48,215 nucleotides of DNA from Bacillota bacterium (GTDB taxonomy: Bacteria > Bacillota > Desulfitobacteriia > Desulfitobacteriales > JAJXUE01): positions 1 to 48,215 of the forward strand of contig JAJXUE010000020.1 of assembly GCA_021783135.1 (NCBI GenBank), given 5' to 3'. The notes beneath the pieces are model-generated. The model was not told the DNA's origin, ran no database searches, and saw only the letters and a program-made list of their open reading frames with translations. This document shows positions 1 to 48,215 of the stretch, one piece after another; within the stretch, counting starts at the first letter, position 1, and the number at the start of each line of letters is the position of its first letter. The position numbers and the translations under genes were made by a program.

Positions 1-2
1 TG

Positions 3-671
3 CTGTTCGGATCTCTTGAAAGCAAATCAGCTGACAATATTATTGTGATTTCACCTTTTTTGCCCAGTAGTGAAATTGAGGAAATTGCTAAATTGGTGCA
101 AAAACTTAGTTCTCCCCAAAATTGGCGGGAAAAGTTGCAACTACCTGACGCCGGAGAACACACTGGGGTCGATTTAGACGACCTCAATACTGCCAATGAC
201 TTGCTGAAAAATCTTCAGCTTGCAACCATTGACGGTCAGAATTACAAAATGACGCTCGATCAAATTGTGCGGCAAATCTGCAGCCAGGCAATTTGCGGCT
301 TGGAGCCTTCCACTGAAGGCGTGCTTAAAAGTTTAATCGCCAAACGCGAAGCCCAAGGAAATGTAATTATTGTAGGTAGTCACATTGCCCTGCTACATGT
401 GCGCACAGAGGAAATAAATGCGCCGTTTATTGGGGTGTACAGGCTAGCGCAGTTTATACCTATGAAAGGCGTGGGGTTCGCTGTCGAGAATGTAGATACC
501 GTCTTTGTCATGCTGGCGCGCAAAAATGAAAGTAATTATATTCTTGAGCAATTAGGCAAGATTAGTGTCTCTTTAGTGGAGAATAAGTATTTTGCGGAAG
601 TTTTACGTATTGGCGATTTGAATGATATTCGGGACCAGGTAGTCGAAATCATCAACCAGGAGGCAGATTAA
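3..671 (+). CDS. PTS-controlled regulator of MtlR/BglG type, C-terminal part (5' end outside window)
   Basis: The reading frame is open from the first bases of the window, so this is the C-terminal ~222 residues of a longer protein. The visible part starts inside what looks like an EIIB-like domain (a hydrophobic strand ending VISPFLP) and continues into an EIIA-type domain with GNVIIVGSHIALLHVRTEE, whose His corresponds to the usual EIIA phospho-His. This order is typical of MtlR/LicR-type activators, whose activity is set by PTS phosphorylation. It overlaps the start codon of the following EIIA gene (TAATG), so the two are probably co-translated. The assignment as a regulator rather than a stand-alone EIIA rests on the upstream extension and the neighbours; DNA-binding and PRD domains would lie outside the window. 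Confidence 0.7.
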   Translation: MFGSLESKSADNIIVISPFLPSSEIEEIAKLVQKLSSPQNWREKLQLPDAGEHTGVDLDDLNTANDLLKNLQLATIDGQNYKMTLDQIVRQICSQAICGLEPSTEGVLKSLIAKREAQGNVIIVGSHIALLHVRTEEINAPFIGVYRLAQFIPMKGVGFAVENVDTVFVMLARKNESNYILEQLGKISVSLVENKYFAEVLRIGDLNDIRDQVVEIINQEAD

Positions 672-1111
672 TGGATAAGGCAATTCTCAATGAGAACAAT
701 ATTTTATTGAATTTAGGGTCTGAGCCAAAGAACCAGGCAATTGCTAGAGTAGGCCGGCTTTTGGTTCAAAACGGCTACGTTACAGAAGAATATGTTATAG
801 GCATGCAACTTAGGGAAGCGAGCCTCACTACTTATGTAGGCAATGGTATCTCTATTCCGCATGGTATGCCGGAATATATGAAATATATCCAGCGGTCAGG
901 CATCGTCGTGGTTCAGTATCCTGAGGGGATTGATTTTGGTGAAGGCAATCTAGCTTATATTTTAATTGGCATAGCGGGCAAAGATGATGAGCACATGGAG
1001 ATATTGTCCAGCATCGCATTGGTCTGCCAGGAAGAGGAAAATGTTTTGCAGCTGAGACAGGCAAGCAGCAAACAGGCTATAATCGAAATTTTGGCCAGGG
1101 GGGAACAATAA
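671..1111 (+). CDS. PTS mannitol/fructose-type EIIA component
   Basis: A 146-residue single-domain EIIA of the mannitol/fructose class. His64 in GNGISIPHGMPEY is the expected phosphorylation site receiving phosphate from HPr. Later segments (PEGIDFGEG, LIGIAGKDDEHMEIL) follow the family pattern. It passes phosphate to an EIIB/EIIC permease, but no EIIB or EIIC gene is visible in this window, so the permease must lie upstream or elsewhere. Its start overlaps the stop of the regulator gene by one base, and its stop is directly followed by the 1-phosphofructokinase start codon, which indicates a tight operon. Confidence 0.85.
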   Translation: MDKAILNENNILLNLGSEPKNQAIARVGRLLVQNGYVTEEYVIGMQLREASLTTYVGNGISIPHGMPEYMKYIQRSGIVVVQYPEGIDFGEGNLAYILIGIAGKDDEHMEILSSIALVCQEEENVLQLRQASSKQAIIEILARGEQ

Positions 1112-2041
1112 ATGATTAAGACAGTCACGCTGAATCCTGCGATGGATAAGACTGTCGAAATAAATGGATTCACCGTGGGAACGGTGAACAGGATTGCTGC
1201 GGTGCGTCTCGATGCGGGCGGCAAAGGAATTAACGTTGCAAAAGTGCTCAAGGTGCTGGAAGGTCAAAGCCAAGCCTTAGGGATACTGGCAGGTCATAAT
1301 GGTCAAGTCATCAAGGCTTATCTTGATGAGCAAGGTATCGATAACGACTTCGTATTTGTCGCTGGCGAAACGAGGACAAACCTGAAAGTAGTGGATTTCC
1401 TCAACCATACTCACACAGATATCAATGAACCGGGTGCGGAGATTAACCCTCAGGATTTACAAGAGCTGCAGCAAAAGATTTTTGCCGAAATTACGCCAAA
1501 ATCCATACTGATCTTATCCGGCAGTGTCCCGGTTAAGATGCAGCGACATATATATCAAGCTTGGATACTGCAAGCACGAGCGAGCGGCGCTCGGACAATT
1601 CTTGATGCAGACGGCGAGTTGTTGCAAGAGGGAGTCAAAGCCGCACCTTCGGTAATTAAACCAAATATCCACGAGCTAGAACGTCTGCTCAACCGCCAAA
1701 TCTCAAGTCCCGGAGATGCTGTTGTGGCATCTCGCAGTTTACTCGAGTTGGGCATTGGCCTAGTCGTCGTGTCTATGGGCGAAGACGGGGCGCTTTTTGT
1801 GCAAAAGGACCAAGCTATTCAGGCCGATGGGCTTAAGGTCGAGGTTAAGAGTACGGTTGGGGCAGGGGATGCCATGGTGGCAGCCCTGGCTCTAGCCTTA
1901 GATAGGCAGTATTCACTGGAGGAAACAGTTGCGTTGTCAGTAGCCACCAGTGCGGCACAGGTGATGACGCCGGGTACCGAACCACCTAGGCTTTCGGATG
2001 TCCGGGTTTTAACAGAAAAGGTTCGTTTCCGGTACGTTTAG
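1112..2041 (+). CDS. fruK: 1-phosphofructokinase (PfkB family)
   Basis: A 309-residue PfkB/ribokinase-fold sugar-phosphate kinase. It opens with the typical MIKTVTLNPAMDKTVEI, has the substrate motif AGGKGINVAKVL near residue 36, and ends with the catalytic anion-hole segment STVGAGDAMVAALALAL, which contains the general-base Asp. It converts fructose-1-phosphate, or a similar ketose-1-phosphate such as tagatose-6-phosphate in related enzymes, to the bisphosphate in the cytoplasm. It starts immediately after the EIIA stop codon. The PTS context supports the fructose-1-phosphate assignment, but substrate discrimination within this family is not readable from sequence by eye. Confidence 0.85.
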   Translation: MIKTVTLNPAMDKTVEINGFTVGTVNRIAAVRLDAGGKGINVAKVLKVLEGQSQALGILAGHNGQVIKAYLDEQGIDNDFVFVAGETRTNLKVVDFLNHTHTDINEPGAEINPQDLQELQQKIFAEITPKSILILSGSVPVKMQRHIYQAWILQARASGARTILDADGELLQEGVKAAPSVIKPNIHELERLLNRQISSPGDAVVASRSLLELGIGLVVVSMGEDGALFVQKDQAIQADGLKVEVKSTVGAGDAMVAALALALDRQYSLEETVALSVATSAAQVMTPGTEPPRLSDVRVLTEKVRFRYV

Positions 2042-2107
2042 TGCGGTGGTTAAAGTAAACGGAAAAATGAGGCAAGGACAACAAATAACATGGGAGGAAT
2101 ACAAATT

Positions 2108-3364
2108 ATGCAGACAAAAGCAGTACGCTTATATGGGGCAAATGATCTTAGAATGGAAGAATTTGAACTGCCGGAAATCAAAGACGATGAAATACTGGTA
2201 GAGATTATCTCCGATAGTGTCTGTATGTCAACCTATAAGGCAGCTATTTTGGGCAAGAGCCATAAACGGGTGCCTCAGGATGTGGACCAAAACCCAATCA
2301 TTGTTGGGCATGAATTTGCGGGTAATATTGTCAAAGTAGGCGAAAAATTAAAGGACAAATTTAAAGAAGGTCATAAATTTGCGCAGCAACCGGCGCTTAA
2401 CTACAAGGGGACGATGTGGTCACCGGGCTACTCTTATATGTATTTTGGTGGCGCTGCTACCTATAATGTTGTTCCCAGAGAAGTAATGGAGCTTAACTGT
2501 TTGTTGGACTACCATGGCGATACCTATTATGAAGCGTCTTTAGCGGAACCCATGTCCTGTATTATCGGGGCTTTTCATGCCAGCTATCATACGAGCATGG
2601 GGAGTTATGAGCATCGGATGGGAATCGTTGCAGGCGGCAAGATGGCATTGCTAGCTGCAGCAGGTCCCATGGGACTTGGCGCCATTGATTATGCCCTGCA
2701 CTGTGACCGTCGGCCAGGTTTTCTGGTCGTTGCTGATATTGATGCAGACCGCCTTGCTAGGGCCAAACAAATATTTACGCCGAAAGAGGCGCAAAAATGC
2801 GGTGTAGAATTGATCTTTGTCAACACCAAAGATCTGGAGGATGCGCCGAGCTATTTAAAATCCCTAACTGGTGGCACCGGCTATGATGACGTATTTGCCT
2901 TTGCCCCAGTCAAACCTGTGATCGAATTGGGTGATAAAATCCTCGGTCGTGACGGGTGTTTGAATTTCTTTGCCGGTCCCACTGATACCAGTTTTGCTGC
3001 CGAATTAAATATGTATAATGTGCATTATGCGTCTACCCACATTATGGGAACTACCGGTGGCAATACGGCAGACATGCTCGAATCCTTAAACATGACGGAA
3101 CAAAAATTGATCAACCCAGCTGTCATGGTAACACATATTGGCGGACTGGATGCAGTTGCCACTACAGTTTTAAACCTGCCTCACATTCCGGGAGGCAAAA
3201 AGCTGATCTATACCCATATCAATATGGAATTAACCGCAATTGATGATTTCGCTCAAAAGGGTGAGACTAATCTGCATTTTGCAAAACTTGCTGCAATTGT
3301 TGCAAGTCACAAGGGATTGTGGTGCGCGGAAGCTGAAACATACCTGTTAGAGAATTGGCAATAG
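2108..3364 (+). CDS. Zinc-type medium-chain dehydrogenase, probably sugar-alcohol-phosphate (L-sorbose-1-phosphate reductase-like)
   Basis: A 418-residue member of the zinc-dependent medium-chain dehydrogenase superfamily. The zinc-binding GHE segment (NPIIVGHEFAGNIVKVG) lies near residue 70, and a glycine-rich nucleotide-binding stretch (AAAGPMGLGAIDYAL) near residue 195. The length, above the usual ~350, and the overall pattern resemble SorE-type L-sorbose-1-phosphate reductases found beside PTS genes. I chose the ATG at 2108 because GGAGG lies 10 bases upstream. The location between fruK and ptsH suggests oxidation or reduction of an imported phosphorylated hexitol or ketose feeding the phosphofructokinase. 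The family is clear; the exact substrate is inferred from context. Confidence 0.65.
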   Translation: MQTKAVRLYGANDLRMEEFELPEIKDDEILVEIISDSVCMSTYKAAILGKSHKRVPQDVDQNPIIVGHEFAGNIVKVGEKLKDKFKEGHKFAQQPALNYKGTMWSPGYSYMYFGGAATYNVVPREVMELNCLLDYHGDTYYEASLAEPMSCIIGAFHASYHTSMGSYEHRMGIVAGGKMALLAAAGPMGLGAIDYALHCDRRPGFLVVADIDADRLARAKQIFTPKEAQKCGVELIFVNTKDLEDAPSYLKSLTGGTGYDDVFAFAPVKPVIELGDKILGRDGCLNFFAGPTDTSFAAELNMYNVHYASTHIMGTTGGNTADMLESLNMTEQKLINPAVMVTHIGGLDAVATTVLNLPHIPGGKKLIYTHINMELTAIDDFAQKGETNLHFAKLAAIVASHKGLWCAEAETYLLENWQ

Positions 3365-3406
3365 CCTGTAAGCTAGACAAGAAGACCAACACAAGGAGGG
3401 AATAAA

Positions 3407-3682
3407 ATGCGGTCAGAAAAAATTACCGTTACCAATGAAACCGGACTACATGCCAGGCCGGCATCACTATTTGTCCAACTTACTGCGCAGTTTAAATCTG
3501 AATTGACAATTCGGAAAGATGATAGATCAGTCAACGCCAAGTCTATTCTTGGCATATTGTCCCTGGGGATTAGCAAGGGCACAGAGGTGACGCTTATAGC
3601 TGAGGGACCTGATGAAGAGCAAGCTGTGGACGAGCTAGTTAAACTAATTCAAGGCAACTTTGGCGAGGGAAACAGCAATTGA
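3407..3682 (+). CDS. ptsH: Phosphocarrier protein HPr
   Basis: A 91-residue HPr. His15 in ETGLHARPAS is the residue phosphorylated by Enzyme I. Ser46 in SVNAKSILGILSLG is the regulatory site used by HPr kinase/phosphorylase in Firmicutes, and the surrounding NAKSI context is intact. It passes phosphate from Enzyme I to EIIA proteins; Ser46-P is the corepressor for CcpA-type catabolite control. A strong GGAGG lies just ahead of the ATG. Enzyme I and HPr kinase follow directly, an unusually complete PTS core in one stretch. Confidence 0.96.
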   Translation: MRSEKITVTNETGLHARPASLFVQLTAQFKSELTIRKDDRSVNAKSILGILSLGISKGTEVTLIAEGPDEEQAVDELVKLIQGNFGEGNSN

Positions 3683-3716
3683 GTGATGAACTAAATTAGG
3701 GAAGGGAGATGTTAGC

Positions 3717-5420
3717 TTGGCGCAGGATAAACTATGGCAGGGTATTGGCGTCTCAGCGGGACGGGCGTGTGGCCAAGTTTGGGTTTTGCAGGGCGATACT
3801 TCCAAGCTGAGTGCGGTGGAGGCTACATCGTTCAGCTCTATTGACTCGGAACAAGAATTGATACGTTTACAGCAAGCCGTAGGGCTGACTGAAATTAACC
3901 TAACTAAATACGAACAGCAAGTGCGTGCCGAACAGGGAGAAGAGTTTGCCCGCATCTTTACTGCTCATAAACTCTTGCTAAGTGACCCTTCATTTGTTGG
4001 TGAAGCGCAGGCAAGAATCAAAGCTAAAGCAATACCTGCTGAACAGGCCATGCAGCAAGTGGCAACAGAAGCTATCACCATGCTAAAGGGCATTGCGGAT
4101 CCTTACTTTCAGGAACGGGCCGTAGATGTACAGGATGTTCTAGCCCAACTGCTGCAAAATCTCGCGGGTAAGGACAATGCGGAATTATCTTTTCCTGCAA
4201 CAGGTCTCTGGCTGGTTCTGGCCGATGAGCTTACCCCCGCTCAGACAATTTCTCTGCCCAAAGAACGGGTTTTGGGTTTTATTGTGCGTACAGGCGGTAA
4301 AACTTCTCATGCGGCAATTCTAGCCAGGACTTACGGCATTCCGGCAGTCGTTGGTGTTAAGGCTGGCTGGGAGGAATTAGCGAATTTACAGTGGGTTGAA
4401 TTGGACGGGGATGAAGGTTGGGTTCGCCCGGGGACAGTCGGAATTACTAGCGCTGCTACGGGGAATGACGCAGACAGTGCTGAAGCTGAGGATACTTTAG
4501 AGCTGACAACGTCTCAGATGATTCTGGCAGCCAACGTTGGCAACCCTAATGATTTGCCTCTCGTGCATAAGTTTAAAGGGCAGGGTGTAGGTTTGTACCG
4601 GACGGAATTTCTTTTTATGGGTGACCACCTTCCGAGTGAGAATGAGCAGGTTGAGGCCTATAGTAAGGTAATTGCGGCCTGTGCTCCTTATGTTACGGTT
4701 ATTCGGACTTTGGATATTGGCGGGGATAAAAAAGCGCCGGCTTTGCAATTGCCTGTGGAACAAAATCCCTTCTTGGGAGTGCGGGCCTTGCGTCTGTGCT
4801 TGCAGCACCCTGAGATTTTTCGGGTGCAGTTAAGAGCGATTTGGCGGGCTGCAGCAGTAGGACCTACTGACGTGATGTTTCCGATGGTGGCAACCTTGGA
4901 AGAATTACTCAAAGCTAAGGAATTGCTGGGAGCTGCAAGGATGGAGTTGGTGAACGAAGGGTACAGTGTGGGAGAACTTCAGGTAGGGATAATGATTGAA
5001 ATTCCTGCAGCAGCCTGGAATGCGGCTAAATTGGCCAAGGAAGTGGATTTCTTCAGTATCGGCACCAATGACTTGACCCAGTATATGTTGGCTGTGGATC
5101 GCGAGAACTCTGCGCTGGCTGAGCTGTATCAAACCTATCACCCGGCTGTTTTAGGGATGATTGCCCGAGTGAGTGCAGCGGCTATTCAAGCAGGTATTTG
5201 GGTAGGTATTTGTGGTGAAGCCGGCGGGGATAGTCTGCTTGTACCTTTCTTTGCGGCCTTGGGGATTAAGGAACTTAGTATGGCTCCGAGTTCCTTGCCT
5301 AAAGTTCGCCGTACGCTGGCAAGGCTGAGTTTTGCGGCGCATGAAAAGCAGCAATTAGTGGAAGAGATCTTAGATTGCGCGACTGCCGAAGAGGTAGTCA
5401 CTAAATTAAAGAGTATATGA
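3717..5420 (+). CDS. ptsI: PTS Enzyme I (phosphoenolpyruvate-protein phosphotransferase)
   Basis: A 567-residue Enzyme I. The N-terminal phosphohistidine domain has the active His at about residue 198 in RTGGKTSHAAILART. The PEP-binding TIM-barrel shows GLYRTEFLFM, RTLDIGGDKK, FFSIGTNDLTQY and the catalytic Cys in GICGEAGGD. It autophosphorylates with PEP and phosphorylates HPr His15. The start is a TTG at 3717, preceded by GAAGGGAG; the ATG at 3709 is out of frame. It lies 34 bases after ptsH. Confidence 0.96.
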   Translation: MAQDKLWQGIGVSAGRACGQVWVLQGDTSKLSAVEATSFSSIDSEQELIRLQQAVGLTEINLTKYEQQVRAEQGEEFARIFTAHKLLLSDPSFVGEAQARIKAKAIPAEQAMQQVATEAITMLKGIADPYFQERAVDVQDVLAQLLQNLAGKDNAELSFPATGLWLVLADELTPAQTISLPKERVLGFIVRTGGKTSHAAILARTYGIPAVVGVKAGWEELANLQWVELDGDEGWVRPGTVGITSAATGNDADSAEAEDTLELTTSQMILAANVGNPNDLPLVHKFKGQGVGLYRTEFLFMGDHLPSENEQVEAYSKVIAACAPYVTVIRTLDIGGDKKAPALQLPVEQNPFLGVRALRLCLQHPEIFRVQLRAIWRAAAVGPTDVMFPMVATLEELLKAKELLGAARMELVNEGYSVGELQVGIMIEIPAAAWNAAKLAKEVDFFSIGTNDLTQYMLAVDRENSALAELYQTYHPAVLGMIARVSAAAIQAGIWVGICGEAGGDSLLVPFFAALGIKELSMAPSSLPKVRRTLARLSFAAHEKQQLVEEILDCATAEEVVTKLKSI

Positions 5421-5472
5421 TCCTGCTAAAGAATAACGTTGGCTATCTGTATTAAGCTAAATGAGGTGGAAG

Positions 5473-6324
5473 ATGCTAACAGTTAGTCAATTAATTAAGG
5501 AATTTGGCTTTGAAGTGGCAGCGGGACACGGGGGCCTGAATAAAGAAATTAGGGATTACAGTATCAAACGCCCTAGCGCGGAGCTAATAGGTTTCTTAAC
5601 TTATTTAACGCCACAACGGATTCAGGTCTTCGGTTCTACAGAAATGGGCGTAATCCGGCAGCTGGATATAACGGTGCGCCGTCAACATATTGCCGCTGTC
5701 ATGGTGTCCGAAGTGCCTTGCGTGATCGTTACTCGCAGCCTGCCCACGCCGCAGGAATTCTACGATTTAGCCAATGAACGGGATATTCCGCTGTTAACAA
5801 CAAATCGCTCCACCACCCAATTAAATTACTTAATCATAAGGTACCTAGCCAACCGATTGGCTCCCAGCACGCTCGTCCACGGTGTCCTGGTCGATGTCTA
5901 TGGCGTTGGAGTATTAATCAACGGTGAGAGTGGTATAGGTAAGAGTGAGGCGGCTTTGGAGTTAATTAAGGGTGGTCATCTTTTAGTAGCCGACGATGCA
6001 GTGGAAGTGCGCCGGGTGGATGAAGAAAGCCTCAGGGGCACAGCGCCGCAATCCATTCGGCATTTGATCGAAATTCGTGGCTTGGGCATTTTGGACATTA
6101 CGCGCTTATTTGGCACCGGGGCTGTCCGCAAGGAAAAGGATGTTCATTTAATAGTTCATTTGGAAGAGTGGCAGGCCGATAAGATCTATGACCGCTTAGG
6201 AACTGATCCACCGCAAATCCGCAGAATTTTGGGAATTGCAGTGCCACAGATCACCATTCCGGTGCGCCCGGGGCGCAATCTAGCTTCGCTAGTTGAAGTG
6301 GCAGTGATGCAAAATAGGCGGTAA
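5473..6324 (+). CDS. hprK: HPr kinase/phosphorylase
   Basis: A 283-residue bifunctional HPr(Ser) kinase/phosphorylase. The C-terminal P-loop domain shows Walker A GESGIGKS at 151-158, the acidic pair in LLVADDAVEV, and the family signature EIRGLGILDITRLFG. The N-terminal half matches the usual regulatory domain ending in a conserved HG pair near residue 136. I prefer the ATG at 5473, whose residues MLTVSQLI resemble family starts, over the ATG 12 bases upstream. It senses fructose-1,6-bisphosphate, ATP and phosphate, and phosphorylates Ser46 of the HPr encoded two genes upstream. A hairpin terminator follows at 6381. It is slightly shorter than the usual ~305-310 residues. Confidence 0.93.
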   Translation: MLTVSQLIKEFGFEVAAGHGGLNKEIRDYSIKRPSAELIGFLTYLTPQRIQVFGSTEMGVIRQLDITVRRQHIAAVMVSEVPCVIVTRSLPTPQEFYDLANERDIPLLTTNRSTTQLNYLIIRYLANRLAPSTLVHGVLVDVYGVGVLINGESGIGKSEAALELIKGGHLLVADDAVEVRRVDEESLRGTAPQSIRHLIEIRGLGILDITRLFGTGAVRKEKDVHLIVHLEEWQADKIYDRLGTDPPQIRRILGIAVPQITIPVRPGRNLASLVEVAVMQNRR

Positions 6325-6380
6325 AGCCAGCGGTTTGTGGTAACATTACGCAAGTAGGAAATTTAAGCCTAGTATTTTAG

Positions 6381-6412
6381 CTCCGGCTCAATAATGGTAG
6401 CCGGAGTTTCAA
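6381..6412 (+). terminator. Rho-independent terminator after hprK
   Basis: CTCCGGCT at 6381-6388 pairs with AGCCGGAG at 6399-6406 around a 10-base loop, followed by a short T-rich tract. It lies about 60 bases after the hprK stop codon and separates the PTS genes from the sulfur operon. Confidence 0.7.
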
Positions 6413-6481
6413 TTTGTTCCAGTGCTGCTAATGCTGTGTGTAACGCCAAGGTTTTAGTTTGTAAAAAGGCCAATTAGTCTA

Positions 6482-6510
6482 TTGACTGTTAGATAACAGC
6501 ATGCTATTAT
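6482..6510 (+). promoter_or_regulatory. Sigma-A promoter of the sulfate assimilation operon
   Basis: TTGACT at 6482-6487 and TATTAT at 6505-6510 are separated by exactly 17 bases, an almost consensus vegetative promoter. Transcription would start near 6517, giving a leader of about 120 bases before the sulfite reductase gene. It is the only strong promoter seen ahead of the sulfur genes. Confidence 0.7.
6486..6499. promoter_or_regulatory. Palindromic operator candidate within the sulfur operon promoter
   Basis: CTGTTAGATAACAG is a perfect 6-base inverted repeat around a central GA. It overlaps the last bases of the -35 box and fills most of the -35/-10 spacer. A dimeric repressor bound here would block RNA polymerase. 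The identity of the regulator is unknown; CymR- or other sulfur-status regulators are possible but I cannot match a known box. Confidence 0.45.
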
Positions 6511-6636
6511 CATACCCATACCAATTAAACATAGTAAACAGAGCGGAAATACATACATTAACAATAAACCAATGTGCCTAGGAGCCGCTGATATTTTACG
6601 ACTAGACTATAAAAATAGACAGAGGAGAAAAAGACT

Positions 6637-7503
6637 ATGGCCAAAGCAGATTACACAGAACTTAAACGGGGCGGCTTTATGCGTCAGGTGCAAAAGGATT
6701 GCTTTTCGATGCGTTTGCGCACTGTAGGAGGCAAAATTGAGGCTGCTCATTTAAGCAAGGTATACGATATTGCGCAAAAGTATGGCGCGGGATATATTCA
6801 CTTGACGGCACGCCAAGGCATCGAGATTCCCTTTATAAAATTAGCTGATGTCGAGCAAGTTAAACAGGAACTGGCCGTTGTCGGACTGCAACCGGGGGCT
6901 TGCGGGCCTAGAGTGCGTACAGTTACGGCATGTCAGGGAATAACCATCTGCCCGAGTGGACTTTTTGATACCTTAGCCCTAGCTCAAGAAATTGACCAAA
7001 GGTATTTTGGTCTTGAGCTGCCGCACAAATTTAAATTTGGGGTTACAGGGTGCCGTAACAACTGCTTGAAGGCGGAAGAAAATGACTTAGGTATCAAAGG
7101 GGGCGTGGAGCTAAGTTGGCAAGCTGACAAGTGCAGCTTTTGTGGGTTATGTACCGCGGTCTGTCCTACACAGGCAATTGATGTGCTTAAGGCAGCTAAA
7201 GATTTGGTATTTAGGCAGGACGATTGCGTTAACTGCGGCAAATGTGGCAAGAGTTGTCCTGTTGGAGCCTGGGAAGGAACAAATGGCTACGTTTTGGCTT
7301 TTGGGGGTACCTTGGGCAACAGCATCGCAATGGGTCGCGGGGTAATACCCATCCTGCAAAATAAGGCTGACTTATTCAAGGTAATTGACGCTACGCTGGC
7401 CTTTTTTCAAGCTAAGGGCAAGCAAGGGGAACGCTTTCGACTCACCTTGGACAGGGTGGGCTGGGAAGTATTTATACAAAGTATACAGGAGGTTTTAGCA
7501 TGA
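6637..7503 (+). CDS. Siroheme sulfite reductase with two ferredoxin clusters (AsrC-like)
   Basis: A 288-residue redox enzyme. The siroheme/[4Fe-4S] ligands C99-X5-C105 and C139-X3-C143 (TACQGITIC and TGCRNNC) are intact. A bacterial ferredoxin insert follows with CSFCGLCTAVCP (C166-C176) and CVNCGKCGKSCP (C197-C207). This is the arrangement of the small anaerobic sulfite reductases related to AsrC and DsrAB, which reduce sulfite to sulfide using electrons from ferredoxin-like partners. It heads the sulfate assimilation operon and overlaps the TusA-like gene by four bases (ATGA). A nitrite reductase role cannot be excluded from sequence, but the neighbours (APS reductase, CysD, CysN) argue for sulfite. 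Confidence 0.85.
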   Translation: MAKADYTELKRGGFMRQVQKDCFSMRLRTVGGKIEAAHLSKVYDIAQKYGAGYIHLTARQGIEIPFIKLADVEQVKQELAVVGLQPGACGPRVRTVTACQGITICPSGLFDTLALAQEIDQRYFGLELPHKFKFGVTGCRNNCLKAEENDLGIKGGVELSWQADKCSFCGLCTAVCPTQAIDVLKAAKDLVFRQDDCVNCGKCGKSCPVGAWEGTNGYVLAFGGTLGNSIAMGRGVIPILQNKADLFKVIDATLAFFQAKGKQGERFRLTLDRVGWEVFIQSIQEVLA

Positions 7504-7745
7504 GCACTCAAGCGGCAGATGCCTGTGTGGACATAACCGACGTAGTTTGTCCGATTACGTATGTTAAAGCTAAGGTGGCGCTGGAGGAATTGGCCCCGGG
7601 TAAAGTTTTGGCAGTTAGGATGAAGGCTGGCGAGACTATACAAAATGTGCCCCGCAGTTTTAAAGATGAGGGACACAAAGTTGTGCAAGTAATCAGCAAT
7701 GAGGATAACACCTATACTGTTTGGGTGGAAAGGGATGGATTATAA
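7500..7745 (+). CDS. TusA-family sulfur-carrier protein
   Basis: An 81-residue TusA-like protein with the core DITDVVCPITYVKAKVALEEL. The Cys lies in CPIT rather than the more common CPxP. It carries the conserved GETIQNVPRSFKDEGHKV segment typical of the subgroup found beside anaerobic sulfite reductases. It probably carries persulfide sulfur from, or presents sulfur to, the sulfite reductase. It overlaps the upstream gene by four bases, and its stop codon overlaps the start of the decayed sulfhydrylase gene (TAATG), so it was part of a translationally coupled series. Confidence 0.8.
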   Translation: MSTQAADACVDITDVVCPITYVKAKVALEELAPGKVLAVRMKAGETIQNVPRSFKDEGHKVVQVISNEDNTYTVWVERDGL

Positions 7746-8000
7746 TGCGCTTTAATACTGCCCTACTGCATGGCGCTTATGAGGCTGACGCATTGACTGG
7801 TGCCACCACAGCCCCGATTTACCAGAGTACTTCCTAAGAGCACAAAAGTGCGGAGGAACTCGAACAAACCAACTAGCTCGGCGTTGGAAAAAAAGAATCG
7901 CCTTCTAACCAGTGGGCGGAAATTCTTCCCTGCAGCGGTATCTATGGTGGGACAGTGTCCTTGTTTAAGAAACTCCAAAATAATGGTATCTAAGGTTACT
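7745..8000 (+). pseudogene. Remnant of an O-acetylhomoserine sulfhydrylase / cystathionine gamma-synthase family gene
   Basis: The ATG at 7745 begins a good PLP-enzyme N-terminus (NTALLHGAYEADALTGATTAPIYQSTS) and then hits TAA at 7835. The same frame continues with EHKSAEELEQTN, a second stop, and later SGIYGGTVSLFKKLQNNGI, which resembles the family's central SGIYGGT-SLF region. Roughly 60 residues between these blocks, and everything after about 7990, are missing. It is therefore a decayed gene with point nonsense changes plus internal and 3' deletions. An intact copy would have used the sulfide made by the upstream reductase to form homocysteine. Recognition is by motif only. Confidence 0.75.
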
Positions 8001-8057
8001 AAGGTCTTTTTTTTACTACTAAAACCAAGTAAACATATATGAAAATGGTGATATAAG

Positions 8058-8666
8058 ATGGCGCAAACAAACAACTTGTCTTGGCATAGCGAGCTAGTAA
8101 CGCGGGTGGAACGGGAACAACTTCTGGGTCAACGGGGCAGAGTAGTTTGGTTTACCGGCCTGTCCGGCTCGGGCAAATCCAGCTTGGCGCATGCCTTAAA
8201 CGCGAAGTTACATGCGATGGGGCTGCTGGTCTATACCTTGGACGGTGATAACATCCGCCATGGCCTGAACAAAAACTTGGGATTTGCTGTAGCCGATCGC
8301 AATGAAAATATTCGCCGTATCGGCGAAGTTGCTAAGTTGATGGTTGACGCCGGTATTATAGTCTTGGCAACGTTTATTTCGCCGCTGCGCGCGGAGCGAG
8401 AAGGCTTGCGGCATATTTTGGCGCAAGACTTAATTGAAGTATTCGTGGATTGCCCCTTAGAAGTGTGTGAAAGCAGGGATCCGAAAGATTTATATAAAAA
8501 GGCCAGGGCAGGTGCAATTGCCGATTTTACGGGAATCAGTTCTCCCTATGAGGCACCGCTAAATGCCGACTTAGTTATTAATACGGCAGCAGCGCCACTG
8601 GAAGAATGTGTGGCAGAGCTGGTGGATTTTTTGCAAATCGCACCTACAGGAGAAAACCATGTTTAA
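8058..8666 (+). CDS. cysC: Adenylylsulfate (APS) kinase
   Basis: A 202-residue APS kinase with the P-loop GLSGSGKS at 34-41, the segment TLDGDNIRHGLNKNLGF, NENIRRIGEVAKLM, and FVDCPLEVCESRDPKDLYKKARAG. It phosphorylates APS to PAPS using ATP. It follows the decayed sulfhydrylase and overlaps the AprA-like gene by 8 bases. A separate APS kinase beside an APS reductase is curious, because the latter uses APS directly; the PAPS may serve sulfation or be a remnant of an alternative route. Confidence 0.93.
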   Translation: MAQTNNLSWHSELVTRVEREQLLGQRGRVVWFTGLSGSGKSSLAHALNAKLHAMGLLVYTLDGDNIRHGLNKNLGFAVADRNENIRRIGEVAKLMVDAGIIVLATFISPLRAEREGLRHILAQDLIEVFVDCPLEVCESRDPKDLYKKARAGAIADFTGISSPYEAPLNADLVINTAAAPLEECVAELVDFLQIAPTGENHV

Positions 8667-10383
8667 GAGTTCTAAGGAGTTTGGGTATTCTGAGGAGTTT
8701 GGGTATTCTGAGGAGTTTAAGGCGCAGGAACTGGAATGCGATATTCTGATTATCGGTGGCGGCACAGCGGGCTGCTTTAGTGCCCTGACAATCGCCGAAC
8801 AGTCGAAGGCCAAGGTCATAATCGCGGAAAAGGCCAATATTAAGCGCAGCGGCTGCTTGGCGGCAGGGGTAAATGCCCTGAATGCTTATATAACCCCGGG
8901 GGAAACGCCGGAATCGTATGTAGAGTACGTCAAACAGGATGCCGAGGGCATTGTGCGCCCAGATTTAGTTTATTCCATGGCGCAAAATCTCAATCGGGTA
9001 GCCCATAAACTCGAGGATTTGGGAGTGCCTTTTTTGAAGGATGCGGACGGCAACTACCTCTCCCGGGGCAAACACAGCGTCAAAATCAACGGCGAAAATA
9101 TTAAGCCCTTATTGGCCGCTGCTGTCGCCCCAAAAGGTGATATCAGAATTTTGAACCGGGTTAATATTTTTGATTATATTGTTAAGGCGGGGCGGGTTGT
9201 GGGCGCAGTGGGCTTTGCCTTAGATGCAAGTATAGTATACGTTATCTACGCTAAAGCCGTAATTTGTGCTACCGGCGGAGCGGCAGGTTTGTACAAACCG
9301 AATAACCCGGGCTTTTCACGCCACAAGATGTGGTATTGCCCCTTTAATACCGGTGCGGGTTATGCCATGGGGATTCGAGCCGGGGCAGAGATGACCAGCT
9401 TTGAAATGCGTTTTATTGCCTTGCGGTGTAAAGATACTATTGCCCCGACCGGAACAATCGCTCAGGGAGTGAAGGCCCCGCAGATAAATGCCGATGGCGT
9501 AAAGTATATGAATAATTATGCCAAGGCAACAACCCCTCACCGGCTGCATGCTACCGTTAGGGAAAATCAGTTGGGGCGCGGGCCGTGCTACCTACAAACT
9601 AAAGGCATAACAGCAGAACAAGAAGTGGATCTGTATAAGGCTTATTTAAACATGGCCCCGGCTCAAACTCTGCGCTGGCTGGAGCGAGGCACCGGACCAA
9701 GCACACAAAACGTAGAGATTGAGGGAACTGAGCCATATATCGTGGGCGGACACACAGGCAGTGGCTATTGGATTGACGCCCAACGTTTTACAACCCTTCC
9801 TGGTTTGTTGGCGGCAGGTGATGTGGCTGGAGGCAGCCCGAAAAAGTATGTGACAGGGTGCTTGGTCGAAGGAGAAATCGCCGCTAAATCCGCGCTGGCT
9901 GCGATGCAAGATCAAGCCTTACAATCCCTGCAAGAGGACGAAATTACGCAAATCGTAAGGAGAATAAATAGCTGCTTTAGGGGTCAAGCCAGCCCCTATA
10001 TGGTGGAAGTAATTGAGGGCGAAATGCAAAAGGTGATGGATGAGTATGCCGGGGGAATTGCCAGCGGGTACGCCTTCACTGTGGCCAAGCTTAAGATTGC
10101 CAAAACACGGCTGTCAGAATTAGAGCAACTTGCCTTAGCTTTAACGGTAAAAGACCGCCACGAATTGCTGGCACTGTTTGAGATTTTAGATAGGTTACAG
10201 GTGTGCCAAGTTGTAATTGCGCATTTAGCGGCAAGGCGTGAAACGCGTTGGCCTTGTTATCAGTCCAACTCCGATTATCCGGCGAAGGACGACGCCCATT
10301 GGTTGAAGTACGTGAATTCCCGCCAAGTAAATGGCCAAATTCAAATTATTTTACGTGATGTGGAGAAAGAGTATGAGCATTAG
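8659..10383 (+). CDS. aprA: APS reductase alpha subunit-like flavoprotein (AprA-like)
   Basis: A 574-residue FAD protein of the fumarate reductase/AprA family. The dinucleotide fold ILIIGGGTAGCFSAL lies near residue 30, and further family segments are KRSGCLAAGVNALNAY, RHKMWYCPFNTGAGYAMG and the C-terminal FAD motif LLAAGDVAGGSPKKYVTG. It reduces APS to sulfite and AMP with the AprB-like partner encoded next. I chose the ATG at 8659 because AGGAG precedes it by 6 bases; it overlaps cysC by 8 bases. The N-terminus has an 18-base tandem repeat. It is shorter than typical dissimilatory AprA. Without a dsr locus, and beside CysDN, an assimilatory role is likely. Confidence 0.87.
   Translation: MFKSSKEFGYSEEFGYSEEFKAQELECDILIIGGGTAGCFSALTIAEQSKAKVIIAEKANIKRSGCLAAGVNALNAYITPGETPESYVEYVKQDAEGIVRPDLVYSMAQNLNRVAHKLEDLGVPFLKDADGNYLSRGKHSVKINGENIKPLLAAAVAPKGDIRILNRVNIFDYIVKAGRVVGAVGFALDASIVYVIYAKAVICATGGAAGLYKPNNPGFSRHKMWYCPFNTGAGYAMGIRAGAEMTSFEMRFIALRCKDTIAPTGTIAQGVKAPQINADGVKYMNNYAKATTPHRLHATVRENQLGRGPCYLQTKGITAEQEVDLYKAYLNMAPAQTLRWLERGTGPSTQNVEIEGTEPYIVGGHTGSGYWIDAQRFTTLPGLLAAGDVAGGSPKKYVTGCLVEGEIAAKSALAAMQDQALQSLQEDEITQIVRRINSCFRGQASPYMVEVIEGEMQKVMDEYAGGIASGYAFTVAKLKIAKTRLSELEQLALALTVKDRHELLALFEILDRLQVCQVVIAHLAARRETRWPCYQSNSDYPAKDDAHWLKYVNSRQVNGQIQIILRDVEKEYEH
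8677..8718 (+). repeat. 18-bp in-frame tandem repeat at the start of aprA
   Basis: The unit GAGTTTGGGTATTCTGAG occurs twice head to tail and is followed by the first six bases of a third copy. It encodes EFGYSE-EFGYSE-EF, residues 7-20 of the protein, ahead of the FAD fold. Because the unit is a multiple of three, gain or loss of copies would only lengthen or shorten the N-terminal extension. Confidence 0.9.
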
Positions 10384-10687
10384 TATCAACTCTGAACAAT
10401 GCCGTGGCTGTCGTAATTGTACGGAGGTTTGTCCGGGTCATCTGCTTGCTATGGATGCAGAAGGGAAAGCATTTATTAAGTATCCAAAGGACTGTTGGGG
10501 GTGCACAGCCTGTCTCAAGGAATGCCCAGTTGGTGCCATCCGCTATTTCCTCGGCCCGGATATTGGCGGCAAGGCCATGTATGTTTATACAAATAAGACT
10601 AATGCTTGTCTCGAATGGCATTTTGTTACGCCTAACGCTGGGGAAAAGATTATATCAGTTAACCGGAGCGACGCGAATAAGTACTAA
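10373..10687 (+). CDS. aprB: APS reductase beta subunit-like ferredoxin (AprB-like)
   Basis: A 104-residue iron-sulfur protein with two [4Fe-4S] motifs: C10-X2-C13-X2-C16-X3-C20 (CRGCRNCTEVCPGH) and C41-X2-C44-X2-C47-X3-C51 (CWGCTACLKECPVGAIRYFL). The second motif's Trp and the following region match the AprB pattern, in which it feeds electrons to the FAD of AprA. The start at ATG 10373 overlaps the end of aprA by 11 bases. It is shorter than dissimilatory AprB (about 150 residues), having a reduced C-terminal tail. Confidence 0.85.
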   Translation: MSISINSEQCRGCRNCTEVCPGHLLAMDAEGKAFIKYPKDCWGCTACLKECPVGAIRYFLGPDIGGKAMYVYTNKTNACLEWHFVTPNAGEKIISVNRSDANKY

Positions 10688-10708
10688 AGCAAAAGCTAGG
10701 AGGCGCGT

Positions 10709-11509
10709 ATGGAACACTTAGATAGGTTAGAAGCACAAAGTATTTTTATCCTCAGGGAAGCTTATAAAAAATTTGGCAAATTGGGGATGCTTTGGTCCAT
10801 CGGTAAAGACTCGACAGTTTTATTGTGGCTAGCTAACAAGGCTTTTTTCGGACATTGCCCTTTTCCGTTGATTCACGTGGATACAACTTACAAAATTCCA
10901 GACATGATTGCCTATCGGGATCGTCTGGCTGCGGAAATGGGCTTAGAGCTGATTGTGCATAGAAATGAAACAGGCCTCGCGGAGGGCATGGGGCCTGAGC
11001 GGGGACGCTTAACGTGCTGCAAGGCTTTAAAGACCGAAGCTTTGCAGGAAGTCGTGCTCAAATATCAATTCGAGGGGCTTATCCTTGGCATCAGACGCGA
11101 CGAAGAAGGCTCTCGCTCTAAGGAGCGGGTATTTAGTGAAAGGACTAAAGATGCGGAATGGGACTATACCAACCAACCACCGGAATTTTGGGATCAATTT
11201 AAAACTGACTTTCCGAAAGGGAATCACATTCGGGTGCATCCGTTGTTGCATTGGAATGAACTGGACATTTGGGCTTACATCAAACGAGAAAATATACCTC
11301 TGATCGACTTGTACTTTGCGAAAGACGGCAAAAGGTATCGCAGTCTGGGTTGCTGGCCTTGCACTAAACCCATCGCTTCAAACGCGACAACTATCGATGC
11401 AATTATTAAGGAATTGGAAAATACCTCTGTGAGTGAACGGGCGGGCCGGATGCAAGACCAAGAGGATGCTTATGCGATGCAAAAGCTGCGCAAGGATGGT
11501 TACATGTAG
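10709..11509 (+). CDS. cysD: Sulfate adenylyltransferase small subunit (CysD)
   Basis: A 266-residue adenylyl-transferring ATP pyrophosphatase. The PP-loop is [13 protein letters not shown], near residue 28, and family segments [30 protein letters not shown] and [14 protein letters not shown] follow. With CysN it activates sulfate to APS. GGAGG precedes the ATG. It lies 21 bases after the AprB-like gene and 43 bases before cysN. The C-terminal Cys pair in GCWPC is conserved in the family. Confidence 0.95.
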
Positions 11510-11552
11510 GGTAGAGGTGTTTGGTGAAAAAGAAAATTTGGGAGGAGACATA

Positions 11553-13283
11553 ATGACGGATAAACGCGATACCTTGAAAATTGTTGTAGTTGGCCACGTC
11601 GATCATGGTAAGTCTACCTTGATTGGCAGGCTGTTATATGATACTGAGTCTTTGCCGGAAGGAGCTATTGCCAAAGTAAAACGCATTTGCAAGGAGAAAG
11701 GAAAGTCCTTTGAATACGCCTACCTGTTAGATGCCTTTGAAGAAGAGCAAAAACAGGGGATTACGATCGATACTACTCAGATCCAGTTTTTTACCCAACA
11801 GCGCGATTATGTAATTATTGATGCTCCGGGCCATAAGGAATTTCTCAAAAATATGATTTCCGGTGCCGCTAATGCGGAGGCAGCTCTACTTATTATTGAT
11901 GCCCACGAAGGTATTCAAGAGCAATCAAAACGACACGGCTACATTTTGTCACTGCTAGGCATTAAACAGGTGGATGTGCTGGTTAACAAAATGGATTTAA
12001 TTGACTACTCACAAGCTAAATTTGACCAAATAAAAGCTGAGTTTAACAATTTTTTGAGCACCTTAAACGTACATCCACAGCAATACATCCCGGTTTCCGC
12101 TTTTTTAGGTGAAAACATCACCACTAACTCGGCTAAAATGGCGTGGTATACAGGTGAACCAGTTTTGCGTGCGCTGGATATGTTGCACAAGGAAAGGGGT
12201 TTGGCGGAAAAACCGCTGCGTTTGCCGATTCAAGACGTTTATAAATTCGATGACCGTCGCATCATTGCCGGGCGGCTTGAGACCGGATGCTTAAGCGTAG
12301 GTGACAAAATTTTGATCAGCCCTGGCGGTAAAACTACTACGGTCAAGACCATTGAGGCTTGGGTTGACCGGGATAAACAGGCTGCAGTCGAGGCAGGCCA
12401 GTCTGTAGGGATTACGGTTACCGATGAATTTTTCAATCAAAGAGGGGAATATATTTCGAGGGTGGCAAACCCTCCGCTGCAAGCTAAGCTGTTTAAAGCA
12501 AGTTTAGTTTGGCTAGGTAAGCACGATTTGCTCCAAAACCAGAAGTATAAACTAAAATTAACCACTCAAGAGGTGGAGTGTGAAATCTACGCCATAGAAA
12601 AGGTTGTCGATGCCGCCAGTTTAGATAGCAATGCTAATGTGCAGCGGGTAAAAATTAACGATGTCGCTGAGGTCATCATTAAAACCAAACAAGTGGTTTG
12701 TTTTGATGATTTCAGCGACAATCAAAGTACCGGTCGGTTTGTCTTGGTCGACGGCTATGACGTTAGTGGGGGAGGAATTATTACCGGTCTCTACACAGCT
12801 GCTAAAACCCCGGCAGCGGAAAACACAGAATTTGCTGATGCGCACAAGCCCGTAGCTCCTATCGCCAGACTTGCTGCCACTGCAGGCAAGCCGTTGGTAA
12901 GGCTGGAGCGCGAGCAAAGGTTACGGCAAAAAGGTCGGGTCATTTGGCTCACCGGGTCTGAGGAGGCCCAATTCAACCGCGCCGTTAGCCTGGAAAGAGA
13001 ACTGTTTGACCTCGAAAAGCAAGCCTATTATCTTGACAGACAAACAATACTTGACCAATTCCTGCGTGAGTCTACAGGTGACGACTGGATTGCCAAGCTT
13101 GCAGATATCGCCAAAATACTGTTGGATACTGGCTTAATCGTAATTTTGGCTTCTGGCACAGTTGAGCGGGATCAGCTCGAAAAGGCTAGGGCGATAATTG
13201 GTAAGCATGACTTTTTGGAAATCGATGCCGAAGCTGCGGGGGAAGTAGGTGAGTTGACCCAACTGACAGACGTTGCGGTTTAG
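11553..13283 (+). CDS. cysN: Sulfate adenylyltransferase GTPase subunit CysN with a degenerate APS kinase-like C-terminal domain
   Basis: A 576-residue protein. Residues ~1-435 are a CysN GTPase: G1 GHVDHGKS at 14-21, G3 DAPGHKEF, G4 NKMD, then two beta-barrel domains. It couples GTP hydrolysis to sulfate adenylylation by CysD. Residues ~445-576 align with APS kinase ([18 protein letters not shown] resembles the cysC product encoded upstream), but the P-loop is replaced by GSEEAQFN at 468-475, and the DGDNIRHGL and RDPK motifs are gone. The tail cannot bind ATP as a kinase does. It resembles in concept the inactive, allosteric APS kinase domain of fungal ATP sulfurylases. I start at ATG 11553 after GGGAGGAG. 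Confidence 0.9.
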
Positions 13284-13385
13284 AACCTTATCTAAGCCGC
13301 AACAAGTACCTTTTCTTATTCGGTACATAAAAATATATAGAGGTATTATTTACCAAATATATTGTACCGGGAAAGGGGTGAGTTA

Positions 13386-13595
13386 ATGGCTGAGGCTGAA
13401 ACTAAACCGACCGAGCTAAATAACACAGTTTTGACTAATCTTCTTTTGCTCACTATTACAGGGTTACTCATTATGATAGCGCTAGAGAACTTGGAAATAT
13501 TATCGCTGCTCGAAAAGTGCAAGGATAAGAAATGTCACAAACAGCATGAGCATCATCACCGGCGCGAAGTACGGGAGGCAGCACCTACAGAATAA
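13386..13595 (+). CDS. Small single-pass membrane protein with His-rich tail
   Basis: A 69-residue protein I do not recognise. Residues ~15-42 form one hydrophobic membrane helix (LTNLLLLTITGLLIMIALENL). They are followed by a short tail with two Cys and a cluster of His (CHKQHEHHHRRE), which could bind a metal. The ATG at 13386 follows AAGGGGTG. It stands alone about 100 bases downstream of cysN and ends just before a large inverted repeat. It could be co-transcribed with the sulfur genes, but nothing links it functionally. Confidence 0.6.
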   Translation: MAEAETKPTELNNTVLTNLLLLTITGLLIMIALENLEILSLLEKCKDKKCHKQHEHHHRREVREAAPTE

Positions 13596-13610
13596 TTTTT
13601 ACGAGCAAAA

Positions 13611-13660
13611 CCAACTAGTGCAGGCGTGTCTTTACTACAAGGCACGCCTGCACTAGTTGG
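13611..13660. terminator. Bidirectional terminator, perfect 18-bp inverted repeat
   Basis: Bases 13611-13628 and 13643-13660 are exact reverse complements, with a 14-base loop. The repeat sits between the end of the small membrane protein gene on the plus strand and the stop codon of the sigma-54 activator on the minus strand, which begins at 13661. T-rich sequence follows on the minus-strand side, so termination of the minus-strand operon is the better supported direction. Confidence 0.7.
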
Positions 13661-15085
13661 TTAGGTTAAACCGTATTTGTCTAATTTTTTATAGAGGCCT
13701 TGGCGTGAAATCCCTAAGAGATGGGCAGCGGCTACCTTATTGCCGCCACTCAGCGTTAGGGCTTTTACTATGGTTTCCTTTTCAGTCTTTTCCACGATAT
13801 TAAACAGAGTATTCGCGGTGGTATCACGCGGGAAGGATTGGTGCAAATTAAGTGGTGCATCAGGTGGCGTGTCAGTATAACTGCGCGAATTTCGGACACT
13901 ACTGACTAAGTAAAGGGGCAGGTGGTTGACCGTGATGACTTTAGCATCGATGATGTTGAAAACTCGCTCCATCACGTTTTCCAGTTCCCGAATGTTGCCT
14001 GGCCAGCTATATCCGGCAAAGATATCCATTACTTCAGGGTGAATCCCGGTTACGTTCAGGCCAAATTCACGATTGAATTTGTGCATAAAATAATCTACAA
14101 ATAAGCCTAAATCCATAATGCGTTCGCGCAGGGGGGGGAGGTGGAGGTTAATCACGTTTAGCCTATAATATAAATCCTCACGGAATTTACCGTCGATTAT
14201 AAGTTTTTCCAAGTTCAAGTTGGTAGCAGCCAAGATGCGTACATCTACTTTTTTTGATTGAGCTGAGCCAAGTGGTTCTATTTCCTTTTCCTGCAGTACG
14301 CGCAAGAGCTTGGCCTGCATCGCAACGGGCATGTCACCAATCTCGTCGAGAAAAATCGTTCCTTTATCTGCCAAGTCGAATTTACCGGCTTGGCCGCCTT
14401 TTTTGGCCCCGGTAAAAGCACCTTCAACGTATCCGAACAACTCAGACTCCAGTAGGCTCTCAGGTATGGCTGCACAATTAACCTTCACAAAGGGCCCGAA
14501 GCGACGGTTGCTGCTCATATGGACTGCGCGAGCTAGGACCTCCTTACCCGTGCCGCTTTCCCCAAGTATCAATACAGTAGAATTACGGTTGGCAATCTTA
14601 CGCACGGTCTCTTTCAACAGCAGGATTTGCTCGCTTTGGCCGATTATCTGCTCGATGTCATCCTTGATGCTTGCGGTTTTATATTGGCTCGGTTGGGGTG
14701 GGCGTTTAATGCTGCTTGCCTTTTGCACCAGTTCGTCCAGCATGGCTAAATCCTTAAACATCATTTTCCCGACTGCGCCGATAATGTTGCCGTCTCGGTC
14801 AAATATAGGTACCCTGCTAACGATGACCTGTTTGCCTTGAAAGTTAAAAGATCGACCAACTTCGTTTTTGCCCGATTTTAAAACCATGGGCAGACGAGAG
14901 AGTTTTGGATCTAAGTACGCATCAGAAACATGGCTACCAATCATTTCTGCAGGTTCTTTACCAAAAAGATCCGCATAAACTCGGTTCACCATGGTGATTA
15001 TCCCCTTTTTGTCTACCACAATTATACCTTCACAAGCGATATCCATTAATGTCCGTAACAGTTCACTTATTTCGGAAATGTCCAT
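13661..15085 (-). CDS. Sigma-54-dependent enhancer-binding activator with PAS domain
   Basis: A 474-residue NtrC-family activator. The N-terminus is a PAS sensor domain (IACEGIIVVDKKGIITMVNRVYADLFG). The AAA+ domain has Walker A GESGTGKE, the sigma-54-contacting GAFTGAKKGG loop and Walker B FLDEIGDM. The C-terminus is a Fis-type helix-turn-helix (NKVAAAHLLGISRQGLYKKL). I choose ATG 15085, which has GAGGT 8 bases upstream; a GTG at 15127 is an alternative without a clear ribosome site. It lies at the end of the fatty-acid oxidation operon, whose first gene has a sigma-54 promoter, so it very probably activates that operon in response to a ligand sensed by the PAS domain. Confidence 0.92.
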   Translation of the reverse strand: MDISEISELLRTLMDIACEGIIVVDKKGIITMVNRVYADLFGKEPAEMIGSHVSDAYLDPKLSRLPMVLKSGKNEVGRSFNFQGKQVIVSRVPIFDRDGNIIGAVGKMMFKDLAMLDELVQKASSIKRPPQPSQYKTASIKDDIEQIIGQSEQILLLKETVRKIANRNSTVLILGESGTGKEVLARAVHMSSNRRFGPFVKVNCAAIPESLLESELFGYVEGAFTGAKKGGQAGKFDLADKGTIFLDEIGDMPVAMQAKLLRVLQEKEIEPLGSAQSKKVDVRILAATNLNLEKLIIDGKFREDLYYRLNVINLHLPPLRERIMDLGLFVDYFMHKFNREFGLNVTGIHPEVMDIFAGYSWPGNIRELENVMERVFNIIDAKVITVNHLPLYLVSSVRNSRSYTDTPPDAPLNLHQSFPRDTTANTLFNIVEKTEKETIVKALTLSGGNKVAAAHLLGISRQGLYKKLDKYGLT

Positions 15086-15130
15086 GTCCACAACCTCATT
15101 GCCATTTGATGTATCCGCTCTAATCACAAG

Positions 15131-15168
15131 CTAAAAGGAGATGCACCGTTTGTCAACAAGTGCATCTC
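15131..15168 (-). terminator. Hairpin between thiolase and the activator gene
   Basis: Bases 15138-15146 and 15160-15168 form a 9-bp stem (GAGATGCAC with its complement). On the minus strand it is followed by CCTTTT, giving a rho-independent terminator shape. It lies between the thiolase stop and the activator start, so it may terminate the operon, or act as an attenuator if the activator is also read from upstream. Confidence 0.55.
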
Positions 15169-15174
15169 TATGGG

Positions 15175-15201
15175 CTATGTCAGACTCAAGGTATGACATA
15201 G
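15175..15201. promoter_or_regulatory. 8-bp inverted repeat upstream of the activator gene
   Basis: CTATGTCA at 15175-15182 and TGACATAG at 15194-15201 are perfect arms around 11 bases. The TGTC/GACA half-site cores resemble those in the two repeats upstream of the sigma-54 promoter near 23150, though with a different spacing (13 rather than 10). It may be an autoregulatory site for the activator. Confidence 0.3.
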
Positions 15202-15215
15202 GTGTTGCTATAGCT

Positions 15216-15244
15216 AGTATAATACAAATTTCCGTCCGCGTGAA
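15216..15244 (-). promoter_or_regulatory. Possible sigma-A promoter for the sigma-54 activator gene
   Basis: On the minus strand TTCACG (15244-15239) and TATACT (15221-15216) are separated by 17 bases. The -10 is good and the -35 matches four of six. It would allow activator synthesis independent of the sigma-54 operon promoter, reading through the hairpin at 15131-15168. Confidence 0.3.
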
Positions 15245-15290
15245 TACCTTACCATTTTTGACTTAAATTTCCTGCTTGTCGAGCAGATGT

Positions 15291-16478
15291 TTAGGCGAGG
15301 TTTTCTACCACCATCGCTACGCCCTGACCACCGCCGATACACAAGGTAGCCAGACCAAACTTTTCTTTGCTGGCTTGTAATTCGTGCAAAAGGGTGACTA
15401 AGATTCGAGTGCCGCTGGCACCAATCGGGTGACCTAGCGCTATGGCCCCGCCGTTAACATTGACTCGTTCATTGGGCAAGGACAGTTCTTTAGCCACAGC
15501 GATGGACTGCGAAGCAAAGGCTTCGTTAGCTTCAATTCGTCCCATATCGGCAACCCTTAACCCGGCAAGGCGCAGGGCTTTCTCGGAGGCCGGAACCGGG
15601 CCCATACCCATGATTTTCGGGTCAACTCCGCCGGAGGCATAAGAGCGAATTACGGCCATTGGTTTTAGGTTGAGCGCCTGGGCCCGTTCCAGACTAATTA
15701 GAGCTACAGCTCCAGCGCCGTCATTAAGCCCGGAGGCATTGCCGGCGGTAACAGTTCCACCTGGTTTGAACGCCGGTTTCAGCTCGGAGAGGCCTGCGAG
15801 GGAGGTATTCGCCCTAGGGTGTTCATCTGTGTCAAAGATTGTGGTGCCACTTTTACCTTTGGCTACTGCGACCGGAAGAATCTCAGCTTTAAATTTGCCG
15901 GCCACAATTGCGGCAGCGGCCTTTTGTTGGCTATTGAAAGCAAAAAAGTCTTGTTCTTCGCGCGTTATATGGTATTTTTCGGCGATATTCTCGGCTGTAA
16001 TACCCATATGAATATCGTTAAAGGCGCACCATAAGCCGTCTGTAATCATTTCATCAATCACGCTCTGATTGCCCATACGATAGCCGTTTCTCGCCTTATT
16101 TAATAAGTAGGGAGCAAGGCTCATGTTTTCCATGCCACCGGCAATTATGATGTCAGCATCACCGTTGGCAATAGCTTGGGCGCCCAAAGCTATAGTTCTT
16201 AGCCCTGAGCCGCATACCATATTGACGGTCCATGCCGGAACTTCAATCGGTAAGCCAGCTTTTACACCCACTTGACGGGCGGGATTTTGCCCTAACCCGG
16301 CCTGTAAAACATTGCCCAGAATTACTTCGTCGACATCTTCACTGCTGAGGCCGGCCCGCTTGACGGCTTCAGCCACGACCAAAGCACCTAAATCTACTGC
16401 CGAAACAGTGCTTAATGAACCGTTAAAGGTTCCCACCGGAGTCCGCACTGCGCTTACTATGGCAACTTCACGCATCAT
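15291..16478 (-). CDS. Acetyl-CoA acetyltransferase (thiolase)
   Basis: A 395-residue thiolase. The nucleophilic Cys is in [11 protein letters not shown] near residue 90, the His in [12 protein letters not shown], and the second catalytic Cys in LCIGGGQG near the C-terminus. It interconverts two acetyl-CoA and acetoacetyl-CoA, the last step of butyrate oxidation or first step of synthesis. The start is one of two adjacent ATGs at 16478/16475 after AAGGAG. It lies 33 bases after the Fe-S oxidoreductase gene in the same operon. The hydroxyacyl-CoA dehydrogenase and crotonase needed to connect it with the acyl-CoA dehydrogenase are not in this window. Confidence 0.94.
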
Positions 16479-16510
16479 TTTCACTCCTTTACCTAGCGTA
16501 CTTATCATAT

Positions 16511-18571
16511 TTATTGTGCTGATTGAATTGCTTGCTGCACTAACTCTGCCAAATCCAAGGTCTTGATATTTTCCGCCACATCTTTGCGCTTGGTGCCGTC
16601 TTCCAGCATGGTTAGACAGAAAGGGCAAGCTGTGCCGATACAGGAGGCATTAGTGCTAAGAGCTTCTTCCGTTCGCTGCATATTAATTCTTTCACCCAGG
16701 TTTTCTTCCAGCCACATGCGACCTCCGCCTGCGCCACAGCAAAAGCTCTCACGCTGCGAACGGGGCATTTCGATTAGCTTCAGACCCAAGGCTTCGATGA
16801 CTTGGCGGGGTGGTTGGTAGATAGCGTTATACCGACCTAAATAGCAGGAATCATGATAGGTAATGGTTCCATTCAGCTTTGCTTGGAGTGGCAGACGGCC
16901 TGCTGCAATTAGCTGCGCAATAAAGGCGCTGTGATGGATGACTTCGAAGTTGCCGCCAAACTGGGGATATTCATTCTTTAGTGTATTAAAACAATGGGGG
17001 CATTGAGTGATGATTTTCTTGATGCCGTAGCCGTTGAGGGTTTCAATGTTGGCCTCGGCTAGGGATTGGTACAGATATTCGTTACCCAGCCTGCGGGCGG
17101 AGTCGCCACAGCATTTTTCCTCTGTACCGAGGATAGCGAAGTCTATACCCGCCGCGCGCATGATTTGCACCATGGCTGCGGAGACCTTGCGGTTTCTGTT
17201 GTCAAAGGATCCAGCACACCCTACCCAATACAGGTATTCCGGCGCACCATCTGTGGCAACAACCTTCACACCTAAATCATCAGCCCATTCCGCACGTTTG
17301 GCCCAGCCCAGACCCCAAGGATTGCCGTTATTTTCCATACCCTTAAATGCACCATTTAACTCGGCAGGAAAATCACTTTCCATTAACACTTGGTTGCGGC
17401 GCATCTCGATGGTTTTCGGAACATGCTCCACAAATACCGGGCATTGTTCCATACAGGCGCGGCATGTTGTGCAAGACCAAAGAGCGTCTTCGGATAGGAC
17501 AGTACCCACCAAATTTTGCTCATCTAAGCCGGCGTCAAGTTCACTTCCGGCTGCGGTCTCATGCTCGCCTGTGGTTGGGTGGGCGGCAGTTTTACGGGCC
17601 GCGAGTATGAGCTTGCCCTGTTGGTGCACCTGCAGCTTCAAGTCCTGGATCAACGCTTTAGGGGACAACGGTTTCCCGGTTAAGTAGGCGGGACAATTAT
17701 TTTGGCAACGCCCGCAGCGCACACAAGCATCCGTATCCATGAGGTCTTTCCAGGTAAGGTCGGTTAACTTTGCTGCGCCGAAAGTCTCCAAGTCCTCGTC
17801 CTCTAAATCCAGCCGGGTTAAAGCACCGTTTGGCTCTAAAGAGCGAAAATAAATGTTTAAAGGCGCAGTGCCAATGTGAATTAGCTTGGAATAGGGGAGA
17901 TAGGCAATCAAGCCCAGCGCGAGGAATAAATGTGACCACCAGAGAGCGCGATGCACTTCAGACTGGGTGGCGGCGCCTAAGCCGGCAAACAGTCTTGCGA
18001 ATAAATTGCCTACCGGTGACCAAGCTGCCCAAGGATCATGCGTGGCCGCAATACGTAAACCTTGAGTTAAGAAGCCGGTGAGGATTATTACCAAGAGCAG
18101 TATCAGAATTACGGCGTCATCGGGTTGATTGTCGAGTCCTTCGGCTGGTTTGATATAGCGGCGGTAGAGAGCGATTAACAGACCAAGCAGCACTGCCAAG
18201 CCAGCTATATTTAAGATTAAGGACATAAAATACAGGTAGAAGGGTCCGTGCATAATTTGCAAGCCAACGTCAGACTGGAGAGCGACGACGATGGTACCCA
18301 GAAACAAACACACCATACCCCAAAAAATTAGGAAGTGCATAATACCGGGTTGGCGCCGCCGTAAAATTCTGGTGTGTCCGAGGACAAAGCCTATTAGCGA
18401 CTTTGCCCTTGCGCCCTTGCGGTCATTCCGGTCGACCGGCTGCCCGACATGCCAGAGACGATATTTTAGATAGAAACCGTAGGCAAAGATCACTATGGCC
18501 ACCAAAAACAACGGGTAGATAGCTATGTGTCCTTGGATGTTCCAGTAGATTTGCCTAGTTGCATTCATCAT
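16511..18571 (-). CDS. Membrane Fe-S oxidoreductase, probable EtfAB:menaquinone oxidoreductase
   Basis: A ~686-residue membrane protein. The N-terminal ~240 residues carry several hydrophobic helices with conserved His, like the heme-b NarI/HdrE domain. A middle ferredoxin part has [12 protein letters not shown] and [12 protein letters not shown]. The C-terminal part has two CCG-type domains ([11 protein letters not shown] through [13 protein letters not shown], and [11 protein letters not shown] through [10 protein letters not shown]), as in heterodisulfide reductase HdrD. Proteins of this architecture next to etfAB transfer electrons from Etf to menaquinone in syntrophic and other anaerobic fatty-acid oxidisers. 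A GTG at 18583 or the ATG pair at 18571/18568 may be the start; none has a strong ribosome site. Confidence 0.88.
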
Positions 18572-18598
18572 GTCAATGCCCACTTTCTGTTTGGACTT

Positions 18599-19588
18599 TT
18601 AGGCTGATGCCAAGGCTTGTTGCAACTCTTGTTTTAAGATGGGTATTACTTGGAACAAATCGCCCACGATACCGTAGTCGGCGACTTTAAAGATTTCTGC
18701 TTCGGGGTCTTTGTTGATCGCGACAATACACTTAGACGAGTTCATACCGGCCAAGTGTTGAATCGCGCCGGAAATTCCGACGGCAATGTACAGTTGGGGT
18801 GAAACCACTTTGCCGGTTTGCCCTACTTGGTATTGAGGCTCACGCCAGCCCTCATCAACAGCAGCGCGTGATGCTCCTACGGCAGCGCCTAGGATATCAG
18901 CAACTTCTTCTAAGATTTTAAAGTTTTCGGGATTTTTCATACCGCGACCACCGGAGATTACAATATCTGCCTCAGTTAGGTCAACGCGCGTGGATGCTTT
19001 ACGGATTACATCTTTAATAACCTGGCGTAAGGTTAAAGCGTTAAGGTCAGCACTAGCGGTAATTACCTCTGCCTGCCTGCCGGTTTGCGGTTCGGCCGGT
19101 GTAAATACCTTGGGGCGAATAGTGAGCAGCATCGGACGCGCATTAGCGGCAAAGCTTAGTTCAACTAATGCCTTACCCGCATAAATCGGGCGTTTGAAGA
19201 GGATTTCCGGCCCATACGTGATGCCTGTCAGATCAGTAATCAAGCCCGTATCTAGTTTTTGGGCTAGAATTGGCGCTAAATCGCGGCCCATGTTGGAATT
19301 GGCAAACAATACGGCTGTGGGCTGATAGGTGTTGATTAATCCCAGCGTCACACCGGCATAAACGTCTGTAGTGTAAGCAGCTAGATTAGGGTTGTCCATG
19401 ACGAGAACTTTATCCGCTCCGTGTTCACCTAAGAGTGAACTTAACTCTGCAACGTTACTGCCAACTAAAACTGCCCAGAGCTCTTCCCCCAGGTGGTCGG
19501 CAAATTTACGGGCCTCGCCCAGCATCTCTAAAATTACACGGCGAAACTTGCCATCTTTCGCTTCCGCAAATACCCAAACTCCTGCCAT
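18599..19588 (-). CDS. etfA: Electron transfer flavoprotein alpha subunit
   Basis: A 329-residue EtfA. The C-terminal FAD-binding domain is clear: ISGGRGMKNPENF, GASRAAVDEGW, QVGQTGKVVSP, GISGAIQHLAGM and AINKDPEAEIFKVADYGIVGD. It pairs with EtfB, encoded immediately upstream, to carry electrons from the acyl-CoA dehydrogenase to the membrane Fe-S oxidoreductase encoded downstream. AAGGAGG precedes the ATG. The presence of a membrane Etf oxidoreductase next door suggests a classical rather than bifurcating role, but this was not tested by residue comparison. Confidence 0.96.
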   Translation of the reverse strand: MAGVWVFAEAKDGKFRRVILEMLGEARKFADHLGEELWAVLVGSNVAELSSLLGEHGADKVLVMDNPNLAAYTTDVYAGVTLGLINTYQPTAVLFANSNMGRDLAPILAQKLDTGLITDLTGITYGPEILFKRPIYAGKALVELSFAANARPMLLTIRPKVFTPAEPQTGRQAEVITASADLNALTLRQVIKDVIRKASTRVDLTEADIVISGGRGMKNPENFKILEEVADILGAAVGASRAAVDEGWREPQYQVGQTGKVVSPQLYIAVGISGAIQHLAGMNSSKCIVAINKDPEAEIFKVADYGIVGDLFQVIPILKQELQQALASA

Positions 19589-19607
19589 TGTGTTTACCTC
19601 CTTAGCT

Positions 19608-20390
19608 CTAAATTACTTTAGCTTCATCGCGTAGGGCTTTAACTAAATCAGCGGTAGCCTCGGGAATTTCGCCACCGATTATTCTTCCACCCTTGCGCGG
19701 TGCCGGCAGGGTGAGCCCGTGAATCTTTACTTTGGCATTTGCTGGGCCGACAGAGGTGGGGTCGATGTCTAAATCGGCCAGCGTTAGACGTTTTAGTTCC
19801 TTTTTCTTCGCTTGCATAATTCCCTTGACGCTGGGGTAACGAGGTTCAGCTAAGCCCTGTTGGGCTGTGAAGATTGCGGGAAGGCTGACTTCAACCAATT
19901 CTACTCCATCGTCTAACTCACGGGTGGCAATGGCCTTACCTTCGCCAATTTCAATATTGGTAACTACGTTAACGTGAGGAAGGTTGAGAATTTCCGCCAG
20001 ACGCAGCATGACTTGGGCCGAACCGCTGTCCACTGATTTAAAACCACCTAAAATAATGTCGGGTTCCTGGGAGATAACAGCTTTGGCCAGCACTCTGGCT
20101 GTGGCGGATTGGTCTGAGCCGTCCATGGCCGGATCGGTTACGATTACGGCCCTATCTGCACCCATGGCCATGCACTGACGAATTGCTGTTTCAGCTTGGG
20201 TGTCCCCAATACAGACGATAACCACTTCACCGCCAAATTTCTCTTTGAACTGAATCCCTTTTTCTACCGCGAATTCGCTGTAGGGGTCAACTACTAGGGT
20301 CACCCCGGTGGAATCAATTAAGCCATCGGCGGTTAAGGCAATCTTAGCCTCGGTATCAAAGGTCTGTTTCATGCAGACTACGATTCGCAT
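19608..20390 (-). CDS. etfB: Electron transfer flavoprotein beta subunit
   Basis: A 260-residue EtfB beginning MRIVVCMKQTFDTEAKI, with VVDPYSEFAVEKGIQ, CIGDTQAETAIRQCMAMGADRAVIV and GGFKSVDSGSAQV segments typical of the family, and the C-terminal VKGIMQAKKKEL. It binds AMP or FAD at the interface with EtfA. A GGAGG site lies ahead of the ATG. It sits between the acyl-CoA dehydrogenase and etfA genes. Confidence 0.95.
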   Translation of the reverse strand: MRIVVCMKQTFDTEAKIALTADGLIDSTGVTLVVDPYSEFAVEKGIQFKEKFGGEVVIVCIGDTQAETAIRQCMAMGADRAVIVTDPAMDGSDQSATARVLAKAVISQEPDIILGGFKSVDSGSAQVMLRLAEILNLPHVNVVTNIEIGEGKAIATRELDDGVELVEVSLPAIFTAQQGLAEPRYPSVKGIMQAKKKELKRLTLADLDIDPTSVGPANAKVKIHGLTLPAPRKGGRIIGGEIPEATADLVKALRDEAKVI

Positions 20391-20422
20391 GTTAATTTCC
20401 TCCTTCTCCTGGAAATATTGTC

Positions 20423-21568
20423 TTATTTGCCTTTGAGAATGTTACCGGCAATTACGACGCGCTGAATCTCGTTGGTGCCTTCATAAATTTGCGTGATTTT
20501 GGCATCGCGCATCATGCGTTCTACCGGGAAATCACGGGTATAACCATAGCCGCCGAAGATTTGCACCGCGTCAGTTGTAACCTCCATGGCCGTATCGGAA
20601 GCATAGAGCTTGGCCATGGCCGAGAATTTACCATAGGGCAACCCTTTATCTTTACGGAAAGCTGCTTGGTAGGTGAGGAGCCGGGCCGCTTCGATTTTGG
20701 TGGCCATATCTGCCAACTTAAATTGAATTGCTTGCATCTCGGCCAGAGATTTGCCAAATTGGACGCGCTGTTGCGCATATTCCAAGGCTTTGTCATAGGC
20801 GCCTTGAGCAATGCCTAAAGCTTGAGCCGCAATCCCCACTCGTCCGCCATCCAAGGTAGACATGGCAATTTTAAAGCCTTGTCCTACTTCACCCAGCAGA
20901 TTTTCGGCAGGAATCCGGCAGTCTTCGAATACCAGTTCATAGGTAGTTGAAGAACGAATGCCGAGTTTTTTTTCTTTTTTACCGAAGCTAAAGCCGGGGG
21001 TGCCCTTTTCAATAATGAAGGCACTAATGCCTTTATGACCCTTAGATTTGTCGGTAGCAGCAAAAACGACATAGATTTCAGCTTCGCCGCCGTTGGTGAT
21101 AAAAATTTTATTTCCGTTTATTACCCACTCGTTGCCGTTCAATACAGCGGTTGTTCTGGTGCCGCCGGCATCGGAACCGGCATAGGGTTCGGTGAGGCCA
21201 AAGGCGCCCATTTTCGTTCCTTCCGCCAGCGGACGAAGGAATTTTTGTTTCTGGGCCTCAGAGCCATAGCCGTAAATTGGATAGCTCCCCAGCGAGACGT
21301 GCGCGGAAAGAGTAACACCCAAGGAGGCGTCCACACGGGACAGTTCCTCGACGGTAATGGCATAACTTAAATTGTCGGATCCAGCGCCACCATACGCTTC
21401 GGGCCAAGGAATACCGGTCAAACCCATTTCCGCCATTTGTGCGTATAGGCTACGGTCGAAGTGTTCGGTTTCATCGCGTTCCGCGGCACCGGGTTCTACC
21501 TCGTTTAGGGCGAAATCGCGCACGACCTTGCGCATCATTTCTTGTTCCTCATTAAGTAAAAAATCCAT
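20423..21568 (-). CDS. Short-chain acyl-CoA dehydrogenase (butyryl-CoA type)
   Basis: A 381-residue acyl-CoA dehydrogenase. FAD-binding segments [17 protein letters not shown] and [15 protein letters not shown] are present. The catalytic Glu is in [19 protein letters not shown] near the C-terminus, the position used by short-chain enzymes. [21 protein letters not shown] is the second family signature. It oxidises a saturated acyl-CoA, likely butyryl-CoA, to the enoyl-CoA and passes electrons to EtfAB encoded just downstream. AGGAGG precedes the ATG. Confidence 0.95.
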
Positions 21569-21604
21569 TGGTATATTCCTCCTATATGTTTGTTTTACTT
21601 AGGC

Positions 21605-22954
21605 TTACCCTGCTAATGACTCGCGTTTATTGTGGCGCCGCCAAATTCCCATATTCTCGGCGCTGTGAATTAATTCCTCCCGGAAGGCTGGATGAGCCAG
21701 AGAGATAATTGCTTCAGCTCGTTCCCACGTCGATTTCCCTTTTAAATTGACTATACCCTGCTCAGTGACAAGGTATGACGCCATTGTACGTGGCGTAGTT
21801 ACGGTGGCACCGGGAGTTAATATGGGTTTAACGCGGCTAATCAAATCACCTTTTTTCTCAAATGAGGATGTCATACAAATGAAAGGTTTGCCACCCTTGG
21901 AACGGTAGCTGCCGTAGATGTAGCATACTTGCCCGCCGGTGCCGCTGATTTGCCTGGTTCCGCTAGACTCGGAGCAAACCTGCCCAAAAAGATCCACCTC
22001 TACGCAATTATTAATCGCCACAAAATTATCATTTTGGGCAATTACGCAGGGATCGTTGACATAATCGACGGAACTGATGGCTGTCATGGGATTATTATTT
22101 AAGAAATCATAGGTCTTTGGCGTGCCCACGGCAAAGGTATACACGATCTTACCTTTGTCAATCTGCTTGCGCGTACCGTTTACCCGTCCGGACTCGATCA
22201 TATCAACCATAGAATCGACGAACATCTCGGTGTGAATTCCGAGGTCTTTCAGGTCGGACTTGGCAATCATCATGCCGATGGCATTAGGCATACCTCCGAC
22301 TCCCAACTGCAGGCAGCTGCCATCATGGATTTCTTCCATAATCATAGCGGCTATTTTTTGGTCTAGCTCAGTGGGCTCAGCAGATGGGATTTGGGGTATG
22401 GGGGTATTGGCTTCAACAACGTAGTCCACTTGGGAAATATGGATAGTTTCACCACGTCCCCCTAAACACCAGGGTTGGTTAGGATTGACCTCGACAATTA
22501 CGGTCTTGGCCTTTGCACATAGGGCGTCACAGTGGGACGCTTGTGGCCCAAAATTAAAATAGCCGTGTTCATTCATGGGTGTGACTTGCAGCATCGCCAC
22601 ATCAACGTTAAGTAAGTTTTCATAATAGCTCGGTAGCTCATGAAAGAGCATGGGGTCATAATAACACAGACCTTGATCGGCTAGTCTACGTTCGACCCCG
22701 CTTAGATGCCAGCTGCTATATGTGAAGTGCTCACCCAGCGGATCGACTTCCAGTATCGCCGGTTTACTAAAGCGCATCATGGAACGAACCTTCACATCGC
22801 GCAATTCATGTTTGCGAGCCGCTAGGGCTTGGTCTAAGACAACATTCTGACCGGCAAAAGCGCCGTAATCAACCCAGTCGCCTGATCTGACTACTTGCAC
22901 TGCTTGTGCCGGAGTCACAAGCTTACTTTGATACTGCTTACCAAAGTTAGGCAT
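21605..22954 (-). CDS. Acetyl-CoA hydrolase/transferase family CoA-transferase (4-hydroxybutyrate/butyrate type)
   Basis: A 449-residue family I CoA-transferase. The glycine-rich GVGGMPNAIGMMI lies near residue 220. The catalytic Glu is in NNCVEVDLFGQVCSESSGTRQISGTGGQ. It would move CoA between acetyl-CoA and butyrate or a similar short acid, activating the substrate of the operon. It is the first gene after the sigma-54 promoter. I choose ATG 22954, with GAGGGGGA about 7 bases upstream; the ATG two codons earlier is possible but too close to the ribosome site. Confidence 0.9.
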   Translation of the reverse strand: MPNFGKQYQSKLVTPAQAVQVVRSGDWVDYGAFAGQNVVLDQALAARKHELRDVKVRSMMRFSKPAILEVDPLGEHFTYSSWHLSGVERRLADQGLCYYDPMLFHELPSYYENLLNVDVAMLQVTPMNEHGYFNFGPQASHCDALCAKAKTVIVEVNPNQPWCLGGRGETIHISQVDYVVEANTPIPQIPSAEPTELDQKIAAMIMEEIHDGSCLQLGVGGMPNAIGMMIAKSDLKDLGIHTEMFVDSMVDMIESGRVNGTRKQIDKGKIVYTFAVGTPKTYDFLNNNPMTAISSVDYVNDPCVIAQNDNFVAINNCVEVDLFGQVCSESSGTRQISGTGGQVCYIYGSYRSKGGKPFICMTSSFEKKGDLISRVKPILTPGATVTTPRTMASYLVTEQGIVNLKGKSTWERAEAIISLAHPAFREELIHSAENMGIWRRHNKRESLAG

Positions 22955-23009
22955 GGACATTCCCCCTCTGTAAAATATTTTGCGACCTGAAATCGATAGT
23001 TTTCTAAGT

Positions 23010-23025
23010 AGCAAAAACTATGCCA
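23010..23025 (-). promoter_or_regulatory. Sigma-54 (-24/-12) promoter of the fatty-acid oxidation operon
   Basis: On the minus strand TGGCATAGTTTTTGCT matches the sigma-54 pattern TGGCAYR-N4-TTGCW with correct spacing. Transcription would begin near 22999, about 45 bases ahead of the CoA-transferase start. The sigma-54 activator gene is the last gene of the same gene set. Confidence 0.8.
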
Positions 23026-23112
23026 CTTTTCAAAAAAATCAAAAAATAGAACTGAATTACTAACTGCGGCTTAAAGTCCTGTGGTTTTATGCACGCAAGG
23101 TATGAAGAGAAA

Positions 23113-23144
23113 TAAAAAAAGTGCCACCGGTCAAACGGTGACAC
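23113..23144 (-). terminator. Rho-independent terminator after the PhoH/PIN gene
   Basis: On the minus strand GTGTCACCG (23144-23136) pairs with CGGTGGCAC (23129-23121), allowing one G-T pair, and is followed by a run of seven T (23120-23114). It ends transcription from the PhoH/PIN gene about 80 bases past its stop codon. One of the candidate enhancer sites touches its left base. Confidence 0.8.
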
Positions 23145-23163
23145 TGTCAACAGATATGGACAT
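23144..23163. promoter_or_regulatory. Candidate activator (enhancer) site A upstream of the sigma-54 promoter
   Basis: CTGTCAACAGATATGGACA has the pattern CTGTCAACA-N6-GACA, an interrupted TGTC-N10-GACA inverted repeat. It lies about 120-140 bases upstream of the -24 element and is repeated 34 bases further away. This placement is typical of binding sites of NtrC-family activators. Confidence 0.5.
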
Positions 23164-23177
23164 TTACCTGTGCGCAT

Positions 23178-23197
23178 CTGTCAACAAACGTAGACAG
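23178..23197. promoter_or_regulatory. Candidate activator (enhancer) site B upstream of the sigma-54 promoter
   Basis: CTGTCAACAAACGTAGACA is the second copy of CTGTCAACA-N6-GACA. The arms ATCTGTC and GACAGAT make a perfect 7-base inverted repeat around 10 bases. The two sites start 34 bases apart, about three helical turns, so bound dimers would lie on nearly the same face of the DNA. Confidence 0.5.
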
Positions 23198-23221
23198 ATA
23201 GTCTGGGTTAAAGCAATTTTG

Positions 23222-24553
23222 TTATAACAAATCAGCAGCCAATTGGGCTAAAAGGGACCGTTCACCTTTGATGAGGGAAACATGTCCTGCTATAGGTTCT
23301 GATTTGAATTTCTCTACGACGTAAGTTAAACCGTTGTTGGCGGAGTCTAGATAAGGGTGGTCAATTTGGGCCGGGTCACCCATCAAAACGAGTTTGCTCC
23401 CTTCGCCCACGCGGGACACTATGGTTTTTATTTCATGTTTAGTGAGGTTTTGGGCCTCGTCGATGATGATGAATTGCTGGGGTATGCTGCGGCCTCGAAT
23501 GTAGGTGAGCACTTCCACTTCTATATGCTTAAGCCCAGCCATGACATCTTCAATTCTACGATTTTTGCGATTAGCAAAAAGGAATTCCAGGTTGTCATAA
23601 ATTGGTTGAATCCAAGGACGTAGTTTTTCATCTTTATCGCCAGGAAGGTAGCCGATGTCTTTGCCCATGGGAATTACCGGACGCGCTACAAGCATTTTTT
23701 GATATTTATTTTCTTCTTCAGTCAATAATAATCCGGCCGCTAAGGCCAGCAGAGTTTTACCGGTGCCTGCCTTGCCGGTCATGGTAACTAGCTTGATCTC
23801 GTCATTAAGCAGCAGATCCAAGGCCATTTTTTGCTGAGAATTACGGGGCTGGATGCCCCATACTGAATCGCTTTGCCCGTGTAAGTAAATTAGGCTGTTT
23901 TGGGCTTGATAATAACGGGCTAGGGCAGATTTTGAGGTGCCTAATTGGTCTTTGAGCAAGACAAACTGATTCGGCAATAATTCGACGGCGTCGGTCAAAT
24001 CCGCAGGGTTTAAGTGTTGTTCAAGGTAAAAGTTATCAATTAACGATGGATGGACAAAAACTTCACTATAACCGGTGAATAACTCATCCGGGTTGACAAG
24101 CTTGTCCGTAAGGTAGTCTTGGGCCGGAATGCCCAAGGCATCGGCCTTTACTCGCATGATGACATCTTTACTCACTAAGATTACCGGCTGAGGGTTAGGT
24201 GTATCAGCTTGTTGCTTAAAGTAGTTGAGTGTAACGGCTAAAATGCGATTGTCATTACTTGCTTCGCTAAAGTTGCTGCGGAGTAGGTCCATGCTTTTAT
24301 TGTTGAGTTCAACTTTTAACAAACCGCCGTTCGACAATGCGATCCCATCGTGCAGGAAGCCGTGCGGACGTAAACTGTCTAGCAGGCGGGCCACTTCGCG
24401 CGCGTTGCGGCCTACGGCATCTTGGTAATGTTTTTTACCGTCAATTTCTTCAACGACGACGGCAGGGATGATCACTACATTGTCGGCGAAGGAAAATAGC
24501 GCGTTTGGATCGTGTAACAGAACACTGGTGTCTACGACATATATTTTTCTCAC
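23222..24553 (-). CDS. PIN domain + PhoH-type ATPase
   Basis: A 443-residue protein. The N-terminal PIN nuclease-like domain starts VVDTSVLLHDPNALFSF with conserved acidic residues. The C-terminal PhoH-like P-loop ATPase shows GKAGTGKTLLALAAGLL and the Walker B IIDEAQNLTKHEIKTIVSR. This PIN-PhoH fusion (YlaK-like) is widespread in bacteria and is thought to act in RNA metabolism, possibly as a helicase/nuclease. It is monocistronic: a terminator follows, and the next gene upstream is divergent. Confidence 0.92.
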   Translation of the reverse strand: MRKIYVVDTSVLLHDPNALFSFADNVVIIPAVVVEEIDGKKHYQDAVGRNAREVARLLDSLRPHGFLHDGIALSNGGLLKVELNNKSMDLLRSNFSEASNDNRILAVTLNYFKQQADTPNPQPVILVSKDVIMRVKADALGIPAQDYLTDKLVNPDELFTGYSEVFVHPSLIDNFYLEQHLNPADLTDAVELLPNQFVLLKDQLGTSKSALARYYQAQNSLIYLHGQSDSVWGIQPRNSQQKMALDLLLNDEIKLVTMTGKAGTGKTLLALAAGLLLTEEENKYQKMLVARPVIPMGKDIGYLPGDKDEKLRPWIQPIYDNLEFLFANRKNRRIEDVMAGLKHIEVEVLTYIRGRSIPQQFIIIDEAQNLTKHEIKTIVSRVGEGSKLVLMGDPAQIDHPYLDSANNGLTYVVEKFKSEPIAGHVSLIKGERSLLAQLAADLL

Positions 24554-24702
24554 AATGCACCCCCTATATCTACTGGTTAAAGTATACTCGCTAATTGTTA
24601 ATATATTGTTACATAGGGATTAAACAATTGTAAAGCCACATAGCACACAGCTGGTGTGGAACGTATAATATCATAAATTGAGCTGAAAAGTGAGGAACAG
24701 AA

Positions 24703-25287
24703 ATGACTAAGCAGCGGTGGGAAAAAGCCTTTGCCAATCTGTTTTCTCAATTTGCCGGCAGTAAAGGGGTAGCGCCAGCGGAACAAGTCACCCAATATTG
24801 GATTGATGATCTTACTACTAAAGTTTATCTTACCGACAAACATCCTGACGTCATTGCGGTAAGTCTGACAGCGGGAGAGTTTGCGCAACTTCTTAATAAC
24901 CGAGACTATCTATCCCTTGACGGTAAAGTTGAGTATCATCTGTACACAGAAAATTATCGCAAAGAACTGGAGGCGGCGAAAGACGAAGCGAACACCATCA
25001 GCCATTTTAAAAAACAAAAAATTAAAAGCCGCTGTATGGGTTGCACGTTAACTTCAATTGCGTTTAACCGTAGTCGGGATGAAGCGGAGATAATATACTC
25101 GATTAAGATTGTGGTCAGTGAGGCGACTGATAAATTTTTTAAGACATTAAATAAAGGCAGGGACGGTAAGCTGCTTGACCGCAATGTCTTATATGAACAG
25201 CCGTATAAACTGAACATGCTTAAGCAAAACGGGGTCTGGAAAATTAATAACTTTGTGGCCGACAGTGAAATTACTATACCCGAATAA
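24703..25287 (+). CDS. Hypothetical protein, 194 residues
   Basis: I do not recognise this protein. It is a soluble, mixed-charge sequence with no signal peptide or membrane helix. Notable points are a CMGC motif near residue 111 within a basic stretch (KKQKIKSRCMGCTLT) and a C-terminal half of alternating strands (EIIYSIKIVVSEATDKFF, NGVWKINNFVADSEITIP). That end resembles a small NTF2-like or lipoprotein-type fold in which a protein ends with a 'gvWKI..f' strand, but this is a guess. TATAAT at 24664 may be its -10. It is monocistronic; a long stem overlapping its stop codon terminates it. Confidence 0.7.
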   Translation: MTKQRWEKAFANLFSQFAGSKGVAPAEQVTQYWIDDLTTKVYLTDKHPDVIAVSLTAGEFAQLLNNRDYLSLDGKVEYHLYTENYRKELEAAKDEANTISHFKKQKIKSRCMGCTLTSIAFNRSRDEAEIIYSIKIVVSEATDKFFKTLNKGRDGKLLDRNVLYEQPYKLNMLKQNGVWKINNFVADSEITIPE

Positions 25288-25340
25288 GTAAAGCAGAGGC
25301 GTATACCTGCACAGGGTTACGCCTCTGTTTTACTTATTCG
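25281..25340. terminator. Long inverted repeat terminator overlapping the stop codon of the 194-residue gene
   Basis: Bases 25281-25303 and 25318-25340 are complementary over 23 positions with a single G-T pair, around a 14-base loop. The left arm includes the last codon and TAA of the upstream gene. TTTTACTT within the right arm provides the T-tract for a core stem of CAGAGGCGTA with its complement. Confidence 0.85.
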
Positions 25341-25419
25341 GTATTTGGCATAAATGTATTAATAAGTTTTTCATCCGTAATACTAAAGACATTGTCAGAA
25401 TGGCGGAAGGAGAAATCGC

Positions 25420-28400
25420 ATGGTTAAGCTAATGAAAACAATGGATGGTAATGAAGCGGCTGCAACCGCATCGTATTTGCTGACTGAAGTAGCGGCAATC
25501 TTTCCAATCACCCCGTCAACCCCCATGGCTGAAGGAGTGGATGAGTGGGCTGCGTTTGGGAAAAAGAATTTGTTTGATCAACCGGTAAAGGTAGTGGAGA
25601 TGCAATCAGAAGCCGGAGCCGCCGGTGCTGTACATGGTTCGCTGCAGGCCGGTGCGTTGACAACGACCTATACTGCTTCCCAGGGTCTACTATTAATGAT
25701 TCCCAATATGTATAAAATGGCCGGTGAACTCCTGCCGGCAGTTTTTCATGTCTCCGCGCGGGCTTTGGCCACCCATGCCTTGTCTATTTTCGGGGATCAC
25801 CAAGACGTAATGGCCTGTCGCCAGACCGGATTTGTCCTCTTGGCGTCATCCAGTGTGCAAGAAGCGCTGGACTTAGGTTATGTAGCGCACTTAGTTGCGC
25901 TTAAAGCCCGGTTGCCGTGCTTGCATTTTTTTGACGGGTTTAGGACTTCGCATGAATACCAAAAAATTGCGCTAATCGAGACCGATAAAGTAGCCGAACT
26001 TGTTGACCGGCGAGCAATCGCCGCCTTTCGAGCCAACGCGCTCAATCCGGAGCATCCGGTGGCCCGAGGTACTGCGCAAAATCCGGATGTGTATTTTCAA
26101 AGCAGAGAAGTGAGTAATCCCTTCTATCTTGCTGTACCCGATATAGTGGAAGGCTATATGCAGGAAATGGCTAAACTTACGGGGCGCGAGCATCATCCGT
26201 TTGATTATTATGGTGCAGCGGATGCCGAAGATGTAATCATAGCCATGGGGTCAGTGTGTGACACAATTGAAGAAACGGTTGATTACCTCACTGCTCAAGG
26301 TGCCAAGGTTGGGGTGGTCAAGGTACATCTTTATCGACCCTTTTCAGCAGCATATTTTCTGAAAGTATTGCCGCAAACAACGCAAAGAATTGCCGTACTT
26401 GACCGCACGAAGGAGCCTGGAGCCCCGGCAGAGCCGCTCTGCCTGGATGTGATGCATGTGTTGCAGCAAAGTTCACTCCACCCCAGCATAATTGGAGGGC
26501 GATATGGACTGGGCTCGAAGGACACCAGACCGGGGCAAATTCTCGCCGTGTTCAAGAATTTGCGCCAAGCTCAGCCGAAAAATAATTTTACCATCGGCAT
26601 CGTTGACGATGTCACGCATACTTCGCTGCCGGAAGAGGAAATAAACGATACTACTCCTGCCGGAACAATAAATTGCAAATTTTGGGGTTTGGGCTCGGAT
26701 GGTACTGTGGGTGCTAACAAGTCCGCGGTCAAAATCATCGGGGACAATACAGACCTCTACGCTCAGGCCTATTTTGCGTATGACAGCAAGAAGTCCGGCG
26801 GCACCACAATTTCGCACCTGCGGTTTGGCACAAAACCGATTAAATCGTCTTACCTCATTCAACATGCGGATTATGTGGCCTGTCACAATAAATCGTTCCT
26901 GAACAATTACGATTTAGTCAAAGGACTAAAAAAGAACGGTACCTTCGTGCTCAACTGTCCGTGGCAACAAGCGGAATTGGCAGAGCATTTGCCGGCTGAT
27001 TTGCAGCGATATATCGCGGTCAACGCGATTAACTTTTATGTGATTGATGCTGTGGCGATTGCGGAGTCGCTGGGCCTAGGTGGCAGAATCAACATGGTGA
27101 TGCAGGCGGTGTTCTTCAAACTCGCGGCAGTTATTCCTTTTGCGACGGCAGCCAATTACCTGAAAGCGTCGATTGAAAAGACCTATGGTAAAAAAGGGCA
27201 GGCTATAGTGGAACAAAACAAGCAGGCGGTAGATCGGGCCATTGAGGCTTTACAGCAGGTTGTGGTACCGGCGGAATGGGCAACTGCAGTTGACGCTGTT
27301 TCGCCGCTTGAACAAGTGCCGGAATTCGTGGCCAAAGTTCAACGTCCTATGGCGCGGCAAGAAGGGGATGAGCTTCCTGTAAGTACCTTTGTCGGTATGG
27401 AAGACGGCACTTATCCCTTGGGAACCACGGCTTATGAAAAGAGAGGGATTGCGGTTTGGTTGCCACAGTGGCAGGAGGAAAAATGTATCCAATGTGGGCA
27501 GTGTTCCTATGTGTGTCCACACGCCACCATTCGCCCCTATCTGGTCACAGAGGCAGAACGGCAGCAGGCCCCGGCAGCCTTTAAGACCAAGGTTGCGGTA
27601 GGCAAAGATCTTAAGCAGTTCCAATTTCGGATCCAAATCGCGCCACTGGATTGTACCGGGTGCGGCAACTGTGCCGATGTCTGTCCCGCCCCGGGCAAGG
27701 CGCTCGTCATGCACCCGGCGGAACCGGAAATTGCCCGCGAGGCGGCGAATTGGGAATTTGCCGTTGGGCTAAGTCCCAAGGATAGCCTGACAGATCCTAA
27801 AAGTTTGAAGGGCAGTCAATTCGTACGCCCGTTGCTGGAGTTTAACGGCGCGTGTCCGGGGTGTGGTGAAACTCCTTATATCAAATTGCTGACGCAATTG
27901 TTTGGCGATAGGATGATGATTGCTAACGCTACGGGTTGCTCTTCGATTTGGGGGGCGAGTGCACCTTCCATTGCCTATGCGACTAACGCGGCCGGCAAAG
28001 GCCCGGCATGGGCCAACTCCTTGTTTGAGGACAATGCAGAATTTGGCTATGGCATGTACCTGGGGGTTACGCATCTAAGGGATAAAATTGGCGACGTGAT
28101 GCGGCAGGCCCTGACCACGGATATCCCCGATACTCTGCAAATGGCTTTTAGAGCGTGGTTGGATGGAGCGCAGGACGCTGAAGCCTCCAAAATTGCCACC
28201 GCCAGGCTGCTTGGCGTCCTCCGAGCACCTGAACTCGCTAGTAGCGCACTTGGGCAAGAAATTATGGCACGGCGCGACTATCTAATTAAAAAGTCGCACT
28301 GGATAATTGGCGGTGATGGCTGGGCCTACGATATTGGATATGGAGGAGTGGATCAGGTTCTGGCAACGGGAGATGACGTCAATCTTTTTGTGATGGATAC

Positions 28401-28941
28401 AGAGCTATATTCCAATACGGGCGGACAGGCCTCGAAGTCCACACCGACTGCTGCAGTGGTCAAGTTCGCGGCTTCAGGTAAAAGGATGCGCAAGAAGGAT
28501 TTGGGCATGATGGCGATGGCCTACGGGTATGTTTACGTGGCGCAAATCGCGATGGGTGCCAACATGAATCAAACCATTAAAGCTATCGTGGAAGCGGAAA
28601 GGTACAAAGGTCCATCGTTAATAATTGCGTATTCACCCTGTATCAGCCATGGCATCAAAACCGGTATGGGAACGAGTATCGCGGAAGAAAAAAAGGCGGT
28701 CGAGGCAGGTTATTGGCACCTTTACAGGTTTAATCCTGAGCTCAAGGCGGCAGGACAAAACCCCTTTGTGCTTGATTCCAAGCCACCGGTCGCACCGTTT
28801 AAGGATTTCATTCAGGGTGAAGTACGTTATTCACAGCTAATGAATGTATTCCCTGAAGCTGCCCCCAAACTGTTTGAGCAAGCTGCCCAAAATGCGCAGG
28901 ATCGGTATGCAACGTATCGCCGGTTTGCCGAGCAAAGTTAA
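25420..28941 (+). CDS. nifJ: Pyruvate:ferredoxin (flavodoxin) oxidoreductase
   Basis: A 1173-residue single-chain PFOR with all domains in order. The N-terminal pyruvate/TPP domain starts KTMDGNEAAATASYLLTEVAAIFPITPS. The CoA-binding middle domain follows. Then come two [4Fe-4S] motifs CIQCGQCSYVCPHA and CTGCGNCADVCPAPGKA, the proximal-cluster Cys in NGACPGCGETPY and ATGCSSIWG, and the TPP motif GGDGWAYDIGYGG through SNTGGQASKSTPT. It converts pyruvate and CoA to acetyl-CoA, CO2 and reduced ferredoxin, central in anaerobes. A ribosome site AAGGAGA precedes the ATG, and a terminator follows. Confidence 0.97.
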   Translation: MVKLMKTMDGNEAAATASYLLTEVAAIFPITPSTPMAEGVDEWAAFGKKNLFDQPVKVVEMQSEAGAAGAVHGSLQAGALTTTYTASQGLLLMIPNMYKMAGELLPAVFHVSARALATHALSIFGDHQDVMACRQTGFVLLASSSVQEALDLGYVAHLVALKARLPCLHFFDGFRTSHEYQKIALIETDKVAELVDRRAIAAFRANALNPEHPVARGTAQNPDVYFQSREVSNPFYLAVPDIVEGYMQEMAKLTGREHHPFDYYGAADAEDVIIAMGSVCDTIEETVDYLTAQGAKVGVVKVHLYRPFSAAYFLKVLPQTTQRIAVLDRTKEPGAPAEPLCLDVMHVLQQSSLHPSIIGGRYGLGSKDTRPGQILAVFKNLRQAQPKNNFTIGIVDDVTHTSLPEEEINDTTPAGTINCKFWGLGSDGTVGANKSAVKIIGDNTDLYAQAYFAYDSKKSGGTTISHLRFGTKPIKSSYLIQHADYVACHNKSFLNNYDLVKGLKKNGTFVLNCPWQQAELAEHLPADLQRYIAVNAINFYVIDAVAIAESLGLGGRINMVMQAVFFKLAAVIPFATAANYLKASIEKTYGKKGQAIVEQNKQAVDRAIEALQQVVVPAEWATAVDAVSPLEQVPEFVAKVQRPMARQEGDELPVSTFVGMEDGTYPLGTTAYEKRGIAVWLPQWQEEKCIQCGQCSYVCPHATIRPYLVTEAERQQAPAAFKTKVAVGKDLKQFQFRIQIAPLDCTGCGNCADVCPAPGKALVMHPAEPEIAREAANWEFAVGLSPKDSLTDPKSLKGSQFVRPLLEFNGACPGCGETPYIKLLTQLFGDRMMIANATGCSSIWGASAPSIAYATNAAGKGPAWANSLFEDNAEFGYGMYLGVTHLRDKIGDVMRQALTTDIPDTLQMAFRAWLDGAQDAEASKIATARLLGVLRAPELASSALGQEIMARRDYLIKKSHWIIGGDGWAYDIGYGGVDQVLATGDDVNLFVMDTELYSNTGGQASKSTPTAAVVKFAASGKRMRKKDLGMMAMAYGYVYVAQIAMGANMNQTIKAIVEAERYKGPSLIIAYSPCISHGIKTGMGTSIAEEKKAVEAGYWHLYRFNPELKAAGQNPFVLDSKPPVAPFKDFIQGEVRYSQLMNVFPEAAPKLFEQAAQNAQDRYATYRRFAEQS

Positions 28942-28953
28942 GCGCGGTAAAAG

Positions 28954-28983
28954 GAGGGTGCACTGGAACGCACCCTCTTTAAT
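28954..28983 (+). terminator. Rho-independent terminator after PFOR
   Basis: GAGGGTGC (28954-28961) pairs with GCACCCTC (28970-28977) around an 8-base loop, followed by TTTAATTT. It lies right after the PFOR stop and shortly before the end of the convergent small spore gene, which it may also serve. Confidence 0.8.
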
Positions 28984-28992
28984 TTGTGGGAG

Positions 28993-29157
28993 TTATTTTT
29001 GATTACTGTCCACCCATTCTTTGGCGTCCCTAACTTGTATTGCACACGGAATACCTACATTTGATGTGGGTTGCACTTGTTTGGTATGTCCGCGCCAGGC
29101 TGCTGTATCATGCCGTTCGACCGGCAGAGGTAGAGCGGTCTTTTTATTGTTACGCAC
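28993..29157 (-). CDS. Small spore-surface-type protein (DUF3787-like), 54 residues
   Basis: This short gene starts with GTG at 29157, preceded by a near-perfect GGAGGTG six bases away. It encodes 54 residues including ALPLPVERHDTAAWRG, TSNVGIPC and RDAKEWVDSNQK at the C-terminus. The pattern 'lP.ekHDTAAW ... SNVpiPs ... nAKeWVD.N.K' is that of the DUF3787 family of tiny proteins in spore-forming Clostridia, named in some annotations after a Clostridioides difficile spore surface protein. It supports an endospore former. It is monocistronic, on the strand opposite to PFOR and the diguanylate cyclase. Confidence 0.8.
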   Translation of the reverse strand: MRNNKKTALPLPVERHDTAAWRGHTKQVQPTSNVGIPCAIQVRDAKEWVDSNQK

Positions 29158-29262
29158 ACTTATCACCTCCAATACCTTTAGTGTGCAGTAATGTATTGTG
29201 ATTTATGAACTGTATGCTTTATAATATCCAGAAGGATTTAGATTTCTGACTTTTTAAGCGTG

Positions 29263-29271
29263 TGATATAAT
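29263..29271 (+). promoter_or_regulatory. Extended -10 promoter of the diguanylate cyclase gene
   Basis: TGATATAAT gives a consensus TATAAT with an upstream TG, the extended -10 form that tolerates a weak -35. It lies 53 bases ahead of the diguanylate cyclase ATG. Confidence 0.55.
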
Positions 29272-29323
29272 AGCGAGGTAGTTGTAGTAATACTTAGAGT
29301 AAGCTGTAAGGAGATATAGGTTC

Positions 29324-30517
29324 ATGCAACATCGCTTTATTAACTATATGAAACGAGCCTATGTTATCGGCCTGAGTCTTGTTGCGGTTATCTCTAGCCT
29401 TGCCTTTATAACTACTAACAACGCCATGCGGAATGATCAAACGGGTGCGAAAGTTATTAACGTCAGTGGACGTCAACGCATGCTGTCGCAGGAGATGGCT
29501 TTTTTCGTGGAGGCAATGGTAAATAGCCCTAATATGAAAACCCGCAGCTTCTATCAGGCGCAACTGCACTCAGCTATTGATCGCTTGAAGCAAGGACATT
29601 CTTGGCTACTAGGGACAAGTGCCAGCAAAAATTTGACTAAATACCTTCCGGCCGATTTGCGCAGTGCGAGTTTGGTGCAGCAGGCCGCGTTAGAGCAAGA
29701 ATTGAACGAGTTTGTCAGTCAAGCCAATGCGTTAGCCAATTCAAACGTCGCCAAGCTGCAAGCGAATAATAGCCATCTCGCTGCAATTCTCACGCTCAGC
29801 CCCAAAATCCTCACGAACCTTGATGCGACAGTAAATAATTACCAGCTAGAAAGTGAAGCAAGAATCGCGGCTATGGAATTTGTAGAGAAAGTGTTTCTGG
29901 TCATTATCTTGTGCACCATTTTGGGTGAAGCCATATTTGTTTTTCGACCTTTGACCAAATCGCTGGAGTTGGAAAGCGATAGGCTGCAAAAGGCCAATCA
30001 GGAATTGGACGGGTTATCGAGAAGGGACGAGCTCACCGGACTAGCCAACCGCAGGTACTTTAATGAAGCTTTGACTGCTACAGTGGCACACGCTGCTCGC
30101 CTGAGTGAGCCGATTGGCTTTATTATGTGCGATATCGACTTTTTCAAGAGTTATAATGATAATTACGGCCACCTAGAGGGAGACCAGTGCCTGAAACTGG
30201 TGGCGCAGGCCCTGAGAAATGGCGTGAAACGTGAGTCGGACTTGCTAGCCCGTTATGGTGGGGAAGAATTTGCTGTAATTTTGCCGGGAGTGCCGTTAGC
30301 TGGGGTGTTTCAGGTTGCCAACGAACTAAGCGCTAGTGTTAATGCCGCCGCAATTCCGCATGCATACTCTTCAATCAGTGCACAGGTGACGCTGAGTTTT
30401 GGCGTAACTTCAATTATTCCAACCGGTGGTATGGAACCGTCGCAAATAGTTGATAAGGCCGATGCAGCATTATATGAAGCTAAGCGCAACGGCCGTAATC
30501 AAGTTGCAGCTGCCTAG
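29324..30517 (+). CDS. Membrane diguanylate cyclase with PilJ/NarX-type sensor
   Basis: A 397-residue protein. An N-terminal membrane helix (residues ~11-28) is followed by an extracytoplasmic region containing INVSGRQRMLSQEMAFF, the P-box-like motif of PilJ/NarX-type nitrate or small-ligand sensors. A second membrane helix (~185-205, VFLVIILCTILGEAIFVF) leads to a short coiled linker and a GGDEF domain with RRDELTGLANRRYF, the active signature GGEEF and the terminal DAALYEAKRNGRNQV. It makes cyclic di-GMP. I did not see the RxxD inhibitory site immediately before GGEEF (LARYGGEEF), so product inhibition may be absent. Monocistronic, with AAGGAG before the ATG. Confidence 0.92.
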   Translation: MQHRFINYMKRAYVIGLSLVAVISSLAFITTNNAMRNDQTGAKVINVSGRQRMLSQEMAFFVEAMVNSPNMKTRSFYQAQLHSAIDRLKQGHSWLLGTSASKNLTKYLPADLRSASLVQQAALEQELNEFVSQANALANSNVAKLQANNSHLAAILTLSPKILTNLDATVNNYQLESEARIAAMEFVEKVFLVIILCTILGEAIFVFRPLTKSLELESDRLQKANQELDGLSRRDELTGLANRRYFNEALTATVAHAARLSEPIGFIMCDIDFFKSYNDNYGHLEGDQCLKLVAQALRNGVKRESDLLARYGGEEFAVILPGVPLAGVFQVANELSASVNAAAIPHAYSSISAQVTLSFGVTSIIPTGGMEPSQIVDKADAALYEAKRNGRNQVAAA

Positions 30518-30609
30518 CCGCTACATTATATAAAAAAATTAATTTATACCACTTAATAATTAACGCATGTTGTAAAATAGACGTAGGGAAAGACAAAGGA
30601 GGTAGGAGT

Positions 30610-31974
30610 ATGGTAAAAAAAACCGATAATTTTACGGCTGAACAGCTGGAACGACTTAGTACCCTAGCTGAAACGAGCAGCTTGATCCGGTCTGAGTTGT
30701 TTGGTAAATATCAAGTTAAGCGTGGGCTGCGTGATTTGGATGGCAAGGGTGTTCTGGTCGGGCTAACGAAAATTGGTGAAGTTCACTCTTACATTCTGGA
30801 TGAAAATGAAATGATTCCTGTACCGGGTAGATTAATCTATCGCGGTATTGATATCAGTGATATAGTTAACGGTTTTGGCGGGGAAGAACGGTTTGGATTT
30901 GAAGAAACGTGCTATTTGTTGCTGTTTGGCAGTCTGCCCAACCAGGATGAGCTGAAGGAGTTTGAACAGATTTTATCTCATTATCGCAAGCTGCCGGACG
31001 ATTTTGTCCGAGACATGATTTTAAAGGCTCCTAGCAAGGATATCATGAATCTTCTGGCGCGCAGCGTCTTGGGTTTATACAGCTTTGACGCTAATCCGGA
31101 CGATACCTCCATAAAAAACGTATTAAATCAAAGTATCCGGCTGATAGCATGCTTTCCGGCGTTAGCTGTATATGGTTATCAAGCTTTGTCCCATTATCAT
31201 GGCAACAAGAGCCTCTATATTCACAGCCCTCGTCTTGATTTAAGTACAGCGGAAAATATCTTGTATATGTTAAGACCGGACAGTAAGTATACCCAACTGG
31301 AAGCCAAACTGCTCGATTTGGCTCTCGTGTTGCATGCTGAACATGGTGGTGGGAATAATTCGTCGTTCGTGACGCACGTGGTTACCTCAACTGGGACTGA
31401 TACCTATGCTACGATTGCCGCGGCCCTGGGAGCGCTCAAAGGACCTAAGCATGGCGGCGCCAATATCAAGGTTGTCCAAATGTTTGAGGACATTAAGGAA
31501 AACCTGCGGGACTGGGATGATTTGGCGGCAATAGAGGACTACCTCTTAAAAATACTTAACAAGCAAGCCTTTGATCGGGCAGGTTTAATTTATGGCATTG
31601 GGCATGCAGTGTACTCCATCTCAGACCCCAGAGCGGTTATTTTAAAAGCTTATGCGGAACAACTGGCACAGGAAAAAGGTTTGGCAGATGAGTATAATCT
31701 TTATGTAAAGGTCGAGCAGCTAGCTCCGCAAGTAATTGCCAAGGTGAGCAAAATGTACAAAGGGGTAAGTGCTAACGTTGATTTTTATTCGGGCCTCGTC
31801 TATCGCATGCTGAACCTGCCGGATGAAATGTTTACACCCATCTTCGCGATATCGCGCATGGCTGGTTGGAGTGCACACCGGATTGAGGAGATCGTTAATG
31901 CGGGAAAAATCATCCGTCCCGCATACAAAAGTGTCGCGGTTCGACGCGATTATTGCAAGTTATCCGAAAGGTAA
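30610..31974 (+). CDS. Citrate (or 2-methylcitrate) synthase
   Basis: A 454-residue citrate synthase-fold enzyme. Catalytic His residues lie in LHAEHGGGNNSSF (substrate His) and GIGHAVYSISDPRA, and the catalytic Asp in SANVDFYSG. The Arg-rich SRMAGWSAHRIEEI near the C-terminus binds substrate. The protein has an N-terminal extension relative to bacterial 370-430-residue forms, as in a clostridial subgroup. It condenses oxaloacetate with acetyl-CoA (or propionyl-CoA). It stands alone, with a GGAGG ribosome site and a terminator after it; no other TCA-cycle gene is nearby. Confidence 0.92.
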   Translation: MVKKTDNFTAEQLERLSTLAETSSLIRSELFGKYQVKRGLRDLDGKGVLVGLTKIGEVHSYILDENEMIPVPGRLIYRGIDISDIVNGFGGEERFGFEETCYLLLFGSLPNQDELKEFEQILSHYRKLPDDFVRDMILKAPSKDIMNLLARSVLGLYSFDANPDDTSIKNVLNQSIRLIACFPALAVYGYQALSHYHGNKSLYIHSPRLDLSTAENILYMLRPDSKYTQLEAKLLDLALVLHAEHGGGNNSSFVTHVVTSTGTDTYATIAAALGALKGPKHGGANIKVVQMFEDIKENLRDWDDLAAIEDYLLKILNKQAFDRAGLIYGIGHAVYSISDPRAVILKAYAEQLAQEKGLADEYNLYVKVEQLAPQVIAKVSKMYKGVSANVDFYSGLVYRMLNLPDEMFTPIFAISRMAGWSAHRIEEIVNAGKIIRPAYKSVAVRRDYCKLSER

Positions 31975-32035
31975 ATCGATAGTAATGATACCCTTGGATT
32001 TCTGCAAGCTTAATTAGTGCATTGCAACTACTGTG

Positions 32036-32068
32036 AGCCGTGCAGAAAGAATTCTGCGCGGCTTTAAC
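32036..32068 (+). terminator. Rho-independent terminator after citrate synthase
   Basis: AGCCGTGCAGAA (32036-32047) and TTCTGCGCGGCT (32052-32063) form a 12-bp stem with one G-T pair around a 4-base loop, followed by TTAACTTT. It lies about 60 bases after the stop codon. Confidence 0.75.
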
Positions 32069-32194
32069 TTTAACAATCTGTTCAATGTTTTTTAATGGAA
32101 TTTTAATGGTGCCTTCCTATACTTTAGTTAACAAGGAGGTTAACTGCAAAACTAATTGTCACAAATTAAATGAAAATGAGAAGGGATAAGATTA

Positions 32195-34132
32195 GTGTTG
32201 CGAATAAACTTGTATGCGAAAAAAATTGGGAAGTCAGTGGGGAATAATCAGGATTTCCTCCTGGTAACCGTTGCGATACTGCTAAAGATTATTTTGTTCA
32301 GTGTGGAAATAGGACCTAAGTTTAGTTCCGCCGAGCTGATTATTTCCTCGGTGGCGATTTTACTGGTATTGACCTCAGGCTTTATCCTACTGCCATATAA
32401 GGCGCGAACTTCGTTGTTATTGGTGTTTGATCTTATTATTTCGGTGGGAATGTTGGCAGATCTACTCTTTTTTCGCTTTTTCCATAGTGTAATTACCGTG
32501 CCGGTTTTGTTTGAAGCCAGTCAGGTGGAAGGGGTATCTTCCAGTGTAATGACCTTGTTTCATCCATTGGACAGCTTGCTGTTTGCCGATTTATTAGTAT
32601 TGGTGCCCTATTTCGTTTATTTGAACAAGCGGTACAAACCGCAACCACGCCGATTTTTCCGTCGCTTAGGCCAAATTGCCCTCATGTTGGTCATTTGTGG
32701 GCTGGTACTTAATTTTACGACGAAGAATGTTCAGGCCCAATTTACGCTAAGTGAGTATACGGGACAGACCTGGAACCAAACCGTTCTGCGAGATTTGGGG
32801 GTTGTGAACTTTCACTTGCTGGACGTGTACAGCTATATCAAACAAAATGGTACCAAGCAATCGCTCAGCAGCGCCGTACCGGAGCTGAAGGCATGGATGA
32901 ACACCCATCGCCAGCAAGGCGGCACCAACTTAACCGGTATTGCCAAGGGTAAGAACGTTATTATAGTTCAGCTGGAAGCCATGCAGAATTTTGTGGTTGG
33001 TCAGTCGGTCGACGGGCAAGTGATTACCCCTAATCTCAACAGTTTGGCTCAAAACAGCATTTATTTTGATAATTACTTTACCCAGATTGGACAAGGGAAT
33101 ACATCTGATGCTGAATTCATGACCCTAAATTCACTTTACCCTGCCTCCAGTGGTTCTAACTATGTGATGAAAAGCAATAATACTTTTCAATCTCTACCTT
33201 GGGTACTTGACGCCGCCGGTTATCAGGGGAGTTATGCCTTTCATGCTTACCTACCTGATTTTTGGAACAGGGCCAAAATGTACCAGGCGGAAGGATTTAA
33301 CCAGTTCTACAATGCCGATAACTTCTTCAAGCAAAACGACACCGTCGGCATGGGACTATCGGACGAATCCATGTTCAATCAAGTTATTCCTCAACTCAAA
33401 CAGCTGCAGCAGCCGTATTTTTCCTTCGTTATTACCCTCTCCGGGCACTACCCATACACTATTCCCAGTGAGAAGCAAACATTAAAAATTCCGCAAGGAC
33501 AGTACAGCGAGACGTTTACCAACTATTTGCAGGCCCAACACTATGCCGATCAAGCGTTAGGAGACTTTATAAATCAACTTAAACAGCAGGGCATTTTAGA
33601 TAATTCGGTATTAGTTGTGTATGGTGATCACTATGGCAGCGGCTTTACCAATCAAGATCTCACTAAGTTTTTGGGAGCCGGTAAAAGTCTCAATAACTAT
33701 AATCTTGATGAACTGAATAAGGTTCCGCTTATAATTCATCTGCCGGGTAATCAGGCTGCCCGGGTCGATCATATATCCGGCGGACAAATGGATTTGTACC
33801 CGACCTTACTAAATCTCTTGGGAATTAACAACAAGGATCAGTATTACTTTGGTCAGGATTTGCTAAATGCCAAAGAGGGGTTTTCTGCCTTTCGGGTGTG
33901 GGCTCCGGATGGTTCTTTTGCCACTAATGACGTATTTTATATCGCCAATTGGGACGGTAATTTTGCCGACGGTTCAGCCTACGATCGCAAAACAGGCCAA
34001 AAGATTAGTTTGCAGGGTTTACAGGGTTACTACACTCTGGCAGAGACAGAACTCCACGCGTCAGATTTGGTTTTGCAAACAGATGGGTTACCTCAGCTAG
34101 TTCCGCTAAACCATACCACTAAACCAAATTAA
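32195..34132 (+). CDS. LtaS/OpgB-type membrane sulfatase (phosphoglycerol transferase family)
   Basis: A 645-residue protein with several N-terminal membrane helices (up to residue ~180), then an extracellular alkaline phosphatase/sulfatase-fold domain. The domain shows VIIVQLEAMQNFVVG, the catalytic Thr in QIGQGNTSDAEFMTLNSLYP, HAYLPDFWNRAKMY, SGHYPYTIP and VLVVYGDHYGSGFT, which supply Mn and substrate ligands as in lipoteichoic acid synthase. It transfers glycerol-phosphate units from lipid to envelope polymers. The start is GTG 32195 after AAGGGA. In a diderm host it could instead modify periplasmic glycans. It is followed directly by a small membrane protein gene. Confidence 0.88.
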   Translation: MLRINLYAKKIGKSVGNNQDFLLVTVAILLKIILFSVEIGPKFSSAELIISSVAILLVLTSGFILLPYKARTSLLLVFDLIISVGMLADLLFFRFFHSVITVPVLFEASQVEGVSSSVMTLFHPLDSLLFADLLVLVPYFVYLNKRYKPQPRRFFRRLGQIALMLVICGLVLNFTTKNVQAQFTLSEYTGQTWNQTVLRDLGVVNFHLLDVYSYIKQNGTKQSLSSAVPELKAWMNTHRQQGGTNLTGIAKGKNVIIVQLEAMQNFVVGQSVDGQVITPNLNSLAQNSIYFDNYFTQIGQGNTSDAEFMTLNSLYPASSGSNYVMKSNNTFQSLPWVLDAAGYQGSYAFHAYLPDFWNRAKMYQAEGFNQFYNADNFFKQNDTVGMGLSDESMFNQVIPQLKQLQQPYFSFVITLSGHYPYTIPSEKQTLKIPQGQYSETFTNYLQAQHYADQALGDFINQLKQQGILDNSVLVVYGDHYGSGFTNQDLTKFLGAGKSLNNYNLDELNKVPLIIHLPGNQAARVDHISGGQMDLYPTLLNLLGINNKDQYYFGQDLLNAKEGFSAFRVWAPDGSFATNDVFYIANWDGNFADGSAYDRKTGQKISLQGLQGYYTLAETELHASDLVLQTDGLPQLVPLNHTTKPN

Positions 34133-34146
34133 GGGGGAATGAACTC

Positions 34147-34395
34147 ATGGCTAAGAAAGGTGCATGGGTAGACATAGTATTAAAAACAGGTGGGGTGATT
34201 GCGTTTGTAGCTGTTTTAGGCGCATTAAAACAAGCTCCGCTGCCAACGCAACAGGTCTCCGCCGCCAGCCAACAAACATATCAAGTGCAACCGAGTTCGG
34301 CCGCGAATTATGATAATAGTCTTAACGGATATTATCAGTATCAGTCTGCTAATTCTTATGCTAATCCGCGTGGCTTCCAAACGCGGGCATCTTAG
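34147..34395 (+). CDS. Small membrane-anchored protein, 82 residues
   Basis: I do not recognise this protein. Residues ~9-27 (DIVLKTGGVIAFVAVLGAL) form one hydrophobic anchor after a KK-containing N-terminus. The rest is low-complexity, rich in Gln, Ser, Tyr and Asn (NGYYQYQSANSYANPRGF), and probably exposed outside the membrane. It precedes apbE by a few bases with AGGAG at its own stop codon, so it is coupled to the flavin transferase gene. The tail has no obvious FMN attachment motif of the S/T-G-A-S/T type, so I do not claim it is the flavinylated substrate. Confidence 0.65.
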   Translation: MAKKGAWVDIVLKTGGVIAFVAVLGALKQAPLPTQQVSAASQQTYQVQPSSAANYDNSLNGYYQYQSANSYANPRGFQTRAS

Positions 34396-34404
34396 GAGAT
34401 TATG

Positions 34405-35415
34405 ATGAGTAAAGAAGTAATTGGTCTTAGCTTTCATAGTATGGACACCTTAGTGGAAGTTCGCGCCATCGCTGATCGCCACAGTGAGGAATTTAAAGCC
34501 GCATTGCAGCAGACGCCGCAATGGTTTGCGCAGGTAGAAGACTCAGTCAGCCGGTTCAAACCCGGCACTGAATTAAGTCAGGTGAACCAAGCCAACGGAG
34601 GCACCTTTGCAGTATCCCCTATATTTCTCACCCTGATGGAACAATCGCTTCAGGCGGCACGTCATACCGGCGGGATATTTAATCCCACCATTGTCGACTG
34701 TCTCGTCAACTCCGGGTATAAAAAATCATTCGGGGCAATCTCCGGGAAATCCTCGGGCAGGAAGATTCTAAGCGTGCATCAGCCTGTTGCCGAGTCGCAA
34801 AATAGACTTTTAACGGATTGTGAAGCTATAAAAGTAGATGTAGAGCAGGGAACAGTTACCCTGCCGCCGGAAGTGGGACTTGATTTTGGCGGGATTGCCA
34901 AAGGTTGGGCTGTAGATCAATGCTTGACTAATTTGCTCGCCTTGGGTAAAGATGCGGAAATCTGCGTTAATGCGGGAGGAGATTTGCGTCTGTATTTGCC
35001 AAAAGGCGGCGAAGCTTGGCAGATTGATATTCAAAACCCCTTTGATCTTACTAAGGATCTTGCTGTAGCTTGTCTACAAGCAGGTGCCGTAGCTACATCT
35101 TCAGTATTAAAGCGGCGTTGGTGGTCTGGCGGGAGCTACAAACACCATATAATTGACCCGCGGACAGGACAGCCGTCTGAGAGCAACATTGTGGCGGCAA
35201 CTGTAATTGGTCCGACGGCTATGGAAGCTGAGGTGTGGAGTAAGACTTTGTGTATCCTCGGTGTGGAGGAAGGCTTTGCGTTGCTCGACCGTCAAACCGG
35301 GTGGGCGGCCTTATCCATCTTAAACAATGGGCAAATAATAATTAATCGGCAAATGGAGGGGATTACCAGTGTCACAGACGCTAGCTTTGCCATGGCAGTT
35401 CATATCGCCGGCTAA
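34405..35415 (+). CDS. apbE: FAD:protein FMN transferase (ApbE)
   Basis: A 336-residue ApbE-family protein. Family segments are FHSMDTLVEV, VSRFKPGTELSQVNQ, TGGIFNPTIVDCLVNSGY, GLDFGGIAKGWAVDQCL, VNAGGDLRL and YKHHIIDPRTGQPS. It attaches FMN to Thr or Ser of target proteins using FAD and Mg. No typical lipoprotein signal is present, so this copy may be cytoplasmic. I prefer ATG 34405, with AGGAG six bases before it, over the adjacent ATG at 34402. It overlaps the following membrane heme protein gene by 47 bases. Confidence 0.92.
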   Translation: MSKEVIGLSFHSMDTLVEVRAIADRHSEEFKAALQQTPQWFAQVEDSVSRFKPGTELSQVNQANGGTFAVSPIFLTLMEQSLQAARHTGGIFNPTIVDCLVNSGYKKSFGAISGKSSGRKILSVHQPVAESQNRLLTDCEAIKVDVEQGTVTLPPEVGLDFGGIAKGWAVDQCLTNLLALGKDAEICVNAGGDLRLYLPKGGEAWQIDIQNPFDLTKDLAVACLQAGAVATSSVLKRRWWSGGSYKHHIIDPRTGQPSESNIVAATVIGPTAMEAEVWSKTLCILGVEEGFALLDRQTGWAALSILNNGQIIINRQMEGITSVTDASFAMAVHIAG

Positions 35416-35950
35416 TTATTGGTATTTTTCTCGGGCTGCCGGAATTGTAGCTTACGTTTTTATCTGGAGTTGTGTATTTACGGGCATATTACTGAAAACT
35501 AAGTTCGTAAAAAAGCTGGGAATAGCGGCGGAAGTTAATTCCGCCCATAATGCCAGCGCGCGTTTGGGATTTTATTTTGTGGTATTTCACATCACAGTTT
35601 TGTATTTCGATAGCACGGTTGGGAGTCAAGTAGGCCAAATGCTCTGGCCGGCCATGAGCCACGTAGAAAATGTGGGGAGCGTGGGCTTGGAAATCGGTAA
35701 ATTCGCCCTGTATGCCATGGTGGTTCTGGGCGTGGGATTCTTCACCATGCGCAAACACCAAGCGGTTGTCAGGCTGCTGCATTTACTCGCTTATCCTGCT
35801 TTTTTCCTGGCACTCGGACATGGGATATTGCTGGGAACGGATCGAAACCTTGCCTGGCTGCAAATGCTGTATTGGTTTACCGGCAGCGCCGTAGTTATCG
35901 CTGTGTGGCTCAGAGCTATGACCTATTTTGCCCAACCGCTAGAAGCTTAA
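35369..35950 (+). CDS. Ferric reductase-like transmembrane heme protein
   Basis: A 193-residue integral membrane protein with about six hydrophobic helices and conserved His positions (SAHNASARLGFYFVVFHITVL, RLLHLLAYPAFFLALGHGILL), the layout of ferric reductase-like/MsrQ domains that hold two b hemes. It probably passes electrons across the membrane. The start is GTG 35369 inside the end of apbE, preceded by GAGGGGA. Linked to ApbE, it may work with a flavinylated protein in extracytoplasmic electron transfer, but no flavin-carrier gene is visible here. Confidence 0.82.
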   Translation: MSQTLALPWQFISPANYWYFSRAAGIVAYVFIWSCVFTGILLKTKFVKKLGIAAEVNSAHNASARLGFYFVVFHITVLYFDSTVGSQVGQMLWPAMSHVENVGSVGLEIGKFALYAMVVLGVGFFTMRKHQAVVRLLHLLAYPAFFLALGHGILLGTDRNLAWLQMLYWFTGSAVVIAVWLRAMTYFAQPLEA

Positions 35951-35957
35951 AAACGGG

Positions 35958-36005
35958 AAAAGACCGGCAGGCATTTTGATATGCTTGAGCCGGTCTTTTT
36001 TTGTG
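35958..36005. terminator. Bidirectional terminator between convergent genes
   Basis: AAAGACCGGC near 35959-35968 pairs with GCCGGTCTTT at 35989-35998, followed by eight T on the plus strand and preceded by A-rich sequence on the other side. It lies between the ferric-reductase-like gene and the convergent repeat-protein gene that ends at 36007. Confidence 0.85.
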
Positions 36006-36006
36006 G

Positions 36007-36846
36007 TTACTGCAATATATCAATGTCAGGTTTATTGGGGTCAGCTGGGTCGGGGCTTTGATAGGGGGCATCATTGCCGTTGCCACTCACGAAGGACCGC
36101 GCGCGATCTGCCCAGGACATGCCCCCTTCAACTGAACGCACAGCTACGGAGTGGAGGTTGTTGCGGGCTGACGGCCAGAGCAAGAAAGCTACAGCGGATG
36201 CGCCAATGCCCCAAAGAAACCCTTTGCGCTGACCGACATTCAGCATGCTTGACATCCGCCCCCATACCCCTGTTGTGTTGCCGGGTTTGGCCTCGATGCG
36301 TTGGATGACATCTTTCAACGGTACACCCTGTTGATTGGCCTCAAGGGCGATGGACTCCGCGATGGCTCTGGTCTGGGGGTCAGTCACGGGAGCTCTGCTT
36401 TGGGCGCTGTGGATAGCTTGCAACTCGCGGCGTAAATCGCCGCGGATGTTGTCTAAAGTGCGATAACGCTCATCTACCATACGGTTAAGGTTTGGATCGG
36501 CAAGGACTTGGCCATAACCCGCTGCTTGGGCGAATTTAGTTGCTCTCTGAGCCTCAATTTCGGCCATTAGTTCTTGCTTGATACTGTCAACAATGGTGCG
36601 ATTGTATGGGGCGACGGTGGAGTAGGGGTTGCCATAGTTATTGCCATAGAGCTCTTCGCCTAGTTCAAACATCACTTCTTGTTTGACCTGATTTAAATCG
36701 TTATAATCAGGCCAGGTTCGATAATTCCAACTGCCGTTAGGGCGGGTGTAATTTGGCGTATAGCCATATGACGAGTTTCCGTTTTGCAGTTCGCGCAAGA
36801 TTTCGCGTTTAACATCTTGTTTGAGAGCTGCTTTGGTGTTCTGCAA
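36007..36846 (-). CDS. KQEV-motif repeat protein with C-terminal membrane segment, 279 residues
   Basis: I do not recognise a named family. Four copies of a short amphipathic helix motif lie at about 6-22 (LKQDVKREILRELQ), 51-64 (LNQVKQEVMFELGE), 85-99 (IVDSIKQELMAEIEA) and, weaker, 131-145 (LDNIRGDLRRELQAI), separated by Tyr/Asn/Pro-rich linkers. Residues ~205-226 (GQRKGFLWGIGASAVAFLLWP) are a glycine-containing membrane helix, followed by ADRARSFVSG and an acidic tail. The start is TTG 36846 after GGAGTG. It lies 12 bases downstream of the 163-residue repeat protein gene. The C-terminal module resembles that of the protein encoded at 45395-45874. Confidence 0.75.
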   Translation of the reverse strand: MQNTKAALKQDVKREILRELQNGNSSYGYTPNYTRPNGSWNYRTWPDYNDLNQVKQEVMFELGEELYGNNYGNPYSTVAPYNRTIVDSIKQELMAEIEAQRATKFAQAAGYGQVLADPNLNRMVDERYRTLDNIRGDLRRELQAIHSAQSRAPVTDPQTRAIAESIALEANQQGVPLKDVIQRIEAKPGNTTGVWGRMSSMLNVGQRKGFLWGIGASAVAFLLWPSARNNLHSVAVRSVEGGMSWADRARSFVSGNGNDAPYQSPDPADPNKPDIDILQ

Positions 36847-36858
36847 TGATACTCACTC

Positions 36859-37350
36859 CTAGTCTTTTTGGATTTGCTGCGGCTGCCGCTGAAGGTCGAA
36901 CATCACCTCCTGCTTGATTGCTTGGACCATGGTTGGATCACTATAATAACGGGTTTGATAATCATACCTAGAATGTGGCCGGTTGGCGTGGCTTTCTTGT
37001 TCTGCCTCCAGCTGGGCCAGCACGTCTTGTTTAATAGCTTCGACTAATGCGCGGTCCGGATACGCCGGAGTTGCATGATACGGATGAAAGTTGGGGGCAA
37101 TAGATTGGGGGTATATTTGTCTTGGCGCTGGTTGGAACTGTTGGCGGTAGAGGTGTTCAGAGTTTTCCTGCTGCAATTCCCAGAGGACTTCTTGTTTAAC
37201 CATGGACAATAAAGCATTGTCACCGTACGAACTGCTTGTCTGTGCAGGATAGTTTGTTACTCCATAGGACCGACTTTGTTGTTGCAGTTCAGCCAAAACC
37301 TCGTGTTTGACGTCTTGGGCTAAAGATTGACGAGTTGCATTCTTGTGCAT
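36859..37350 (-). CDS. KQEV-motif repeat protein, 163 residues
   Basis: I do not recognise a named family. The same helix motif occurs four times: residues 10-24 (LAQDVKHEVLAELQQ), 47-61 (LLSMVKQEVLWELQQ), 102-116 (LVEAIKQDVLAQLEA) and 141-155 (MVQAIKQEVMFDLQR). Linkers are rich in Tyr, Gln, Ser and Pro. There is no membrane segment. The ATG at 37350 follows GGAGGT. It forms a two-gene unit with the 279-residue protein and lies directly downstream of the P-type ATPase gene on the same strand, separated by a terminator. It may act as a multivalent scaffold through the repeated helices; this is inferred only from the repeat pattern. Confidence 0.75.
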   Translation of the reverse strand: MHKNATRQSLAQDVKHEVLAELQQQSRSYGVTNYPAQTSSSYGDNALLSMVKQEVLWELQQENSEHLYRQQFQPAPRQIYPQSIAPNFHPYHATPAYPDRALVEAIKQDVLAQLEAEQESHANRPHSRYDYQTRYYSDPTMVQAIKQEVMFDLQRQPQQIQKD

Positions 37351-37520
37351 AACATACCTCCGAAAATAAAATTAATCACCAATGGCTTACGTGCCAAGTT
37401 CGCTCGCGCTATCACCAGCCTTCCCGGTTAAGTCCGATATGTAGCTGCAGGCTTAACAATCGTATATAGTTTTTAGGCAAATTCCCTTTTTTATACATCA
37501 TGCTGTGAATGAAGTTAGGC

Positions 37521-37547
37521 TAAAGGCCTGAGGTTAAGCCTCAGGCC
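37521..37547 (-). terminator. Terminator overlapping the stop codon of the minus-strand P-type ATPase
   Basis: GGCCTGAGG (37525-37533) and CCTCAGGCC (37539-37547) form a perfect 9-bp stem whose 5-base loop contains the TAA stop codon of the ATPase gene (37534-37536). On the minus strand TTTAGCC follows, so the T-tract is short. Confidence 0.65.
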
Positions 37548-40500
37548 CTTGACCTAAGAGGGCAACTGGTTGAGCGGGTCCTGGCAGCCTGCGTTGCCCC
37601 CTAGTTGATTCCAGCTTGGCGAACCAGGTATCGAGTCTGCTGACAAAACTGGATGTAAAGCCGATTAAGGCCCAATCGGCAAGACCCATGGGGATGGTAG
37701 AGAACAAGGGACGAATTACCGGTACGTACATGGTCAGTAACAACATGCCGGTGGATAAACCGGCGGCCGGCAAAATATAAGGGTTAACGGCGGTTGAAGC
37801 TAAGCGAAGTTGGGTGCGGCGGGTGTCAAACAGACTGAAAACCCTGCCCATGACCAAGTGGGAAAAGGCCATGGTTCTGGCCTTCATGGGAACCCAACCG
37901 TAAGCTAATCCACCGGCATAAACTCCAAAGGTAGTTAAGCCTGTCAAAATTCCTTTGCGGATAATTTCTTTTTTATTTTGCGCGGAAAATCTTTGTTGCG
38001 GTTTTAGCGGCGGACGATTCATGCACTCCGGGTGGGGGGGATCACCCGTTAAGGCCATTGCGGGAACTCCCTCTGTGACCAGATTTATCCACAATATTTG
38101 CGGTGGGAGTAAGGGTGTCGGCAATCCTACAACCGCAGCCAAAAAGACTGCGAGGACTTGGCCTACGCTGCCGGATAGGACGTAGCGTACCGACTTAGTC
38201 AGGTTCTCCCCAACTGTCCGGCCTTCCTCGATCCCGGCGACAATAGTGGAAAAATTGTCATCACTAAGTGTTATGCCGGCGGCCTCCCGTGTAACATCAG
38301 TTCCGGCTATGCCCATGGCGACCCCGATATCGGCTTCTTTAACCGCCGGAGCGTCGTTGACGCCGTCGCCGGTCATAGCTACAATGTGGCCGCGGTGTTT
38401 AAGTGCTTGGACAATGCGTAATTTTTGATCGGGTGAGGTGCGGGAGTACACCACGATCTTATCGACTTGAGCCTGCAAAGCTGCTTCAGAAAGTTGATTA
38501 AGGTCCGTCCCGGTTATGCTCGCCCCGGTAGCCAATATACCTAATTTGGCGGCAACTGCCTCTGCGGTTTTGTGATGGTCGCCCGTTATCATCACAACTT
38601 TAATTCCGGCGCGATGACACTTGCTGATGGCGTATTTAACGCCTGGACGCGGCGGATCAACCATCCCTAATAAACCGGCAAATACCAAGCCTGTTAGGTC
38701 ACAAGCAGCGGAATCTGTATCAGGCGGTAAAACCTTCCAGGCGGTAGAGATGACACGCAGAGCCTTACCAGCCATAGAATCGTTATTTAACAAAATATTG
38801 CGTCGGGTTTTGATGTCTAACGGAATTAAGCCGTCACTGGACCAAATATAACTGCAACGTTCCAACACGGTGTCTACAGCACCTTTCACATAAATGTAAT
38901 TTGTTCCGCTAGCATCGCGGCAAACCACACTCATCATGCGCAAGGTTGAATCAAAGGCAGTTTCATGCTCGCGGCAATGCTCCCGGCGCAGGTCTTCCCA
39001 CCACAGCCCGGCTTTGGCGGCAGCTGCCACCAAAGCTCCTTCGGTGGGATCGCCGATCATTTCCCAAAGGCCGTTGGCGCCGCGGCGTAATTCAGAGTTG
39101 TTGCACAGAGTGCCGATGGTCAGAGTTGTTATTAAGTCTGGAAATGCCTCCGGTCGGATAACTTGTTGGTGGTAGAGTAATTTTCCTTGGGGTTGATAGC
39201 CCTCACCGCTTACTTCGAAGGTGGCGGACGGCGTGAATATTTCCGTGACTGTCATTGCATTTTGGGTCAAGGTCCCAGTTTTGTCGGTGCAGATAATGGT
39301 GGTAGAACCAAGCGTTTCCACAGCCGGCAGGCGACGTACGACAGCGTTGCGCTTGACCATTCTTTGGACACCGGCGGCTAGGGCCACTGTCACTACTGCC
39401 GGTAGTCCCTCGGGAATTGCACCAACGGCCAGACTTACTCCGGTGCGCAGTATTTCTAAAATCGGCCGGCCTTGGATGAGGTTGAGTATGGCGATAACAC
39501 TGACAGAGGCGGCAACTACGGCGGAGATACTCTTGCCCAGTGCTTCCATTTGTTTTTGGAGTACTGTAGGTTCTGGCGTGACGTTTTTCAACAGACTGGC
39601 GATCTTGCCCATCTCTGTTTGCATGCCGGTATAAATTACTACTGCCATGCAACGACCGCCGGTTACCATGGTGCCGGCAAAAACCATATTTTCGATATCC
39701 CCAATTGATTGACTCCGGTGGGTGCAAATCGTAGTGCTTTTGGCGACGGCAAGGGACTCCCCTGTTAAACACGATTCATTAGCGGTGAGGTTGACAGCCT
39801 GTAGTAATCTGGCGTCGGCCGGAACCCTGTCGCCGGCTTCGAGAGAGATAATGTCACCGGGCACCAGAAATTTGGCAGCCAATTTATTAAGTTTGCCGGA
39901 TCTGAGGGCATTTGCAGTCGGGGCGCTTAGCTCTTGTAAGGCTGCCAGTGACTTTTCCGCCCGGTAACCCTGAACAGTCTCAATTACTGCCTGGAGGCCA
40001 ACTATTACTACGATTACCAGCGCATCCGAAAATTCCCCAACGATTAAGGATACCCCGGCTGCAAGTAACAGTAGTTTCGGCATAAAACCTCGCAGTGGCT
40101 CCAGGAGCATTTGCCCCAGGGATGATTTAGGTTTTACAGCCAATTGATTATAGCCGTAGAGGCGTAATCTCTGTACGGCTGCTGCAGTTGTCAAGCCCAG
40201 TTCTTCGTTAGCTTGCAGACGTCTAAGCACTTGTGGCGTATCCAGTGCATGCCAGGGTATTTTGCCTGGCGTGGCAACGGGAGGGGTTACTGCGCAAGCT
40301 GCTGTGGGAGCAGGCTTAAGCTGGGTACGCCTGGTTTTTCGGTTTACAGGCAAACCCCACATTTCGCCTAAGAGCATGGCGATGTTGACTTTATCACGCT
40401 CGTAATATAGCAAAATCCGGCCGGAAACCGGGTTAACATAACCTACCTTGATACCGGATAGCTTGCTCAGACGGTAAGCGAGACCGCGGGCCATGGTTTG

Positions 40501-40593
40501 GTTGCCCTGCAGGCCGGGAACGCTCACACGCAGACGTCCTGGCAATAAGTGGATATATGATTTGTCGCCTTCCGCTTGAACTTTTATCGACAT
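37534..40593 (-). CDS. P2-type cation-transporting ATPase with N-terminal PGRLR (HMA-like) domain
   Basis: A 1019-residue P-type ATPase. Residues ~14-75 form an HMA-like domain carrying LLPGRLRVSVPGL instead of a CxxC metal site. Then come the cation ATPase N-terminal domain, TGES (CLTGESLAVAKS), TM4 IPEGLPAVVTVALAAG, the phosphorylation site ICTDKTGTLTQN with Asp near residue 437, TGDHHKTAEAVA, GDGVNDAPAVKEADIGVAMG, and TM6 NLVTEGVPAMALTGDPP. PEGLP plus NLVT.G.PA match Ca2+-ATPase-type (PMCA/SERCA-like) transporters, so Ca2+ or Mn2+ efflux is likely. I start at ATG 40593 after GGGGAGGT rather than the ATG seven codons upstream. It is divergent from a second ATPase gene. Confidence 0.9.
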   Translation of the reverse strand: MSIKVQAEGDKSYIHLLPGRLRVSVPGLQGNQTMARGLAYRLSKLSGIKVGYVNPVSGRILLYYERDKVNIAMLLGEMWGLPVNRKTRRTQLKPAPTAACAVTPPVATPGKIPWHALDTPQVLRRLQANEELGLTTAAAVQRLRLYGYNQLAVKPKSSLGQMLLEPLRGFMPKLLLLAAGVSLIVGEFSDALVIVVIVGLQAVIETVQGYRAEKSLAALQELSAPTANALRSGKLNKLAAKFLVPGDIISLEAGDRVPADARLLQAVNLTANESCLTGESLAVAKSTTICTHRSQSIGDIENMVFAGTMVTGGRCMAVVIYTGMQTEMGKIASLLKNVTPEPTVLQKQMEALGKSISAVVAASVSVIAILNLIQGRPILEILRTGVSLAVGAIPEGLPAVVTVALAAGVQRMVKRNAVVRRLPAVETLGSTTIICTDKTGTLTQNAMTVTEIFTPSATFEVSGEGYQPQGKLLYHQQVIRPEAFPDLITTLTIGTLCNNSELRRGANGLWEMIGDPTEGALVAAAAKAGLWWEDLRREHCREHETAFDSTLRMMSVVCRDASGTNYIYVKGAVDTVLERCSYIWSSDGLIPLDIKTRRNILLNNDSMAGKALRVISTAWKVLPPDTDSAACDLTGLVFAGLLGMVDPPRPGVKYAISKCHRAGIKVVMITGDHHKTAEAVAAKLGILATGASITGTDLNQLSEAALQAQVDKIVVYSRTSPDQKLRIVQALKHRGHIVAMTGDGVNDAPAVKEADIGVAMGIAGTDVTREAAGITLSDDNFSTIVAGIEEGRTVGENLTKSVRYVLSGSVGQVLAVFLAAVVGLPTPLLPPQILWINLVTEGVPAMALTGDPPHPECMNRPPLKPQQRFSAQNKKEIIRKGILTGLTTFGVYAGGLAYGWVPMKARTMAFSHLVMGRVFSLFDTRRTQLRLASTAVNPYILPAAGLSTGMLLLTMYVPVIRPLFSTIPMGLADWALIGFTSSFVSRLDTWFAKLESTRGQRRLPGPAQPVALLGQGPEA

Positions 40594-40644
40594 CAAATAC
40601 CTCCCCAATGACACTTAGTAGGGTTATTGTGTGTAAAAAGCAAG

Positions 40645-40653
40645 TGGTATAAT
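40645..40653 (+). promoter_or_regulatory. Extended -10 promoter for the plus-strand P-type ATPase
   Basis: TGGTATAAT gives a consensus -10 with upstream TG. It lies in the short divergent region between the two ATPase genes. A candidate -35 (TTGTGT or TTATTG near 40624-40632) is poor. Confidence 0.5.
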
Positions 40654-40715
40654 CTCGATTTAGGCGGGAAATCTACGGAATGAATTATGTATGGGTTGGG
40701 AAGGGAGGGCTAGGT

Positions 40716-43700
40716 TTGCGGGTTATCCACTATTTGCCAGGAAGGTTGCGGGTGGAAATAAGTGCATTACGGCATGATACTGCACTAGCAAGGTGCTTAC
40801 AGCGCGAGTTAAGACAAGTTACTGGTATAGGCGCAGTACAGGTAAATCAGGTATCGGCCAGAATACTAATTGAATATTTTCCCAGTCAAGTAAATTGCCA
40901 CACTGTGCAAAAGTACATCGAACAATGCCTTGTAAGCGTGAAGTTGGAGTTTAAGCAGCAGGTCGAAATTGCGGTCGCAAGTGAGCAGATGCTGGCAATA
41001 GATGAATCGGGCAGTATGCCGTCGACACAACCGACGGAAATTGTGGCCACGCTGCAAACTGATACTCTTGACGGCTTGACTGCAAGTGAAGCTAGGCAGC
41101 GCTTTGAGCAGTATGGGGCAAATTTATTGCCGAGTACGGCACAGCCCACCATAGTGCATATTTTTATCCGAACGCTAACCGAAAGTTATATGAGCAAAGT
41201 TTTATTGGGTCTGGGCGCGTTTGCCCTGATAATGGGCAAACAGACCAATGCTATGATGAGTATCGGCGTGTTAATCGCCAATACAACGATGGCTGTTGTG
41301 CAAGAACACCGTACCCAAAACTCCTTGGACATGTTAAAAGAGTTAGTTCATACCAAGACCAGCGTGGTTAGAGATGGACAGAGTATGGAGCTGGAAGCAA
41401 GCAAATTGGTTCCGGGGGACATTATTACATTAGAGGCCGGCGATAAGGTCCCGGCAGATGCCTGCTTGTTAACAGCGACACAGTTGGTGGTGGAAGAGGC
41501 TTCATTGACTGGGGAATCCATTCCGGTAACCAAGGATGCAGCTGGCAAGCAGAAAGCGCGCTCCATCTATATGGGCACCGGTATACTCAGTGGCAGGGCC
41601 AAAGCAGTGGTGGTGAGCACAGGTCAAAACACGGAAATTGGACGTATTTCACGTACTATGATTATGTCACCCAGCCGTACTCCGTTTTATCAGCGCCTGG
41701 ACGAAGTATTTGTCAGTTTAGTCAATGGCGCACTGGTTATTAGCGGTGTTGCCGTTATGGCTGGATTGTGGCACAGGCAATCCGTCGGAAACATTATTGA
41801 AAGTGCGACCGGACTGGCGGTATCGTTTATTCCCGATGGGTTGGCACCTATTATCACGTTGGCCACGGCGTTAGGCGCGATGCGCTTGTTAAAGCAACAG
41901 GTCGCGCTGCGTCAGATGCCTGCCGTGGATACCTTAGGCTGTACTACAGTAATTTGTTGTGATAAGACCGGAACGTTGACGTGTAATAAAATGCAAGTGC
42001 AGGAAGTGTATTGCCCGGGGATGCACTGGCAGGTTAATGCGGGGAAATTCGTGGCGCGCGAGACGGTAAATCCAAGCGAAATATCGACCGAGATACCAAG
42101 TGAGATACCAAGTGAGTCGTTGCGTGAGCTGTTCCTAATCGCTGCAACATGTAATAATGCGCGGCTCACGGAGGACGGTGTCGGAGGCCTTAGCGGCACA
42201 GGCGACAGCACTGAAGTAGCTTTACTACTGGGGGCTCGCTGGGCAGGACTCGGGGAGCGGCGCGACAATGAAGTGTTGACGCGTCTGATGGAAATCCCAT
42301 TTAGTTCAGATAACATGTATATGGCAGTAATAGTTAGAGACAGCCAAGGGAGGGTGTGGTCTCTAGTTAAAGGTGCACCTGACATAATTTTGGCTAGGTG
42401 TACTTCGCTTAAACGCGGTCATAATATTATCCCCATGCACAGCGACTACAGGGCAGAATGTTTAGCTGAAATTCGCGCCATGTCCGGGCGTGCCCTTAGG
42501 GTGTTAGCGCTAGCTTTTAAACCTTGGCAACAAGGTGAGGGTGAAGCAACTGAGCTATGTTTTGGCGGGTTAGTAGGCATCATTGATCCACCGCGGCCCG
42601 AAGCGGCAGGTTTTGTTGCAAGTTGTCACAGGGCAGGTGTGCGGGTAGTAATGCTAACCGGTGACCACCGAGACACAGCCTTAGCCCTTGGGAGCATAAT
42701 CGGTATTACTGCCAGTGAGGCTCAAGTCGTAACGGGCAAAGAACTAGCGAGTATGGACCCGGAGGAGTTGGCGCGAGTGGTGCAAAAAGCGAGAATATAC
42801 GCTCGTACCTCTCCCGACCAAAAGCAGTACATAGTGCGGGCGTTAAAAGAACAAGGTGAAGTGGTAACCATGGTGGGTGACGGCGTCAATGATGTGCCTG
42901 CCATCAAAGAAGCGCATTTGGGAGTTGCGATGGCAACGGGGGGCACGGCAGTAGCACGCGAAAGCGCTGCGATTGCGCTGACTGACGATAACATTGGCGG
43001 TTTGGTAGAGGCGATTAAAGAGGGCCGCAATGTGTATGCGAATATTCGCAGAACACTGCGCTATATGATTACTACCAATTTTGGTGACGGTATCGTAATT
43101 TTACTTGCCGCAATTATGGGCCGCCCTATACCGCTGACTCCCCTGCAGTTATTGTGGTTAAACGCTACCAGTGATCCCTATGTATCTTGGTCCCTAGCTA
43201 ATTTTCCCCCGAGCAGCACCGCGATGGCGGAACCGCCGCGTAAAGCTGACGTTGGTATTTTTGCGCTCGGATTAGGAAGGAAAATCTTATCCCGCAGCGT
43301 GTGCTTAGGTATAAGTGCCTTCATGACCTATAGTCATTCAATCGCTGCAGGAGAAAATATTGATCTGACACGCACGCAAACTATGGCCGCGTTGGGGGTG
43401 GGACGGTTGCTGCATGTGAGCGATTTTTACCGCCGCCAAGGGGACAAGGCTGTCAATAAATACTTAGCTCGCGGTGGCTTGTCCATGGTAAGTGCATTAT
43501 TGGGTGCAACTTATCTGCCGGGCCTTGCGCCATGGCTGCATACTAGGCCGCTGCGTCTTCAACACTGGTATTCTGTTTTAGGGTGGTCAAGTCTGGGTTT
43601 TCTAGCGGACACAAGTTTCAACCGTTTAGTGACGGGGCGTAAATGGCGGCAGCAACAGGCGGCCGGAATTAAACAAGATCCCCAACGTGCTGATGTTTTG

Positions 43701-43718
43701 CAGTACAGCCATTCCTAG
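40716..43718 (+). CDS. Divergent P-type ATPase with N-terminal PGRLR (HMA-like) domain
   Basis: A ~1000-residue P-type ATPase. The N-terminal HMA-like domain contains HYLPGRLRVEISAL. The catalytic core is intact: TGESIPVTKD, ICCDKTGTLTCNK with Asp near residue 416, KGAPDII, MLTGDHRDTALALG and GDGVNDVPAIKEAHLGVAMA. TM4 reads IPDGLAPIITLA rather than PEGLP, and TM6 reads NATSDPYVSWSLA rather than NLVT.GLPA, so the ion-binding site differs from standard Ca2+ pumps. A TTG at 40716 has GGGAGG seven bases upstream and places the start just before the conserved domain; an ATG at 40680 in frame has a weak site. Its last 93 bases overlap the convergent pseudo-ATPase gene. Confidence 0.88.
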   Translation: MRVIHYLPGRLRVEISALRHDTALARCLQRELRQVTGIGAVQVNQVSARILIEYFPSQVNCHTVQKYIEQCLVSVKLEFKQQVEIAVASEQMLAIDESGSMPSTQPTEIVATLQTDTLDGLTASEARQRFEQYGANLLPSTAQPTIVHIFIRTLTESYMSKVLLGLGAFALIMGKQTNAMMSIGVLIANTTMAVVQEHRTQNSLDMLKELVHTKTSVVRDGQSMELEASKLVPGDIITLEAGDKVPADACLLTATQLVVEEASLTGESIPVTKDAAGKQKARSIYMGTGILSGRAKAVVVSTGQNTEIGRISRTMIMSPSRTPFYQRLDEVFVSLVNGALVISGVAVMAGLWHRQSVGNIIESATGLAVSFIPDGLAPIITLATALGAMRLLKQQVALRQMPAVDTLGCTTVICCDKTGTLTCNKMQVQEVYCPGMHWQVNAGKFVARETVNPSEISTEIPSEIPSESLRELFLIAATCNNARLTEDGVGGLSGTGDSTEVALLLGARWAGLGERRDNEVLTRLMEIPFSSDNMYMAVIVRDSQGRVWSLVKGAPDIILARCTSLKRGHNIIPMHSDYRAECLAEIRAMSGRALRVLALAFKPWQQGEGEATELCFGGLVGIIDPPRPEAAGFVASCHRAGVRVVMLTGDHRDTALALGSIIGITASEAQVVTGKELASMDPEELARVVQKARIYARTSPDQKQYIVRALKEQGEVVTMVGDGVNDVPAIKEAHLGVAMATGGTAVARESAAIALTDDNIGGLVEAIKEGRNVYANIRRTLRYMITTNFGDGIVILLAAIMGRPIPLTPLQLLWLNATSDPYVSWSLANFPPSSTAMAEPPRKADVGIFALGLGRKILSRSVCLGISAFMTYSHSIAAGENIDLTRTQTMAALGVGRLLHVSDFYRRQGDKAVNKYLARGGLSMVSALLGATYLPGLAPWLHTRPLRLQHWYSVLGWSSLGFLADTSFNRLVTGRKWRQQQAAGIKQDPQRADVLQYSHS

Positions 43719-45398
43719 CGGGGTAAGCGTGTTGCTTAGGCCAAGTGCCAGCCCGATGATGTTCGACCCCAAGCTAAGAGTGGTATTTTGCAGCGCAATA
43801 TGCATACCGGCTTGGGCTAGGGATCTAAGCCAAGCTAGGGTGCGGGGGTCCTGCCCGATGATGATGATGTTGGCAGACTCAAGGTTTAAATTTTCACTTG
43901 AACCAGCTGTAATACCTACATCTGCTGCAGCTAATGCCGGAGCATCGCCGGTGGCGTCGCCAATTACAGCCACTTTATGACCGTCGCATTGCAATTGGCG
44001 AACCATGGCTACTTTTTTGTCAGCGGTGCAGTTAGGTTGACAATCGCTGATCCTCAGCCGTCGAGCGGTTGTTTGCGTTTGGGCAGCATCTGCGTCGGTA
44101 ACTAAAGCAATGTGGGATACTTTAGCTAAGCGTAATGCGCGTACCATGCTTACGTCGTAGTTGTGGTGTGGCGGAAGCAGATCAAGTTGGGTAAACACGA
44201 AGGAGTTTGCTTTACTTATCGTTTCGACATGAATATCATCTTTAATTAATACGCCATGACAAGCTGCTTTGCTTGCAGCGGTACCTAAGGCTAGGGATGT
44301 CGCCATCCCCGCTGCTCCCGGTGCGCCCACTACCAACAGCATAATTGCTCGCCGCGTATCACCTGTTAACAGAAAGACACCGATTGCTGTCGTGAGCGAT
44401 GCTAAGGATATACGATGCATTAGGACGCTTATTTGATGGTCTAAGTGTGCTGATTTAGGGTGGCGCCGGAGCATGCTAAGGATGCGCCCGGTATATGTTC
44501 TTTGCCCGATGCGTTCTGCAACAATGTTAAGCTGCCCTTGCTGGAGGGTACTGCCGGCAAAAACAGCAGACCCGGCTGCGACTTTTTCAGGTATGGCTTG
44601 ACCTCTCAAGGGGTAGGGCTTAATTATGGCGGTGCCGCTCGCCACATGCCCGTCAACCGGAATGTTTTCCCCTGTGTGGACAATAACGGTTTGACCGTGG
44701 GTTAATTTGTGGCGCGAGATAATAATGGGCCCCTGCGGTGCGAATAACCTAACATAACGTTGCCTTCCAGCTAATAAGAACGCAATTTTGTCACGGGCAT
44801 GTTCTGCGGCAATAGTGCGTAATAAGGCACTTAAGTAGGTAAGAAAATGGATGAAGGCGCTGAGACTGTTTGCCTCGATAGTTAGTGAGCCTAAAGAAGC
44901 GATGCCGGAGAGCAACTCTGTACTCAGATGTCCTTTTTTGAGCAGGTGGTCTGTCGCAGTTTTAAAGATAGGATAACCGCTCAAGATGGTCAGGGCAGTG
45001 TTGGCGCGACGGAGGGGTTGGGCGTTATAGGTTGTGCTATACTTTTTAACTGAGTGTTTGCTACCGGAATATACAAATAATAGTCCTGAGGCTAGTGTCC
45101 AAAACAGCTGACGGACAATGGGCAGACTCTCCAGCTCTAACACAGTGTCAGGTACGGCATGTTGCGGACGCAAAACTACCAGACAACTCTTAACCTGCTT
45201 GATGACATTGGGCAGGGTTAACAATTGGGGCGGGTATTTCAACAGAAGACGTGCGCTCCGACAATCCACTTGGACATCGCTAATGACGCTGCTAGCGGTG
45301 AGTTCTTTGACCAGACGGGAAGCCAAATCAGGTCGGTGGTACAGTTCTGGCACTTCCAGACGTAAACGTCCTGGTAGATGATGCACAATGTGCATCAT
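43626..45398 (-). CDS. Catalytically dead P-type ATPase-like protein with N-terminal PGRLR domain
   Basis: A 590-residue protein built like a P1B-type ATPase. The N-terminal domain has HHLPGRLRLEVPEL. The transmembrane and actuator parts follow, with HTGENIPVDG recognisable. However the TGE loop reads Arg265-Gly-Gln, the TM metal motif CPC reads Ala359-Pro-Gly, and DKTGT reads FTQLDL with Thr403 replacing the phosphorylated Asp. Only ~83 residues separate this from GDATGDAPALAAADVGI, so the nucleotide-binding domain is missing. The open frame is intact and long, which argues against simple decay. It starts by a 4-base ATGA overlap with the upstream repeat-motif membrane protein gene. A regulatory or structural role beside the two active ATPases is inferred. 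Confidence 0.85.
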   Translation of the reverse strand: MMHIVHHLPGRLRLEVPELYHRPDLASRLVKELTASSVISDVQVDCRSARLLLKYPPQLLTLPNVIKQVKSCLVVLRPQHAVPDTVLELESLPIVRQLFWTLASGLLFVYSGSKHSVKKYSTTYNAQPLRRANTALTILSGYPIFKTATDHLLKKGHLSTELLSGIASLGSLTIEANSLSAFIHFLTYLSALLRTIAAEHARDKIAFLLAGRQRYVRLFAPQGPIIISRHKLTHGQTVIVHTGENIPVDGHVASGTAIIKPYPLRGQAIPEKVAAGSAVFAGSTLQQGQLNIVAERIGQRTYTGRILSMLRRHPKSAHLDHQISVLMHRISLASLTTAIGVFLLTGDTRRAIMLLVVGAPGAAGMATSLALGTAASKAACHGVLIKDDIHVETISKANSFVFTQLDLLPPHHNYDVSMVRALRLAKVSHIALVTDADAAQTQTTARRLRISDCQPNCTADKKVAMVRQLQCDGHKVAVIGDATGDAPALAAADVGITAGSSENLNLESANIIIIGQDPRTLAWLRSLAQAGMHIALQNTTLSLGSNIIGLALGLSNTLTPLGMAVLQNISTLGILFNSGRLLLPPFTPRH

Positions 45399-45874
45399 GG
45401 GCGCGGCGGCTCTGGTTGGTGAGTTTGTTCCGGGTCCATGAATTCTTTCTGCCAGCGATTAAAACTCGCTTCAGCCACGATGTCTTCCATGCCTTCTTTA
45501 GTACGCACTAGCATGGATTTTGCTCTATCGACAATTTCTGACCCATCTGTCACTGTTCTATTTACCAGTTTGCGCAGCTTAAGGTTGACTGAGGGTAAAA
45601 TCAAAGCACCTACGGCTACGGCGCCAAGACCATATAAAACCCCTTTGAATTGACCGTTGTTCAGAGCATTTGCCAGGCGCGCAGTTATACCGGGTTCGCC
45701 GGTTGGGGGTAGAGATGGAGGCACCCAGGTTGAGTTAGATGGTTGGCGGGAATTTGCTACTAGGGTACTGGCAATGTCGCGATAGGGGTCTGCCTGCCGC
45801 AATTCGTAGTTGGGCAAATCAGCTAGCACTGCTTGTTTTACACTTTCTACCAAGTCTCGCCGGTAAAATTCCAC
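45395..45874 (-). CDS. KQEV-motif membrane protein, 159 residues
   Basis: I do not recognise a named family. One helix motif lies at residues 8-20 (LVESVKQAVLADL), then a Pro/Ser-rich linker. A membrane segment at ~77-95 (FKGVLYGLGAVAVGALILP) is followed by a long charged helix (LRKLVNRTVTDGSEIVDRAKSML through EGMEDIVAEA). The segment around FKGVLYGLGA and the following DRAKS correspond to RKGFLWGIGA and DRARS in the 279-residue protein, so the two share this module. YtxH-like and DUF5132-like small membrane proteins have a similar outline; I could not test this. It overlaps the pseudo-ATPase start codon, implying coupled synthesis. Confidence 0.75.
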   Translation of the reverse strand: MEFYRRDLVESVKQAVLADLPNYELRQADPYRDIASTLVANSRQPSNSTWVPPSLPPTGEPGITARLANALNNGQFKGVLYGLGAVAVGALILPSVNLKLRKLVNRTVTDGSEIVDRAKSMLVRTKEGMEDIVAEASFNRWQKEFMDPEQTHQPEPPRP

Positions 45875-46015
45875 TGGTTATCACCTCTTGTTGCAAATCT
45901 AAATTAAGTTTGTACCAAATAACAGTAAATATACTTGGAGTGGGGTAAAGTTCTTGCATAATAAAGCGAGCGCAATGGAATTAATAGAGTATCTGTCGTA
46001 TGGAGGTTGATTATT

Positions 46016-46249
46016 ATGCAGCAAGATGCTACTTCGGAAATAAGGGTCAAGATGACGCAAGCGTTAGGTTTACTCAAAGAAGCGTTAAATATTAGCTTGC
46101 CTCTGTTACACACCAACCAAAAACAAGGTGTAATTGCAATTTGGGAAGGCTTTATTCGCGAGGTGGTTACCACTGTCAAGCGGAGATCCCATGAATCCGG
46201 CCTTAATTTACTTAGCTTCATTTCGTTTAAGCGGATTTGGCTAAAGTAA
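46016..46249 (+). CDS. Small hypothetical protein, 77 residues
   Basis: I do not recognise it. The sequence is largely helical and amphipathic (IRVKMTQALGLLKEALNISLPLL, then IWEGFIREVVTTVKRRS) with a basic C-terminus. There is no clear membrane helix. GGAGG lies nine bases before the ATG at 46016. It is transcribed divergently from the 159-residue repeat-motif gene and ends 17 bases before the convergent YetF-type gene. Whether it belongs to the ATPase cluster is unknown. Confidence 0.6.
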   Translation: MQQDATSEIRVKMTQALGLLKEALNISLPLLHTNQKQGVIAIWEGFIREVVTTVKRRSHESGLNLLSFISFKRIWLK

Positions 46250-46266
46250 CGTAAATTAATGCTATG

Positions 46267-46950
46267 CTACGCGAGAGGCAATTTGTCATTTTTTAAGTCT
46301 ATGTACAGGGAATGATCTGAAGCTAAAACGGCTAAAAAGACTTTGTTTTTATCGGTAATTCCTTGGCGGCTGAGCTGTTGGTTGAGCCAAGCCAAGTCCA
46401 GGTTATTGCGGGTGAGATTTTCCTGTAAGATGTCACCGTCACTAATCAAAACGGAAGCCAGTCCGGCGTATTTGGTAGTTAGATTGAGGTCGGCGGGGCT
46501 GATGGGGCGATTTTGGGATTTTTTTAGGACACTGATTTTGCCGTTGGTTTCCAAGATGGCATACTCTATTTCCTGTAAATCAAATATGCCGCGCTGACGC
46601 AGTGATAACAACAGCTCATTGATATTGTAAAGAGATTTTTTGAGCGTAGCTTCTAAAATTTTGCCGTTTTGAATTAATACTACCGGTTTGCCTTCCAGTA
46701 AGTTGCGTACCGTGCGGTTTTTCACCGCAGTATATTCCGCAGCCAGCGTGGAAGCAATAATTACTACCGGGGCCAGCAAGAGCTTAGGGCCTTTCTCTTG
46801 GCCGGCTGCGAAGTACCCTATCATATTGCCCGCAAAATTGGCGGTGATAAAATCGAGATAGCTAAATTGAGCTAAAGACTTACGCCCGATTGCTCGCACA
46901 AGAGCGGTTGCAAATAAAAAAGATCCAAAAGAACGTGTTATTATACCCAC
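46267..46950 (-). CDS. YetF/DUF421 family membrane protein
   Basis: A 227-residue protein. Two or three N-terminal membrane helices include FATALVRAIGRKSLAQFSYLDFITANFAGNMIG. They are followed by the cytoplasmic-type domain with LEGKPVVLIQNGKILEATLKKSLYNINELLLSLRQRGIFDLQEIEYAILETNGKISVLKK, the hallmark of the DUF421/YetF family common in spore formers. The biochemical role is unresolved; several relatives are linked to sporulation or envelope properties. Monocistronic and convergent with the small hypothetical gene. Confidence 0.9.
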   Translation of the reverse strand: MGIITRSFGSFLFATALVRAIGRKSLAQFSYLDFITANFAGNMIGYFAAGQEKGPKLLLAPVVIIASTLAAEYTAVKNRTVRNLLEGKPVVLIQNGKILEATLKKSLYNINELLLSLRQRGIFDLQEIEYAILETNGKISVLKKSQNRPISPADLNLTTKYAGLASVLISDGDILQENLTRNNLDLAWLNQQLSRQGITDKNKVFLAVLASDHSLYIDLKNDKLPLA

Positions 46951-47091
46951 AGCACTAAGGCCCTTCCACTTAGACTATAGTGTAATAATCCCACTTTTGG
47001 CGCGGTATTATACCAACATTTTATGGTGCGTATGAGTAAGCAGGCATTAGTCGTGCTACCAAGCTCTGGTAGGGCTGGAAACAACTTGTGC

Positions 47092-47120
47092 ACATATACT
47101 TGGCGATAAAAGCCATGCTA
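47092..47120 (+). promoter_or_regulatory. Possible sigma-G promoter of the SASP gene
   Basis: ACATA (47092-47096) and CATGCTA (47114-47120) are 17 bases apart, close to the forespore sigma-G pattern (GNATA / CATNNTA). It lies about 40 bases ahead of the SASP start codon, where SASP genes normally carry such a promoter. Confidence 0.5.
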
Positions 47121-47162
47121 TAAATGAACCTTGATAACTGACCCAAAGGAGGTGTTTCTGAT

Positions 47163-47387
47163 ATGGCAGGAGAACGCAATACCAATCAAGCAGCGGTACC
47201 TGGTGCAGAAAAAGCTTTGGATCAATTCAAGTATGAAATCGCTTCTGAATTTGGCGTTACGCTGGGCGGTGACCGCACCAGCCGTGAAAACGGCCGCGTT
47301 GGCGGAGAAATGACCAAAAGAATGATTCAATTAGCTGAAAGACAACTCCAAGGCGGGACCCCAATCCCTCCAGGTGGCGGTTACTAA
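47163..47387 (+). CDS. Alpha/beta-type small acid-soluble spore protein
   Basis: A 74-residue SASP. The two conserved helices are visible: AVPGAEKALDQFKYEIASEFGV and DRTSRENGRVGGEMTKRMIQLAERQL. The first contains the germination-protease cleavage region (FKYEIASEFGV, typically cut after the E in the KxEIA context), and the second the DNA-binding GxxTSRxNGxVGG pattern. It coats and protects spore DNA. A strong AAAGGAGGTG precedes the ATG, with a candidate sigma-G promoter upstream and a terminator downstream. Confidence 0.96.
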   Translation: MAGERNTNQAAVPGAEKALDQFKYEIASEFGVTLGGDRTSRENGRVGGEMTKRMIQLAERQLQGGTPIPPGGGY

Positions 47388-47396
47388 AAAACAAGA

Positions 47397-47434
47397 AAAA
47401 GGCTTTGCGGCATTAGACGCAGAGCCTTTTCTCG
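47397..47434. terminator. Bidirectional terminator between the SASP and TlpA-like genes
   Basis: AAAAGGCTTTGC (47397-47408) pairs with GCAGAGCCTTTT (47419-47430) with one G-T pair and a 10-base loop. Both flanks give T-rich ends, so it can serve the SASP gene on the plus strand and the convergent thioredoxin gene on the minus strand. Confidence 0.8.
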
Positions 47435-47445
47435 TAGTGCGCAAT

Positions 47446-47970
47446 TTAATAGTTTGTTTTGCCAATACTGGTTTGCATCATAGCATAGGTCATTCCGCCA
47501 ACAACTTGATCGCGGATAATACCGTTTTTATCAATAAAGAAGCTGGCCGGAATGCCGTCAACTTGATAAAGGTCAGCAACCGAACTAGTGTTGCTGCGGT
47601 CCAGTAATACCGGGAAGGTAACCTTATCTTGGTTGATAATATTCTCTATATCCGTCATTTTGTCCTGAGTGGTAAGGTTGACCGCGAGCACAGTAACGTT
47701 AGGGTTGTAGGTTTGATAGAACTTTTCAATTTCCGGGATCTCTGCCTGACAAGGCGGACACCAACTGGCCCAAAAATTAAGGTAGACCGGCTTGCCGCGC
47801 AAGTCACTGAGAGTTACGGTCTTGCCACTCAGGGTTTGTAAAGTGAAGTCAGGTGCGGTATAACCGACCTCCGGGTGTGTAGCAGGGGCAACATGCAGGG
47901 AAAAGGCCAAAATAAGCACTACACCAACAATACCGAAAAATATATAACGTTTGAACTTGCTCAAAGGCAA
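47446..47970 (-). CDS. Membrane-anchored thiol-disulfide oxidoreductase (TlpA/ResA family)
   Basis: A 174-residue protein. The N-terminal membrane anchor (residues ~9-27, YIFFGIVGVVLILAFSL) is followed by an extracytoplasmic thioredoxin fold: YTAPDFTLQTLSGKTVTLSDLRGKPVYLNFWASWCPPCQAEIPEIEKF with the active WCPPC, and GIPASFFIDKNGIIRDQVVG containing the cis-Pro. ResA/TlpA/StoA proteins keep cytochrome c or spore-cortex proteins reduced. The neighbours do not identify the partner. AGGAGGTATTGCC precedes the start. Confidence 0.93.
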   Translation of the reverse strand: MPLSKFKRYIFFGIVGVVLILAFSLHVAPATHPEVGYTAPDFTLQTLSGKTVTLSDLRGKPVYLNFWASWCPPCQAEIPEIEKFYQTYNPNVTVLAVNLTTQDKMTDIENIINQDKVTFPVLLDRSNTSSVADLYQVDGIPASFFIDKNGIIRDQVVGGMTYAMMQTSIGKTNY

Positions 47971-48168
47971 TACCTCCTCGTATTTGTGAGGCCAAAACTA
48001 GCGCCTAAACACTATTATAAATAATATTTTTTAGAAGTGAGTTAGTTTCATAACTCATAACCCTTGATATAGGCGGATTTTTTACCCCCAAAAAAAGGAG
48101 TACCTCCCCAAAATCTCGAAAGTGTAAGTGTCCAAACAAACACCGAGAGGTGGAAAGGAGAACTCCCA

Positions 48169-48215
48169 ATGTTTAGTATTCGCCAAGAAAGTCTGTTTTC
48201 CTTGGAAGAAATTTT
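48169..48215 (+). CDS. Start of a probable transposase gene, cut by the window edge
   Basis: Only 15 codons are visible (MFSIRQESLFSLEEI) after AAAGGAG. This N-terminus resembles transposases of clostridial insertion sequences that begin 'MF.IRQ.SLFS.EE', but the identification rests on memory of that pattern and a very short stretch. Upstream of it (about 48080-48165) lies a C- and A-rich region that could be the IS end. No inverted-repeat partner is in the window. Confidence 0.4.
   Translation, partial: MFSIRQESLFSLEEI

Follow-up and report, generated by a model that had tools for sequence, protein, structure and literature searches.

The cluster described here lies in a window of 48,215 nucleotides (the whole stretch of Bacillota DNA that was analysed), and its genes read in both orientations as separate transcription units. 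An earlier note had listed six of these genes, and all six open reading frames (ORFs) were found where it placed them; the physical coupling that it described was likewise recovered from the ORF ends, as an ATGA overlap at 45395-45398 and a 12-base gap at 36847-36858. A seventh gene, sm80, had been overlooked. The features are as follows:

36007-36846, minus strand: p279, with N-terminal KQEV helices, a central helical domain and a C-terminal one-TM glycine-rich module; PacL/FezA-like candidate scaffold (ORF and homologues)
36088-36234, minus strand: TM/glycine module of p279, residues ~205-253 (profile built from KQEV loci)
36859-37350, minus strand: p163, soluble, with four KQEV helices (near 36883-36930, 37000-37047, 37165-37212 and 37276-37323) and linkers predicted to be disordered (ORF)
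37534-40614, minus strand: A1026, HMA_2 plus P2-type cation ATPase with intact catalytic motifs, the recurrent pump of the module (Pfam/NCBIfam)
40366-40551, minus strand: HMA_2 (PGRLR) domain of A1026 (Pfam)
40680-43718, plus strand: A1012, second HMA_2 plus P2-type ATPase with intact catalytic motifs, M4 IPDGL
40716-40955, plus strand: HMA_2 domain of A1012 (Pfam)
43626-45398, minus strand: psi590, HMA_2 plus FezB-like P1B pseudo-ATPase without N domain and DKTGT
44142-44186, minus strand: psi590 junction at which ~130 residues of the N domain (plus DKTGT) are absent (alignment to full-length relatives)
45225-45395, minus strand: HMA_2 domain of psi590 (Pfam)
45395-45874, minus strand: p159, with one KQEV helix and a TM/glycine module; ATGA overlap with psi590 (ORF)
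45443-45682, minus strand: TM/glycine module of p159, residues ~65-144, including KEGMEDIVAEASF
46007-46249, plus strand: sm80, small helical protein of ~80 aa, core module member (homologues beside the ATPase at other loci)

Translation of p279 starts at a TTG codon that is preceded by the SD-like AGGAGTGAG and backed by homologues, and that of p159 at a GTG codon preceded by the SD-like AGAGGTGAT. An Rfam search gave no match, and promoter and terminator scans gave signal no higher than that of shuffled sequence. ApbE and cytochrome genes adjoin the cluster at 34402-35950 and appear ferrosome-related at first sight; because they were not seen at the other KQEV loci, we left them out of the module.

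The recurring helix motif previously noticed in p163, p279 and p159 was borne out as a two-heptad KQEV helix, present in four, three and one copies, respectively, and across the homologue families the motif pattern matched 85 times versus 0.4 times on average over 200 shuffles. The glycine-rich membrane module that p279 and p159 had been said to have in common was also confirmed (33% identity over 97 aa, E ~1e-11), and p279 homologues at 10 loci are 34-48% identical to it. A profile of this TM module also matches DUF5132-like proteins and gave no significant match to the DUF6110 protein of locus L055. The AlphaFold2 model of p163 shows four separate helices at low confidence (pTM 0.21), and the models of p279 (pTM 0.23) and p163 are all-helical with disordered linkers and too uncertain for a fold search. 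A ferritin-like assignment of the p279 central domain was rejected, the match being not significant (E 0.67). Between two species, dN/dS values of 0.06-0.16 for p279, p163, p159 and sm80 denote purifying selection.

As had been recognized, the same HMA_2 (PGRLR) domain opens three proteins of the cluster (Pfam PF19991, N-terminal, E 4.8e-9, 8.7e-12 and 4.3e-6), and the genome assembly has no HMA_2 match besides these three. A1012 and A1026 both contain DKTGT, TGES, TGD, GDGxND (GDGVND in A1026), Cation_ATPase_N and Cation_ATPase_C and are on these features P2-type. M4 has Glu in A1026 and Asp in A1012, and M6 has Asn with Glu or Asp.

psi590, which the earlier note called a dead copy, belongs to a class other than that of the two complete ATPases, being FezB-like P1B where they are P2-type. 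Every catalytic motif tested is lost: the A domain is kept with RGQA in place of TGES, CPC is replaced by APG, and residues 404 and 419 align to residues 418 and 556 of full-length relatives. The best full-length matches are ~28-31% identical, such that psi590 has no close relative, and it takes no supported position in the tree. Similar dead ATPases recur elsewhere, either free-standing or as the N-half of fused ATPases of 1,500-1,700 aa, and comparable ones are under purifying selection (dN/dS 0.13-0.19).

The genome-neighbourhood check proposed along with the cluster revealed, in several Bacillota families, genes for the repeat proteins and an HMA_2 (PGRLR) ATPase together in a fixed order. 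While no p279 homologue was found in genome contigs by single-sequence search, the homologue alignment as query yielded ten other loci with p163/p279 homologues. Within contig limits, gene order at all ten is [p159-like]-[p163]-[p279]-[HMA_2 P2-ATPase]-[~80-aa helical protein]; L079-L082 and L097 have the full order with the p159-like gene divergent, and contig ends cut the module in L078, L096, L100, L103 and L002. At 10/10 loci the p159-like gene and p163 are divergently oriented, sm80 homologues lie directly 3' of the ATPase in L079, L080, L081, L082 and L097 and beside an ATPase in L083, L085, L086, L087 and L090, and p163, p279 and the ATPase are joined by four-base overlaps in L096 and L097. 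Among 398 sampled genomes, 46 have HMA_2 above cut-off and six have p163, never without that ATPase adjacent (6/6); the cluster is hence known beyond one strain. In three of the module-bearing genomes the module ATPase is the sole HMA_2 protein. A p279 search of plasmid records gave no match. Neither psi590 nor A1012 occurs at the module's other loci; judged by gene content, they are local additions outside the recurrent module, which very probably consists of p159-like, p163, p279, one P2-ATPase and sm80. The earlier interpretation of the pseudo-ATPase is unsupported in the form given, as this protein is no part of the recurrent module, in which there is one ATPase.

The recurrence of helical membrane proteins beside one such pump in unrelated bacteria suggests organised membrane platforms. 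We hypothesize, by analogy and with a probability of roughly 55%, that the cluster encodes a PacL/FezA-like membrane platform for P2-type cation pumps in which p163 is a soluble multivalent linker. The earlier idea that repeat proteins organise the pumps matches the known PacL/CtpC platform (PMC9374683, PMC13043812). p159 and p279 would each place one glycine-rich helix into the cytoplasmic membrane and self-associate there, modelled on what is thought of PacL and FezA-like proteins, and their cytoplasmic KQEV helices would pair mutually and with the four helices of p163, whose multivalency would cluster the scaffold. The P2-type ATPases could dock via the PGRLR HMA_2 domain, a role that is our guess, with A1026 as core and A1012 as added pump, and would export a Ca2+/Mn2+-class divalent cation from the cytoplasm; sm80 would be a small helical accessory. 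psi590 might be a non-transporting P1B-like subunit that fills a pump-like place in the platform, comparable to the degenerate N-half of the fused long ATPases; the overlap of its start codon with the end of p159, together with these fused proteins elsewhere, points to a possible physical or regulatory link to the pumps. Besides gene order, the four-base overlaps, the co-occurrence of p163 with the ATPase and the likeness to PacL1, the platform reading is favoured by the intact catalytic motifs of both pumps, by purifying selection on the four small genes and by homology of the TM module to one-TM proteins next to FezB-type ATPases and to DUF5132-like proteins. Against it speak the separate transcription units of the cluster, the missing DUF1490 and DUF6110 matches of p159/p279, their lack of a PacL-type metal-binding C-terminus, the low-confidence structure models and the absence of close psi590 relatives. 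More tentatively, active HMA_2 P2 pumps and dead P1B-like pseudo-pumps may make up an ATPase class that works as a platform or heteromer, with one-TM scaffolds and a soluble linker of arrayed helices holding them together; clean loss of the nucleotide-binding or actuator domain would have produced the dead partner on repeated occasions, and it would have been fused into CtpI/CtpH-like giants.

Among the alternatives, a ferrosome-like storage compartment, whose membrane proteins would shape or mark vesicles loaded by the pumps with a cation (iron or calcium) and coated by p163 and p279, is improbable. In its favour, the TM module is common to proteins encoded beside FezB-like P1B ATPases, as the profile built from KQEV loci matches one-TM proteins beside FezB-type ATPases in L047 (8e-11) and L046 (1e-7); at two loci, L088 and L092, the module carries a fused ferritin/rubrerythrin-like domain that is matched weakly (Rubrerythrin 6.5e-4 and 0.021), and C. 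difficile ferrosomes require FezA and FezB (PMC12574912). However, the sole FezB-type protein of the cluster, psi590, is catalytically dead, the pumps are P2-type and nearest to Ca2+-ATPases, the Pfam search finds neither a DUF6110 FezA nor a DUF4405 FezC, and the p279 central domain is not significantly ferritin-like (E 0.67). It is equally improbable that psi590 and A1012, as remnants of decayed genes or as recent insertions, have no role and that the five-gene module works alone: although both are missing from the module's other loci and psi590 retains no tested catalytic motif, psi590 is an intact 590-codon frame from which one domain is cleanly absent and whose start overlaps the end of p159, and comparable dead ATPases elsewhere are under the purifying selection described above.

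Somewhat less likely still is a heterodimeric pump, with psi590 as obligate subunit of A1012 (or A1026) in a split form of the long CtpI/CtpH-like ATPases that combine a degenerate P1B half and a P2 half. In five long ATPases (L083, L085, L086, L090 and L119) the N-half is indeed a homologue of psi590 or of the FezB-like proteins related to it, and the C-half a homologue of A1012/A1026, with p279-like and sm80 genes adjoining at 4/5 of these loci. L087 encodes a pseudo-ATPase of 613 aa as a free-standing protein close to a P2-ATPase of 1005 aa, and in the tree this pseudo-ATPase clusters with the fused N-half of L119 (support 100). No full-length fused ATPase was found in plasmid records. Against an obligate pairing, the ten KQEV loci have a P2-ATPase or its start with no psi590 relative beside it, three of the genomes concerned encode no further HMA_2 protein, the N-domain-less pseudo-ATPases of genomes G198 and G279 are far from the module, and the placement of psi590 in the tree is unsupported. 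Lastly, although distribution is patchy, with neither HMA_2 nor p279 matches in the 99% complete sister genome G001, we reject a chance neighbourhood of unrelated genes as highly implausible because gene order is conserved across several families and p163 co-occurs strictly with the ATPase.

The platform that we favour resembles the PacL1/CtpC effluxosome of M. tuberculosis in that the scaffold candidates are one-TM proteins that bear cytoplasmic repeats and whose genes accompany a P-type ATPase. PacL1, built from one TM with a conserved Lys and two Gly plus cytoplasmic repeats, assembles with CtpC into membrane foci; CtpC requires it and is clustered and stabilised by it (PMC9374683, PMC13043812). 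The TM patterns KGFLWGIG and KGVLYGLG of p159/p279 in the alignment contain Lys and paired Gly that may correspond to those of PacL, at a spacing unlike K9/G17/G20 (PMC13043812). The repeats are heptad KQEV helices and not of the Glu/Ala type, the helix array of p163 is an additional soluble protein, the ATPase is P2-type versus P1B for CtpC, and in place of the metal-binding PacL C-terminus (DLHDHDH type) there are the C-termini DPNKPDIDILQ and HQPEPPRP. Pfam matches to DUF1490 were absent from p159, p279 and nine p159-set proteins, and to DUF6110 from p159/p279; DUF6110 proteins pair with P1B6 ATPases and are related to DUF1490 PacL (PMC9374683). As in ferrosome fez clusters, psi590 falls in a FezB-like P1B group with an HMA_2 start and has a small one-TM partner (p159) encoded just upstream. 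Unlike FezB, psi590 is without N domain, DKTGT, TGES and CPC, and the active pumps here are P2-type; a FezA of DUF6110 type, an equation taken from the DUF6110/P1B6 pairing (PMC9374683) and not from FezA's own sequence, was not found, nor was a DUF4405 (FezC) Pfam match, a nearby TM protein matching cytochrome b561 weakly. The closest solved structures to the pumps are LMCA1/PMR1-type Ca2+-ATPases (9euq, 6zhf, 7yag), LMCA1 being closest to A1026 (E 4.4e-164); like these, the pumps keep the catalytic motifs and have acid or amide at the putative M4/M6 ligand positions, and unlike these they carry an N-terminal HMA_2 and score (673.5 and 524.5) below the NCBIfam cut-off of 798.3, with a changed M5 in A1026.

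In the literature that we found, membrane platforms gathering P-type ATPases have been shown for PacL with P1B metal pumps only. If true, a recurrent module in which P2-type pumps accompany PacL/FezA-like proteins and a multivalent helix array would carry the platform idea over to a second ATPase branch, and a not-yet-characterised pump class would be organised into membrane platforms. CtpI and CtpH of M. tuberculosis (FUPA 24, 3.A.3.24) have a P2-type C-half with PEGL and a large N-terminal extension that doubles their length (PMC3573892); they are listed as uncharacterised and may constitute a unique family of pumps (PMC10654040). Judged by that published description (PMC3573892), the long ATPases of this analysis have a like architecture, and their extension is a degenerate P1B ATPase; CtpI/CtpH are single polypeptides of about double length, versus the separate 590-, 1012- and 1026-aa proteins of this cluster. 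With the N-half of CtpI/CtpH-architecture pumps being a degenerate P1B ATPase that is elsewhere a separate protein, their odd size becomes testable.

We found in the window all six genes that the earlier note had picked out, with its coordinates, and the overlap and spacing of neighbouring genes matched its description. The cluster and the features touching it are as follows.

34402-35950: gene for an ApbE flavin transferase, which overlaps one for a small cytochrome-like membrane protein, adjoining the cluster
36007-45874: six-gene cluster
43626-43718: 93 bases in which A1012 (+) and psi590 (-) overlap in antisense at their 3' ends
46007-46249, + strand: sm80, a helical protein of about 80 residues

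The N-terminal domain common to the three ATPase-like proteins proved to be Pfam HMA_2, and no further HMA_2 proteins were found in the 2.7-Mb genome assembly. The motif said to recur in three other proteins is a two-heptad KQEV helix (for example LVEAIKQDVLAQL), present four times in p163, three times in p279 and once in p159; the latter two indeed share the glycine-rich membrane module.

The module, comprising p159-like, p163, p279, HMA_2 P2-ATPase and sm80 genes, is real and conserved. Full p279 homologues occur in ten MAG contigs of a named collection and, within a phylum sample of 398 genomes, in five further genomes from four families. Six contigs were reached by two routes (L078/L095, L079/L098, L080/L099, L081/L101, L082/L102 and L002/L094) and, with L096, L097, L100 and L103, make ten distinct loci. 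Except at L002, these show the same order, with divergent p159-like and p163 genes, then p279, then the ATPase or its start, followed by sm80 wherever the contig continues; at L002 all that is present of the ATPase is a damaged fragment, which lies beyond sm80. In L096 and L097, p163, p279 and the ATPase overlap by four bases each. The predicted co-occurrence also held, as all six p163-carrying genomes among the 398 have the ATPase. With HMA_2 above cut-off in 46/398 genomes, the chance of finding it in all five non-self p163 genomes is about 1.5 in 100,000 if genomes are taken as independent; since two of the five share a genus, gene order is the stronger argument. In a second ring (L083, L085, L086, L087 and L090), p279-like and sm80 genes adjoin an ATPase of either 1005 aa or, in fused form, 1,528-1,636 aa.

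The distribution is patchy: the module was not found in the sister genome G001, and G002 has it on a short contig with the ATPase as a damaged fragment. The module ATPase is broken into two frames in L080 (6180-8637) and reduced to a short fragment in L002 (3-609), reflecting either decay or assembly error. The ApbE/cytochrome-like pair was not found at other KQEV loci. No ATPase was found in the 18 kb fetched around the second p279-like protein of G279 (L084, 9242-10006), nor an HMA_2 ATPase in the stretches fetched around TM-module proteins that are short and end in a coiled coil (L089, 8803-9162; L091, 8264-8626). Beside FezB-like ATPases, the TM module is preceded, in the same protein, by a domain with a weak ferritin/rubrerythrin-like match (L088, 8904-9440; L092, 8855-9517), possibly giving a membrane-tethered iron protein. 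Elsewhere, a FezB-like ATPase has as neighbours small HMA_2 proteins in tandem and a one-TM protein of 87 aa (L044, 4708-8723; L057, 6167-10187).

A1026 and A1012 are, as had been claimed, complete P-type ATPases, namely P2-type cation ATPases with all catalytic motifs; among solved structures they come closest to LMCA1, a Listeria Ca2+-ATPase, and to calcium ATPase type 2C member 1. At the M4, M5 and M6 positions that we take, after SERCA, to be cation ligands, A1026 has PEGL in M4 and Ser and Gln in M5, versus PDGL and Asn and Asp in A1012; both retain Asn and one acidic residue in M6. The substrate is likely a divalent cation.

The pseudo-ATPase psi590 is not, as had been proposed, a dead copy of the two pumps but is closest to FezB-like P1B ATPases. 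Its residues 1-404 and 419-590 align with 1-418 and 556-728 of full-length relatives. Its nucleotide-binding (N) domain is missing, with 9 of about 125 residues left, and its motifs are replaced (CPC by APG, TGES by RGQA, DKTGT by TQLDL). It has no supported position in the tree. Because psi590 and A1012 were seen in this module context only in this genome, their role is the weakest part of the proposed platform. Two species of one genus carry, at a distance from the module, free-standing HMA_2 pseudo-ATPases of 593 and 633 aa that lack most of the N domain (L116, 5123-6904; L117, 5743-7644; dN/dS about 0.19, with dS near saturation). A FezB-like 714-aa group (L040, L043, L052 and L053) has DKxPS in place of DKTGT and is under purifying selection (dN/dS about 0.13); in L040 and L043 these proteins lie near 1,570-aa ATPases, with DUF5132-like and sm80-like small proteins. 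The actuator rather than the N domain is missing in L087 (613 aa) and in the N-halves of several 1,500-1,700-aa ATPases. In the tree these dead relatives form separate groups with support of 99-100, and since its backbone branching order lacks support, the number of independent losses is not fixed.

Open-access literature on DUF5132, DUF6110 and FUPA 24 yielded only the PacL papers and two on P-type ATPases, and the module is apparently undescribed. Its KQEV helices have a heptad-like pattern and could pair with each other; as an array of such helices with no membrane segment, p163 would naturally be read as a multivalent linker. HMA_2, present on every ATPase concerned, might at a guess be the pumps' docking domain. 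Predicted models of p279 and p163, of high uncertainty, are consistent with separate helices and disordered linkers. PacL1, with one TM and cytoplasmic repeats, gathers into membrane foci together with CtpC, a P1B ATPase whose stability depends on PacL1; glycines and one Lys are the most conserved PacL TM residues, and assembly depends on conserved TM residues (PMC9374683, PMC13043812). The TM module of p159 and p279 is homologous to one-TM proteins adjoining FezB-like ATPases, and both proteins resemble PacL1 in plan. Although it has too few of the defining features of the PacL and FezA platforms to be filed under either, the module may, by analogy, work like them.

Follow-up and report, generated by a model that had tools for sequence, protein, structure and literature searches.

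A pseudo-P1B ATPase in a Bacillota genome: an intact gene without catalytic motifs, possibly a non-catalytic subunit beside P2 pumps

P-type ATPases are usually regarded as self-contained pumps. The locus analyzed here raises the question of what a member of this superfamily does when the motifs needed for pumping have gone from an intact gene, and whether such a gene is decaying or is kept for another function. The gene lies in a stretch of 48,215 nucleotides from a Bacillota bacterium (GCA_021783135.1 JAJXUE010000020.1:1-48215), called the window below, in which positions are counted from the first letter.

Reading frame, lost motifs and predicted fold

The preliminary description of this DNA had reported an uninterrupted frame of 590 codons at 43626-45398 on the minus strand, and this was borne out: the frame opens with ATG and contains zero internal stops. 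Its features are listed here with the evidence for each in brackets.

43626..45398, minus strand: pseudo-P1B ATPase, 590 aa, ATG start (open frame; Pfam; structural matches)
45171..45392, minus strand: HMA_2 ferredoxin-like domain, residues ~3-76, without CxxC (Pfam and model)
44517..44756, minus strand: A (actuator) domain, residues ~215-294 (Pfam E1-E2_ATPase; beta-rich in model)
44598..44606, minus strand: RGQ replacing TGE, residues 265-267 (alignment)
44316..44324, minus strand: APG replacing CPC of TM4, residues 359-361 (alignment)
44178..44192, minus strand: TQLDL replacing DKTGT, residues 403-407 (alignment)
43962..44177, minus strand: shortened stretch between Asp site and hinge, residues 408-479, N domain deleted (spacing and model)
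43944..43961, minus strand: GDATGD replacing GDGxND, residues 480-485 (alignment)

In the Pfam analysis the protein matched E1-E2_ATPase at 82.9 bits (cut-off 28.1), the Hydrolase/P (HAD) domain partially at 31.2 bits (cut-off 26.4) and HMA_2 at 27.2 bits, just below the cut-off of 30. Its nearest NCBIfam families are heavy-metal P1B pumps, with all scores under the curated cut-offs; ATPase-IB_hvy (TIGR01525) gave 202 bits against a cut-off of 346. The motifs were then placed by alignment with ten homologues having complete motifs. The results showed that Thr403 occupies the position of the phosphorylated Asp and that the replacements of DKTGT, TGE and CPC are those first described; in addition, TGD has become TDA and the HN of TM6 has become QN. 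Between Thr403 and Gly480 there are 77 residues, compared with 195-201 in the seven relatives measured, so that about 120 residues, which make up the whole N domain, have been lost. The ~83 residues given earlier for this spacing were close to the measured value, and the claim that the N domain is absent stood. DKTGT, TGE, a CPC-type TM4 motif and a nucleotide-binding domain, which would be expected of an active P1B pump, are all wanting, and the membrane core, A domain and P domain that mark P1B fold and descent are present. Judged from its sequence, the protein has lost all parts required for ATP use or metal carriage: ATP binding would have gone with the N domain, phosphorylation with the Asp, dephosphorylation with TGE and the metal site with CPC and the TM6 HN, and what remains would be the HMA_2 and A domains, a membrane core and a minimal P domain.

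An AlphaFold2 model (mean pLDDT 78) agrees with this description. HMA_2, the membrane helices, the A domain and the P domain are all present, and the chain passes from a P-domain strand through a short loop, at the place of the N domain, to a P-domain helix; a P domain without an N domain was what had been anticipated, and the model has exactly that. In the HMA_2 region strands alternate with helices, with pLDDT mostly ~90. The top structural matches of the model are solved P1B pumps, as with 7qbz (Z 35.1, rmsd 11.8 over 456 residues). The known proteins that serve for comparison are the HMA_2 P1B-type ATPases of Bacillota (P1B6-like, with CPC in TM4 and HN in TM6; compare mycobacterial CtpC), which share its order of domains as far as the P domain and its kind of upstream partner gene, whereas the pseudo-ATPase has lost every catalytic and metal motif as well as the N domain. 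Complete-motif orthologues in close relatives, which the preliminary description took as a sign of recent decay, were not seen, and complete-motif homologues occurred only at ~30% identity.

Retention of the gene and its motif-poor relatives

One account of such a gene would be recent inactivation followed by neutral decay, leaving a pseudogene that is still open by chance. Searches of the family's other two genomes, of 73 genomes from its order and of 398 genomes sampled from the phylum gave no orthologue of the pseudo-ATPase, and a search of genome contigs with the protein returned two distant relatives and no others; the lack of an orthologue, the very long branch of the protein in the tree (3.0 changes per site) and the loss of a whole domain would all suit decay. 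Against it stand the preserved 4-nt operon overlap with the upstream gene and a normal codon usage, the codon adaptation of 0.765 being inside the range of the neighboring genes and above the 0.704 (sd 0.008) expected from base composition. The distribution of changes bears on the same question. Among residues invariant in the complete-motif homologues, the protein keeps 73 of 141 (52%) outside the motifs and 5 of 19 (26%) within them (one-sided Fisher p 0.03), and retention declines steadily with conservation class; the active outlier pump G050 has the opposite pattern, with 20/21 motif residues kept and 102/156 elsewhere. Loss of 14 of the 19 motif residues by drift implies ~1.3 changes per site (Poisson estimate), and at one missense change per site neutrality predicts ~25 stops gene-wide, where the 590 codons contain none. 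It is therefore probable that the motifs went while selection continued on the rest of the gene, although fast motif change under positive selection is possible and would weaken this argument from timing. On these figures neutral decay is very unlikely, and retention of a function, which the preliminary description had proposed to be non-catalytic, is well supported.

Related motif-poor HMA_2-P1B proteins occur in five species (G066, G067, G049, G070 and G061) of one genus of the same order, g3. They are 713-714 aa long, one copy being interrupted by a contig end, are 78-80% identical to the G066 copy, and have DKVPS or DKIPS (DNIPS in G061) at the DKTGT site, SGK, SGI or SGL at TGE, SPS or SPA at CPC and GQ at HN. 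Their mean dN/dS of 0.14 (NG86, ten pairs), low in each domain, indicates strong purifying selection on the g3 protein; this value, like that given below for the pair L096/L099, concerns proteins of relatives and not the pseudo-ATPase of the window. As the nearest stand-in for the orthologue comparison proposed in the preliminary description, the g3 set thus gave a positive result. Like the window protein, the g3 proteins have lost TGE, CPC, the His of TM6 and, within DKTGT, the TGT, and they too share their genomes with a P2 giant or with P2 sequence. Unlike it, they keep the N domain and mostly the Asp, so that they are less degraded, and they are not its close relatives. A milder grade is found in two g16 species and in G036, where TGE, CPC and the TM6 His are lost and DKTGT is kept. 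In the tree analysis, a group made up of the g3 set and the window protein and no others was rejected (p-AU 0.0002), and a single shared origin with those proteins alone is unsupported; a clade with all eight motif-poor proteins was not rejected (p 0.067), and the placement of the window protein is unsure because of its very long branch. Degradation of DKTGT looks to have been independent in the window and g3 lineages.

The Cys of CPC and the His of HN are lost in the window protein and in every motif-poor relative, and this weighs on the idea that the pseudo-ATPase is a passive channel or low-affinity ion conduit along the former transport path. Its TM helices and several TM5-TM6 residues are kept, as such a conduit would need, yet the loss of the metal motifs makes it less likely and we consider it improbable. 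Channel-like conduction, one of the roles first offered for the protein, is thus disfavored, and among those roles a partner or scaffold is favored.

Two further observations were made in the P1B genes of relatives. At L096 (1258-3420, minus strand) and L099 (4594-6753, minus strand) a second HMA_2-type P1B gene adjoins a complete one; it has TGQ for TGE and CPM for CPC, keeps DKTGT and has a dN/dS of ~0.25 (one pair). At L080 (G197:C4 106963-105065) the search counted three stops within the P1B match; the region itself is an open 755-aa frame, and read-through at the end of the match probably produced the counted stops.

The partner gene, the P2 pumps and the giant fusions

Upstream and downstream of the pseudo-ATPase the window contains the following genes.

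45395..45874, minus strand: partner gene, 159 aa, one predicted TM helix, EDIVAEA motif (4-nt ATGA overlap with the pseudo-ATPase)
40680..43718, plus strand: HMA_2-P2 ATPase, 1012 aa, DKTGT, TGES and GDGVND present (93-bp overlap with the pseudo-ATPase tail)
37534..40614, minus strand: HMA_2-P2 ATPase, 1026 aa, catalytic motifs present

Coupling to a partner gene had been described before, and the ATGA overlap with the upstream gene is real. The EDIVAEA motif is conserved among the partner and its relatives, and relatives often have an HMA_2-P1B gene immediately behind that of a small one-TM EDIVAEA protein, as in the window. This layout, one TM helix in an operon with a P-ATPase, is that of the PacL/DUF6110 proteins; PacL proteins stabilize and cluster mycobacterial P-ATPases and have DUF6110 relatives in Firmicutes (PMC9374683, PMC13043812). 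Small size, glycines in the TM helix and a helix containing Glu and Ala are further points of likeness (PMC9374683, PMC13043812). The differences are that neither profile was matched and that a His-rich metal-binding tail is wanting in the window member, whose C-terminus, EFMDPEQTHQPEPPRP, has one His and lacks the C-terminal metal-binding motif of PacL/DUF1490. The partner and its relatives gave no match to DUF1490 or DUF6110 at E up to 10, and some of the relatives match DUF5132 close to its cut-off. A DUF1490 search of 149 phylum genomes returned no matches, with the controls silent too.

At its 3' end the pseudo-ATPase gene overlaps the convergent gene of the 1012-aa P2 pump by 93 bp (43626-43718), tail to tail. 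The M4 of this pump reads PDGL in place of PEGL, and its ion site may be altered; PEGL is kept in the 1026-aa pump and in the giant ATPases of relatives. Elsewhere in the assembly (97% complete) there are a KdpB and a SERCA-like pump, whereas P1B pumps of the CPC type are absent.

The giant ATPases, 1528-1686 aa long, are found in clusters of g3, of g16 and of two genomes of another family (f75). The C-terminal half of the giants is a motif-bearing P2 pump. Their N-terminal half, which lacks both an A domain and DKTGT, aligns to HMA_2-P1B pumps from HMA_2 through the last TM helices (hhalign probability 100, E 2.8e-66), and a weaker model of it (pLDDT 67) again gave P1B pumps as the best matches. 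The dead P1B halves lie at the following positions.

L051, 16304-18250, minus strand: dead P1B half of a giant
L055, 984-2939, plus strand: dead P1B half of a giant
L053, 15666-17717, minus strand: dead P1B half of a giant
L057, 900-3155, plus strand: dead P1B half of a giant
L095, 7438-9312, plus strand: dead P1B half of a giant
L098, 10235-12133, plus strand: dead P1B half of a giant

By description the giants can be likened to FUPA24 and CtpI/CtpH (PMC3573892), and they have the FUPA24 trait of double length with the motifs in the C-terminal half, which no protein of the window has; the window P2 pumps are unfused and 32-43% identical to the P2 halves of the giants. Like the window protein, the N-terminal half of the giants joins HMA_2 to a P1B-derived body without DKTGT and is tied to a P2 pump; unlike it, this half is fused rather than separate and has lost the A domain instead of the N domain. 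An origin of the window protein as a split-off N-terminal half of a giant was considered and rejected, since its A domain, lost from the giants, is present and BLAST places it nearer to stand-alone HMA_2-P1B pumps. P2-pump sequence is present in the same genome for all eight motif-poor relatives (8/8), and in G067 and G036 it adjoins the motif-poor P1B at a contig edge. A giant was detected in 6/8 of these genomes, all but G067 and G036, by a search whose threshold also left the known giants in G197 and G278 undetected. In G197 and G278 complete-motif P1B pumps also adjoin giants, which means that P2 linkage is not confined to dead pumps. Plasmid searches returned no giant with a dead half and only partial P-ATPase matches.

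The 93-bp tail overlap and adjacency with the P2 gene, together with the stabilization of P-ATPases by PacL proteins (PMC9374683), would fit a protein that acts only as an assembly factor during synthesis of the neighboring P2 pump and is no lasting subunit. In relatives, however, a dead P1B half is permanently joined to P2 pumps, which speaks for a lasting partnership, and we give the assembly-factor explanation a small chance.

Proposed role and neighboring small proteins

The retained fold, together with linkage to active pumps and to a clustering-type partner, is best read as that of a non-catalytic subunit or scaffold, and with moderate confidence we propose that the pseudo-ATPase is maintained as such within a P-ATPase membrane complex. 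Its most likely contribution is to help working pumps assemble or switch rather than to pump, and the giants of relatives, in which a similarly dead P1B half is fused to a P2 pump, suggest that its partners are the P2 pumps. The one-TM partner, encoded on the same message, would cluster or stabilize the pseudo-ATPase, as PacL does in mycobacteria; the membrane core and the A and P domains would dock on the two neighboring HMA_2-P2 pumps, and this docking would place or regulate them, where we infer the physical contact, the direction of regulation and the ion. Counting against the scaffold reading are the lack of an orthologue, which makes the evidence for selection on this gene indirect, the long branch behind its tree placement, the distance of the g3 proteins, which are not close relatives and mostly retain Asp and N domain, the complete-motif P1B pumps next to giants in G197 and G278, and the partner's lack of a PacL-type profile match. 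The strongest alternative role is that of a membrane sensor, in which HMA_2 or the membrane core would sense a metal or other signal and relay it to the P2 pumps or to a regulator. HMA_2 and the membrane core are indeed retained and active pumps are adjacent; however, HMA_2 is without CxxC, the TM metal motifs are lost, and no signaling domain or regulator gene was seen beside the pseudo-ATPase, so that a sensor seems unlikely.

If the pseudo-ATPase is a scaffold or subunit, the P-ATPase fold would have been reused in bacteria as a regulatory or structural subunit, and P-ATPase platforms like those of mycobacteria may exist in Bacillota, built from different parts. The protein is read here as a pseudoenzyme of a known superfamily, and the pairing that underlies it may be a general rule. 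We put forward only tentatively, and with some doubt, a general design in which P2 pumps work with a dead P1B, either separate (window, g3) or fused as the N-terminal half (giants). If this holds, dead-pump subunits arose repeatedly, by loss of the N domain, of the A domain or of motifs alone, and the same design could account for the large N-terminal segment that has been described in CtpI/CtpH-type ATPases. The giants, as possible relatives of CtpI/CtpH, would thereby gain a testable reading. CtpI/CtpH-type giants are listed as uncharacterized (PMC10654040, PMC3573892), and a 2023 review considers that CtpI and CtpH are perhaps not functional pumps (PMC10654040); the P1B-derived half of the giants described here may bear on their unexplained N-terminal segment. 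Scaffold functions are mentioned for some eukaryotic flippases (PMC10654040). In the literature searched, no description of a dead P1B pump as partner of P2 pumps was found, and a search on the HMA2 domain, DUF5132 and pseudo or inactive P-type ATPases found no such protein described in what was a limited collection, which is not proof.

Three small genes of the window also have counterparts in relatives.

46016..46249, plus strand: 77-aa helical protein (likeness by eye to proteins of 76-79 aa)
36007..36846, minus strand: 279-aa protein with KQEV-like repeats and a hydrophobic stretch (resembles the partner in part)
36859..37350, minus strand: 163-aa protein with KQEV-like repeats

The 77-aa protein has no Pfam match, and a helical protein of 76-79 aa recurs across many P1B/P2 clusters of relatives. 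The 279- and 163-aa proteins (36007-37350) carry repeated KQEV(L/M)xEL-like motifs and lie beside the 1026-aa P2 pump; look-alikes adjoin a P2 fragment in G002 (L049), and at L095 and L098 similar KQEV-like repeats are fused to an EDIVAEA domain.
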